This document shows positions 1 to 64,000 of a stretch of 64,000 nt of DNA, in pieces. Location: contig NC_045138.2 in the NCBI RefSeq assembly GCF_008831285.2, positions 39,609,115 through 39,673,114 of the forward strand, read 5' to 3'. The translations under genes were made by a program, and so were the position numbers. This stretch comes from Nymphaea colorata (Eukaryota > Streptophyta > Magnoliopsida > Nymphaeales > Nymphaeaceae). Every line of letters starts with the position of its first letter. Position 1 is the stretch's first letter. Below the pieces are notes generated by a model that was given only the letters and a program-made list of their open reading frames with translations, was not told where the DNA came from and ran no database searches.

Positions 1-516
1 CTTGAAAAAACACGCAAAATGAATAATTATTAGGGCTTCTTCGGAAATCGTCTCCAAAATAGTTGGGCCCCTGAAGAAAAAAAAATTCCGTTTCCCCTTT
101 TACGCCGCAGGGCTCGCCGTCGACGAGTTTCCGGCGCATCGCGGGGTTAGGTTTTCGGTCGTACTAACGGAAAGCGGGGACGTTAAGATACGAAACACAC
201 TTAAAAAAGGAAGGCCCAATATGAGGGCGCGAGTGAGAGACTGAGAGTTGTGCGAGCGAAGCCTGAGTTGGGTAGTGAGTCGCCGTCCGCCTCCACCTCC
301 CACTCCCTCTCTGGTGGCTCGCATTTCTTCACCTTCCGCGGTGGATCTTTTTCATTTTTCTCCTCCGCCGACATGGTGATCTCTTCTCTTGGTTGAGAAG
401 CCGCCGCCGCCGGAGATCTTCTCCTTGCCACGCCGGAGGCTTCCTTTTATCTCGCTCGCTCAATCGACAGTAACTACTGTGTTGTTCCTCTGTGACGGGG
501 CTAGGGTTTCAGTTTT
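1..516 (+). promoter_or_regulatory. Upstream region and 5' leader of the ADNT1-type gene
   Basis: The first 516 bases hold no gene. Two site II-type elements are visible: TGGGCC at 64-69 and its reverse complement GGCCCA at 213-218. Such elements are known from promoters of plant nuclear genes for mitochondrial and ribosomal proteins. A telo-box-like CTAGGGTTT lies at 501-509, eight bases before the start codon. I see no convincing TATA box. A short out-of-frame uORF (ATG at 373, TGA ending at 396, seven codons) would be in the leader if transcription starts upstream of it. The transcription start cannot be fixed from sequence. Confidence 0.5.
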
Positions 517-3500
517 ATGGCTTCGGAGGATGTTGTCCAGAGCAAGGAATCTGCTGTGTCGACGATTGTGAATTTGGCTGAGGAGGCGAAGCTCGCCAGC
601 GAAGGAGTGAAGGCGCCCAGCCACGCCATTCTCAGCATTTGCAAATCGCTTGTCGCGGGGGGCGTAGCTGGCGGAGTGTGAGTCTCCTCGTCTCTCGTTT
701 CCTTTGTGCTCCTTGCGCTTTCGTTCGTCTTTTCTCTTCGATTCTAGGTGGCTTTGGCCGTTGACGATCAAGGGTTTTTTTCTCCCTCGCTCTGATCTGG
801 TGCAGATAGGCGGCGATCGCTTAGAGTTAAGTTTTTATTTCCTTGGAAAATTATGTAGTTATCTCTTTTAGGTCCCGTGTATTGCTGTGAATCCTCTTTG
901 TGCATCTGTTTTTTCTTCCTATTTTTTTCTGGCCCCGTGTAATTCTTTCTACGACTTATCCTTCTTTTTTCCCTGTTTTGGTCGTCGTACGGATTTTGCT
1001 GGTTATACCTTTCTCAAGGATTTAGAGTATTTGCATTATATTTCTCGTTTTTTCTTTTTTGTAACTAAGTACTCTGTTTAATCTTACTTGGTTGCGGCAG
1101 TTCGCGTGACGCGCGCTGTTCATTTAGCTATTGTGAGTTCCCCAGCGAATGAGAAGAATGCGTGGAAATCCTTGTTCACTGTACAAGTTGTTTCCTTAGA
1201 GACGGTAGCTGCGACAAGCTGCAGCTATTTAGATCGTGTTTCTCTTATTGCATAGTTGCACTGTCTATTTGGTTTAACCGATTAAGAGACAATGAAAAAG
1301 ACATGTTACAGTTTGTCAAGGAACATCGTGCCTGAGAGTTATTAAATACAGTTCACTAGGCGGCGGTCTTATTCCCGGTTGTTGTTGTCTTTTTCCTTTC
1401 GAGAAGTTATTATCCTATTCTTATTTCATCTTATTGTTCCCCTTGGAATCCTATTCCTTTTCTTTAGCTATATATGAATCTCAAACTATTGATCAACCCG
1501 CTCTTGTGATCTTAAGTATTTCAGTGAGTTTTACCCTTTATTTTTGTCTTGGTATAATTGCATCGAAATGTTCTGCAGCAGTCTCTTGTTGTGTTTTTTT
1601 GGGAAAGCCTGATGGGTTGGACTTCCTGATTTTCTTGTCAACATTGTTCAGTTGATGGACGTTTCTTATTTATTATTTTCTAACCTAGTGATTTTTGTTG
1701 TTTGGTTTATACCATTTTGGTTCTGAAGGGTTGAAAATCTAAATTTATAAGTTACTGTCTCATAGCGGTGTTTATTTTCTGGATTTCATGGTGTACCAAA
1801 TATACTGCTTTGATAATGTTTATCTCTAGTTAATGTCAACTTGTGGCACTTAATGATAAACCGTACTTCATTGCAAATTTGATTGGCAAAGGCTACATTG
1901 TCTATTGCTTCAAAGAACTATAAAAAATGGGTGGAACAAATTTAAGAACCATATGAAGAGATACAAAAAAATTTAGAATATTTGTATCTGATCTATAAAC
2001 ATTTTTTTTCCCTTACATTCTGAAAAGTGAAAAGTGTAGGTGAATTCCACGTTGCTCAATGGATCCTTATAAACCTACCAAAGATGCTTTGAACTATTTG
2101 AATATTGAGGCTGGGTGAACAAACAACCACAGATCATCATGCTTTTTGCACAGGGTTCGCTTTAATGAGCTTAATTGGTAAGTTTAATGTGAGATTGTGT
2201 GCAGAATTCCAATCTCTCTTTTTCAGCAAGAATTTTACGCAATTGATGTTTGTAAAGTTTACCCATTTGAGGAATTTAATTGAAATTAGGCAGTTGATGC
2301 TTATGAATAGAGTGTTTACTATAAAGGAATGGTAGCTATCATTTCAAAAAGTGTAATAAAATAAAAAATATAATTTAGTATGCATGTCTGTCAGACGATA
2401 TTGGTCTAAACCCTGTGGGTGACGTATTCACATGGCTGCTAGTCCTTGAATCTGTTGCTGCTGTTTAGTTCCATGTAGATGGGTTTGTTGTGCTGAGATA
2501 ATGTGGCTTGTATGCGAGAATGTGTGTTTCATGATTTCATCTGCTGCCTGTGTGATCTATTTTTCTTTGGTAGGCTTAGAACTCTTGGTTGTGCCTACTA
2601 CTCTAATTTTTCTTCTGGTAAACTGATAAGATCACTAATCTTGTTACCTTTATTTGGAGAAAAGCGCAAAAGCGGTTCTCTATTTGAAATTTTGAATAAC
2701 TTGTTCGCTTTCGTATGATTGTACTAATTGATAATTTTTTCTTGTTTCATTTGTATTTATTTTAGTCAATTGTGATGAAATGCTTATTGACGCAAATGGG
2801 AATAATATATAAGTGGAAATGCTTTTGTGATTTTGTCTATTATTTTTGACATTTACTCTGTTAATTGGAAATGGTTTTTGAAAGCTGAATGACTGTCCAT
2901 TTTGGTTATGTATATGACTGTAGTTGTTTTTTTCTTTTGGCTTTTTTTTGTTTGGTTTAAAATTCAATAGTGATGATTGATTTTCATGACAGGTCACGAA
3001 CTGCTGTTGCACCTTTGGAGCGTTTAAAAATTCTGCTCCAGGTAGTTTTACGGGCCTTATTTGCATCGATTGTTAATCATTTTGTTGGTAGCATCACTGA
3101 AATGCTTGTTATATCCTTTGTTCGATGTTTTAAATCTTGGCAAAGCACTTTTGGAAGATCTGTTGATGGTCAATGTGGTTGTTAATGGGTTTCTTTTCTT
3201 ACTTTGTTATACACTAGCAATACTTGACCATAGCTTGTCAGTGACATCCTCTCTAGGAAGTAGTCGAAAATGACCCATCTTGATTCTTAGTTCCACTCTC
3301 TTAAATGTAGTAGGTGAAAGGCATTCTTAGTCCAGCCATACTTATTTTATTAATTACATGTTCATGTTTGAGTAGAATGTGAAGTCAATAGAAAAGAAGA
3401 GCGTGATGTTTCCAAGAAGTTGAATGAATCTAAGTACTTGTTTATCTATAAAATTAAACAGTTTATTATCTATTATTCTATGATAGAAGCTCCAATACAT

Positions 3501-6500
3501 TGAGTAGAGAGAAGGAAAAGTCCTTGGTTAATAATGATGTCATTGCATTAATGAAAAATGAATTGTTTATCCTTCAAGAATAGGTTTGCTTAATCTTTTG
3601 ATGTTCCTTTGTGTCCCTAAGTTATAATTTAATTTTGTATTATTGAGATTTAATCCTAATAAGTCTAAGTTGGTTGTTAACTGACTTGTGTTGTCAATTT
3701 GCAACTAGTTAGTCATTGGTTGTTAACTGACTTGTGTTGTCAATTTGCAACTAGTTAGTCAAACTAGTCGGCTAGTTGTGCTAGCCAGTGGTCAAATGAT
3801 TAATCCCTGACCTACTTATATGTCTTCTTTGTATAGATATACATGCTTTTGTATAATATATGCTTAATTACTTTTAGTCTAATGACTTGTCCAGACTCAG
3901 ACGGAGTAGTCCTGGCTAGTTCTTTTAAGGCCTTGAGTAGCCTGTATCTAACTTCTGGGTTGGCAAATTTGGGATTACTCATGGAATATTTAGGAACTTT
4001 AGGAATTCGTAGGAAGGAATATTTTTCCCTCGCCATCTCAATACTCATTTTGACTACAAACGGGAAGGCTAATTGCATTTTCCCGAGTTCAAGTGAAGAA
4101 AACCCCTTTTTTTAAGCTGAATTGGGTATTTTCTATTCCTCATTGGACTGAATTCATTACTTGCTGGCAGTTGGGCATTAATTTGAAGTCATATATTGCA
4201 AAGTTACTTGATAGAGGACTCTATTATGTCAATTATCAACAGTACATGCCATGCTCAAATTATTGTTTGTTTCAGTTTTTTGATGGTTTAGATAAAATGC
4301 AAATTTTTGAGTTTTTTGTCTTTTTTGAATGAGCTGTTTTCCTGTTTTTTGTGACAATGGATAATTGATGTTCAAATCAAGAATGATGCTATTTAAAACA
4401 ATTCAGATAATTGTTTGAAGGAATTTAAGAAACATTCACCATCATTTGAAAGAGTAAGCTTGAACCTTATTTTTGTACAACTGATGGAACCTGCCAACAG
4501 TTGTATGGTGCTGCAATTTTCTACAAGTGAAAACTCGTAGCTGATAAATTCCTCAATGATGATGTATATGCTTGTATACACTATACGGTGGATTATCAGG
4601 TAGGCACAATTTTTTTGGTATATTACTTAGATAAATATTAGTGTCAAGTTTCAACCTTTGAGTATTCATGGAAATCTGCCATTTCACTTGCAACCTTTTT
4701 GGTCACAATGTGGTCTTCAGCATCATGTATGAATGTGATAGTTACTGATGCTAATAATTTTTTGAACAGATATTGTTTGAATTGTTTTGAGGTGTGTCAT
4801 GTAACACTTGCAATCTTTTTGGTGCCAGTGTTTTGCCATTGACAACTTTCCAGAAGATATTGAACTCTAGAACCTTTAGCTGCAAAGTTGTGAAATGTGT
4901 AATGTAAGTTGTAACCATATTGGTCGAGCCCAAAGTTAGATACTTAATGTTATATAATATAAAGGACACAAAACAGTGCAAATTAGTCTCTTGGTATTAA
5001 AAATTCAATAGATTTTTTTTAAGTAGAAAAAATACAAAGTAATGAAAAAATTAGGGGAAAAAAAAACTCTATGAAAAAGCTTGAATTGTATATACTCAAA
5101 GAAATAGCAAATATATATCTACAGGCTATAACATGCATGCTTTCATAGAAAAATAATCGAAGTTGACCACCTAAATTAATCCCAATACTTAAATGTGTGT
5201 CAAAATAAATAAGTTTTCATTATGTGACATACTCATAGTCGTTGAAGTCTTTAGGCAACTTATGGTCACAAAAGTTGATTTTTTTTTGAATTTTTGAGAA
5301 TAAACATCAAAATTTGTAAGAGAAAGCTCTATTTTTATTGCATGAAATCAGTTTTTCTTTTAAATTAATTTCAAATGTGTAAGAATGTCTTCCATCAAAC
5401 ATGATATTCAATCTTAAGAAATTCATGTAACTTTAAAATAATAAAAACTTTTTCTGACATTTCTTTTTCTATTTTCAAGGTGCGATGTAAGTTACACCTC
5501 ATATTACATGGCAATGTACTATGCTAATTGCAACACTGTTCAGCTGGACAGGTAATAGCATGGATGTGATGGCTAATGAGTGTTTCTAAACAATATCTTC
5601 TTAAATTATGTCTAAAACATATATGGTTAGAAAATCATTACAAATGTACCTCGGGTTGGGAGAGCCAAGCAATAAATAAAAGACAGCAAGCAAAATCTTC
5701 TTATGTCTAGAACATGTGTGGTTAGGAAACCTTAAAATGTATGTCTTGTTGGAAGAACCAAGCAATAAAACAAAAGATCATGATGAGGTTGATGGAATTT
5801 GTTAGAATCTGGGAGGATGGTTTACACAACAAAAAATTTGCCTTAGCAACTTCTACTGTTTATATAGGTAACTGTGAGTTCTTATCAGGATATGCAAAAG
5901 AGTTTTTTGTCATTTATGGGTGTTCGTTTTCTTGGTCAGAGGCATTCTAAATTTCTCACTATTTTATTTGTTATTTTTGCTGAAAGTTTCTATACTTTTG
6001 TCTCAATGTTCTTATTTGCTTGTAACTGATTTCTGATCGTGCTAAAAATAGGTACAAAATCCGCACAACATAAAGTACAATGGCACCATTCAAGGGTTGA
6101 AATACATATGGCAGACAGAAGGTTTCCGAGGGCTATTTAAAGGAAATGGAACCAATTGTGCACGCATAGTGCCAAACTCTGCTGTTAAGTTCTTCAGCTA
6201 TGAGCAGGCATCTAGGTACTAAAACCAGGCCTTTCATGATGGATAGCAGTTATATTTTATTTTTTGCCTGGGTGATGAATATATTTTCCAGTATTTGTAG
6301 CAATAATTTTTCTTCTTTTGTTGAATTAATTGCTTATGTAACCTCATGTAAGACTTTTGGACTCAGCCACTCAGGGAATCATTTAGGTTACACTTACATT
6401 GGAATATAGATGGCTTAGTGCCTTTGTAATTAATTTAGTCCATACGTACCGTCAACATAAGTATGTGCTTCCTTTTTGGGTGTGGATAATGTTTGATACC

Positions 6501-9500
6501 AACACCCTAAACAAACATGGTCATCTTAGGTTAGCTGGCTGTCATTTTGAATGTAGAGGATGATGATATTGATAGCTTTCTAATTTCTAAGGTCAGAATA
6601 TGAACTGAGCTGAGAGGAACCTTGTCTAGTTGTATACCATAAATGAATGGTGAACTTATGAATCTTTTATGAGATTCTATAGAAAACATTGTGAAGCAGA
6701 TGTGCATTTTTGTATGCTATTTAAGATTTTATTTGACAATGGACAAGCTTCCTTTTGTTCTCTCTCTCTTTCTGTGCGTACCTATATATGCACTATGCAT
6801 CTATGTGTGCTGATGTAGTTGTTCTTGTTTATACGTAGATTTCCTGTAATGCTTTCAAGTCACTAGTTAATGGTGTGAGAATACTTGAACCAGTTCCATT
6901 AGGGAAGCTACTTGTTCTACAGAGGCAACTTTTCGCAGCATATGCAAGATCTTCTCTTTTTGCTGATTCTTTGTTGTAACATTATACATTTTGGATGTAT
7001 CAGATCACTTTTTTTCTAATTCTAACACTAGTTGTGTACACCTACCTACATGCTGTATGACATGCTTCCCTTGGTATTTGAATGGCAAGTGATAGAAATG
7101 TTGTCCTAGTGTATGACTCTTTAAGTGGTCCAACACTGCTTTAGTTTCCAGGTTCTCCTGCAAAGGCCACTAGGCGATGCTACCGTAGCATCAATGTCCT
7201 TTAATGGTTCTGTGATGCAATAACGTTGTCATCCTTTATCACTCTCTTCTAGTTTATGTCCTGCTCAAGTCTTGCCTATTTAAACACCCATTCAGGCTCC
7301 TCGTTGGCAGTTGTACCTTTTGCACCTGTTATTATTGTAGCGAAATCTGTATTGCTTTTTCAGACTCCACAATTTATTTTTTTCAAGCAAATAACTTGTG
7401 TTTAGCTTCTTGTTCTTCATATGGTTCAAGTTAGACCCTTAGAGTGATGATGGATTTTTTTTATTCATGTTTGTTGCTGCAGAAGTAAATGTTGGGTTTG
7501 TAGGAACTGTACTTTTATGTTAACTTTGCTTGTTCGTATGTGCTCTCCTCAACTTAATCATGCAAGAGGGAAGTACGTCTGAAGTTACTGTATGTTGCTA
7601 CGTATTGCATACCTCTATAAAAATGAATAGTGGGTCACTATTTTGGTCATCTTTGGGATAACTAACGGCCACTTTTATCCTTTTTCAAAGAATTGTGATG
7701 TGGAACCATATAGTCAGCAAAAGTAATTTTCTATCTTACTTAAAACAATTTTTTTATTACTGCAGTGGAATTTTATGGTTTTACCGGCAACAGTCTGGCA
7801 ATGGTATGGACCTTCTTTCTTTGTCTATCTTGATTCTTTATATTTGTTTGATTATTAAAAATGAGAGAAGGAATAATGCATGAACTTTATAAGATGTTCA
7901 CTTCTGTTGCTGTAACTATAACTCCATGATAAGAAATTCATGGTGGATGTTAGATAAGTCTTCCTGATTTAACTAGAAAATATATCCTGATGATACCTTA
8001 AACGATTTTTTTGTTTTTTTATATTTGAAAGATGTCTAGCTGCCTTCTTATAATATTATGGCTGTGTATTTCCAATTTCTCAAGGAACCTTTTTCTGCGT
8101 AGGACGTCTGACCTTTGTTGTTTTCACGAAATAATACTAAAACATCAATAAGGACTGGAGGGTTGGTCAGAGATTCAGAATCCTCTAGTCTTCCTGTTTC
8201 TTAGGATTCCATCAATATCAAAGTTTCTGTGAAAAAAATGCTAGACTTTAGATAGTTGGGCACAACATTAATGTTACACGAGTTCAGCACATTAACCTGG
8301 ACAAGTCTGTAAATATCAAGTGGCTTTTTGGCTGAGGACAGATAAATGAACTACCTCACTGCAGCGAGTAAGAGTGGCGAACTTATTTGGATTGAGAACA
8401 TGGAAAGTTTCTATCTTACTTCAGAAACCGAAAGTGTATTACTGTTTGTCATGGATGGAGATTGATCACCCATTGCCATTTATTTATAGTCAGCTTGCTC
8501 TGTGCATTGGAAAGAAAGGTAGATGGGGTATTGAAGCAAAAAATGTTCCTACCTTTTCATGACACTGCATGCTTTAGTGGAAGAAATGGGTATTTTAAGA
8601 ACAAATTTCATGGTTGGAGCCTTATCTGGCAAAAATCCTGACTGGTTGGCTGGCTAGTTCAACTAGTCGGTTGAGGAGATGCTTATCAACTGACTTGTCT
8701 TTCAAACAATGACTTGCTGTTCAAACTAATTAATTGGTCAGCCTCGTAATTGGTCAGCTGACTAATCGTTGGCCTATATGTGCATTCTTTGTGTGTGTGT
8801 GTATATGTTTCTGTATTCATTTCCATATAAACATGTATATTTATTTACTTATATTTAATATACTTGGACTGAGTAGTCATTTTAAGTCTTGAAAGGCCTG
8901 TGTCCGACTTCCAAGTTTGACAACTTAGGTCGGAACCTTTTGGGTCCTGCTTCTCTATGCTTATTTTGAAATACCTGGATGTTTCAGGGGTGAAAATTGT
9001 TTTGCACATAACTTTCTTGATAAGTTCGTTTGATATTTTTGTTTTTGGCATTCTGGTTTTCTTTTATTCCCCTTTGGAGCTTACTGATTGGTATATACAG
9101 TTTTGCTGAGTTATATAATGCACATATTGTTATTTGCCATGAATTTGATGGCTTTATTTTGTTTTTATCTGCTTTGGCAGAGGATGCACAGCTCACTCCA
9201 GTTTTGCGTCTTGGGGCTGGAGCATGTGCAGGCATTATTGCAATGTCTGCAACTTATCCCATGGACATGGTTCGCGGAAGGCTGACTGTTCAGGTCCTTA
9301 ATATTTGCATTTTCTGCTCAAGTTTACCCTTGATAAAATTTGCATTTTCTGTTATTGAATGCATACTATTGTCCCTTCCTTGTAATGTGTAATGGTTCAT
9401 GCAGACGGATAAGTCTCCATACCAGTATAGGGGAATGTTTCATGCATTGTCAACTATCCTACGTGAAGAAGGTTTTCGAGCTCTATACAAGGGGTGGCTT

Positions 9501-11863
9501 CCTTCTGTCATTGGAGTGGTTTGTGAAATCTTTCTCCTTATTGTCACAGATTGTACCGATAATCTGCAATTCTGGATGGTTCAATATTTTGTCTTGCTTT
9601 ACATATCAACGCCTTGCAACATTCTGATTGTTTTACAGAGGAAGGTTGCAAGTCTATTCTTTCATGCAGAACATTTGAGTGATTAGAACATGTAAATAGT
9701 AAATATAATAAAATGGTATTTCCTCAATGTTGTGAAAATCTATTTATCTTGTCTGTTCTTACTATCTTGTATTAATATATTACAACCGTACTTCCACCTG
9801 CTTGTCTCTCTAATACATGAATAGATTGATGACTATATTATCACATTAATAGAAGTTTCTGTTACATTCTTGGTTAAAAGATTAAAATGTCATCCAAAAG
9901 AAATTTCTTTTTGCTCCACATTTATTTGAAGTAAGAGACAAAAAATCAGCCAATATTTGTGCTTTGATTTTGGACTAGTTATCTAGTCACTGAAGAAGTC
10001 AAACCTAAATTCTTATGGTTAAATAGTTGGTTAAGATATAATAACTAATGGGCTATTTTGGATAAAAGGGTAATTAACAAGGTGTTCATGACCTTTGATA
10101 ATATTTTGACTAGTGATGTAAAGGTGATTAGACATTCTTTAGTAATGTTAGGCAACTTTAGCGAGAGCATAATCGCTTTTGTACTGTGGAGGGGAAACCT
10201 AATAGGAAAATAAAATCAGGACATGCCTATTAAGGCATTCAGGTGTTTTTGCTTAAGATGAAGGATGAAGATTATTGTCATTATTTTGATGCCATTTGGT
10301 AGCCATAATATTATTTCTACCTTTTTCGATGATAAAACAAGTTCAAAATTTGTTTGGGTGTCTTTTTAAAGTTCTCTACTATTTTTGTAAATAATATAAA
10401 AGCAATATATTTTGACATTACAAAATTGTTCTCTTATGAAATCTTTGGTGTAATGACATGATTGACCTTTTATCTATCATTGTTCTTTTGTATGGTTCAA
10501 TTATTTTTTTTGTTTATTAATGAAAAAGACCATTGGTTTGCAAAGCGTAACTTAATGAATAACATTTGGTTTCACCTGAAATATGTAGTTTGTGACTGTT
10601 CAGGAGTTTGATTTGCAGTCTCATTCATCACTAGCTTATACAAGTCTTTAGCCTATTATGACTTGTTCCTTTTATTTCCACAGGTTCCTTACGTTGGACT
10701 AAACTTTTCTGTATACGAGTCTTTGAAGGACTGGTTAATCAAAACAAGACCTTTTGGGCTTGTTGAGGACAATGAACTAGGTGTGACTACAAGGCTTGCC
10801 TGTGGAGCTGTAGCTGGAACAATTGGACAAACAGTTGCATACCCACTGGATGTCATTCGTAGAAGAATGCAGATGGTAGGCTGGAGCCATGCAGCATCAA
10901 TTGTTACAGGGGATGGGAGACGCACGGCTGCTCCGGAGTATAATGGCATGGTTGATGCATTTAGGAAAACAGTTCGCAATGAAGGTTTTGGGGCTTTATA
11001 CAAGGGTCTAGTTCCTAACTCTGTGAAGGTGAGTGCTATCGTGTTTGCTGGAAGAGGAGCATGATTAAGGATCTATGGGGTTGTTAGCTTCACAGCTCAC
11101 ATCGAAGTAACTCCATTCTCTTCAAGGGAAATTACTCACTGCCCATTTAGATTGCTTGAAAACCATAAGTTGGTCCTATCTTCTGAAAAGGTGATCCTAC
11201 CTAACAAATCAGTTTGGTAAGGAAGGGATGTTTATTAAACTTAATAGACACCATCAAGTCAGGGTTAGTAAGAATGTGGAGGCATTTTGCCTCCCTTGTT
11301 ATTGAATTTTTGGTAGGGATTAGGAGATTTACAGATGGGTGGTAGCATCACAGACATGCACAAGACACACAGACAGGGACATAAAAGAGAGGGGAGATTG
11401 ACAAACTAATCACAAATTTGTCATGTCTTGGCTGGTGTGACTGCTCATTAAGGCCTACTTTGTAGGATTAATGATTTAGCTGGTTGGGTAGGTCAATCTA
11501 AGAATTCAGCATTTTAAATCTGGGTGATGCCCCAACAATACAGGAAAAGGTCTTTAATCCTTATTTATGCCCTACAAAAGGAGTCACCTTGTTGTCTGTT
11601 TTATGCCTTGTCTATGTTTGTGCATGTCACTACTATGCATCAGCATGAAGTCATGGCTGCCTGTCCATGGTAGTTTTAGGTTCATGGGTTGGTGGTACTG
11701 TTTGTTTCAAGACATATCTATTTGTCATCTGCATGTGGAAAGTACTTTAGCCGGCTGAATTATTGTTTTAATATTGCAGGTTGTGCCATCTATTGCTATT
11801 GCATTTGTGACATATGAGATAGTTAAAGATGTTTTAGGAGTTGAGATGAGAATATCTGACTGA
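517..11863 (+). CDS. ADNT1: Mitochondrial adenine nucleotide transporter (ADNT1-type carrier), 8 coding exons
   Basis: Coding exons are 517-677, 2993-3041, 6052-6215, 7766-7803, 9181-9293, 9405-9518, 10684-11028 and 11780-11863. All introns are GT-AG, and the joined frame gives 355 aa with no stop. Three mitochondrial-carrier signatures are present, one per repeat: PLERLK (residues 61-66), PMDMVR (164-169) and PLDVIR (267-272). This is the six-helix fold of the SLC25 family in the inner mitochondrial membrane. The N-terminus (MASEDV, then NLAEEAK) and the C-terminus (VKDVLGVEMRISD) match Arabidopsis ADNT1 (about 352 aa) as I remember it. That protein exchanges cytosolic AMP for matrix ATP. 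The start is fixed by the conserved MASED N-terminus directly after a CTAGGGTTT leader motif. Introns 1 and 2 are 2.3 and 3.0 kb; intron 5 is only 111 bp. Reading on from exon 6 or exon 7 into the following intron leaves long ORFs, so intron retention would give truncated carriers. Family assignment is very secure; the exact substrate is inferred from similarity. Confidence 0.95.
3670..3761. repeat. 46-bp perfect tandem duplication in ADNT1 intron 2
   Basis: Unit 1 spans 3670-3715 and unit 2 spans 3716-3761, with no mismatch. It sits at the left edge of a block (about 3660-4060) containing CTAGT/GACTTGT-rich sequence. A diverged relative of that block occurs in intron 4 at about 8640-8960. 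Confidence 0.9.
8640..8960. repeat. Dispersed CTAGT/GACTTG-rich repeat in ADNT1 intron 4
   Basis: This block resembles 3660-4060 in intron 2. It has GACTAGT-like motifs, then a TATATGT-rich stretch, then a related tail (the 'gagtagt...aaggcc...ctaacttc' pattern of intron 2 corresponds to 'gagtagt...aaggcc...cgacttc' here). Both are probably decayed copies of one interspersed repeat. No terminal repeats or coding capacity were found. Confidence 0.45.
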
Positions 11864-12400
11864 GGTTGCCATGACCGAGGGCGCAGTTGAGGGCTCAGAT
11901 GTGATTTTTGTAGGCATCAAAGACCAGAGGAAGATAATATCTTATAATGCATATTGGTTGCTGATTGTGCCTGAAAAAACACACACTTTAGTAGGACTAA
12001 GCAGTCTGTTTTCTTCATTCTTATGCAGTCAATAAAGCATTATAAAGGGGGTAATGGAGGAAGTTACTTCAGCATTCAAGCCGTAACTCTTCTATGTGAT
12101 CTGTTGTAGCATTTTCTCTTTGTTTGGTTTCTTTGAAGGTATCATCTTATTTTTGGGTTTCTGCTCTAGGTCTTTTATCATATCTCAGCCTAGAATTATG
12201 CTCAAAATGTCTGGCGCATGAGAAATTTAAATTTATGGTGCTCACGTGGGTTAGACATTTTTTCCCTCATTACGTAGGATTCTATTCTGTGAATAACTCT
12301 GGCAATTGTCTTGTAAGTTTGCTAATACCTGATGTGATGTAATGCACCAGAGAGCTTTTGGATTTTGATACTTGATAAAATAAAAGGAATCATTCATGAG
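11864..12400 (+). other. 3' UTR region of the ADNT1-type gene
   Basis: The sequence after the stop codon carries a canonical AATAAA at 12031-12036, about 170 nt downstream of the TGA, in AT-rich surroundings. This is the likely polyadenylation signal. More T-rich sequence follows to about 12.4 kb, with no ORF of note. Confidence 0.5.
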
Positions 12401-13880
12401 CTATAATAATTCCTTATATACTCTGTTTTATTCAACTGTCTACATTTGACATTTTGTATATCATCGTTTTACAACTGCTAGAAAGGAAAAAAATGCAGCT
12501 TCAAATTACGACTTGCAAATGTTCTTTGGATGTTGATGGTGCAGTGATCTTCTACTCGGATTGGGACTAGAGGCCTCTTATTTGGCCTGAAATTTGTGAC
12601 CTGACGTGTCTAGCCATTTGCAGCTTGATCGTTTTATATTATTATTTCTACAACCTTCATAACCTCTTTACGAAATATTACACTCTTGCTGGCATCAGCT
12701 CATGTTATCGTGGATTTGCTTTGTGATTTTCTTAATTTCAAATTGTCACGGTCAATCGAGTCCTGCCGGTCTCTTCATGGTTGCTCGACTATTCACTATT
12801 CCTTGGACTGCAATGTTCTTTAGTTATTCAACTTTATGATTATCCTTGCGGATCCATGTTCTCTTTCTTATCTTGTTTTCTTCCATCTAAGTTCTCTTTT
12901 TTCCTAGTAACCTCACCAAAGCTCTGGATTTTAGCGCTTCTTGACGATGAAGATGTTCTTTTTCTTGAACTTGTCCTTTCTGTTGTCTCGACTGCAAACA
13001 ACGCAAAGTGCTGGTTTTCTTTCTGTGGCTTTAATATTTGGTTGCTTTCCATTATCGGGTTTTAATCATCCAAGATTCTCTATTCTGGAACGGACAGAGA
13101 GAAAGGAGGGTTTTCGATCCTTTTTATGTCCGTACCTCAACCTTATCTTTGGTCAAGAACCTGATTATCGGGTTCTCTGCATTCGAGGAATTCACTTCTT
13201 GAGCATTGTTAACCGAAGATGAAAACTTGAATTTGTTTTGTTTTTCCTCTGACCTGTGTTGAAACCATTTATGTCAATCTCTTCTGCCCTCTTCGTTTAT
13301 TTGAAACACAATGAAACAACATTCAGGATGCTGAACTTACTCGCACGTGGCGAGTACCCTTGTCATTGGGGATTTGCTTAGACTGGTGCGAAGGTTGGTG
13401 CCTCTATAATTTTAATTGTGGCAACTTTACAGCAAAGATCCAATTTAAAAACTGCCTCAAATCCCTATGCCTGTCTACAAGATTTTCTTAATTGCTTTTT
13501 TCTTTTTCTGGTTTGGTCGTATGATTAGCATGCATTTAAATGACGCATGTAACTGTTTCCGTTAAGCATTTTCTTCACTTGTGTCTTGTACATTAACATT
13601 TTCATGTGGCTAGCCAAGCCTCGGTTCTGTATAAAACAGATATTTATACAAATTTCTAGCTCACAGTTTCTTCGTGTCAGCATACAAGGGGAAATAACCT
13701 GTGTTTCCTTTGCACTCTTTCCGAAGAAAAATTGCGGGAGAGTAGGTCGCGCAAACCTTGATTTATCTCAAAAGAAGCTGTATATACAAGAACTACAGAA
13801 GACTAGAATTTCGAGGAGCACCGTTGGGACAAGTCTGTCTATAGTCGAACCAGCTAATGTCAATAGATTGGAGTAGAATT
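12401..13880. other. Intergenic, no recognised gene
   Basis: T-rich spacer. The longest open frames (about 90 codons around 12.78-13.22 kb) are rich in Phe/Leu/Ser, overlap each other on both strands and resemble no family I know. I see no transposon ends here. Confidence 0.5.
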
Positions 13881-14235
13881 GGATACACCCTTAAACGTAT
13901 TTGTTATTTTGGATATTGTTTGAATTCAGATTGAAATACAAATAAAGATAAGTCATATTCGAATCTGAATCCGAACTCCGACTTCACAGTCCAAATTTGT
14001 TTTTTATTTCATATTGAATTTGAATACGAATTTGGCTATATTTCAAAATGCAAGAGCATTAAGTATAAGATATTTGTTTAAAAGTAAGTTCGTTCTGAAT
14101 CCTTATCCGAATTTGATCAGATATTTATGCATATCCAAATCCGAATATGGTCGGATGTCATTTTTTCGTATCCAATGTTCAGAACGGTTTGACTGAATGC
14201 CCGATCCAAATCGGATACATTGACATCCCTCTTTG
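13880..14235. repeat. GAATCCGAAT-rich dispersed repeat
   Basis: A degenerate run of GAATCTGAATCCGAA-like and ATCCGAAT-like words ends at 14220-14232 in ACATTGACATCCCT. Related word runs occur at 21349-21640 (starting AGGAATGTCAATGG, the inverse of that end) and about 31480-31790. The matching ends suggest a small non-autonomous element family with ends like RGGRATGTCAATG. No intact copy with target duplications was found. Confidence 0.4.
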
Positions 14236-14387
14236 AGCATCAAAACTAGCAAGCTCTCAATTGGCATACTAGGAATGAAACCTTCAGCACTTCTCAAATT
14301 AGAGACATTAATTTCAAAGTGAGTGGCAATTAGGTCACAACACCGAGGAGAGGGGGGTGGTGGTAGGGCTGGTAGGCAGCAAGTATG

Positions 14388-14452
14388 TGTTTCGAATCCC
14401 TGCGGTACTTGGAGGCTATACTTGCTTCGAATCCCTGCGGTACTTGGAGGCA
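14388..14452. repeat. 35-bp tandem repeat with tRNA B-box-like words
   Basis: TTCGAATCCCTGCGGTACTT occurs at 14391 and again at 14426, a 35-bp period. TTTCGAATCCC resembles a pol III B box, and GGTGGTAGGGCTGGTAGGC just upstream could be a weak A box. The block may therefore be a SINE relic with an internal duplication. This is tentative, as no target duplication was found. Confidence 0.4.
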
Positions 14453-14879
14453 AGGCTGGAGGTTTCGATTCTCTTGTTGGGCGGTAAGGACAAAGTAGCC
14501 CACCTCCTCACCCGACACACTCCCTTTACATTCAGCAGCTTTGGATAATGAGTAACGGCACTAAGGAGACAAAAGAACAGTGCCAGTTGGCCTTACAGCT
14601 CCACCCCAAAGGGGATAAATCCAAGGAACATATCAGATTGTGTTTTGGACGCAATCAAACGAATGCATAATTTTGCGTCAAATTAATCAGGGAGCAATTA
14701 TCAATGGAGGAAGGCCTCCTAAGGACACCATCATTTTTGGGGCAATTTCATCAAGGATGGGAAATCTGTGAAGTAGATGGCATCTGCCCTCCAAGCAACG
14801 TTTTAGAGTGCCAATCCATTTACCGTTGTCGGAGAAGCTGAAAGGACTTCTCGTCCGTTGGATGCATTGATTCATAGAC

Positions 14880-15660
14880 ACATTTCATATCTACCAGGGA
14901 GGTGGTCAGGGTTCAGAAATCAAGTTACAAGTTATCCACCGAGAGACTTCCTGCTGGTGTTCTTTCCAGTCCTTTGCTTTATCAACACAGGCTTTCCAAA
15001 CAATATGTCTGAACTGAGTAATTGTGAATCTGGTCTCGTGATGTAACATCTCGTTCCTCAAAGCCCAAATCTTCCATATGACCGTAGGGAATATCAATTT
15101 CCAACACTCACTCATCATCCTCTTTTGAAGGAGGCTGAGTTCTGTCCCCAGGGGGCTGGCGCAATGATCTGGAAGGGGGCTGTTATATGGCTAGTTCCTA
15201 TTTTGAATCCCCGAGACATCTATTTGCACTGTAAAAGAAGCTACATATATGCAGGTCGCACTTGAAGTGCAGTGCTGATGACATCCCGAGACACCAAAAA
15301 ACTATACGAGGACAAGGAGTTGGGTGAAAACTTCGCTCTTTTCTGATTAGTAGAATAAAATACTCATCCTACTCTCCCAAATGGAGGCTGAGTTCCATTT
15401 CTAGAATTCTTGTGCTACTAAAGAGGGGGGTTGGGTGCTGGAGAGAGCCTCTTCTTGGTAAATTTCCTCATAACATCTAACCATGTATGGGTGGAGAATT
15501 TGTAAGCAAAGAGAGATGATCAGTAGTATCCTCTCTTTGACTACAACAACGAACCTTGGCATGGCAATCTATTTTCGCAGGCCATGTAAAGAGTCCATTT
15601 GCATCTAGGAGGGCAGGAATGTGCTAAAACTCTATCCATCTATGACTATTGTGCGTAATT
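14880..15660 (-). pseudogene. Decayed non-LTR retrotransposon (LINE) 3' region
   Basis: On the minus strand, broken frames resemble the zf-RVT/RNase H end of plant LINE polyproteins. At about 15480-15660 a pattern like CCSQREDTTDHLSLL and FSTHTWLDVM can be read, but only with a frame change. At 14906-15118 an open piece reads IWKIWALRNEMLHHET followed by a Trp-containing helix, typical of this family. Stops and frameshifts interrupt the rest. The relic is split by a 240-bp insertion with a 13-bp target duplication at 15143-15382. The identification rests on motif memory only, so confidence is moderate. Confidence 0.5.
15143..15382 (+). mobile_element. tRNA-derived SINE candidate nested in the LINE relic
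   Basis: The insert is flanked by perfect 13-bp direct repeats GGAGGCTGAGTTC (15130-15142 and 15383-15395), as expected for a target-site duplication made by target-primed reverse transcription. Near its 5' end are an A-box-like TGGCGCAATGATCTGG (15157-15172) and, about 45 bp on, a B-box-like TTTTGAATCCCCG (15201-15213), the order and spacing of a tRNA-type pol III promoter. No clear poly-A tail is visible. Its position inside a LINE relic shows that it inserted later. Confidence 0.55.
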
Positions 15661-17523
15661 AAATGACAAAATAAGTTCAATGAGTTCCTGTTCCAGAATG
15701 TTCAAATCGATTTGGTGGCAAATCTATTTGATTCATCTGCAAGGGTGCCTCCTGATACCCAGTTTCCATAATTGGATTTTACTTTTAAAATTTTCCTATG
15801 TTTGATGATTTTTATATGCATTTTCTTTTATTTGTGACTCGAACGGATTTAAGACACTCTCTCAGCTGCTTCCCTGAATTGGCGGCTTTCCTCAATCGGC
15901 ATCCTGACTGATTCAAGTCAATTTCTGATTTCACCACACTGATTCAACAAAAATCAATCCGATGGATGTGATTAGGTACATAATATTTATTTTTCTTTTA
16001 AGACAAAAACGATAGCATAAGAAATCATGATCATGTTTTTTTTTTTTAAATAAATCTTATTGGACGACCAAAAGGACTGAGCTGATTATTATCTGCAACA
16101 TTACATCGAGTAACTTATCTAGAGAACCACCGTGAGACGATGATCTGATCATCTTATAAAGCAAAAATAGAGTCCTCCTATTCATTGGGTTACTAGTAGC
16201 GGAGCTATATATACGTTATACGTAGGTGTAGGTAATTGCTCAGGTCAACAACAAAATTTTTATTTAGTTTTACATAATTTTTTTGTAATTATTTACTTAT
16301 TTATATATGTTGTGCTTCTACTCCGCCACTTCCCAACAAGAACCTTTAATTACACTGTTTTAGTTCAATGCACCTCCTTCACGTGGAAGAGATCCAGAGA
16401 GATCAGAAGAGAGTGGGGCACCTAAAGCACGTGGTCTCGACACTGCTATTGTTGATCATGCACATTAATAGTTGTTTGGTTTATTGCACACGCGTAGTCG
16501 TTTTTAGAGAGATCCGTAACGATCCAAAAGAAATGCAGACAGACATAATCTTTCTAGAGTTCCAAGTGGACGCGTACGCTCAATAATAATAAATAATCAA
16601 CTTTGGCTTCTTCTGAAGCCTGAATGTTCATGAGCTATTGTCCTAGTCGGCGACATGACTTGCTATTAGCTTACAGTAAATGGAGACAGGATTCTTGGAG
16701 CAACTATGGAGAAAGTATTCATCTTCTTCTCTCGACACCGTTTACATGACCTGTATGAAAGAAGGTTATGCATTAGGGATAAGCCTGACTCTAATGCAGA
16801 AGCGAAGATTAAGGCAGAGACATTGTTGCTGATGAAGATTACAGCAGCGTTGAAAATAAGGGAAAAGTAAATTGTAACACAGCAATTACCAAGTAAGGTT
16901 TTCAAAATAAGTCGATGCCATCATCATCAAGTCAAGAAAGGCATTGTAACAACTCATATTATTTAGGAGCAATAGTTGAAAATCGTTCTAGAAATCCCTT
17001 ATAAATACAAGGGACTTGCTTAATTGGATTTCAAGGCCAATGGCCTTTCATGGGTAAAGAAAATATGCTTTTCAGTTCTTTTCTGTTATTCTTTTATTTT
17101 TTTCTTCACTGCAATCCCATTTATCAGTTTCTGTTTTTGTTTGTTCCGCGTGAACTGAACGTGACTTGGCAAGTTGGAGACGACCAATCTCCGGAAATAG
17201 ATTCTTTTTCTTACCTCTTGTGTTCCGATCTACTAGTTTCTTGGCTTTCGTTGGCTTTACATAAAAGTCAGTGCGATTTAGTTTGCCAACTGTAATAAGC
17301 TGCCGACAACCGGTCATCCGAAATGGTTAGGCTGTCTTTTGTAGATCTACTGGTTCGCACATTAGCCAAATTAATGATAAGGAAAGAATCTGGATTTGGA
17401 CTAACTGTAAATTTACAGTTAATGTTTGATTCCAAACCAAATCTTTTAAAATCTGGATTCAGTTTTGTGTTGTTCATAATTATCTTGTCCAATGAATTCT
17501 GACGAGCATGTGAGCACGTGCAG

Positions 17524-17575
<52 letters not shown>

Positions 17576-19819
17576 CTATAGCCATAAATTCAGTTCCCAT
17601 AAAAGTTAGCAGTTGAAAATGAAATTTCTCGTAGCAAAACCAGCATTCAGTTGGTTACCATTGATTTAAACTGCATAGAATACTCAAATCCAATTATCAA
17701 TTGGGTACCATTTGCTTTACTACGCTCCATTAACTAATTGGGGATTTGGGTTGGTAATGAGCTAAATCGGACTTGCTTTCATCCCCAAGTGTGTGGTAGA
17801 TGTTTAAAATAGAAAATTCAATCAGTGTTTAACTTGGTAAGGAGCAATAATCCGCGTAAGATATTATAATACTTTGTGCTTGCCCTTACCCATATGCACG
17901 ATATGTAAATTAAAATAATGATCTAGTTTAAATGAGGATACAAAAAATTTCAGACTCATACCGAGTATTGACTTGAATACAGATCTAGTTAGTTGGTACT
18001 GAAATTTGTAAAGCCAAACTTGGATCTAACCTTAAAATGGATCAGCAAATTAATTAAATACATGCAAATACCACTTTTCACATGCCAATTATGGTTTCAG
18101 TTTTAGCAAGGTCCTATCCAACTTCAAACCTCAGAACAAGCCAGAATGTTGTGCTTGATTCTAATTAGACTGTATCAATCTAATCATTCGCCTTTAGCAT
18201 ACATCCTGAAATCTATATTTTTTATATGGGAAAATTTTGAATCTGAATTTACGCAGATCTGTGTGGATGACAACTTGTATTACAGTAGTTAGTTTAAAGC
18301 AAAGGGCATCGAAAATTCCATACTGACCATAGAGCCGCAAATCTTCAGCTTGATTTTATCATGTCAAATCGAACCAAATCAGACAAATAACCATTATCAT
18401 CCCTTACTGCCTCGGATGATTATCTTTTTTCAAAAACAATACAAGCTTCACCCTTTTTCTTTCTGTGACATCAATGCTATCGTCCCCATTACTCGACAGT
18501 ACCACTTAGTTTCAAGTTTCAACATCAAAACCATCATTTCGTACACATTCTTTATTGCCAAAATCATCTTAACTGCATCTTTTTAGCGTCGAACCCACTG
18601 AAACTGTTCAAAATATCCCCGCATTCAATTATTTTCAATGTCTGCAAGTAGGAAGGCAGCATGCTGAAGCTATGGAGTTGGATCCTGTGTGACTGCAAAA
18701 AATGAATTTAGGATGCATCATTGCGTCAGTACTGATGTCGATTAGGTAAAACATATTGTCAAATGTCTAATCAATGGCCTGTCTTTATATCAATTATCAA
18801 GCAATTAGGTCCTAGGAATACATGGACTGAGTACTTACGTGTGAGCTGTTTGATCAACTTGATTGATGATATTTTTTTCATCTTGTGAACCAGCAGTAAA
18901 GTTTTTCCAACAACTCATTGTCGATTCACAAGGTTTCCATATTTATTCAGGTCATACATGCAGTGTTAATAAGGCAGCATATTTTGGATTCAAGCATGTC
19001 TATTGTGTTTAAATGACTTTTGTTTTCTCTATACTTTCCTTTGGCATTTGGCGGATACCCAACAGTTTTTTTCCCCTTTTTTTAAAGGGTGACTGGTTTT
19101 TTCCCCTGTGCCTACACTTCCTAAGGTTTACAGATCATGCTTCAGAACTATTACAGTTCCTAAGAATGTGACAACAACTACCTAAGAATTTAAACCCAAG
19201 TTCCTGAAGAAGGTAAGACTGCCTTGCCAGCCAGTGCACGGCAACCCTTATAGGGTCGATACTCAACAGCTTATTCGAAAGAAAACTGTATATAAAAAAC
19301 AACACTAGAGTTGCATGAATGCTTCCATTTTGGAGGTTTCTCTTTCCATTGTTCAGCGAAGACAAGGGACTCTCACAAATTCATGAGCCACACGATCTTA
19401 ACCTTTGCCCACAAAATCCATTCAATATATTACTTCTATAATTCATTACAAGTCATGGTACTTAAATTCTTAAGCCATTTTTTTCTTTTTGCAACGAAGA
19501 AGCATTGTGTTTGACATTCGTTTGCAGTAGTGCACCGTGAATTATCTTCTGGTTTTTAAAATGTTGGACGCCTAATGTACTTATAAACTGTTCTACTAAG
19601 CCTTATGGGAACCAGAAGAACAAGAAGTTTTACTGATTTAACTTGTCCTGGTTTGCGAGGGACCCAGACTTGGCGAGAACTGTATCACTTGTTCTTCCGC
19701 TTTCGAATCTGACAGCCACTAACGGGCATGATAATGCAAGTAGGTACCTATCTCTTGGATCCGGTATCTGGGACAACGTAATGTTGTATTCTTATATGAA
19801 ACTGTGGGCATGAAGTAGG
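15661..19819. other. Intergenic, AT-rich, no recognised gene
   Basis: About 4.2 kb with no family-like ORF on either strand. A GA microsatellite lies at 17535-17572 after a short CA run. The rest is AT-rich sequence without recognisable element ends. Confidence 0.5.
17524..17572. repeat. (CA)n(GA)n microsatellite
   Basis: A short CA run passes directly into about 19 GA units. This accounts for the apparent Ser/Leu repeat in the ORF on the opposite strand. Confidence 0.95.
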
Positions 19820-19829
19820 TATCTATTTA

Positions 19830-19959
19830 CTCGGAGGGGTTGTGGGTGGGAAGTTCCTGAAAAAGCTTGTGTTTAAATCCTCTAGTGGTTGCGGTCACAT
19901 CTCAGTTTTTCTCTCAACCATTTATCATTTCACCTATAAAAGAAAAAAGAAAAAAAAAG
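19830..19959 (+). mobile_element. SINE-like element with A-rich tail
   Basis: A 130-bp segment has an A-box-like GGTTGTGGGTGGGAAG near its 5' end and a B-box-like GTGTTTAAATCCTC downstream, and ends in an A-rich tail (19938-19958). Flanking words TATCTATTTA (19820-19829) and TATGTATTTA (19960-19969) differ at one base and would be an aged 10-bp target duplication. These are the features of a tRNA-derived SINE. Confidence 0.5.
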
Positions 19960-20243
19960 TATGTATTTATTTGTCTTTTGTTTCTAATTGACTTGGTTGA
20001 GCAATTCAATTTGGAGTGAAATTTTGTCCCACCATTACCAACTTGATATCCAAAAAAATGGACTAATGTTTCAGTTTAAATGACTAAAAGGTAAGGGGTC
20101 CGCCATTGCCTGTAACAAAAAATTGACTGAAGAATGATTCAATTTTCGAAACAAAAGGTTGTTTAAAATGTGGGCACAAATGCGAACTCAGGCCGATTGA
20201 ATATAGAAAGGATTTCTAGGGAAAAGAAACCCCTCTCTCTCTT

Positions 20244-20249
20244 TATATA

Positions 20250-20291
<42 letters not shown>
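20244..20291. repeat. (TA)n(ATA)n microsatellite
   Basis: A TA dinucleotide run is followed by about ten ATA/TAA trinucleotides. A separate GA run follows at about 20517-20540. Confidence 0.9.
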
Positions 20292-20293
<2 letters not shown>

Positions 20294-20724
20294 TGTGGAC
20301 AGCATAGATATGAAATTATGCTAGTGACTGTCGCCTAAACTTTATTGCTGTGTCATGGGTAAAATAAAATTTTAAAGACAAGTACAACTTGTTATTTGCA
20401 TTTTTAAATGATAGTTTTACACGTGATGCATAGTGAATTGTCAATCAAGTTGATGGTGATTGATATATATAAATCAAACTGTTCTTGACGAGTCTAAAAT
20501 ACCATTTAAGTGAGAAGAGAGAGAGAGAGAGAGAGAGAGAACAACCAATGAGTGTCCTTAAATAAAACTGGTTGTTTGTAACATAGTCCTTGAGTTTTCC
20601 CTCATACTATTTCCTAATTAACACTTGCTAATGCTTCTTCTTCCCCAAGTTTTTTGAAAATTCATCCTCCTACTTTTTTGAGCAAGAGCAATTCCATCAT
20701 TACATGGTGTTGTCATCTCCCATG

Positions 20725-20809
20725 CAGAGCGGAGCCAAAAAAATTTCATATTAAAAAAAAAATGAAGGTGGGGCCAGGGCCCATGCAGGCCCCCCTTGGC
20801 TCCGTCCCT
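20725..20809. mobile_element. Internally deleted hAT-like MITE copy
   Basis: The left end CAGAGCGGAGCC and right end GGCTCCGTCCCT form imperfect inverted ends related to the CAGGGGCGGAG family. The 3' part, with the GGGCCCATGCAGGCCCCC block, matches the copy at 32930-33109, but the A/T-rich middle is mostly missing. No clear target duplication is visible. Confidence 0.5.
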
Positions 20810-21348
20810 ACTCTGATGGCACGAGGAAGGAGGTGAATATTTCCCTTCCACCTATGTGAGGCTGAATAGGGCCAATACTCATTACCTAATTTTTAGTTTG
20901 TTGTTGCTTTTGCTATGTGTTATCTGGGCGCACATATCTAGGAGTGACCCATTCCTTTGCCACTAGATTTAGAGAACATCCCTCCAACTTGCCCTTTTGA
21001 GGGCGAGGGCCAGTTTAATGGAGGAAGACAATGGCTGATCAGTCTAATGCTAGCACCTAAGTTGTTTATGTTGTTGATGTTTTTTGTTGTACCTATGAAC
21101 ACTATAAAAAAATTGTTGTGTAAATAAACCATTACCAGTTGGTCACTGCTCACACAGTAGACGCGGTTATGGACAAAAGAAACTTAATCATGGTTGCATA
21201 CATGCCAACATATAATTAATGTTGCATCAATAGTCTGCCCATAAATTCATGATGATGTCGTTGCCGAGAATTGTTACTATTAAATCCTTTATTGGCTCTA
21301 TGCATAATGGATACCAAATGCATGCATTAGAACTTTTGATCGCTGTTA

Positions 21349-21640
21349 GGAATGTCAATGGAACATATTTTGATCGAATATCCAATCAAATTGCTTTAAA
21401 TAAATCGAATATGAACAAAAATTTGATATCTGAATAAAAAATCAGATTGTATTCAGTATTAAAAATTGATATATGATTAAAGTCAGATTTAGATTTAATA
21501 TCCAATAGATAAGCAATCGGATATCAATTTTTTTTTTTAAAAAATTGAATATCTATACCTGCACTTACAATCCAAATCCAAATTTAAATTTATAAAATCC
21601 GAAACAAGAATCCGGATACAACCTTGGTTCAGGACTGGAC
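21349..21640. repeat. GAATATCCAAT-rich dispersed repeat
   Basis: It begins AGGAATGTCAATGG and continues as ATCGAATATCC-like and ATCCAAATCC-like words. It is a relative of the blocks at 13880-14235 and 31480-31790. The left end mirrors the ACATTGACATCCCT end of the first block. Confidence 0.4.
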
Positions 21641-21705
21641 GTGCAAAAAAACATTACTTCTCTCTAGTGAAAAATTCCGAGTGAGGCTCGATTTTGTAGA
21701 GGATG

Positions 21706-22080
21706 TTAGGCCTGAGCAACTCGAGTTCGACTTGTTAAAGCGTGGCTTGAGCCTCAGTTTGAGCTATATCTGTTGCTAATTAAACAGCAAGTCAGCTCGA
21801 ATTTGAATTTAAGCTCGCTCACATAAACAAGTCGAGTTCAAGTTGCCTCGACTCGACCCAAAAAAACTTTCCTTGATTACATTTTTTATGTATATCTATG
21901 ATTTCGTTTTATATTCAGTAGTTTTGGATAAACAAGTCCAATGAAAAATCTTGTCACTTAATGGGTATTGCTAAACGAGCCTAAACGAGTTGAGCTGGAG
22001 TTTCGACTTGACTTATGGAGTTGAGATCAATCTGAGCAATCTAGGAATAAGTCATCAAGCTTAGACTCAACTTGGCATTA
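21706..22080. repeat. GAGTTCGA/GAGCTCG-rich degenerate repeat
   Basis: A run of CTCGAGTTCGACTTG-like, GCTCGAATTTG-like and GTCGAGTTCAAG-like words, with no coding potential. It belongs to the same style of repeat as 27791-28150, 30465-30982 and 33431-33730. Confidence 0.5.
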
Positions 22081-22533
22081 GTTCATGAATATGTTCAAAA
22101 CAAATAGGTAGATTCATGAAACACTCAATTTATAGCACTGCCAAAGGAAGCGGCCCCTCCTTGCTGACATGCGGCTAATGAAAGTGGGCCTGCCCTACTG
22201 CATGTCATGTCAGTTGGGGTCAGCCTTTCATGCCTGGCCCTGCAGGCCTCAACTGATAACCTGCATCCATATTTGAGTGGTGGGAATACCTAATCTGTCC
22301 AACATCCAAAAAGTGGACATCTGTAAAGGTGATGAAGATGAATGAAGAACCTGAGTGAGGAAATGATGAATGCAGAGAATCATAATGAAAAAAGACATGC
22401 TAACTAAAGCTGCAATAAGGATGGATTCCAGAAATCTAAATACATTGGAGGTCAGGGCAGAGGTAGATATAATACAATAGCGAGATGACAAAGCCCTCAG
22501 ACCAGTTCTGCTCCATTTGCAGCTCCAAGATTA

Positions 22534-22674
22534 ATGCAGGAACTTGCTAGAATTGAGCGTATGTGGGGGGTCCCAATTTTGGATTCTTCTTCGTTATCTC
22601 CTCCATTTGCTGCTCATGCCTGCATTATTGAGGCAATGAATCAGACATTAACATGTGAAGTGGTTTTCTCTTGA
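22534..22674 (+). other. Short unrecognised ORF (46 codons)
   Basis: The frame starts ATG CAG GAA CTT GCT and stays open upstream back to about 22483. The peptide (MQELARIERMWGVPILD...) has a normal mixed composition, unlike the Phe/Leu-rich noise frames around it. I do not recognise it. It may be a remnant exon or chance. Confidence 0.15.
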
Positions 22675-24820
22675 AGAAGCAGCATCTGCAATTTCATTGG
22701 AAATGTCTACTGCCCAACAAATCTTCTGCAGCGGTTATTGTGCTTTATTTAGATGGTAAAGTTATGTTTAACATAAATAACAATAACAATGATAATTTAA
22801 AAAGTAAAAGGAAAGGTTTAGTAGCCCTTTCTTTGGCCACCAAAAAGAAAGAAAGAAAAAAAACCAGTTAAAAGATCCATCTGTACTGGATTTGTCCTCC
22901 CTCAAGTTGAAGGAGGTCAGGAGTTCGAATAATTGCTTACCAACAGCAAAGTAGCTCGGTGTGTATGTAATATAAACTGAAATTTCTTAAATTATAGTAC
23001 ACGTGCATAATGGTTGTCGAGCACACTGAGCCTAAGACTTGTAAATGTTCCCAAGCTTCTTGCGCGGTGTACCTAGCCAACTAAAATTCTTGTAGTTCTG
23101 ACTAGGGATCTGAAAACATTAGGGTATGTTTGATAGTCTTGAATTTCAGATCTAAAAACTGACACGAAATCTAACCTTTATGAGCTTCATTGTTTAAACA
23201 AACAGTGGATTTCAGCACTGTCCGTTTTAGAATCTCAGATTTGAGATCTTCATTGATTTTATATCACTTCGGGTCTCATATTCAAGGTAGGGAGCGCAGC
23301 CTTAGTTGGTTCAGATCAACGGCAAGACTCAAATTCTGAATCTGGCTCAGGGGTGGAGCTAGAAAATTCTGGTTAATGCGCTACTTGGGCACCACCAGCC
23401 TGACTAGCTTTGCTACACTCTTGAGGTCTTGTTGCTCGAGCTATACATACATAAAAACAATTAGAGGGTGTTTAATAAGAAAAAGCTATGTCTTTGCAAC
23501 CGGGGGTGGAGCCAAAAATTTTTCATGAATGGGGTGGGGGGTGGGTTAGGCATAAGCCCAGTGCCTGACCATGATTGGCCATAGAGTCACTAGGTTTGGC
23601 CGGATGCCGCTAGGCGATGACCTGGTCAACCTGGTACCGAAACTGGTAACCATTGTGGAAGTGGGCATCTTTCTCATTGCTTGTGGGTCAGCCCACTCAC
23701 TACTTGAAAGCCGCAGTCGGGTTGAAGCACAACAAAATCCCACTCCTGCAACAGATTTTTGTTCAAGTTTATCAATTTGAATTCTGAGTTACGTCAATGC
23801 AAGCTTATATTAAGGCCAAAGCAAAAAGAGAGTTTCTTCTTGGCTTTGGCATTTAGATAGCGGGTCGTGATACAAAGTTTTATGGGCGTCCATTCCTTGC
23901 CTTGCACAAGCTGAAGCTTGTATAAGCACCGAGGGGCGTTTGATGGTGTGGAATTTTGATTTAAGAATGAAAACTCTACAATCATAATTTCCTCTGAAAA
24001 TGAAGGAAACAAAATACCTTTTTTTTAATAATTTCAATTTCTTAAAAATTGAGCATTTTGATTCTAAAATTCCAGAAACGAAATACCTTTTTTTTTTTAT
24101 AATAATTGAGCATTTTGATTCTAAAATTCCATGATTCTAGCTTAGGAGAAGAGATGAAAATTAATTTCTCAAAATTTTTTTTCATGCATATCTTGTCACA
24201 TCTTGGTTTGGATATCCGATCCCCTCTTATTAGTCATTTACTCTAAAAAATAATTACCAAGTTGGTGTTATCGATATGTTTCATTATACGTACAATGGAC
24301 TTTTTTTCTTTTTCCTCTTTTTGTGAGGTCACCGACCATACTTATCGTGGATTTTATTGAGCAAAAAGAAGAATATGCTTCCATACATCACATAAAATAG
24401 GACGTCTCTCAGTGGAATTACTTTTCCTTTGGAGGGGCGAGGACCCAGTTCTAAAGGTTATATGCTCGGACCCAAACATATATAACCAACAAAACAAAAA
24501 GACAAAAATGTCTCTTATAGAAAAGAAAAAAGGGGGTCAATGAAAAATCCCTTTGCCAACAAAAAGGGATCAAGCCCACTTAGTGGACGTGGGCTCATGC
24601 GCGAATCTGGGGCTGGATCAAACACAAAGTACGGTCCCGCACTTTGTAAAAATCTACTATAAATGACATGATCTGTCAAATCACTATTAGAAGCAATTCA
24701 ATTCACCTGTCATGTCATGTCCTTTATTGCAAAGGGTGGGACCCACCATTTATTTTCTGAATTTGCATAAGTTTTTTGGGTGGGTAGAAGGTTAACAATC
24801 TATAAAGTCCCGCATTTTCC
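22675..24820. other. Intergenic, no recognised gene
   Basis: AT-rich spacer. At 23499-23545 there is a solo left end of the hAT-like MITE family (CGGGGGTGGAGCC followed by a TTTTTCATGA-type arm). No ORF resembles a known protein. Confidence 0.45.
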
Positions 24821-24952
24821 TTGCTCATGTGGTCCTGGACTACATTGAGACCTGGGTGGGATAGAGTACATTCATCAAGTAGCGAGTTGCTCATGTGGTC
24901 CTGAACTGCATTGAGACCTGGGTGGGGTAGAGTACATTCATCAAGTAGCGAG
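24821..24952. repeat. 66-bp tandem duplication
   Basis: Unit 1 is 24821-24886 and unit 2 is 24887-24952, differing at only three positions. Both begin TTGCTCATGTGGTCCTG and end CATCAAGTAGCGAG. Non-coding. Confidence 0.9.
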
Positions 24953-26165
24953 TTGGGATAGGTTTGAAGTTAAAAAAAAGGAGGAAGAGATCTTTGACAT
25001 CTCCACAATGTTCCATTTGAATTTGATCTTATAGTTATCTACTTGGTCAGGAGACCCATTTGTACTTCTTTATGTTTTAAAAGTGCAATTAGACCACATT
25101 AGAGTCGACGAAATCAATCTGTTTGGAAAGAAAACTTAACAATCATAAAATTTGTCTTAGCGGATAATCGGATCACCACTTCCATGCAACAGAATTAAAC
25201 TAAACTTCCCTTTTTGTTCTCCTTTTGTTTTTCTTTCTTCGGCACAACTTTGAATGCAGGGAGTGAACATGTCAAGACTTTCGTCTCTTCTTCCATTGCA
25301 CCCCAACGGGTTTCGGCAGAGAGTGTCATAAGGCACCTACCATGTTTGACGAGGGATACACAGGAAGCTAAAATACGTCTAAGATGTGATATTTTTTGCT
25401 CCACCATTCAAACACCTTCTTAGTGGAAGCTCGCCGCCCCTCGAGCTGGGTCAGAAGTAGGTACTGACTCGCCGGCCATAAGTTTCAAACTTGTAATGTT
25501 CCGTCAAATTGGTGGTGCTCACTGGTTATGCCGGCCGGCAGGAGACTTGCGGAAAATGTGCATTACCGAAAATCATGCCAGGCTTTTCTTTGGAAGCTTA
25601 CATTCAAGGAAAGAAGAAAGGGAAGGCACATACATTTGTGGCTCATAGATGTAGAAAGAGAGAGGAAGACGACCACTCAGGTTTGACCGGTAATGGAGGA
25701 AGGCAATACGGATGGTGAAAGTAAAGGGTGATGTTCTACAACACAAGTATGACTAGCCATGCTTATGTGTATCGCGAGAAAAACATGCCATAAAGAGTGA
25801 GCGGTCCTCAGAGAATTGGTCGATAGGGTTTGTAGGTGGTCAGTCTCTATTGTCAGGGTCAGGTGAATCAACATTGCTGAAAAATCAAGAGATAGTCATC
25901 CATATACAAGTTGAAGTATCGTAGAGACAATACGCTAGACACTGAAAGCAGACCCTGTAACTTGAGAGAATACGAGGTTGCATGGGAGCTTCCGCTCTTT
26001 ACCACATGGTTGGTCACCTTTTGTCACTTGAAAAAAAATGTCAACAGCAACGACGGTCCAACGCTTAGTGTTTGGCGGCATAAGCTTATTGATAGCTCCC
26101 AAGCTTGTTTTCCATAATTTAAATAGACAATTCTTGAAATTTCGGAAAAGATTGAGAAGCCAGCA

Positions 26166-26196
<31 letters not shown>

Positions 26197-26610
26197 GGAC
26201 AATAACGGTTTACTTGGTCCGTATAATAGATCAATACTTTTTCAAAGCCATCAAGATAGTACCATTCAAGATTCAAAGTGAGGATGTAGCCACAAGACGC
26301 CACCCAACCTCATCTATTGAGGTAAGCTAAGAAAAGTTTGTCTTTCACAATTCGATTCAAATTAGGCTAAGAAGTAATGCAAAATTCCACGCAACTTCAA
26401 TATATCATATATTCAATCAAAACGGAGAATGAAGAGGAAGACATCAATTTTAGGCATCCCACATTTGGATATATATACATATATATAAAACAAAAAATAG
26501 TCTTGACCACATTCTACATTATTTATTGTTTTTAAAGGACAAGACATCTTTACCGACACCCAGTGGGGTTCATAGACTGTTCACACGGTAGGTCTAGTTG
26601 AGTGTTCACT
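24953..26610. other. Intergenic, no recognised gene
   Basis: Small ORFs of 65-120 codons on both strands (25.2-26.3 kb) overlap one another and match nothing I know. A GA microsatellite lies at about 26174-26197. Confidence 0.45.
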
Positions 26611-26731
26611 TAAAAAAAAAAAAAAATTCAATTGCGCCATGTATTTTTTAGATTTGAATTCAATTGGCCCTACCTGAATCCAGAAGTTAGACTGTCGACC
26701 CGTCCCTAAAGAAAATCCTGACTCCGCCCCT
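26611..26731 (-). mobile_element. hAT-like MITE fragment, reverse orientation
   Basis: Read on the minus strand this segment starts TAGGGGCGGAGTCAGGATTTT and continues with CGACAGTCTAACTTCTGGATTC and AAAAATACATGGCGCAATTG, the same order of words as the copies at 28996 and 35187. The opposite end is lost in an A-tract. Its terminal sequence is part of a 34-bp tandem duplication (26722-26755 and 26756-26789). Confidence 0.55.
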
Positions 26732-26789
26732 AACAGTAAGCACTTTATAAAATTGCTCCGCCCCTAACAGTAAGCACTTTATAAAATTG
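26722..26789. repeat. 34-bp perfect tandem duplication at a MITE end
   Basis: CTCCGCCCCTAACAGTAAGC starts at 26722 and again at 26756. The duplication includes the terminal inverted repeat of the adjacent hAT-like fragment, so the MITE terminus itself is doubled. Confidence 0.9.
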
Positions 26790-27790
26790 CTCCACTTATT
26801 TACGTCACATGTATGGCTTCACCTACTTTGTATGCTTATTTTAAGAACTTTTTTATTATGAGAAATTTCAATGACACTTCTAAATTTTTGGTAAAAATGG
26901 AAGGGAAGACCAAAATTTTTATTTAAAAGTTAGGCATGCCAAATTTGTCGTCAATTAAAGAGTTCATGGGTCGTCCGAATTTGCTGTCCAGTGCGAAATA
27001 ACAATGCTCTTATACCCATGAAAGAAAAGATATAAAATAATGAAAGTTTTCTTTAGACAAAAATATCAAAAAATCAATCCAACTTTACTTTTTTTTATTT
27101 TTTGGAAATTAATAATGGGTGATTTGATTCTGAAGTAAAAGTTATGATATTCTAAATATTTGAAGAAATAAATGAATGAGAAAGATGAGAACCTTGCAGA
27201 AAAAGGAAAAGGGAAGTATGAGAAACACCCAAATTGATAAAGAGACCCAACATTCTTCCATTTTTTAAATACCTCAACTCACTTTCTTTGAGATATTCCA
27301 GACGACCGACTATGACATTCCCCTTAAAAGTTTAGGATTATTTACGAAAAGATTCCCATCTTTTAAGATAATAAAAACTTGCTCGAGCTTAAGTGTTTCT
27401 AGTTTAACGGCTTAAGTCTAAGAAATTCCAACATAAGCGTGTTTGTGTGAAATATTTTATTTTTAATGACAAAGTGCTCTTCACCAGAACCGTCCATTTG
27501 CAAAAAGCCGTAGAAATTGGGAGACTTCATTGGCAAGCCCTGGGATGTTAACTCTACGGGTTTGGATTTGGATTCGGGCCATCTCAACCATCAAGACCCA
27601 AGCTCGGGCTCGGCTCGGCTTGGCCATAATAAAGCTCATAAAGCAAATATAACGTATGCATTGCTGGACTCAAAATTACAGGAAAGGCCATTGTCCCCTA
27701 CCAGCCCCTCACCTCTGCCCTCAAGAATTTATAAGAGAGTTTGTTAAATTATTAGTTGTTTTGATTTTTAATTTTTTCTGACCAGAAATT
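26790..27790. other. Intergenic, no recognised gene
   Basis: AT-rich spacer without repeats I can name and without credible ORFs. Confidence 0.45.
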
Positions 27791-28150
27791 AAAGGTGAAC
27801 AATCCTTAAAGTTCGGCTGTTGTTTAATGAGATAAGTTTGAGTTCATGAGTCGACTTGTTCAAATAATCGAGTTGAGTTCGAGCTCAACACGTAACTGCC
27901 GAGTCGAACTCGAGCCTTAATCAAGTTCGTCGAGCCTTAATCAAGTCGATATATTCAAAACATGTTTACCAGTTTGCCGAGCTTTAATCGAGTCGAACTC
28001 GAGCTCAACACGTAACAATGAATATCAATTCTATTCAAGCGAGTTTGTCGAGCTCAAGTTCAATACATAACTGTCGAGTCGAAGTCGAGCTGCTTCCGTC
28101 GAACTATTCTCGAGCTCAAGCCGAGTCGGGTTTGAGGTTTTATAAGTATA
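27791..28150. repeat. GAGCTCG-rich degenerate repeat
   Basis: It contains the ordered words GTTCGAGCTCAACACGTAAC, GAGCCTTAATCAAG and GAATATCAATTCTATTC, repeated with drift. The same order recurs at 30465-30982, so the two are copies of one element. Confidence 0.6.
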
Positions 28151-28449
28151 GCTGAGCTGGAGGTGCAGACTCAAATCCTCGTGTTCTCCCCTAACAAAAA
28201 CTAAATTGGTGGAAGAGTGAGTTGAAATCTATAAAATCGAAAATCGTCCAACACACAAACCTCGGGTCCCAATGATGGTGGCATATAACACACTAAAAGA
28301 AATTTAAATTCATATTGAATATTCTTAAAAGCGTTTAGCTCTCTCCAGCAATTTTGGTCATTACTTGGTGAATCGGGTATGGGAATGGTCAGATCCAACA
28401 CGGATCCAACAGAAGGCTACGAGTACGATCCGTGATTTATATTTCTGCA

Positions 28450-28700
28450 TTTTGATGTAAAGAGGGACATTATGGTAAAATTCGGCCGACGTAAAGCGGC
28501 CATGGATACAGTCAACGAAGTCGGCAGCCGGAAGGCGACAAAAAGTGCGGCCGCGGACCAAAAACACGGCATCTCCCCCGCCATTTTCGCCGAAAACGCA
28601 CATTCCCAAAACGCCCCTCACGTTGTCTCGTTCTATGAATCCAAATGCCATCCGGTTCGCTCCCGCGTGCCGGCCGGGTCGGATGTCCCCACAATCAAAG
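28450..28700. other. GC-rich island inside the gene-poor stretch
   Basis: About 250 bp are clearly richer in G, C and CpG (GGCCG, GCGGCC, CGCGTGCC) than the AT-rich surroundings. Open frames exist on both strands (for example 28472-28756 on +), but none resembles a protein family. It could be a relic promoter or first exon, or a hypomethylated patch. No function is assigned. Confidence 0.35.
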
Positions 28701-28995
28701 TTATAAACCTGAACACCTGTGTTCTAAGACTGGTTTTGATGAGATTGAAATTTTAATTTTAATTTAACATCATGAATTTATTTTATAATTTAAAACAACA
28801 TGAACGGCTCCGATCCAAGACACATAACAGATCGACGGTCTGAACGAACCCAAATATGATGCCATTAAAATTACAAACGATTTCATAGTTGGTCGAACCT
28901 ATTTGCGGCCTTATTAAGAGTAAAGTGAATAGATCAACAAAAGCTAATAATTCATTATAGATAACTTTTTTGCTTTAAGGAAAGATATTTTTGAG

Positions 28996-29160
28996 CAAGG
29001 GCGGGCCGACAGTCTAACCTCTGAATCTGGATAGGGACAAAATGAATTTAAATATAAAAAATACATGGTGTAATTAAAAAATTATATTTTTTTAATGTAA
29101 TTTTTTTTTTCATTAGTTAGTTTGAGGCCATGGCCTAGGGGCCCCCTTCCCTCGCTCTCT
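28996..29160 (+). mobile_element. hAT-like MITE relic, subfamily B
   Basis: It begins CAAGGGCGGGCC and carries CGACAGTCTAACCTCTGAATC, AAAAATACATGGTGTAATTA and a T-tract before a GAGGCCATGGCC-type end. It aligns with 35187-35349 and 45471-45682. The right terminus is eroded and no target duplication is visible. Confidence 0.5.
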
Positions 29161-29431
29161 AGGACATTGTATCCAACCTAATGTGATGGTAAAAATGAAT
29201 TAAGATCATAACGTCTTCATTTTTAGTGCAAATCCCTTGTAGATAGGCAGGCCCCATATTGTTGTTGACGTTTTTTCTTCTCTAGAGATTATTAACTATT
29301 TGATTGGATGTGCTTTTTTAAGTTTTTGAGGTGAGCAGGAGGTTATCCGACTTCGAAAGAAAGTCAAAGCTCGTCCCTTTCTCCTTGCCCCTCAAGGCCA
29401 CAACAACCTCAGCAGTAGGATAGCCGCATGG

Positions 29432-29620
29432 CAGAGTCAAAAACTTTTCATAAAGGGAGAAAAATTAAAGTTTTTAAATTTTGACTAGGACCGAAATATC
29501 ATTTTTTAAACTTTTATATAAAACAAGTGAAATTTTTTAAAATATTCATGTATTTTTAAAAAAAAAAAAAATTTGAGGTGGGTCAGGACCTACACGGACC
29601 CTACCTTGGTTCCACCTCTG
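29432..29620 (+). mobile_element. hAT-like MITE, subfamily A
   Basis: A 189-bp copy with weak ends CAGAGTC and CCACCTCTG. Its body (AAATTAAAG, TTTTGAC, GAAATATCATTTTTTAAA, a T/A tract, then GAGGTGGG) is the same as that of 32930-33109. The flanks CCGCATGG and CGCATGAT partly match, consistent with an old or shifted target duplication. Confidence 0.5.
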
Positions 29621-30464
29621 CGCATGATCAACTTACATATAAAGCCCACCCCCTCTTTTTGTATATGAAGAAAGACACAAAGGATAAAAAATTTCAAATG
29701 ACTTTTATACGAATGAAATATCTCACATTCAGAGGGAGGTTTCTCTATATAAGAACAAAGGATTTGCAGATTTTCCGAAGGACACGACATTCATGGCGTC
29801 CGAGTGATTTTTGTTTCATGATCGCTAACGACAATTATATCTATATATCACGAAGAGAGTATAGCAGCCTTTATTTGGTTGCTAGTAATGAAACTTATCC
29901 TAACGTATTTTCATTTTGAGACAAGAGGTAGTCCTCTTTTTTAAGGGGACCATTTTCGGGAGATTCCAAGTGAAATGGACGACGTGATCCTCTTTCAAAA
30001 GTCGTTTGATAAGAAAACCATTGTGTTTCTAAGAACATATTCATAAATTATATTTTAATTATTTTAATATCAAGGATACCATATTTTTATATTAAAGAAC
30101 ATGGCATGATTATATACAGCATTTGATCGTACGATTTAAAATTCACATCTATAGTCACATCATATCTCTTAGGAACACAATGTTCTTCTTGGCAAATGTC
30201 CTATTAAAGGTTTGACATCCCTTGATGGCAGATGAAATGTTTGGAACACATAGAAAGGTGTTGCCTTCCGGCTCTTTCTTTGTGTTGTCGCTGCCTTTGT
30301 TTTCAAGTGAGTGCTAAGCAGAAGGCAAGAGAAAATGTCAAATTTGTCCAGTTGAAGACCTTCGATCAAGTTTCCAGGCTTGTCTTTCTCTTGCTTGAGT
30401 TTTACCATGGCGTTGAATATAAGTCCACACTATTAGATTTATTTAACTTAGTGTCAGTTTTAAG
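29621..30464. other. Intergenic, no recognised gene
   Basis: An open frame at 29578-29919 (+) begins inside the MITE and shows no family resemblance. Nothing else is supported. Confidence 0.4.
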
Positions 30465-30982
30465 TAGGGGTGAACAACGAGTCGAGTTACTCGATCTCGA
30501 CTCGTTAAAGCTCAGCACTTATACGAGTTCGAGCCGAGTCATTTTCTTAACAAGTCGAGTTCGAGTTCATGAGTCAACTTGTTCAAGTAATCAAGTTGAG
30601 TTCGAGCTCAACACGTAACTGCCAAGTCGACTTCGAATCTTAATGAAGTTTGTCGAGCGTTAATCAAGTCGATATATTCAAACGAGTTTACGAATCTGTT
30701 AAGCCTTAATCAACTCGATATATTCAAACAAGTTTACGAGTCTGTCGAGCCTTAATCGAGTCGAGCTCGAACTCAACACGTGATGATGAATATCAATTTC
30801 ATTCAAACTAGTTTGTCGAGCCTTAATCGAGTCGAGCTCGAACTCAACACGTAATGATGAATATCAATTCCATTCAAACTAGTTTGTCGAGCTTTAATCG
30901 AGTCGAGCTTGAGGTTTCATTAGTCTAGCCGAGCTCGAGCTGACTAAACTCGAGCTCGACTCAGCCAGGTTGGTTCATTCTA
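30465..30982. repeat. GAGCTCG-rich element with internal tandem units
   Basis: It starts TAGGGGTGAACAACGAGTCG and ends GCCAGGTTGGTTCATTCTA, which are loosely inverted relative to each other. Inside, a unit of about 70-80 bp (GTCGAGCCTTAATCGAGTCG, then CTCGAACTCAACACGT, then GATGAATATCAATTCATTC-like) is repeated about three times. A shorter relative lies at 27791-28150. It is non-coding and probably a non-autonomous transposon. Confidence 0.55.
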
Positions 30983-32394
30983 AACTCCACTCAATTTCTC
31001 TTATTATAAATCTTAATAAGGTCTCTTAAAAAAAGTGAAGCATGAAAACCTTAGGTTTGGCTCGGGATCGGCTACTTGTGCAGCCCCAGATGTAACACAA
31101 TCTCATAATTGCCTTGATAACTGATTTGGCTTTGGCATCATGGATAGGACAATTGATTAGGTGAATGGGAGAAGTATTTCATCGTACCGCTCAACAAGAA
31201 AGCCAAAAAGTCTTCTACCCTTCCCTCTTTCACTGAGGTACCAGACCTGCTTTTGGTGTCCCGAAGAGCCACCGTACTATTGCACTTTCTATGTTGAAAT
31301 TTGAACGTATAGATCATCACCTTTTAAAACCAACTTGTGGGCGGCCTACTATTGCACTTTCTACGTTGAAATTTGAACTCTGAGTTCAAAATTTCTCTAG
31401 CTAAATGCCTAACTAGTTTCATTTACTTTTAGTAGATCCGACTCGAGTCAGATCTTTTGTACTGTCCTTTATCAAATGTTGATCGGGTATCTGACCAAAC
31501 TGCTTAAAAAAAAATTGGATATGGAAAAAAAGGTTCGCATTCTAATCAGGAAATCAGATTCAAACTTATGAAATGACATGATTGAATTCATATTCGAATC
31601 TGCTTTTTAATAAATGTATGATTGGACTTGGATTCAGATTCAGTTTTAAATAAACATCTCATATCTAATATCCATACATTTTGAAAGCCGTTTTAGGTGG
31701 AAACAAAAGTTGAATTCAGATCAAATTCAGATTGAGAATTTAAAAATCCGATTTAGACATAGTATTAAACTTTCATCCATTCATATTGCCGTTTTATTGC
31801 CGTGATTTCAAAGTCCAACAAAAAATCCATAAACCCGTACACTTTTTTTTCTTTAAACCTAACCATCCTTGTTTTCCCTAGCTCCTCCTGGTGCTGCTTC
31901 AATTTTGTAGATAACTCCAAAATAAAACTACTTTCATTCAACTCGGTGGTTTTGAAAAATGTGAAGTCTTCTATATATATATATATATATATATTCTCCT
32001 CCTCTTAATGTTATTTCGGAGACTTTTCCTCATTGTGGTCATAATCCTGAGAAAAGAAAGTCAAGGTTTTTCAGTCAGCTCCAACAGAAAATCGGTACGT
32101 CCTTTTTTTTTCTTTCTAAACCTAACTTAAGAACTTATTGAGAATATTTGCATCTTGTGTTTGAATGAGTATTGTGTGGTCAAAACATATCAAGCATCCC
32201 AAATAAATTATCTGGGATGTTCCAAATGGTAGGTTAGTGGCATATTGTTTGCCTTGAAGCAAGTTTGTCACTTATTTCAAAAACTAAGAACAAAACATCC
32301 TAGTGAAAAATGTATTCTTTCCTTGCAAGCCTGCAGGGAGATGGAGTCTAACCAAAGATACATGTCAACATCCAATCTTGTGCCCAACTCGTAA
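30983..32394. other. Intergenic, no recognised gene
   Basis: Includes a GATTCAGATTC-type degenerate block (31480-31790) related to 13880-14235, and an AT dinucleotide run at about 31973-31994. No credible ORF. Confidence 0.4.
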
Positions 32395-32499
32395 GAGGCC
32401 GTTTGGCAATAGGAACACTGTGTTGGTCTTCTCTGAATATACGTAAAACTACGAAAGATTCGTGAAACTCACACGATGTTCCTAATGCCAAACGGTCTC
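32395..32499. mobile_element. Tourist-like MITE with TAA target duplication
   Basis: A 105-bp element with long inverted ends: GAGGCCGTTTGGCAATAGGA on the left and, read inverted, GAGACCGTTTGGCATTAGGA on the right, continuing to about 28 bp. It is flanked by TAA on both sides (32392-32394 and 32500-32502). The TWA duplication and the GGCCGTTTGG-type end are hallmarks of PIF/Harbinger-derived Tourist MITEs. Confidence 0.75.
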
Positions 32500-32929
32500 T
32501 AAAAGGAACATTCTCGCAGACCATGGCTTAGATTCTCACATACTACTCATTTGAGGTGGTGGCTTTTTCTGAAACCATGCAGATATTAACTTTGGATACC
32601 AAAGAAAGAAACCATGAAGTACTGCTTTCTTTAACATACAATTATGTACTTCTAATTGGCTCCTAGCTCCACTAATTTATATCCCACATGATTATGTTCA
32701 TGGTAAATATTGTTCCTTTTTGTCCCAAACCAGCATATCATTTTCCTCAAAATTATTATGTGTGACTGACACATATAATGAATGTGAATGCAGGACATAC
32801 CAGCAAGGCCGTTTTCAAGCATGCCATATACATAAATATTCATGCAGTAAGAAGTCGCCGGAGGTACAGTAAATTAAACCATCACTGCCAAGTCATACAC
32901 ATCAACTATCAATCACAAGCAAGGGCGGA

Positions 32930-33109
32930 GCTATAAATTTATCATGAGAGGGGCCAAATTAAAGTTTATAAATTTTGACGCGGGCTGAAATATCATTTAA
33001 AATTTTTTTTGTATAGGACAAGTAAAATTTTTTAAAATTTACATGTAATTTTTTTTTTTTTTGAGGTGGAGCTAGGGCCCATGCAAGCCCCCCCTTGGCT
33101 CCACCCCTG
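32930..33109 (+). mobile_element. hAT-like MITE, subfamily A
   Basis: A 180-bp copy beginning CAAGGGCGGAGCTATAAATT and ending TTGGCTCCACCCCTG, inverted ends of the CAGGGGCGGAG type. The flanks ATCACAAG and ATCTGAAA agree at five of eight bases, so the target duplication is eroded. It has no coding capacity. Confidence 0.65.
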
Positions 33110-33430
33110 ATCTGAAAGCTTGCAACTATAAGTTGGAGCTCGAATTTTGAGGCATTTTTTTCACCTATCTCTGGATGAAGTGACAAAGATTTATATGTGT
33201 CCATGCAATGAAATGATTTAACCATAATTTGTATTATTTAATATTTATACAACAGTAGTTTGTATATATGACAATGCCCAAGGGAATTGACCTACAGTTA
33301 AACCAAAATTTTGTGGTCATAACCTTCTGCAGAAGTTTCAATGAGGCGCCAGAGCCTCCCACCTTCACTTGGCCCTTAGGGTCTAGGTCTGCTTTCCGTG
33401 AGCATTTTATGTACAAACTGCCCAATTGGT

Positions 33431-33730
33431 TGAGCAACTTGAGCTCGGCTTGAGCTCAACTCGTATAGACTCAGCTAGAGCCCGGTACACGAGCTGAGCT
33501 TAACTCAAAACAATGAATCAAGTTCAGTTTTAAAGTGAAGTGGTCTATTCAACGAGCCGAGTTCTAGATAGGTGCAATCGACTTGTTTAAGCTTGATTAA
33601 GCTTATTGTTCAATGTGCAAAATATGTTTCTTGGTGTCGTGCCAAAAGACAAGCTCAAGCTTAAGATTTTAGAGCTAATTAAAATTTTAATCAGTTTGAG
33701 CTGAGCATGATAGGGTCCCTAGTTTCATGC
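33431..33730. repeat. GAGCTCG-type degenerate repeat
   Basis: CTTGAGCTCGGCTTGAGCTC, CACGAGCTGAGCTTAACTC and related words, with no coding potential. It is similar in style to 30465-30982, but the internal order differs. Confidence 0.45.
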
Positions 33731-34327
33731 ATAATAAATGATGAATTGGGATATTCTCGACATCTCATATCAGAATTTTAATAGACAGATAAAGAGGCGC
33801 CATGGAGAGCCCTTTGAAATTTGACCAACTTTGTCTCCAGTACATATCATTCCAAAATGTCTTTTGTAACGACATAAAAATTATTTAATTTGGAGCATTC
33901 ATCTCCTTCCTTTCTTGTCCAATAAGATAGTACATTCATATCATTACTAATTTATCGCCTTTCCCTTGTAATTTAGTCATTTGATTGGGCGTCACATTAC
34001 TTTCAAATGCATCCACATGCTTGCTGCACCATTATCCTGAAATTGCACTTTAAACTCTGCAGAAATGTGTTATATATGAAAGGAAAAAAAAAACATGTTT
34101 GGAATTCAATCAAAAGAAAATATAAAATCTTCCATATCCCTGAAACTCAATATCATTGTAATATGAAGAATTTGCCAAATTAAAATTCATTAGAAAGATA
34201 TAGCTATCCTATCTCAGGTTAACTTAATTTCAAGGATCCATTAAGCACACTGGCTCTCTGGCTCTTGGAGAGTTCCGCGTCCTAGAAAAACTTTGGAAAC
34301 AAAGGTCGTTTTGCAAATAAAATATAA

Positions 34328-34480
34328 GGGATTGTTTGACAGTTGGAACACTTTGTAGTGTTCCATGAATCGGCCCAAATATTCAAGCAGGTTCATAAAA
34401 CACTTGAACAAGTGTTTCATGAACCGCTCGAATCTTTTGACTAAATTAGTGGAATATTCACAAAGTTGGCAGACAACCCC
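34328..34480. mobile_element. Tourist-like MITE with TAA target duplication
   Basis: A 153-bp element with left end GGGATTGTTTGACAGTTGGA and right end (inverted) GGGGTTGTCTGCCAACTTTG, flanked by TAA (34325-34327 and 34481-34483). The interior holds an inverted ACACTTGAACAAGTGT hairpin. Confidence 0.7.
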
Positions 34481-35186
34481 TAAAGGTTTGGCCGAGGATT
34501 AGAAAAATATTCCAGCAGAAATGTAGAAATGTCTGGTTGGAATTTGTGGCACAAGAAAAAAAAAACGATAGAAAAGAAAAGTTAAAGGACCATAGTACAG
34601 TAGACGAGTACCAAAGCAGAAATTAAGAGAATTTTTCGCTTGCAAACAAGTGGTTGGTTTTGGAAAATGTTTACTGTGGGAACAACTTTCTGATTAGAAC
34701 AGCGAAAATAGTTTTGTTTTTCCTTGCTCAGATGACAACTCTTTTCCTATTGTTTTCTCGCTTGCAAACACGGCCCAAGTACATATGAAAAAGGGAAAAA
34801 AGAAAGGAAGAAAATAATCCCTAAAAGGAGAGGCAAAAGGAAGATGGTGCAGTGCAGATGAGGAAGGTATTTGGGACAAGCCACATGGCTGGTGACTTTT
34901 GAGGAAGACAATGGCTACTTATACTTAGGACAAAATATGAGCAGCATGAAAACATTGATGATCTATTAATTCTATATAGCTGTGAGATTGATGAAGAAGA
35001 CATCTAAAGGAGCCTTCATTCAAACGCGCCTCGGTTTTACCTCACTAGCTGCGCAAAGATTGTGAAAGGAGCCTTGTTTATAAAAGCTGACTACAGGGTT
35101 TATGTTGTTTGTACCTAGTACATACAACTATACTGTAAAGCCTAAAAAGAACATTTACGTCAATAGACAATTGAAAGGCTTCTACC

Positions 35187-35349
35187 GAGGGGCGGAGCTA
35201 GGATTTTTTTCAGGAGTGAGTCAAACAGTCTAACCTCTGGATCCGGGTGGCACCAAATGAACCTGAACAATACATAGTGCAACTAAAAATTTTCAATTTT
35301 TTCAATGTAATTTTTTTTTTCAATTTGTTAGGGTGGGGCCATGCCCCTG
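35187..35349 (+). mobile_element. hAT-like MITE, subfamily B, with 8-bp target duplication
   Basis: A 163-bp element from GAGGGGCGGAGC to GCCATGCCCCTG, flanked on both sides by CTTCTACC (35179-35186 and 35350-35357). An 8-bp duplication together with CAGGGGCGGAG-like ends is the hAT signature. The body shares the word order of the copies at 28996 and 45471. Confidence 0.8.
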
Positions 35350-35357
35350 CTTCTACC

Positions 35358-37600
35358 AAAATACTTGAGGTTTTGCTACCAAAATACTTGAGTTTCGCTA
35401 CCAAGGGCACCACCTTGGTTGAGTAAGGCTTAAAACTTTCAGCTTCAAAGGAGGCCAAGTTCCTCACTGTATATGCGCCTAGTGGTATAAGCAAGCACCG
35501 GCCCAAATAATTATGTTTCGTGAATCTATCCCAATGTCCAGAGCAGAAATAAAAAAAAATACTAATTGACTAACATGCATGGGGCTCTGCCCTAACTGCC
35601 AAGTAGGAAAATATCGTGGGAAAACTCAAAGCTGCAGAGTGGCTGTGATGAGACTTGATGTAAGGTCCTCAACTTGACACTCTTCACATCCGGTTCTTAC
35701 CATACATACCACCTTTGGGTGACATAAATTTAAATACTTCATTTTCACCTGTATGCCAATGAATGGTAAGTTTTGACGTTCATGCATCAAACTTGGGACT
35801 TACCATCATTTAATTACCTTCAGATGTTACCATACCACATATGCAGTAATAGATAATAGGACATTCAAGATGAATAAGAAACACAAAATTCGATGATAGT
35901 AAAGCATCGTTCTCCTGCTAATTAGGAATAGATAGATTATAACTATGGTACATGTATATGCAGTATGTATTTGTCTGGTTGCATCCTAAAGAAGATCTTA
36001 CCAGCATTTATCTCCACCAACATTGAGTACAAAAAAGTTGTGGATTCACTACAGCTAAATTCATTGGAGACAAATTGTTCGAAATCGAATCTGCTGTAGC
36101 CAACAATATTGACAAATTTTGTACTAGATATCAGGCAAATTTTCATAGGCCTAAGAGCCTAAAACTTTGTGTTGAAAAGAAGTATTCTTAGATGTGACAT
36201 GCCTTGCTTAGCACTTGAATATCTTCGTCTATGAGATAAAACTTCATTTTCTATATTCACAGAGTTACATTTATGCAAACAAGGGAATCGATTTCATATT
36301 ACCAAGAAGTGAGATCCATGTAATTATTCCTTCACATGAAAAAGCATCTCTACGATTAGATTGTTCAAAAACAAACTTAGAAAGCTGGCTTTTTTTAGCA
36401 TGATTGCATAAGATATTCCCATATCCAATGTGCTTACCTGAACTGGTGTTGCATAGCAGCACAGTAACATGCTTAAAGAGGAAAAAGTTAAGGGAAACAA
36501 AATGCGATCATAAAAGTAAGAGAAACCTATACAAAGTGAGAGAGTAGTGCTGCTTTTCAAGCAATGAGAGGCTTTCGATGCTCATCTAATGATATTAAAA
36601 TCATGCTTGATTTCTTGTTTCCATTTTATATGTGAAAACTGCAACGTGGGTGAAGAGACATTGTGTCTCTCTCAAGTTCCTAAAACAACCACATCGCCCT
36701 AGAATTACTTAAGTATCACCTTTAACAACAAAACATCTAAGTTTTCACTCACTTTTAGCTAGGAATGTCATCAAAGCACCTGCAAAGGTTCTCTGTCATA
36801 TGACATTATTTCTTTATATATATATATATATATCCAACGTAATTTATAACCAAGTTACTTTTTCTGTTTCATTGTGATCCAATGAACATGACATATATAC
36901 ATATATAACATAAAGTTAGCATGTTGGTACTCTCATTATTTCATTCTAAATTACCTTAAATGGCAATATGCGAGCCACCAATGACCAGTTGTATATATAT
37001 ATATATATATTCTAGTGTGTCGAACATTGTTGGATAGTTATAATTTAAAATTTATTGTCAAAAAACCATTACTAAATTGTTTAGTTACTATAATGTGACA
37101 ATAGTTTGCGATGGCTTTAGTAACTATTTATAGTCTTTTTACTAATCAGTTTTTTAAATTTTAACCCACCACGTCAATATGAATATATATATATATATAC
37201 ATATATATAAGAATGGTGACTCTAAGAGTCATTTAGCGATCTAATAAAAATTACTTTATGAAATTGGTTGGGAGAAAAAAAAAAGAAAAGGCATCATCTA
37301 ACATTAACTCATATATTTTTTTTTCTTTATTTTTGCAAGCATTTATCTTCATACTATATATATATATATATATTGTGCCAATGGAAAACAATTTTTATAT
37401 TTGTAAAAAGAGAGAGAAAAAAAAAAAGAGACCCTGCCCGATTTGGTCTGCCAATATTGCAAAGCGATGGTGTTGACCCGTGCAAGATATGCCGAACCGC
37501 GACTATTTAAATGCAAAAGGAAAAAGGAAAGGCCAGTCGACGGCCGCACTGCCGACTCTGCCCGGCATTTGGCCATTACTTCAAGGGTGTTCTAGTCATG
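35358..37600. other. Intergenic upstream of the GH3 gene
   Basis: AT-rich, with several TA dinucleotide runs (about 36816-36834, 36991-37009, 37180-37208 and 37356-37374). No ORF resembles a known protein. The last 150 bases become GC-richer towards the GH3 promoter. Confidence 0.45.
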
Positions 37601-37700
37601 GAAAAAGTCGGCCGCGTTGGAGCAGCTGCCTCGTGCGTGGCTAGTCACTTCTCTCTCCCTCTATAAATACGAAATATTGCGCACGCTGCTTCCCCACCCC
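37600..37700 (+). promoter_or_regulatory. Core promoter of the GH3/JAR1-like gene
   Basis: A good TATA box, TATAAATA at 37662-37669, lies in a short GC-richer stretch. Transcription would be expected to start around 37690-37705, followed by a CT-rich leader typical of plants. The assignment rests on the TATA position relative to the spliced leader. Confidence 0.65.
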
Positions 37701-38715
37701 TCATCCATCGACTCATTGGCTCTCGCTCTCTCATCTTCTGCCGTTGAATCGCGTTGCTTCTTCTTCTTCATCTTCTTCGTTCTTTAATTTTGCCAACTTG
37801 TTGGCGGTTTCTTGCTCGAGCTGAAGTGACTCCTCGGGTTCTTTCTTCAGTTTCCGAGCTCCGTAGATTGGTTTCCTACGACCACGTGTTGCTCTTTCGT
37901 TTCATATCCTCCCGTTTGTTGGGGGAGTGGGTTTCTGAACTCCGAAGTGACGTTGATCGGATTCACCAACAGGTAACGTTTGTTCCCACTGCTCTGAACT
38001 CGCGTGAGGTTCTTCACAGCCGGAAAGCGGTCCTTAATTTCCCCCTTTTTCTTCTCTGCGACTGTTTACTTTTAGAGAATTTTCATGGCTTTTGTCCTTT
38101 GTCCTTTTCCTTCTGCTTCTGCTTCTCAGAGGCGACGCCTGAACTACCAACTTCCTCTTTTCGCTTGAGAAGTCCTTCGGGCTTCGGTGATTCGTGTTGT
38201 GTTCGTCCCTTTTCTTCTCCTCTCTTTCTGAAGGCCTCGTCCTGTTCCGTGCCGTTCTGTCGCCCGCCATGGTGTCTCTCTGAGTGCCATTTTGTCTTTT
38301 TGCCGTCAGCCTTTTGTTTCTTCTTGATCCCGTTCGTTTCCTGAAACTCTACTTTCGCGGTCGCGCTGTGCTCGCTGAATACGGGAATCTTCTGGGAATT
38401 TTCCTTTTCTCTTATTTGGGTTTGAATGGAATTCATAGAGTGAGAAGGAATTCCCGGGGAAACTTCTGTCTCTTTTGAGAACATTATTATTCTGGATGGG
38501 TGCCGTGGTGGCCCCCCAACCATTTATAATGAAACAAAAGGGAGAAGACCATAACAGAACTAGCGGAAAAAATGCCTTGTTTTGATATATGTATGTAACC
38601 TTCCGATCGTTTTGGTCTTTCAGGCTTGGAGAAGTGTCCGTAGATCCGAAACTGTGAAACAGAAAAACTCTATCTTGGAGTAGAAATCCGTAAGGTTCCT
38701 AGCCAGCAAGGACCG
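37700..38715 (+). other. 5' UTR of the GH3/JAR1-like gene, with an intron
   Basis: A CT-rich leader runs to 37972 (CAACAG), followed by a GT-AG intron 37973-38623 (acceptor TCTTTCAG) and a second leader exon 38624-38715 up to the ATG. No ATG occurs in either leader exon, so there is no uORF. A G-box CACGTG sits at 37883-37888, a site type bound by MYC2-class bHLH factors of jasmonate signalling. The intron is inferred from good consensus sites, not from transcript data. Confidence 0.6.
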
Positions 38716-41700
38716 ATGTTGGATAAGGTCGGAGCATTCTGTCAGGAGAAGGTAATAGAGGAGTTTGAGGCGAAGTCTAGGGACGCCGGAAAGGTTCAGG
38801 ATAACACTCTCTGGAGGATTCTCCATGAGAATGGTCAATCAGAGTACTTGCAGAAATGTGGTTTGGGGGGGAGGACTGATCCCGAGAGTTACAGGGCATA
38901 TGTCCCGCTCGTGACTCATGCGGATTTGGAGCCGTATATTCAGAAGATCGTTAATGGGGAGAATAAGTCTGCTCTCACAGAGAAACCAATCTCTACCATA
39001 TCTCTCAGGTTCCTTTATTCTCTTAGTTTCGGTTGCTCCCCTCTTTGTTGGTGCATTGATTTATAGCACTATTTACTGTATAATTCTCAAACTTTTACTG
39101 CTTTGTCGCAGCTCCGGGACGACGCAGGGGAGGCCCAAGTTTTTGCCTTTCAATGATGAGCTTGTGGATAACACCATGCAGATATACCGGACGTCATTTG
39201 CTTACAGAAACAGGCAAGTTCTTCCCTACCAACACGAACTTTTTGCCGGTACTGTCTCCATCCGGCTTCTTGCTTCATCTGCTGCTGTTATACGCACACT
39301 TGCAGTGCCATTAAATGGGCTTTCTTCATGCAAGCGCAAGATTCAGTTTGTTTTCCTTTGCGTGGTTAACCGTTCCTTTCATGGAATGATCTCTTTCTTT
39401 GGAGTGAATGTGAAAAGAGTTCCGAAAATCGCGTTCCTTCTTTCCGGGACTGCGTGGTTCCTCGTTTTGCTTTCCTGCAAGTACACAGAAAGAAACGAAA
39501 AACCTTTCATTGTTGAAAGACAAGTCCTCTGAGCGGAGGTGTTCTCTTTTCCGCGTTCTTGTGAGGCTACACATAGTGCGAGTACCTCCTCTGAGAGTCT
39601 GAGAAGATGCTGGACGATCTTTTGGCTACTACCTCTCTTTACGTGTTCAACTCCGGCACTTTTCCCAAAATGCGCGATTATGTTCTCTGTTAACACGCAG
39701 AACTCACTTTTCCTCCATTTGTTTTTGCTGATTCTTCTATGTTACTGTGATTACCCTTTTTGACAAAGGAAAAACTTCTTATCTATTTAAAATTTGAGGA
39801 AGAGTTTCTGTTTATGTGTTCACTGTGGGAGAATCGTACAGGCTACAGCGTGATCATCTCCGCCAAGATATGATACAAGGCATTGGCTACTGAAACATTG
39901 GACTTTCCCCATAAGTTTTTCATGGTTCTGTCACTTCCGTCGTGGTTTTGCAGTTTGGGATCCTTGTACCTTGCACAAGAAATACACTATTTTCCTGCAG
40001 GACTGCAGTAGGTTGGATTTTTTTTTTTTTGCACTATGACTGCCTCTTCTCCAGCATAGATAAAGGATATGTCTGACCTGTATGATTGATTCACAACGTG
40101 ATCTGACAGTCATGAATGCTTGTAATTCGTGCTGGTCCATACGACTATGAAATGTGTTGTCAGATTTGAGTTCGTAACAGATAGCCCTTTCCAGTGTTCA
40201 TGGCGTCACTTGTTTGGGCATGCTTTCTTTTCCGCTTGATCTGCTGCTAATTTAGTGGGGAATTCTTAAGATGCTTTTCTTACTACAGTAGCTCGCTCTT
40301 TTACCATCTCATGTAGTAAGCACCATTTTCATGTCTCAGCTAGTTCTGTCTCATCTTCTAATGCCTTGTTTCTTTGGAATCTACAGAGAATTTCCGATCA
40401 AGAGTGGAAGGGCCTTGCAGTTTATCTACAGCAGCAAGCAGTTCAAAACAGAGGGGGGTCTCTTAGCAGGCACTGCTACAACCAATGTGTACAACACCGA
40501 TCAGTTCAAGGCGACGATGAAGGATATACTGTCGCAGAGTTGCAGCCCGGATGAAGTCATATTCGGAGCTGACTACAAGCAATCTCTGTACTGCCACCTC
40601 TTGTGTGGGCTCATCTATTCCGATGAGGTTCAGTTCATATCTTCCACATTCGCTCACGGCATCGTCCATGCTTTCCGAACATTCGAGCAAGTCTGGGAAG
40701 AACTATGCGAGGACATAAAAGAAGGCGTCCTCAGCAGCCGAATCACCATCCCATCGATGCGGATTGCCGTCTCCAAAATCCTGAAGCCCAGACCTGAATT
40801 GGCGGCCACCATTCGCCGGAAGTGCAGCAGCTTGAACAACTGGTATGGACTAGTCCCTCAGCTCTGGCCCAATGCCAAGTACATCTATGGCATCATGACA
40901 GGTTCAATGGAGCCTTATCTGAAGAAACTGAGGCATTACGCCGGCGATTTGCCCTTGTTGAGTTCCGATTACGGATCATCGGAGGGATGGATTGGTGCCA
41001 ATGTCAATACACGAGCGCCCCCTGAGGAAGCAGTGTTCACCGTGCTTCCAGATATCGGTTACTTTGAGTTCATTCCTCTGAGAAGAGACGTTGGCAGTGA
41101 AGAAACAAATTTAACAGCAGCTTTGGCTGTCTATAACGAATTTGAACCTGTTGGTCTTACGGAAGTTAAGGTCGGGGAAGAGTATGAGGTCGTCGTCACT
41201 AATTTTGCAGGTAAAGGTCCTCCATTACCGATGCTTTTAAGCGCATTTATTCCTAGAGCAAAAGTTTCCTGTTACTGTATATATCATATTAGGAACAGCG
41301 TTTGCATCATGAGTTGTCTTTCGGTTTAATTAATAGCTCGATACGTTCTTATTCGCTACATGTTGGCAAGTAGGAATCATATTCCTCCATGCTTCCTCTG
41401 CGTTGGCTCCCCAAAAGCTCTTTCAGACACGAGCAGTAGCGGCCATGATTGCTCTGTCATTACTTTTCCATTGGTTTTGTTGTCTCCAACTTCTCATGTG
41501 CTTTACTCACTACTCGCTGGAGTGAGGACAGTCGTTTTCTTTTCGTGGAACAAAGCGGATCCTTTTTCCTTTCTTTTAAGTATCTCTCATACCAAATTAG
41601 GTTTTCTCACTTTTCGCTTTTCTGTTTCTCTAATGTGTTCTTTCCATAGTGTTCTAAATCTTGCAAATACAAGATTATATACATTAGCACTGTGTCCTCA

Positions 41701-42753
41701 ATCTATTGTATGTCTGTATTAACAATTAATAATTTGATTATAGTAATTTATTTCAAAGGACCGTACGATTGGACGAATTATTAGGTAGGGAGTCATGGTC
41801 CACCGTCGGCCATTGTAGAATGGTAGGATGCATTTTAAAAATGGAGTCCCGCGAGACACAGATGGATGGAAAACTGCACACGCTAGGAAGAAGAACAAGT
41901 GTCAAAAAATGGTATAATTTGAAGAAGAGATATTTAATACGCCACTTTCCACTGATGCGCCATATTCCTTTAACAATGATGTCGGCATGACCTTGGCTTC
42001 GTTATTTATTTGTCCAACTTTCCTATGGAAAGCGGGTCGCTGATTTGTTTGTGGTTGGGCATATTATTTGAAGTCCTTTTGACTGCACATATTTAGATTT
42101 ATGAATGATAATTAAATATGAGTAGGTGTAAAAATTAGAGATTAATCCAGATATGTGGTGATATTATAGGAAAGAAAGTAATCTTCCAATGGTTTATTGT
42201 TCTTTGTCCAGGTTTATACCGATACAGGCTGGGGGATGTGGTGAAGATAAAGGGTTTCTACAACTCCATTCCGCAGCTGCAATTCATATGCCGGAGGAGT
42301 CTCCTTCTCACCGTGAACGTGGACAAGAACACGGAGAAGGACCTGCAATTGGCGGTGGAGCGGGCGGCGGAGCTGCTGGCCAAGGACATGGCGGAACTGG
42401 TTGATTTCACGAGCTACGTCGACATGACCAGCGATCCCGGCCACTACGTCGTCTTCTGGGAGATCAACCAGGAAGCCAGCGAGTCCACTCTCCAGGACTG
42501 CTGCTGCTGCATGGACCGGTCGTTCTTGGATGCCGGCTACATCAGCTCCCGCAAGTCGAAGACGATCGGAGAGCTGGAGCTCAAGATCCTGCAGAGGGGC
42601 ACGTTCCACCGGATTCTCGACCATTACCTGAACCTCGGCTCCGCCGTCAGCCAGTTCAAGATGCCCCGCTGCATCGGCGCTTCCAACCAGGCAGTCTTGG
42701 AGATCCTCAAGAACAGTGTGACCAAGAGCTATCTCAGCACTGCGTTTGGTTGA
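38716..42753 (+). CDS. JAR1: GH3 acyl-acid amido synthetase, JAR1-like (jasmonoyl-amino acid synthetase)
   Basis: Coding exons are 38716-39008, 39112-39213, 40387-41210 and 42212-42753, giving 586 aa (JAR1 is about 575). The ATP/AMP-binding motifs of the ANL superfamily are present: SSGTTQG at residues 98-104, YGSSEGW at 327-333 and YRYRLGD at 409-415. GH3 enzymes adenylate a small acid and join it to an amino acid in the cytosol. Stretches such as CGLGGRTD, LYCHLLCGLIYS and YGIMTGSMEPYLKKLRHYAG resemble Arabidopsis JAR1 and rice JAR1 more than the auxin-conjugating group, so jasmonate-isoleucine synthesis is the likely role. GH3.10/DFL2 is the alternative close relative. Intron 2 (39214-40386) has a GC donor (AACAG|GCAAGT) and an AG acceptor; only this junction keeps the conserved RNREFPI frame. 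The ATG is the first one in the spliced leader. Confidence 0.93.
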
Positions 42754-44103
42754 ACACTCCAACCACACCTACCTACCTTCTCCTCCTCTGGTCTCTGTTC
42801 TGCATCTTGTATTAACTTCTTCTGTAATGGCTTCCCTAATGTTGGGTGTTTATCTTTCTGAAGATCGCCACTGTCCTCTATACGGCTTTTATCTTACCAT
42901 GAGCACTGACAGTGCTGCCATCCATCTTCTGTACTGCTGTAATGCTCCTTTGTGTCATGGAGGAATCGTCCTGCTCCCTCCTCCTCTTCTGTATAATTTT
43001 CACCTGCAAGCCTATCTCTGATGAAATTGAAAAAAAAAAAATTGTAAGTTTATATATACAGTGAACGATGGCAGAAGTAGCAGGCTTGCATCAGATGGGG
43101 AGCGCCCAAACTGAACCAGATCAATGGCGCCCCTCGTGGACTTCTCCCTCCATGGAAGAAAAGAAACCAGTTTCTCTTGAACATCTTATCTTAACACGTT
43201 TCAAAGCCCAATTAGTGAAAGAAGTTGGGTGATGATTAATACTAACAAAAATAAAGAGAAAATTTGAGATGACTAGCTAAAAATTTAGGCGTATGTGCGC
43301 TCAAACCATTGTTAGGCAAGTTCACTATAGTATTTTAGACGCAAAATCGGATCTAGATAGTACAATTTGATTATGGTATGTACCATTGCTATTGCTAATA
43401 ATTTCACGTAACCCTTTTTGGTAGACATTCCAAACTGCTTTGATGCTTCCACTTTATCTAATATCAATTAAAAATCCGTTTTTCACACACCGAGTTTCTG
43501 CTCGGCCCCGGCCACTTGGGTACTTTTTTCTGCCTCGAACTATGTCTACATCGCACATCAGATCAAGAAAAATTTAACATTGCAAATCTTAATATCAACT
43601 TTTAGAAAATAAAAGGATAACGGACATGTCGGTGGCCTTGGGGCTGATGGAACTATAGGAATACTCTCCAACCTTAAGAAAGTGAATGAATAAAAACAGA
43701 TAATCCAAGCACCGATGTAAGAACAAATCATCCTTTTTCACAAAGTGAGACGAAGACAATAATACCGGTCACCCACTGTCCCCTGTAAGATTATGGAACT
43801 CATGATGAGCTTTTCAACTTGAAGGGACGTCTTGTTCATGGCATTTCAGAAACGGAAGACAAACACCATGAGGAAAAGACTCTTCACTGGCACGACAAAA
43901 GAACCACAGTACTAGTGAACCAATGTGTGACCTTCACTGACGTTAGAGACAGCTCGCTTCAATGAAGCGATCATTAATGGAACGCTTACAAGTTGCATAG
44001 CAGACGTTACTTAAAATACATCACCATATTTAAAATACATCACCATCAACTCAAGGGGATATGTGGTGAACAAGAAATAAAAAAAAAAAGAAAAAGAAAT
44101 TAA
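42754..44103. other. GH3 3' flank and intergenic
   Basis: The first 300 or so bases after the stop are CT-rich and are probably 3' UTR; an A-tract at 43029 follows. No canonical AATAAA is close by. The rest is AT-rich spacer without a recognised gene. Confidence 0.4.
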
Positions 44104-44232
44104 AGGCTGTTTGGGATTGAAAACAATAATATGCTATTGTTTAAAAAGTGTTTCGTGAATTTATTTTATAAATCAGATGCATGTACATGAAACAATTAAC
44201 ATACTGCTACTTACTTGTTCTGAACAAGCTCT
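44104..44232. mobile_element. Diverged Tourist-like MITE
   Basis: The left end AGGCTGTTTGGGATTG and right end (inverted) AGAGCTTGTTCAGAAC are related, and TAA flanks both sides (44101-44103 and 44233-44235). Shorter and more decayed than the copies at 32395 and 34328. Confidence 0.45.
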
Positions 44233-44235
44233 TAA

Positions 44236-45470
44236 GGTTCAACGAGGCTGACATAGTTTGAGTTTCTTTAAATCCCCTTGAACAACTATGATTCTCGCCA
44301 GCTTCTATTCTGGCAACAATACGATGTTCCTCTTTCATTTGATAATAGTTTGTTGTTGTTCCACTAAGCTTTCTAAAAACTGCTGCAAATTTATACAGAC
44401 TTAACGAGAAAATCCCTTCATCCTAAGGATATCACATCAGGTGTATCATAAAAGGGCTTCATGCCGAACCATCGCGAATGGTGCCGCCCCTGGAGAGAGC
44501 TGTCAAAATGTAGGAGACAGGACTGGCCAGGGAGATGCTCATCCCACTGTCAAATCAACATTCGTTTGGCCTTTTGGAAAAGCAAGGGCTCTCAACAGGC
44601 TGGTCGCTCACTGTAATGATTTCAGGTCGGTAGATCTTTAACACCAAAATTTATTTCATGGAAGTCGGCATTGGACTCACTCTCTCTCCGCCAGGACCCA
44701 CTACATCCACTTGGTCAGTCCAGAAGAGGGAGTTGATCAATCACATCATCTCGTGTTGGCTATGTGTCTTTCTGCTTGATGTATGTTTCATTTACAGGTT
44801 TGAGACTTTCTTCTCATCTTTCCTTCTTCAAGGTCCACTATGTTGGTCGTGGGCAGGTAGATTTTCTAGGGCTCTAGCCACCTACCAAACAAGTCCTTTT
44901 GCTTGGACTTGAAACTAGAAGTGAACTGATCTGCAGTTAGCCCATTGAGTTGTGAAACTTATTTATAAATGGCTGGCAAACTTGTCGAGACTCGGAAAAA
45001 CAAGTTCGATCGCGACGTGAAATTGGCGGTGTGCTGTTCACAATATAAGCTTTAAGTCTTTTAAAGTGATCATACTGATGTATATTTAGCAAATATTTGT
45101 ACAAGTCAGTGTAAGTCTATAAAGGTTGAAGTTACCAAATATGTGTGAGTGGGTCTCTGCAAGCAACTCATGCCGACTCATAAAAGCCTGTATCAATAAT
45201 AAAGTACGTCTACTTGAAGTCTAGCGTTCTGCTGCAATGAGTTCCAGGCGTTGATTTGCAGCAGCAGAAGCAGCCTTTCTCTATTTTCCTCGCTATCTAT
45301 CTAGCTATCAATCTATCCATCGATCGATCTACAATGAGTTCCAGGTGAAATGGTTGTTTGTTCCCTTAACCACAGAATAATTAATCCAACAAATCTGGAA
45401 TGCTTAGACATGTTTGTTTGTGCTTTATTATTCTGCTGTCACTTGTTTGGTTCTTGACACCTGTTCCCAA
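44236..45470. other. Intergenic, no recognised gene
   Basis: Small ORFs at 44.44-44.91 kb (66 and 84 codons) show no family resemblance. Short CTAT/GATC runs occur at about 45292-45332. Confidence 0.4.
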
Positions 45471-45682
45471 CAGGGGCGGAGTCATGATTTTTTTTAAGGG
45501 CGGGCCAAATGGAGGTTGGATTTTTTGGGTTTGATTTGGGTGGGGCCAAATTGAACGCACAACCAAAAAATACATAGGGCAACAAAATTTTTTTATTTTT
45601 TATTTTTTACAATGTATTTTTTTTTTCAATTCATTAGGGTGGGGTCATAGCCTAAGCGAGCCCTCCCCTCCCTCGGCCCCTG
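45471..45682 (+). mobile_element. hAT-like MITE with perfect 8-bp target duplication
   Basis: A 212-bp element from CAGGGGCGGAG to CTCGGCCCCTG (inverted: CAGGGGCCGAG), flanked on both sides by GTTCCCAA (45463-45470 and 45683-45690). It has no coding capacity. It is the best-preserved copy of the family in this window and defines its termini. Confidence 0.85.
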
Positions 45683-45690
45683 GTTCCCAA

Positions 45691-48436
45691 AGCAGGGGCG
45701 TTACTGGTCCGGACATTTTCTTCTATCAAATGTTCTCCTTGTCTCAATCTCCTCACAACCATTGAAAGGGTGTCCGCTATGAATAAATTTATGTTCTTGA
45801 AACACCTCCCGCTAGTTGTTTCCTAAGTTGATTGTAGATATTGTTGACTCTTTACATTAAAATCTGATCAGACTTCTCAAATCCCCGAGGTTATAAGCAT
45901 CGTTGGGTGGCCATGATTTTTTTTATCTGCACGTCCCTGGTTCTCCTCCTTCATGATTTATCACCTCGCGCTCTTCAATCATTTGCGTGAAAAGTGGTGT
46001 TGACTAGCATGAGAGAGGGAGTGTGCTGCTGTTAGTTCGCAAGGCCATTTCGAGGAAGAAAACATAAAACAGGTATTTTCTAAATTGATGAAGTATATTA
46101 TTAAATAATATTAAAACATATTCAAAACACGTGAAGCTCTTCTATGAGTGGCTTCTTGTGTGCGTAGAGAGAGGAGGGAGGAGGATGGGTTTATTTTTTC
46201 TCTTTTTATCATTTTTTCCTCTCCACAACCATCATCGAGATGATGTCATAGGAAATACGGAAAAATGTGTTTAACCAAACCTATTCTGAGATTGGTTTAT
46301 CATACCTTTTGTCATTTGACAGTTTTTACTCATTTTCTTTCATGATCTGCCTTATAGCATGAATCAAAACTAAGAATAGCTGGTCAGCCACCTTGTTGCA
46401 TAGACGATATAAAATAATGCTTTTAAATATAAAATATATTTTTAGTAATAAAATATTTAGTATTAATAATAAAAATTTGTATTTAAAAGTTATCGAACCG
46501 GATCAGACCCCCATTGGGCAGACTTGAGCCCGGTTTCTTGGGTCCAGACCGGGCCAAGTACCTGCCGGTGGCCTGACCCAGGTATAACTACAAATAGTGG
46601 GATTACAACACTCTAATTAACAGGTCAGGTGCACTGTACCCTATTCAACGAAGAGTTCAGACATCTTTTTGAAGTGGTGGGGTTGTTATGAATCAATAAC
46701 AGTTTATATATATTTTAAATTATTGTTATAAGATTTTCAAATCAATCTTTTGAATTATGTTTTGCTTTTAAAACTCATCTTACATGTCAAAAGTACCTTT
46801 TTTTGTTTTGATTTATATGTTCTTAAGCATATTACATCTGCATAATTATTTTGGAAGAACATGTGAAAAGTATAAAATCGTAAAATCAATCCCAAAATGG
46901 TACTGATTTAATGCATTTCCTAAGTGAGAGAATTCACAAGGATATGCGTATGTATCATTCCATGTAAATGGAACAGGGTCTAGCTAATGGGTCGTGTCAG
47001 CGAATCAGATTTATATGGTTAAATGTGATCTTGATATGGGCGCTCGGGATTTTCTCCATCATCTCACTGAAGACGTCATGAGCTCAGAACAGATTTTCCG
47101 ATCATTTTGGTTGAAAGAAGGGAACTCATTAACCCCAAAAAAAAAAAAAACATATCATCTTACCTGAATAATGCCATAAGTATAAGTTAATGCCATTCAA
47201 TGAAGACTTTTTTCCCTAGGGCATCTGATCCTCGCAAGAGTTGCAAGGTATAGAACCCTTTTTCACTTTCAAGAGGAAAAGACGGCGAAAAAGAGTCGAT
47301 AAGGGCAGCACACTTCCAGGCTTCCAGCAATAAAAAAATGCCCTAAAAGACAGTATAAAACTTCAGTCACGGAACCAGGTGATTCAGTGAAAGGTGTTAA
47401 AATTCGAAGGACCCAAATATGATAATGCCAGCCCCATTTCCCAGCTGGGTGCTAAAATCACGTAGCACTCCCACGATAAACGCCCTTTGGTAGACATTGT
47501 TTGTCTCGCTTGTTTGAAGGGGTATGGACCTTTAAGGACTCGAAACTTTTTTGTTTAACATTTCAAATCTCAAAGTAGACTCTCTTGTACACGCTGATGC
47601 CTTGTTGGGGGGTGTTCGCCTTCCCCAAAAACTCAACTCAAGCAAAGATAAAGCACACCCACTACAGCAACCACCCCACCGCCTAAGCAGGCAGTAGCAC
47701 AACTAAGAGAATAATGAGAGTCAGCATCAGTTGGATTCCCATAGATACTATTCCCTCCAATTACAAAAGATGGCATATTCCCTTGAATTACAAAAGATGG
47801 CACTACTTTGGAGTTTGATGAAAACAACCGCAAATTCACTAGTCGACACTCCTGTCAAGTTGACGAAAATAACCGTAACCTAAATCCTGGAGGTAGAAGA
47901 AACTAAAAGAGGATTTCAGCCTCTGATTCCCTCCACTCACCCAAAGCATTTGAAAGGAAATAAAAATAAAAGAACAAATGAATCCACGAGTGAGAGAATA
48001 CTAATAAATATTTGCAAGAGATTAGCATCATTTCATCTCTGAACAAAATCATCGTTTTAAAGCAAATGAGAATGGAATTCTGTTTTTGCTTCGACTGATC
48101 ACCTGCAGTTGTACGATGATAATATTTTGCTAGGTCAAGACCGTTTAACAACTCAAGGAGGAAGTCCAAGAGAATAGTCTAGCTCGACTACAAGTGCAGG
48201 AGGGACTGGTAAAGGGTATGGCAGGATCAAACGACTCACAAGTCAAAACCATAGCCCCAAAGCATGTCATCAACAATACAGAGTCTTCGCAATTCCAAGC
48301 AAGTTCTCGATCAACAGTGAACCAACAAGATCTCTGCAGTAAGTGACGCAACTTTAGGTCCAGAAAACATAAAAACATAAATACTGCACAATATATCAAC
48401 CTTACTCCATTTAGAGTTCTAGTTTAACGAATTGAA
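45691..48436. other. Intergenic, then 3' flank of the MORF8-like gene
   Basis: AT-rich spacer. A 68-codon minus-strand ORF at 47633-47839 contains a 16-bp internal repeat and a Gly/Val-rich end but matches nothing known. Sequence between about 47.9 and 48.44 kb probably includes the MORF8 3' UTR; no clear polyadenylation signal was found. Confidence 0.4.
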
Positions 48437-51334
48437 CTATTGGTAGTCTCTGTTGGGCATGGGAGGAAAATCTCTATTCGGTGGGGGAGGCGTGTCTCTG
48501 TTAGGCATGTTGTTGCCCTGGTAGCCGTAGCCCTGGTAATTGTTTCCTTGATATCCTCCCTGGTAATTGTTTGGTGGCATGTTGCCCATGTTTCCCATGT
48601 CTCTGTTCTGGAAATTGCCTCCCATGTCCCTGCTCTGGAAATCTCTATTGGGCATGTATCCTTGATCTCCTGCGGGCATGTCACGAGGCGGCATAGCATT
48701 TTGGTTATAAGGATTGGGATTCTGGAAGTCGTGGCTGGGCATAGGAGGTCGACCAGGTGGTGGCATCCCTTGCTGAGCATTGGGAGGAGGAGGATTTTGG
48801 AAGTCACGGTTGGGCATAGGAGGTGGACCAGGTGGTTGCATGCCTTGCTGAGCATTGGGAGGAGGAGGATTTTGGAAGTCACGGTTGGGCATAGGAGGTG
48901 GACCAGGTGGTTGCATGCCTTGCTGAGCATTTGGAGGAGGAGGATTTTGGAAGTCACGGTTAGGCATGGGAGGCATGTCCCGGCTCTGGAAGTCCTGGCT
49001 TTGCATATTCTGCCTTCTTCTCTCAAAGTTTCTCGACCTGTCAAAGTTGCGAGGCCTATCATTTCTTCTGGACCTCTCATTGGCTCGGGCATTGTTCCTC
49101 ACCCATTCTTCGTGATACTTTGGATCGTAGGGTACTGCTTTTCCATCTATGAATGGCTCTCCTGGATATTGACAAAGAAGACATGCGTAGTGGCAATCAA
49201 AAAACAAAAAACAAAAAAATTTGTTGAACCCAAAAGTCCCACTAAAAGATTGTATCTAACACACTCGACTAAAGCCAATCAAAATATTGTATCTAACACA
49301 CAAGTCAACTCACAATAGCAAAAGGCATATGTCATAACAAAAGAACTATGATGGACTTAAGGTTACATGGTCATAGTAAAACTCTAGAAGTCCATAGTGT
49401 GTCTTAAGATTAAGGAACTCATTCATATAAATGGACCAGAATAAGACCATTTTTTAAACTAACAAAGAATTCATATAAATGGACCAGAAGCTTTAATTAC
49501 AGCTTGCACAGGTTCAGCAATTCTAGCGTAGAATACTAACCTCCGTAGTCTTTGTTCTTGACATCAAGATAAGAATCAGGAAGAACCCAACGAACTCTTG
49601 GTAATGCTGCCAGATAGAAAAAATCAAGTACACATAAATAGACCACAGAAACAAAATCGAATATGCAAAACACCTCCTACTTACGCTTTATTTTGTATGA
49701 GAGTTCCTCTGAAACTTTGCATCCAAAAGCAAAGTAGTGCCTAGTTGAAACAGAATAAATTGATTTCCTTGCTTCATCCTCACTAAGACCAGACAAACAA
49801 TCATAAGGCCTCAATCAATAGTGGATAAAACTAAAAGGAATTGCCGAGCTCATTCGCTAACCATTCTCAATCAAAATAACAAGAAAAGGCAAAATAAGAT
49901 GGAGAAATCAGCAAAGGTAATCTTCACTTAGATAAAGGAATTACAAAACTAATTCGATAACTTCCCTCTACTAAGGTAACAACAAAACACCAAATGGGAT
50001 GGAGAAATCAGCAGATGAAGCCATATTTCATCAAGCAACAAAATATTCTGAAACCAGACGAATAAGATTTGTTTCTTTAGCCATCTTTGGCTTTAATTTG
50101 GGAAAATAAATTTCACTAAAACAATGAACGTTCCTCTAGTTCATAATTAATCACCCGTAAGAGCTTTGCAATGAACACACCTTCCACATGCATAAAAAAC
50201 AAGGTAGGGCGAAAAAGCAAAGGATGATTAACCGCCCAGTTTCAAATTTCAGCCGTTATATGGCAAACTACAATAGGAACGACAAAAACCGCAATAAAGA
50301 CAAGAAAGGGGCATTCGGCGGCATGGTTTTACTAGAGGACCTAGCTAACTTAGAAAGCTCCAATATCAATCTGCAAAGCCTTCTTCAATACGTCATCAGT
50401 CTTTGGATAAATCGGAGGGCAAATGCATGCCCTAAGATTTCTTTTGTACCATAAATAACTCATTTCCGAGTTTTACCTACTCGGTACTAACAAGTGAACA
50501 CTCTCCCCCAACCCTAAAATCTGGAAAATAAGAGGAAAATCAGGAAAACTATTCAATACGAGATCATCATTTACAAAATAGAAACTGTAATATGCACACT
50601 CATGGGAAGATGCGAACGCGTTACCGAAAAGGATTACCAAATAAACAACGTTTAGCATTTTCTTTTTTCGCTACAACTCCTTCCAAGCTGAAAAACTCGA
50701 CGAAACGCAACCATGAATCCAAAACATGGAAAGCAGGAAAAATATTCAATCCGAGCTCGTCACTATCAAAATATAAACTGTAACATAACGTGCATAAACA
50801 AACGCGTCATCAAAAGAATTACCAAACTACCAATGGTTAACATTTTTGGTTTCTCGCAACAACTTCAAGAAAGCTAACAAACTTGAAGAAAGTAACCGTG
50901 AACCAGAACATCCATCTACATAAGAGAGAGAGAGAGAGAGCTAACCTCCCAAGAACCTGAGCAAGCGTCTTAATATAGCTATCGATGATCTCGTCCCTGG
51001 TGGGATTCCCCTCGGGCGGCTCCATGACGATCAGCCAGTGCTCGAAATCGCACCCATCCAACAGAATCGTTTCCTTAGGTGGCCGATTGCTCCAGTTTGG
51101 CGAAGAATCGTTCAGGGACGAAGTGGTCGGCCTGGTGGTCGCCATACAACGCACGCCCATCGCCGGAATCCGGGTGATTTGCTGTAGGGCAGCGAGAGAA
51201 CGGACAGAGAACCCTGCATAAAACCGCGAAGGGCGGGCGCCAGCGACGGCAGAAAAGGAGGAGACTGAAGACGGCCTCCACGAAACCAGAGCCCGCCTCA
51301 GAAGAAGAGACCTTCCCAGGATCGCCGACGCCAT
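48437..51334 (-). CDS. MORF8: Multiple organellar RNA editing factor, MORF8/RIP1-like
   Basis: Minus-strand exons are 51334-50946, 49782-49685, 49606-49541 and 49161-48437, all GT-AG, giving 425 aa. Residues 1 to about 68 form an Arg/Ser/Ala-rich, acid-poor targeting peptide. The MORF domain follows (about 88-200), with [51 protein letters not shown] and [17 protein letters not shown] proteins bind PPR proteins in C-to-U editing complexes; Arabidopsis MORF8 works in mitochondria and plastids. [18 protein letters not shown] and [18 protein letters not shown] favour MORF8 over MORF1. The tail is Pro/Asn/Gln/Gly-rich, as in MORF8, but contains three 25-residue repeats (250-324). Intron 2 is only 78 bp. 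The ATG is the first in the leader downstream of a TATA box. The exon 2/3 junction encodes KIKPLPRV where I recall KLKELPKV in relatives; the frame is unaffected. Confidence 0.93.
48743..48967 (-). repeat. Three 75-bp in-frame tandem repeats in the MORF8-like tail
   Basis: Units 48967-48893, 48892-48818 and 48817-48743 each encode 25 residues beginning [18 protein letters not shown]. The first two are almost identical in DNA; the third differs at a few positions (Q to P, P to R). More decayed MP(N/S)xDFQ units continue downstream. Confidence 0.95.
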
Positions 51335-51480
51335 TGACGACCGGGACGAGAGCGCGAGAGTGTACAGTGACGACAGAAATGGTAAACAGGGGAACCCTAA
51401 GCTTAAACCCTAGCCAGAGGGACTGAGGGAGGATGAGCGAGGAGACCTTTTATATGGAAGAGTGAGGATGAAACCCTTTC
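51335..51480 (-). promoter_or_regulatory. Promoter and 5' leader of the MORF8-like gene
   Basis: On the minus strand a TATAAAA-type box lies at 51449-51455 (in CCATATAAAAGG), about 115 bp upstream of the ATG. The leader downstream of it contains CTAGGGTTT and TTAGGGTT, telo-box-like words, at about 51393-51413. The same CTAGGGTTT word stands before the start codon of the ADNT1-type gene. Confidence 0.6.
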
Positions 51481-53160
51481 TTCCGATATTTTCTCTCGCA
51501 TGCTCGATCTAGCGCTTTATAAATGTTCCAAGAACGAAATGTCTTAAGGGCCGTTTGATAATTGGAAAATTTATTCCAGAAAATACTTTTCCTATCTATC
51601 CCGAGTGAAATATTATGAGAGAAAAGTCTTTATTTTCTAGCAATTTACAAAGTTGAACGGGTGAAATTTGAATCATGTTTGTGATTTATTGTAACAGAAA
51701 AAAAATCACCGATTTGTATGGTTCTTTTAAAACCTTAAGCCCCAAACAATCTATAGCTGTTTGAGTGAAGAGCAAGAGACTCACTGCTCGGTAGAAAGTT
51801 AGCAGTTATCCCCTTAGAGCCTTTTCTTATTGTACTATGCATTAAAATCAAAAATTGGTTAAATGTATCGAATATTTTAAAAATGTTTCACAAATCTACC
51901 CATTTTTTGAAACAAATGCATAAAATTATTATTGTTCTCAAACAGCCCCTAGGATCTCTGACACCATGTACAAATTTGTTACTGTTTAGTAAAACTGACC
52001 TAAAAGTTATAACAGATTCATAAAATCTTATATTATAGTGTTTTATGAATGTAACCCAAATTTTAAAGCAAACTTAATAGATAGTAACAAATTATTGATC
52101 TCAAATGCCTCTTAAAGTAGAAAGCTTGTTTTCCATGAAGTCTGATTCACTTTTGCTCAGTGTTAAAATAAAAAAGGAAAAAAATCAGCCTTGAAAGGAA
52201 CCCGTATTGCTCTTAATTTCATATTTTTAATTTAAAACCGGCTCAATTATTTTGAACTAATTTTAAAATAACACATAGATTTACGTTGGCCCTACTTCAG
52301 TGAGAGTAAACAAATAAATGATGAAGAAGATCTCAAGGCACGTAACACTCAATTACGCGGCCTGAAAAGAACGACAATGTAACTGTACATACTTTATTAA
52401 AACGTTTCAAAAACAAAACTTTCCTGTTTGAGATTTCACTTGTATAGATTTAATCATCTTATGGAGGAAGACTTGGAAACATGTTCTTGCATTGCATGAA
52501 TAAGATTTTATAACATAAATTGAAGATATTTAGATGGTTCATTTTTTTCATCCTTATAAAGTTTTACTTGTACATCTGCAAAGATAACATAGAAATCCTT
52601 AATTAGGAATGTGCTTGCATTGAGAAAATCATCATAGTTACTTCATCCTTATTGAAGTCGCTTTGGAAGTAGAAAAAGTTCATTTCAGTTGCTTACTTGC
52701 TTATCTTCCAAAATAAAAGGAAGAAGATTTTATAGGATTTAATGAACTCGAAAATTTAGTTTAATAAAGTCTAGATACACATCCAATAATTGGTTAATCA
52801 AAATCCCAAATCTGAACATCGCGTAAACTTTAGTATCATGGCATCCAAGGCCAAATTTAGTATCAGATAATAATGGACTAGGAAAACAAGTACATGTTAA
52901 TTTAAAACTTCGGATTAGTTCAGTCTGGATCAAAATCCAGATTCAATGTATGAACTTTTTAGAAAAAAGGAGAAAATAGAAAGTATCAATATCAAAATAA
53001 ACACTTTAAATGCAACGCTATCTTGTAAGCATTTTATTTACATTCTCTGTGATTCTCTACCTTCCTAAAAGCTTGCTGGGGACTATAAATGCAACGATAT
53101 AAAAAAGGCTCATTCTCTTGTGCCATCTATTGCAAGGTTGAGACCCATAAAATGCCTTTC
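51481..53160. other. Intergenic with MITE-like fragments
   Basis: GGGCCGTTTGATAATTGG at about 51549, CCCCAAACAA at about 51741 and CAAACAGCCCCTAGG at about 51938 are Tourist-type ends, but I cannot pair them into a clean element. They may be nested or broken copies. The rest is AT-rich with no credible ORF. Confidence 0.4.
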
Positions 53161-53264
53161 AGGGTTGTTTGGTAGTAGTATAACTATTATTCCATGAATC
53201 GACCCCAATCTTTAGTGCAAGTTCATAAAACACTCACAAATTGTCTCAGATGACAAACGACCCC
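53161..53264. mobile_element. Tourist-like MITE
   Basis: A 104-bp element with left end AGGGTTGTTTGGTAGTAG and right end (inverted) GGGGTCGTTTGTCATCTG, flanked by TTC on both sides. The flank differs from the usual TAA/TTA, so the boundaries may be off by a base or two. It lies about 590 bp downstream of the bHLH stop codon. Confidence 0.55.
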
Positions 53265-53854
53265 TTCGGGTCTTCACAGATTGGACAATGGACAAGGCCT
53301 GGCTTGGCCCAGTGCTCAGCCCTGTTTCCTGTCATGGCCAAAGCTATACATCTGGAACTACACAGACAGGAGGCAGAAAATCTTAGAACATCCATCAACT
53401 GCAGATAACAGGAAGAAATTAGCTTACAATAGCAACGGGAAGTGGGAGAACATCTTAGCAAGTAAACATTTTCTTCAGACCAGCTTACTCTTCAAGAAGA
53501 AGTAACAGTTTCTCCAGCATTACAGATGGTAGACATCCATTTAAGTGATACCACAGTTAATACAAATAGAGATTACCATAACAAGTTACAACAAACCAGA
53601 TAAGAACTATGCATAATAGTTCTTTCTGATCTTTAGCGACCGACTTTATGTGATACCACTGTGGTAAGTACCAGATTTGTTCCATGCATGAGACATCTTC
53701 AATGCTTCATAACCTGAACAGAAACCGGTCATGATTTGCATTAAATGGACAACCACCAATCTAGGTGTGTGGAATATGAAGTTTCAGTTCCAAAGAGAGT
53801 TAACAAGGACCCAGTAATTCCCCTTCTTGAGCAGATTCATAAATGTATACAGGT

Positions 53855-56433
53855 TTATGATGAGGAGCTCGAAGATTCGAATGGTGAACTCCTGTGCCTT
53901 TTGCTCGAAACTGTGCTCCTCGGTGAGAAATCTGTAGAAGAAACTCTTTCCAAAACAGACTTCAGGGCTTGTTGGACTGATCTTGCAGCAGACCGTTGCT
54001 TCGCCTCATCGACATGTTCTCCTGGTGTGAAGATGAATACATTTTTTACCCTTCCTCCCAAAGTAGAAGTCTCTGCACTAACTGTCTTCAATTGAAGATT
54101 TTGCAGCATTTGCTTTAATTCAGTCCAAAGCTCTGGCCGATCATCACAACATAGTGATGCTCTTATATAAGAAGTGCCTTTGTCAGCATCATATTTGTCA
54201 GCATCATATTCCACTTGCACTTCATCATAATCTGTTGGAACAACACAACCTTTGGTGAGTACCTCAGCATTTCTCTTTAATTCCTTTACATTGGTTATTA
54301 CTTCCGCAAGCAGCGAAGCCTTGTCCATCTGCATCCGAGAATAAACTTTCAGTTATATTTATTACTTTCCCTCAGGAGAAAAACAGACATGGAAGGAAAA
54401 GATTGCAGGACAAGTGAAAATGACTCTCAAAAATGATAGAGAGAGACTAAATATCATTTAGAAAGAAGATGATGACAGGATGTGGCACAGAAAATCACGA
54501 TACTTTATTTATTAAAAGGTAAACAAAAATAGAAGGAAGCTATTCTTCGTTGGTCTGTTTTCTATCAACAAAAGGTAAATAAAATAGGTGTTTCTCCACT
54601 TGTACCAGATGAAAGGTTAAGAAGGGAGAAAGTCAACACAAAACAGCAAGAAAAATGAAAGTCAATGAAGTAATTCGAAGGCTTCCATTATTCCACATCA
54701 AATACTTTTAACAGGATAGGAACCACACAGCAATGATGATGGAATCTACCAAAAGAAATCGATGCCATCCTAGGACAAAAAATGACGATCAAAACACAAA
54801 ATAAAGGAATTTGCAACTTCATAGAAAAGAATAACGATGCAAGTGAAAGCATCTGATCTTAGAACTGAGATTCTAGACGGATCTGCTGATGCAGAAGGAG
54901 GTTCCCACACAAAATCCAGGCTCTATCAACAAAGGATGTTAGTTCCTATCTTGGTTGACTTTCAGATCCTCAATTTTCTACTTCATACTGGCTGATGCTC
55001 AGATCAAAGAACTGATCTTTGTGGAAGGTCTGACCTCAAACCTGAGGGTTATGTAGTTAGATCAGATCTAAGCTTATCAAAACAATTATTAATTATGCTT
55101 ATCAAAGAGCCCCAGGAGAAAAAAGGAATAACATTTGGATTTTGAATGATACACCAGGACCCACAACAGCAAGGCATTTTACGATTCTTATATATGGCTT
55201 CACCATCTTAGATCATACCTCCCTAGGAATATTACAGATCGAAGGTTCAGAAACTACATCCAAAAAATCTCCTTCTCTCCCACCCCCCCCGCCCCCCACC
55301 CCCAGAAGTGCATGGTTTACCATGGCTTTAAGGATGTCAGACACTTTTCTGAATGATCGGATCTGGCATGGACCCCACTCCTAGATGCATGTGGGCCATG
55401 GATCCTTTGATAAGATATTCGGGCACAGATTAAGCACAAAAACCATACAGGAGAAACATAAGTAATATACCGACTCTAATCTAATAAAGCAAGAACCAGG
55501 CACAGAGAGCAGAAAAAGAAGAAAGAAATCAACTAAGCAGATCCTTACCTGACTAATACACACATAACATAAATACATGATCACAGTTGATATTCAACTG
55601 AGTGAGTTAATAAGATACAAACCTTATGAAGCAGATAGAGGATCAAGAAAAAACCTATCTCGTTGATGTTAACCAGTTTTTCTGCTTATTCTCCCATTTT
55701 AATTGTTCATAGTTCATACTATGCATTTGTTACCGGAAACCAGGAAAAGGGAAAGAAAAAAAAGACAGAACAAGAAAGAGAGAGAGAGGGAGAGAATTAA
55801 GAATTATAGACCACTTCCAGTAATGATCACGCCATACTCAAAGCCTTATTATTTCTGGCCTACATGTGCACACACACACTGTCACACACACACACATAGA
55901 TTCACCTTGGTGGTGCAGGGCACAAGTCCCCTCAACGTGGTCAGGTGACGGTTGATCCTCTCCCTCCGCAAAGAGAGAGAGAGGGAGAGAATTAATAATT
56001 ATAGACCACTTCCAGTAATGATCACGCCATACTCAAAGCCTTATTATTTCTGGCCTACATGTGCACACACACACTGTCACACACACACACATAGATTCAC
56101 CTTGGTGGTGCAGGGCACAAGTCCCCTCAACGTGGTCAGGTGACGGTTGATCCTCTCCCTCCGCCTCCTTTCCGCTTCGCTGTGACTCTTCAATGCCATC
56201 GTGGCCTTCGCCTCCGCCATCTCCTTCCTCATCAGGTCGCTCGCCTTCACCAGCTCCCCTTTCTCGCTGTCCAGCACCAGGGAGGAAGATGACGACGACG
56301 ACATCAGCGCGCCGACATTAAACTGACCACCACCATGCCCAAACCCACCAAAAACCCCGGAGAACCGCTTCCTTCCGACATCTCCTGCCGCGTGAAAAGA
56401 ACCCATCATCTGCATCTCCTCCCCGACCATCAT
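53855..56433 (-). CDS. bHLH transcription factor with C-terminal ACT-like domain (bHLH30/32/106/107 group)
   Basis: Minus-strand exons are 56433-56101 and 54328-53855, with GT-AG intron 54329-56100, giving 268 aa. Residues 82 to about 130 form the bHLH: the basic region SHSEAERRRRERIN has the H84-E88-R92 pattern of E-box/G-box binders, and helix 2 (MDKASLLAEVITNVKELKR) starts exon 2. An ACT-like domain follows (ASLCCDDRPELWTELKQ, then STLGGRVKNVFIF). The intron position inside the loop and this domain order fit the Arabidopsis group of bHLH30, TMO5/bHLH32, bHLH106 and bHLH107, nuclear regulators of growth and vascular development. Which member it matches is not resolved. The start is firm: an in-frame stop at 56547-56545 lies upstream with no ATG between. 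There is a poly-Ser run at 45-51 and a Ser-rich C-terminus, and a 15-bp duplication gives YDADKYDADK. The end of exon 1 lies in a 195-bp tandem duplication. Confidence 0.9.
54179..54208 (-). repeat. 15-bp in-frame duplication in the bHLH gene
   Basis: Two identical 15-bp units (54179-54193 and 54194-54208) encode the repeated YDADK between helix 2 and the ACT-like domain, where length varies in this family. Confidence 0.9.
55775..56164. repeat. 195-bp tandem duplication across the bHLH exon 1/intron border
   Basis: Unit 55775-55969 and unit 55970-56164 are identical except at one base (g at 55801, t at 55996). On the minus strand each unit contains the last 64 bp of exon 1 (helix 1 of the bHLH), the splice donor AAG|GTGAAT, a CA/GT repeat and about 130 bp of intron. 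The right-hand unit is the functional exon end; the left-hand copy lies in the intron and carries a second intact donor at 55905. Confidence 0.97.
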
Positions 56434-56870
56434 CCACTTCCTTCTTTCTTCCCCTTCCTTGCCCTTCACCCTCTGCCGTCCCTTAAGCGCTACAAAGCAT
56501 GATCTCTGCACCAGGAGGACGGCTCGTGGGGGCAGTCCAGCGAATCAACCTTCGGCACCGAAACTGGATCCCTTCCACTTCTCCAGTCGGCGTTTTCTTC
56601 CCTTCCATCACGGTCGCGGCTTAGACAAAGAATCGATGAAGAAGGGAGCTTAGCGTTCGATTACCACCATCTCTACAGGCTCTGAAATAACTATCTCATC
56701 TTTTTGGTGGAATCGTATTTCCAATTACGGGAGGAAAATGAACACCCAAGTGAGGAGAGGGAAGAAATCTGAGGAAATGGAAGACTTATAAAGCAGACGG
56801 TGGTGCCGATTCTAGGACGCATCACCATCATGGAATCGGAGGGCCCTCCCTTTGGCTTTATAGGCCAGGA
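56434..56870 (-). promoter_or_regulatory. Promoter and long 5' leader of the bHLH gene
   Basis: On the minus strand TATAAAG at 56856-56862 (in GGCCTATAAAGCC) is the best TATA box. It implies a leader of nearly 400 nt holding three uORFs. An alternative is a TTATAA at about 56788, which would shorten the leader but keep the 41-codon uORF. Confidence 0.5.
56483..56608 (-). CDS. 41-codon upstream ORF in the bHLH leader
   Basis: On the minus strand ATG at 56608 opens a frame of 41 codons that ends TAA at 56483, 49 nt before the main ATG and in a different frame. The peptide runs MEGKKTPTGEVEG, then RRLIRWTAPTSRPPGAEIML, with an Arg/Trp/Pro-rich C-terminal half. Shorter uORFs precede it (ATG at 56670, six codons; ATG at 56699, two codons). 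It is predicted to lie in the leader because the nearest TATA box is at 56856-56862. Whether the peptide is conserved is unknown to me. Confidence 0.5.
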   Translation of the reverse strand: MEGKKTPTGEVEGIQFRCRRLIRWTAPTSRPPGAEIMLCSA

Positions 56871-58543
56871 GTTATCTGCCTTTATTTTTTTCAACGGTTC
56901 TCTTTTTTCTTCTTCCTCCTCCTCTTCTTTCAACGGCACTTTTACCTTTCTCTTCATTTTTTACCTAAACATTGCTTTTGTCAAAATGATAAACATGGTT
57001 TCTTACATTTCCAAAATAATACCAAAAAAAACATTTTTCTAGCAAAAAGTAACATAAGGTACTTTCTTATACTGTTTAATTTTATTATAGGTGTAATAAA
57101 TACATTAAATAAATATTCCTGGTGGCTATGGTTGTGGGCTGCATTTTTAAAGACTTCCCAAGTCCTCTTGATGCATCTGATAAGAACCAGTGCAGGTCTT
57201 TTTATATGCTCTGCAACATGACGAACTAAAGTACGCACTGTTTTGGTTTTTTCTACACTCACAATAAAACTATGGACAACTGAGACATCATTCCTTATCT
57301 TACAAGGATGAAAAACCCACAAACAACATAAATGCTTGCAGGAAAAGAAAGGAAGAGTTATTTATTTGCAACGGCACATTAAAAAATAATCTTGTAGATG
57401 TTATGGACATATAATTATAAAGATGGCAACACAATTATAATAAGTTGTTCATAATGATCCAGTCGATGGATTCATCTGCAAGTGTTAGATTTATTATATC
57501 ATATGGCAATCGTGATGTAAACCGACCAACTATTCCCAATCATATGTAGTTGATGTCCAATAAGCAGGTTTGCTCCGATGCATATGTTTGTAAAATACAT
57601 GTTCTAAGAGCATTATGTTCTTGTTTTAACATGTCTAGCAATCCGAACAATATCTGTGATTACCTCATGTTTCTCGGAACAAGATCACGGTGTTCTTGTA
57701 GCATTTGCTGTGGGAACATGTGTCTTAAGAAAACAATGTTCCTCTTACCAAACGCCCTCTTAACTTTGCGAAATAGGTCCCAGATGTATCTACTCACCAA
57801 ACCAAACACGAAACTATTTTAACCAAATTTGGTAAAATATGGTTTTGGCCATAATTAAGATCGATTAATTATAACATTTGCAAATGAACCTAATTTCAAG
57901 GGCTTTGAACTCTTCAAATCAAATGAATCTTGCGATGCAAACGCGCTCAAATTCAAAACAAGCACCTTCCTTAGGCTACACGTAGCGAATGTGAAAGCGC
58001 CACATGTCGTGTTATCGTGTTCAATTAACATTTTAATGCGTGATTTTCTTGCTTCTTTGAATGTGATGCTTCATTTTCTTCCGTATAATTAACATGTCGT
58101 AAGATTCAGGCTGATCTAACCCTAGATGAGCATTTGCCATGGACCAACTACCTTAAAATTGACAGCCAAATGAATATACAATGCTAATAAAAGTCGTGAC
58201 AAGTATGACTTTGCAAGAAGGGAAAACCGACACTCCATGTCAAGGATGGGTTACTTCTAAAATTAACCAAAAGTAAATTATGAAAGTGATTATTTACCCA
58301 TATATATGACTTTCATAGCTTGCAATGCTGAATTGAAGATGTATCTAATATTCGTACTTCTCACAATCTTAACAGGATATATTTAACTTTTTAGTTAATA
58401 TTCATCTTACCTTTGGCCCTTCGCAAGTCTAAGCGTTGGTGATTCCTTTGGCATACATGGTTATGTGTCTTTTGGTGGCAGATTTGGATCATTTGCAATG
58501 AAATGAAGTCTTCTTTCATGAAGATTTTTATTTTCATTTAATG

Positions 58544-58578
<35 letters not shown>

Positions 58579-58827
58579 GAAAATCTAAATAATACCAACA
58601 TCTCATTAATAATTCGAACAAATAAGTTTATCGTCCTCTTCATTAAATGTTAGTGGTCAATACTGAACATTTAATTGAACAAGTGAAAAGTTGAATAGTC
58701 TATTGTGTTATACTGACAATCCATTTCAAACAATTACTGGGATAACTATCTCTACCTCTTTCATTCATCGGTACTTTGAGCACGAATAACAGAAGAAACA
58801 GTCATTTGGACGTCTCTAATAAAGAGT

Positions 58828-58899
<72 letters not shown>

Positions 58900-60061
58900 C
58901 CCATAAAATGAAAATATATAACAAAATTTGGGGACAAGAAGTCCCCCAAGAATAAGTTGCAAAAATAACGATGATTCTTGCTAATCTTATAAAGGATCAG
59001 CTTTCTTGCGGATATGAATAGTTGAATCTTGGACCCACATGCAACCAGAATGCCAAAGTAACGATGATTCATAGCTTGGAGCTTTTCGCTTGGATCTTAG
59101 CACCCGCGCAAGTACCACTAGTTTTTTCCATGCTTTATGCTGGCCCACTGCCGATTTGAGTAGTTCAAAGCCCTAGATCCGGCGAAGTACTGTAAAAACA
59201 CATACTTGGTCATGAACAACCAAGTTCTTGAACTTGTACCTTCTCCACAACCATGGTGATAGCCTTTGGCAGATGCAAATGCAAACAATTTCTCTGGTAC
59301 CAAACACATATCTTCACCTGTGGGAATCTTGATTTTCCCAGTTCTTGAATTTCTAGGATCTTGTGCAGGCAAGATGGTACCATCATGGCCACTAAGCTTG
59401 TCCATGCCACTAACCCTTGTTTGGATGCTGAATTGGATTTCTTTACATCTTCTACAGTGACAAGAAAGTTTGCATGTGGAATGTGGGTCCAGATTAAAAT
59501 CAAGAAATGATGAGATGATTCTATATGTGGAGTATGTGTGGATCTTCACTATAGAAAATGGAAGCCCAATGTCACAAAAAGTCATCAAAAGGATGAGGAT
59601 GAAAGCACAAGGCCCATCACCATGTTGTGATTCTCAATGTTTATTGTAGTTGGAATAGATGCTCATACTTTCCTTCTTTATTTTATTCCCTATACTCAGT
59701 AAAACCTAAAATTGGCAGTGGGTCTATGTTGGGATCTCCTAAGTTTTCGATCCATTTTTGCTGTGCATCCAAAATTTTTTGTCAATGCAGATTCATAAAG
59801 CACTTTGTTGTTGATGTTCCATGAATTTACCTCAATCTTAAGGATATGTTCATAGAATATTAATAACTCATTACTGTTATCGAAGGGCTTATAAGTAAGA
59901 GGTGTTTGATGCGAGGAGAAAAATATCACACTCACATAGTGCAGCATTCTATGGCAGTTTCATGAGATTGGTAGGACGATAATCAAGAAACTCACTTTTC
60001 TATCTATTCTACTCAAGATGTAATGCCCTCAGTGTTTGATAAGAGAAATATTGCATTCTTA
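56871..60061. other. Intergenic upstream of the bHLH gene
   Basis: AT-rich spacer. The right end of a Tourist-type element (CCAAACGCCCTCTTA) lies at about 57747-57762. A CT run occurs at about 58549-58575. A 156-codon minus-strand ORF at 59118-59588 is the longest frame, but I do not recognise it and a second long frame overlaps it, so it is not called as a gene. Confidence 0.4.
58832..58896. repeat. (TA)n microsatellite, about 65 bp
   Basis: Uninterrupted TA repeats, the longest simple repeat in the window. Confidence 0.97.
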
Positions 60062-60223
60062 GGGAACATTTGGTATTGGAAATACCATGTGAGTGTTTTA
60101 TGAATCTACTCCAAAGTAAAGACATATTTGTAAAACACTTGTTCAAGAGTTTTATGAATCTGCTCTAGTTTTAACGCAGATTCATGAAACACTTACATGG
60201 TGCTCATAATGTCAAATGGCCTC
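60062..60223. mobile_element. Tourist-like MITE with TTA target duplication
   Basis: A 162-bp element with left end GGGAACATTTGGTATTGG and right end (inverted) GAGGCCATTTGACATTATG; the ends stay paired to ACCATGT. It is flanked by TTA (60059-60061 and 60224-60226). Confidence 0.7.
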
Positions 60224-60226
60224 TTA

Positions 60227-63200
60227 GAAGGCAACTTCTTATGACGTGTTGTCGTGTGATTATATTTGACAACTGATTGTTAAATTTTAAAATAATATTT
60301 AATATATACGATGTTTCTTGGAACATAAGCATGGTTTTTTTTAAATTATGTGTCCTATAATTATATATTCTAAGAAAACATTTTTTTTTTTTTTACCGAA
60401 CACCAAATAAAAGTAGTAGAGCATCTTCCTAGATGCTTAGGCTGAGGATAGGCGAACTTTGCATCAGTTTTTGCCAAGAAATCTCACCTTTGCTATTGAG
60501 TTAGATGTTGTTGGCTATGTGTACTGTCTGATACGGGTTAACACAAGTATGATAATGGCAATATTGATTGAATTATTGTTCTTGACAAATTTGATTGAAT
60601 TATTGATTGTCTTCAACTTTAACACTGCCTATGTCACAAAATAAATTTCATATATTTATTAAATATTATTAATCCAAACAGCTAGTAACCTTCCTACTTG
60701 ATCTAAAGAGAAAGGTTCGATTCCAATTTTGATGTGAATTGAAATCTATCATCTCTTAGCACAATATTTGTCCTTCATCTAGGCAAAAAAATGATTGACT
60801 GCAATGTTTTTGGCCCTTACCTTATTCTATTGCTGCCTTCCATAAGCTTCCATCGAGAATATGACATAAAACTAAATAGTTTAGTTACGGTGTTCATTGA
60901 CCTATTCGACTCCCCTCGAAGTCGTAACTGCTTACATACTTAAGCAATATTTGATTCGATTAAGAGAAGAACGCAAAATAATTTGCCATTATGGAGACGA
61001 TGCAAATTGAAATGGTTTCATTCTCAACTGTCGCAACAACAAAATTTGTCAAAGTAAACGAAATACTTTATGCATCGAAACATACATTAGTGACCCCACT
61101 TGTTATTTTCAATCCTCCAACACCTGGTATAATTTTGTGGCTGAGCTGCTCTAGACCCAATATCCATGATAAAGGATGGAAGCTACGTTAACATAAAAAT
61201 CAATGAAGAAGAGGGTAAGATTCTGCATTAATGAAAGATAATCGATCAACATGGAACTTTATTGGTGAAGATTAGTTGAATCATTCTACCATTATTCAAA
61301 AAATCAAATCGATCTAGTCGACTGGACATCTAGGTGTAAAGCACTGTTTCGGTATCGGCCGCGAGAGCCGGGCGAATCAACTCAATCAGTTATGAATCAA
61401 CAAAAGATATTGTTATGTACCTTTTTATAGGCCGATGAATCAAATTGTTTTGCCACCAATTCGATTCGAATGGGCCGATTCATAAAAACACGACCAGTTT
61501 GGATAGAAGATAGGTCGTGCTAGTAGGTCAACCTTGATTAATCGATAAAATATATACCATGACTATATAATTAAATAAAAAGCCTAATAAGCCATTTGAC
61601 AATAGTAATAGCATGTTATTGTTTTATGTATCTGTCCCAAATATTAGAGCAGGTTCATGAAATATTGTAATACAGTGTTCCACAAATAGAAAATATTGTA
61701 ATACAGTGTTCCACAAATAGACAAGGTTCGTGCCAGGCGAACCCATAACTTTTGCGCTCGAAAAGTGCCAGTAAATTCATTGCTCTATTCTTGTTGTTGT
61801 GATTAGAAGTTGAAAGAAAAGGTTTGCCTCATCTTGCTGGCGTTAAATTAGATTTTCTTAAATTTGATAGCAAAGATTGAGCAATATGTTAAATTCCAAG
61901 ACATAAATGCTCAATCTCTCCATGGAATTCCATGTAACTATCAAGCTGATCAAGAACTTGAAGATCTCACATGAGATTAATCAACTCTTGAGAAGGCGAA
62001 AGGCCTTTGAGAGCTAAATAACTTTAGCCTTTGCATTTATTTAACCTTAGTTTCCATTGACTCAATTTGAGTTCATATTCTCTCGATTCTCTCAAGCACC
62101 AATTTGGCGATTGAATATTCTTAACATTTCTTTACTTGGCATAAAACCGAAAAGTTGGCTCAGTGATCTCAAAATTATATTTGACCTTCTCTCTCTAGAA
62201 GTAAATGGGCAGCTTTAACTTCCCACTTTATTGCGGACTCAATTACCAAGATGTTATTTAATGTTTATTCAAAAGTTTTCAAACCAAGGAAAATCCCAAT
62301 AAAGTTAAGAAAAAAAGAAAAATCGGAAGCAAGGAAGAACCAAGTTGGTGCAATGAATTCCAAGTTGAAGCCTTATAATTAATGGTTTGATTAGATAGTG
62401 TGGGACCAAGAGGTGCATTATTGAGCTTGGGCTGTTTTGTCATCAAATGAATAGTAAAATAATACTATGAAAACCATATTTTATATGACGAATGATAAGG
62501 CAGCCTCATTATTTTGCGATGATCGTGACATCATGGGGATAAGTCTATCAGAGACATGTAGGGCCCCCATTTACTTCATCAATCCAACAAATAATTCACC
62601 AAAAAAGTCTCCTTTTGTTAACTTATTGTTCATGATGTTGCATCTTCAACCACCCAACCAGGGCAGCCACATTTTTCTTCTTTTTTTTTTTTTTTATACA
62701 GGTTTGTTTATACTTGCTCTATCATGAACATAAAAGAATCCTTCTATGTCTCAACTCTCAACATTCAACTCTCTCTCTCTCTCTTTATATATGTATACAT
62801 GTCAAAAAGTAACTTTATGAAAAGCGAATGACATTTTAACTTTTTAAAATTGATAAAACTACTCTTTGTATGACAGGTTCTTAAGTCATCTAATCAAACA
62901 ATCAGATATGGTTTCTCTTTATGTTCTAAGTGTAGTCCTTTAATATGGTTTTGCGTATTGCTCTCGATCTTTTACACCTTCAAGACATTATTTTTTCGCT
63001 AGAGTGTGCTAAGGTAATAGCAGCTAATAGGATAAATACAATAAGAACTCTTATAACCTTGTCTATAGAAAGAGAAGTTTTCTCTACCCTCGTAGTTGAA
63101 AACTACTTTAATGATACTCATTTTTCGAAGGTGGATCTCACGAAACAAATCATATATATGGATGCAAATCTTGGTCTTCGAAGAACTTTGAGCTAATCAA

Positions 63201-64000
63201 AAAAATATGATGTTCTATTAATAGCTTACAAAGTCCGATCTAAACATCAAGAAAATTGTTTCTTTATAACGTTTCCATATTATTAAACATGGACACAAAC
63301 GTCCAAATGGCTAGGTTTACAAAAGTTAACTTGACCATGTGAATTTCAAAATATAAATCTAATCAAGTAGGTAGGTTTTTCATGTCTATAAATGTAGGGA
63401 TAAAAAAAAATATGATTTTTCATTATATAAATTGGATACTATGACGTTTAAAATTCAGACATTATTGGCTTGGCGTATTATAAAATATGATATACAAAAT
63501 GAGAATTCATTGTTATTCATCTCTTCAGATTTACATGTATCTTAAAGATAGAGTTAAAGAACGATAAACCTTGTTTATGTAGTCTTAACATGATTTTTCA
63601 CGTAATTAGTCTAACTTTCTATAATCTTATAATCGATTTAGTAGAGAATGTATCCAAAGCAACGACTTGATGATAAAAAAAAAAAAAAAAAAAACAAGTT
63701 TGACTTTCTTGCAGATTTTTCAGACCAATCGACAATCCGCATATTATATATCCATTTCATGTAGTTTGTCTGCCATCTTTTAGTTGATGTATCATGTAAA
63801 ATTTCAGCTTGTGGACTACAACTCATTTAGTGATATGTAAGATTCAACTCCAAAAGCATAGACAAGGATATAATATATCCGTAACACATTGACATTTTTT
63901 AGCTTATAAATATTATGAGGTTCAGAACATGGTGAAGACTGCATCCTAAATACATCAGTGCGGTCGTGTTGAGTTGACAGTATCTTTAGCTCAAAAATTC
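60227..64000. other. Intergenic, no recognised gene
   Basis: About 3.8 kb of AT-rich sequence. GGTTCGATTCC at 60716-60726 looks like a pol III B box and may mark a SINE relic. ORFs of 86 and 83 codons at 62467-62727 and 62945-63196 have no family features. An A-tract occurs at 63677-63694. Confidence 0.4.
61661..61722. repeat. 31-bp tandem duplication
   Basis: AATATTGTAATACAGTGTTC starts at 61661 and again at 61692; the two units are identical. The segment follows a Tourist-like GCCATTTGACAATAG end at about 61592. Confidence 0.85.

Follow-up and report, generated by a model that had tools for sequence, protein, structure and literature searches.

The boundary between exon 1 and intron 1 of a two-exon bHLH gene is duplicated in the 64-kb stretch of Nymphaea colorata DNA analysed here, the whole of which we call the window. 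The two tandem units of 195 bp differ at a single base. We consider it fairly probable that this is a recent small tandem duplication made by break repair, the second unit of which leaves with the intron, so that the event is mostly silent. In this reading, break repair duplicated a piece of a TMO5-like bHLH gene that runs from the final 64 nt of exon 1 through the initial 131 nt of intron 1. Most transcripts would still join 56100 to 54329 and lose unit 2 with the intron, and some may use the inner donor at 55905, with 195 nt retained, a stop after seven codons, and NMD expected. Overall, the gene would be unaffected or would lose a little of its product, and no regulated switch would be involved.

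The duplicated block and its host gene

On the minus strand, positions 55775-56164 consist of two head-to-tail units of 195 bp, which are 194/195 identical in a base-by-base comparison. TRF describes them with a period of 195, 2.0 copies, and a 99% match.

55970..56164, minus strand: unit 1, made up of coding sequence from exon 1 (64 nt) and of intron 1 sequence (131 nt)
55775..55969, minus strand: unit 2, 194/195 identical to unit 1

The sole mismatch between the units is an A at 55996 against a C at 55801. The block comprising both units spans the exon 1/intron 1 boundary of the gene; the 64 nt of exon 1 are 62% GC and the 131 nt of intron 1 are 40% GC, with 37% T in the intron part of unit 1. 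These comparisons bear out the preliminary description of the locus, which had reported tandem units of 195 bp, one base apart, that copy the end of exon 1 and its splice donor. Each unit indeed comprises 64 nt of exon 1 and an intact GT, at 56100 and at 55905.

Chance is no explanation for a 195-bp repeat at 99%, which is a judgement and not a computed value. Near-identical units are always suspect, as one true unit may have been written twice during assembly, and local errors are possible in the PacBio/Canu assembly of Nymphaea colorata, going by the passages of PMC7015852 on that assembly. Against such an artefact stand the one-base difference between the units and an N count of 0 in the 64-kb window. 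In addition, a 205-base DNA query against the 407.8-Mb assembly (783 contigs) returned two matches, both at this locus, and no alternative contig with a single unit, in a search that scores the best candidates only and leaves out simple repeats. Comparable two-copy repeats are also found elsewhere in the genome. An assembly artefact is, in our view, quite improbable.

The gene itself comprises two coding parts separated by one intron.

56101..56433, minus strand: coding part of exon 1, with the first in-frame ATG at 56433, the basic region, helix 1, and the start of the loop; phase 0
54329..56100, minus strand: intron 1, 1772 nt, with donor AAG/GTGAAT at 56100 and acceptor TGCAG/ATGG
53855..54328, minus strand: coding part of exon 2, with helix 2, the C-terminal part, and the stop codon

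The 56100/54329 join gives a protein of 268 aa, the whole frame of which is intact. Its HLH domain (PF00010) scores 40.5 bits against a Pfam cut-off of 20.7, at residues 75-120 of the 260-aa form that was searched. We take the gene to be TMO5-like, from the bHLH30/32 (T5L1/TMO5) clade, an assignment made by resemblance. Members of the TMO5 clade are vascular regulators and partners of LHW.

Three paralogues of like layout, at C1 near 36.74 Mb, C8 near 19.90 Mb, and C10 near 15.20 Mb, were chosen from a protein search, in which 17 matches were listed, including other bHLH genes. The intron is at the identical position, in phase 0, in 4/4 genes (the locus and its three paralogues), after ...TTK or ...ATK, and all four introns end with a CAG acceptor. 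The donors are AAG/GTGAAT here, AAA/GTATCT at C1, and AAA/GTAAGA at C8 and C10. As GTGAAT lacks the +5 G present in two of the three paralogues, the donor of the bHLH gene is not strong. The possibility that the duplication is a feature of the whole family was rejected: TRF shows none at the three paralogues, where it reports only three dinucleotide runs in one of them. Exon 2 of the bHLH gene exhibits a perfect tandem duplication of 15 bp (54179-54210), by which YDADK is repeated in frame; this repeat is missing from the three paralogues.

Age and origin of the duplication

At an assumed rate of 7e-9 per site and generation, the divergence between the units (1/195, or 0.0051 per site) corresponds to an age of about 0.37 million generations (95% range 0.009-2.04 million). 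The earlier view that the duplication is young is supported by this one difference in 195. Gene conversion between the units could make the apparent age too young.

Ordinary error-prone break repair most likely made the duplication, as judged from the joint alone. The units are adjacent direct copies (194/195), and comparison of the flanking bases indicates a blunt joint with 0 bp of microhomology. The passages of PMC8355091 on small duplications propose that break repair gives rise to them in the DNA of humans and plants.

Tandem duplications with a period of at least 25 and a match of at least 95% are more frequent in the window than in control sequence. TRF was used at one setting, rows that shared more than half of their length being merged into the best-scoring one; it finds six in the 64-kb window, the 195-bp pair included, against three in the 200-kb control (P = 0.0085 for at least 6 of the 9 to fall in the window). 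The control comprised 20 random 10-kb stretches from seven contigs, all 20 of which were used and 18 of which had none; for four of the seven contigs, the draw was open only below the highest known match. The window contains several genes and the control stretches were not sorted by gene content, and its density of duplications is possibly an effect of gene richness. The unit lengths of the six duplications are 46, 66, 34, 71, 195, and 31 bp. Microhomology amounts to 0, 3, 4, and 0 bp at four of the five others, the measure being inapplicable to one multi-copy array. The 195-bp pair is the only duplication of at least 100 bp at a match of at least 95% in 264 kb, and the controls contain two arrays of longer period and lower match (487 bp at 86% and 213 bp at 84%). 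This type of event is common, and the 195-bp size is uncommon.

Other features of the window include a 75-bp unit repeated 3.4 times at 94% (48717-48973, minus strand), in an open reading frame with abundant proline, asparagine, and glutamine. No Pfam domain matches this frame; an exon that encodes a MORF domain (PF21864, in 50840-51409, minus strand) is close by. A GH3 family gene extends over several exons at 38644-42750 on the plus strand (PF03321, PF23571, PF23572); GH3 proteins are hormone-conjugating enzymes in plants. A mitochondrial carrier exon (PF00153) is found at 10612-11061, also on the plus strand.

The duplicated 195-bp piece nearly coincides with a stem-loop, whose inverted-repeat arms are located inside the ends of unit 1.

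56147..56161, minus strand: left arm of the inverted repeat, with its partner at 55981-55995

The arms are 15 nt long, 13/15 complementary, and 3 and 11 nt inside the unit ends. In an arm search that is asymmetric, and in a test run after the arms had been noticed, a match as good occurred in 3/4000 random plus-strand segments. Among stepped positions, 16/12,761 matched as well in the minus orientation, two of them at the units, and 21/12,761 in the plus orientation, four of them at or next to the units. The 195-bp unit reaches only 10/15 in the plus orientation, and the two other duplications of sufficient length for this test reach 7. The arms as a cause of the duplication are a weak lead.

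Candidate splicing outcomes

Beside the outer donor at 56100, the copied boundary provides a second one.

55904..55905, minus strand: inner GT donor, with the same sequence around it as the outer donor

Both GTs, at 56100 and 55905, read AAG/GTGAAT and sit in identical contexts of 26 nt. As the surroundings of the two donors agree in 64/64 bases upstream and 130/131 bases downstream, there is, as far as such a comparison can predict, no donor preference from the local sequence. In dicots, donor choice is influenced by AU-rich intron sequence, as the relevant part of PMC9813592 indicates; this rule is not decisive here, because 130 of the 131 downstream bases are common to both donors. The outer donor is transcribed first and is closer to the cap, which probably favours it, and we lean towards normal 56100/54329 splicing as the prevailing outcome.

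Use of the inner donor at 55905 would retain 195 nt and add VNLCVCV before a stop, which gives 118 aa from the ATG at 56433. The retained 195 nt and the early stop had both been correctly foreseen in the preliminary description. By arithmetic, 171 nt separate the end of the stop codon from the last junction downstream, and degradation of the inner-donor transcript by NMD is therefore expected. Inner-donor use as an in-frame duplication of a helix was rejected, since the retained part of the intron stops after seven codons.

In older mammalian work, duplicated donors are reported often to favour the intron-proximal copy, and the intron-proximal donor is the harmful copy at the bHLH locus. If the inner donor won, most transcripts would stop early and decay, and the bHLH gene would have a null or strongly hypomorphic allele here. 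The two donors being identical, the closer position of 55905 to the acceptor and the exon-like stretch of 62% GC ahead of it speak for this outcome, as does its early-stopped product of 118 aa. The outer donor, however, is nearer the cap and is presumably made first, and the 268-aa frame is intact, although this last argument is weak for a young allele. We regard a predominance of the inner donor as possible and, on balance, unlikely. A natural off-switch had been suggested for the locus; there is no sign of regulation, only a route to loss of the product.

Two further features between the donors could serve as acceptors.

55958..55965, minus strand: three possible GAG acceptors that follow the CT tract, at 55965/64, 55961/60, and 55959/58
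55906..55907, minus strand: AG of the inner AAG/GT, a possible dual-specific site

They belong to the 11 AGs listed between 56080 and 55907, which comprise the three GAGs after the CT tract, the inner AAG/GT, and seven more. With one of the three GAGs as acceptor, an internal exon of 58, 54, or 52 nt would arise between donors 56100 and 55905. Acceptor 55965/64 would give the 58-nt exon (55963-55906), with a frameshift and 151 aa, and acceptor 55959/58 would give the 52-nt exon, with a frameshift and 149 aa. The 54-nt exon from acceptor 55961/60 is in frame: it would insert RINRHLTTLRGLVPCTTK between the loop and helix 2, and the resulting protein of 286 aa repeats helix 1 and is not truncated. 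As the stop codon in the 58-nt case is, by arithmetic, beyond the last junction, this mRNA might escape junction-dependent NMD.

In the would-be intron of 137-143 nt, the CT tract follows a YTNAY match (TTAAT) and precedes the AGs, so that a candidate donor, branch site, pyrimidine tract, and acceptor are all present, and a potato gene has gained an intron from a tandem duplication over an intron/exon boundary (PMC4974935). The acceptors, however, are all GAG and are paired in the folds. In moss, GAG is stated to work very rarely as an acceptor, and well-supported GAG-containing NAGNAGs are given as alternative in 2.6% (14/536), according to the passages on these motifs in PMC3095350. For Arabidopsis, GAG loses to CAG or TAG in a table of PMC2375911. 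The seven further AGs, with CAG, TAG, AAG, and GAG among them, also weigh against the internal exon: they would give products of 112-166 aa, and six of them precede the CT tract and would define introns of 27, 46, 51, 61, 69, and 92 nt. The seventh is a GAG in unit 2, with a would-be intron of 170 nt.

The pairing of the candidate acceptors was assessed from RNA folds around the joint of the units.

55955..55992, minus strand: possible hairpin across the unit joint, with 13 pairs in the centroid, formed by the CT tract of unit 1 and the GA-rich start of unit 2

The 51 nt at the joint (55945-55995) fold at -19.8 kcal/mol (z -3.88; 0/200 shuffles as stable), and the matching stretches at the two outer unit edges fold at 0 and -7.2. 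The hairpin persists in 115 nt (z -2.39; 4/200 shuffles), and 3/2000 simulated plus-strand joints fold as strongly. The 456-nt fold is unremarkable (z -1.35; 8/100 shuffles at least as stable); in it, the preferred partner of the unit 2 GA stretch is the CT tract within unit 2 (probability 0.98), not the one in unit 1 (0.02). The joint hairpin was dropped as a single dominant structure, as the GA stretch pairs within unit 2 in this longer fold, and at best it may be an early co-transcriptional form. The three GAG AGs are paired in the 51-, 115-, and 456-nt folds, and their unpaired probability in the 456-nt ensemble rounds to 0.0; by this prediction, the candidate acceptors would be inaccessible in either structure.

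The 58-nt cryptic exon appears unlikely, because GAG acceptors are rare in plants and the AGs are paired in all the folds made. We hold the internal exon, at any of its three sizes, to be very improbable. Where the preliminary description had proposed this 58-nt exon, its frameshift stands (151 aa) and the exon itself is weak. It had also assumed that either outcome truncates the bHLH protein, which is not exhaustive: the 54-nt exon gives 286 aa, and the AAG/GT could be silent. The idea that nothing but a truncated protein could result was rejected, since one of the 11 AGs gives the in-frame 54-nt exon and one gives a zero-length exon, with the remaining nine giving proteins of 112-166 aa.

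The zero-length exon results from the inner AAG/GT. Donor 56100 and AG 55906 bound an intron of exactly 195 nt, and the donor is rebuilt by its removal. As in dual-specific repeats, AGGT is present in each unit, and the length of the unit is that of the would-be intron (195 nt). The inner AAG/GT could thus act as a dual-specific site, with 195 nt excised and the normal mRNA restored. There is a slim chance that the locus is an early splice-site intermediate, in which the AAG/GT would be a recursive site through which the 195-nt unit is removed, and the 54-nt exon would be used in addition whenever the unit 2 GA stretch is free of pairing. The latter part, covered by the same slim chance, would yield a bHLH protein in which helix 1 occurs twice and the loop is extended by 18 residues.

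Comparison with known systems

The vascular role of TMO5/T5L1 (bHLH32/bHLH30) is described in PMC4182325. Going by the parts of that source which concern the clade, its members combine the bHLH with a conserved C-terminal part, a likeness to the present gene, for which four loci share the intron position. Membership in the clade is a lead only. A search of the open-licence literature for TMO5 in Nymphaea gave nothing relevant.

The small duplications ascribed to double-strand-break repair in PMC8355091 are, like the one described here, short head-to-tail copies with no microhomology. In contrast, the 195-bp unit is the longest at a match of at least 95% in the 264 kb considered here, and inverted-repeat arms are not mentioned in the passages of that source on such duplications. 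The bHLH locus is a young tandem duplication, which is a known type of event. Small tandem duplications from break repair were reportedly surveyed in rice by Vaughn and Bennetzen in 2014.

Provided that the copy is genuine, the locus amounts to a duplicated-donor experiment performed by nature in a plant, with one harmless and one harmful donor, and it could reveal whether step-wise excision silences a duplicated AG/GT boundary. Should the inner donor prevail, the locus would be a loss-of-function allele, naturally arisen, of what is probably a vascular regulator.

With regard to duplicated donors and intron gain by duplication, nothing closer than the potato RdRp gene and the work on dual-specific sites was found among the matches listed from the open-licence literature. 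The potato case (PMC4974935) may be seen as a near mirror image of the bHLH locus. In both, a duplication in a plant gene crosses an exon/intron boundary, and the splice signals come mostly ready-made from the parent. In potato, however, the 3' end of the intron and the start of the next exon were copied, whereas here it is the donor side. The potato copies are ten bases apart, and RNA-seq supports the intron gained there; an acceptor here would need the chimaeric joint with its GAG.

The dual-specific AG/GT repeats of human UBC and VCX3A, as far as the sections of PMC10809524 on these genes describe them, share with the bHLH locus an AGGT in each unit and a one-unit intron, here a putative one, bounded by a donor and the next AG, with a length that is a multiple of 3. 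In contrast to these repeats, the AGGT here is an existing exon/intron boundary, and excision would restore the donor, as in recursive splicing, and not join exons. The dual-specific-site model would predict an exact 195-nt excision here. The bHLH locus may serve as a testable intermediate in duplication-driven splice-site birth.
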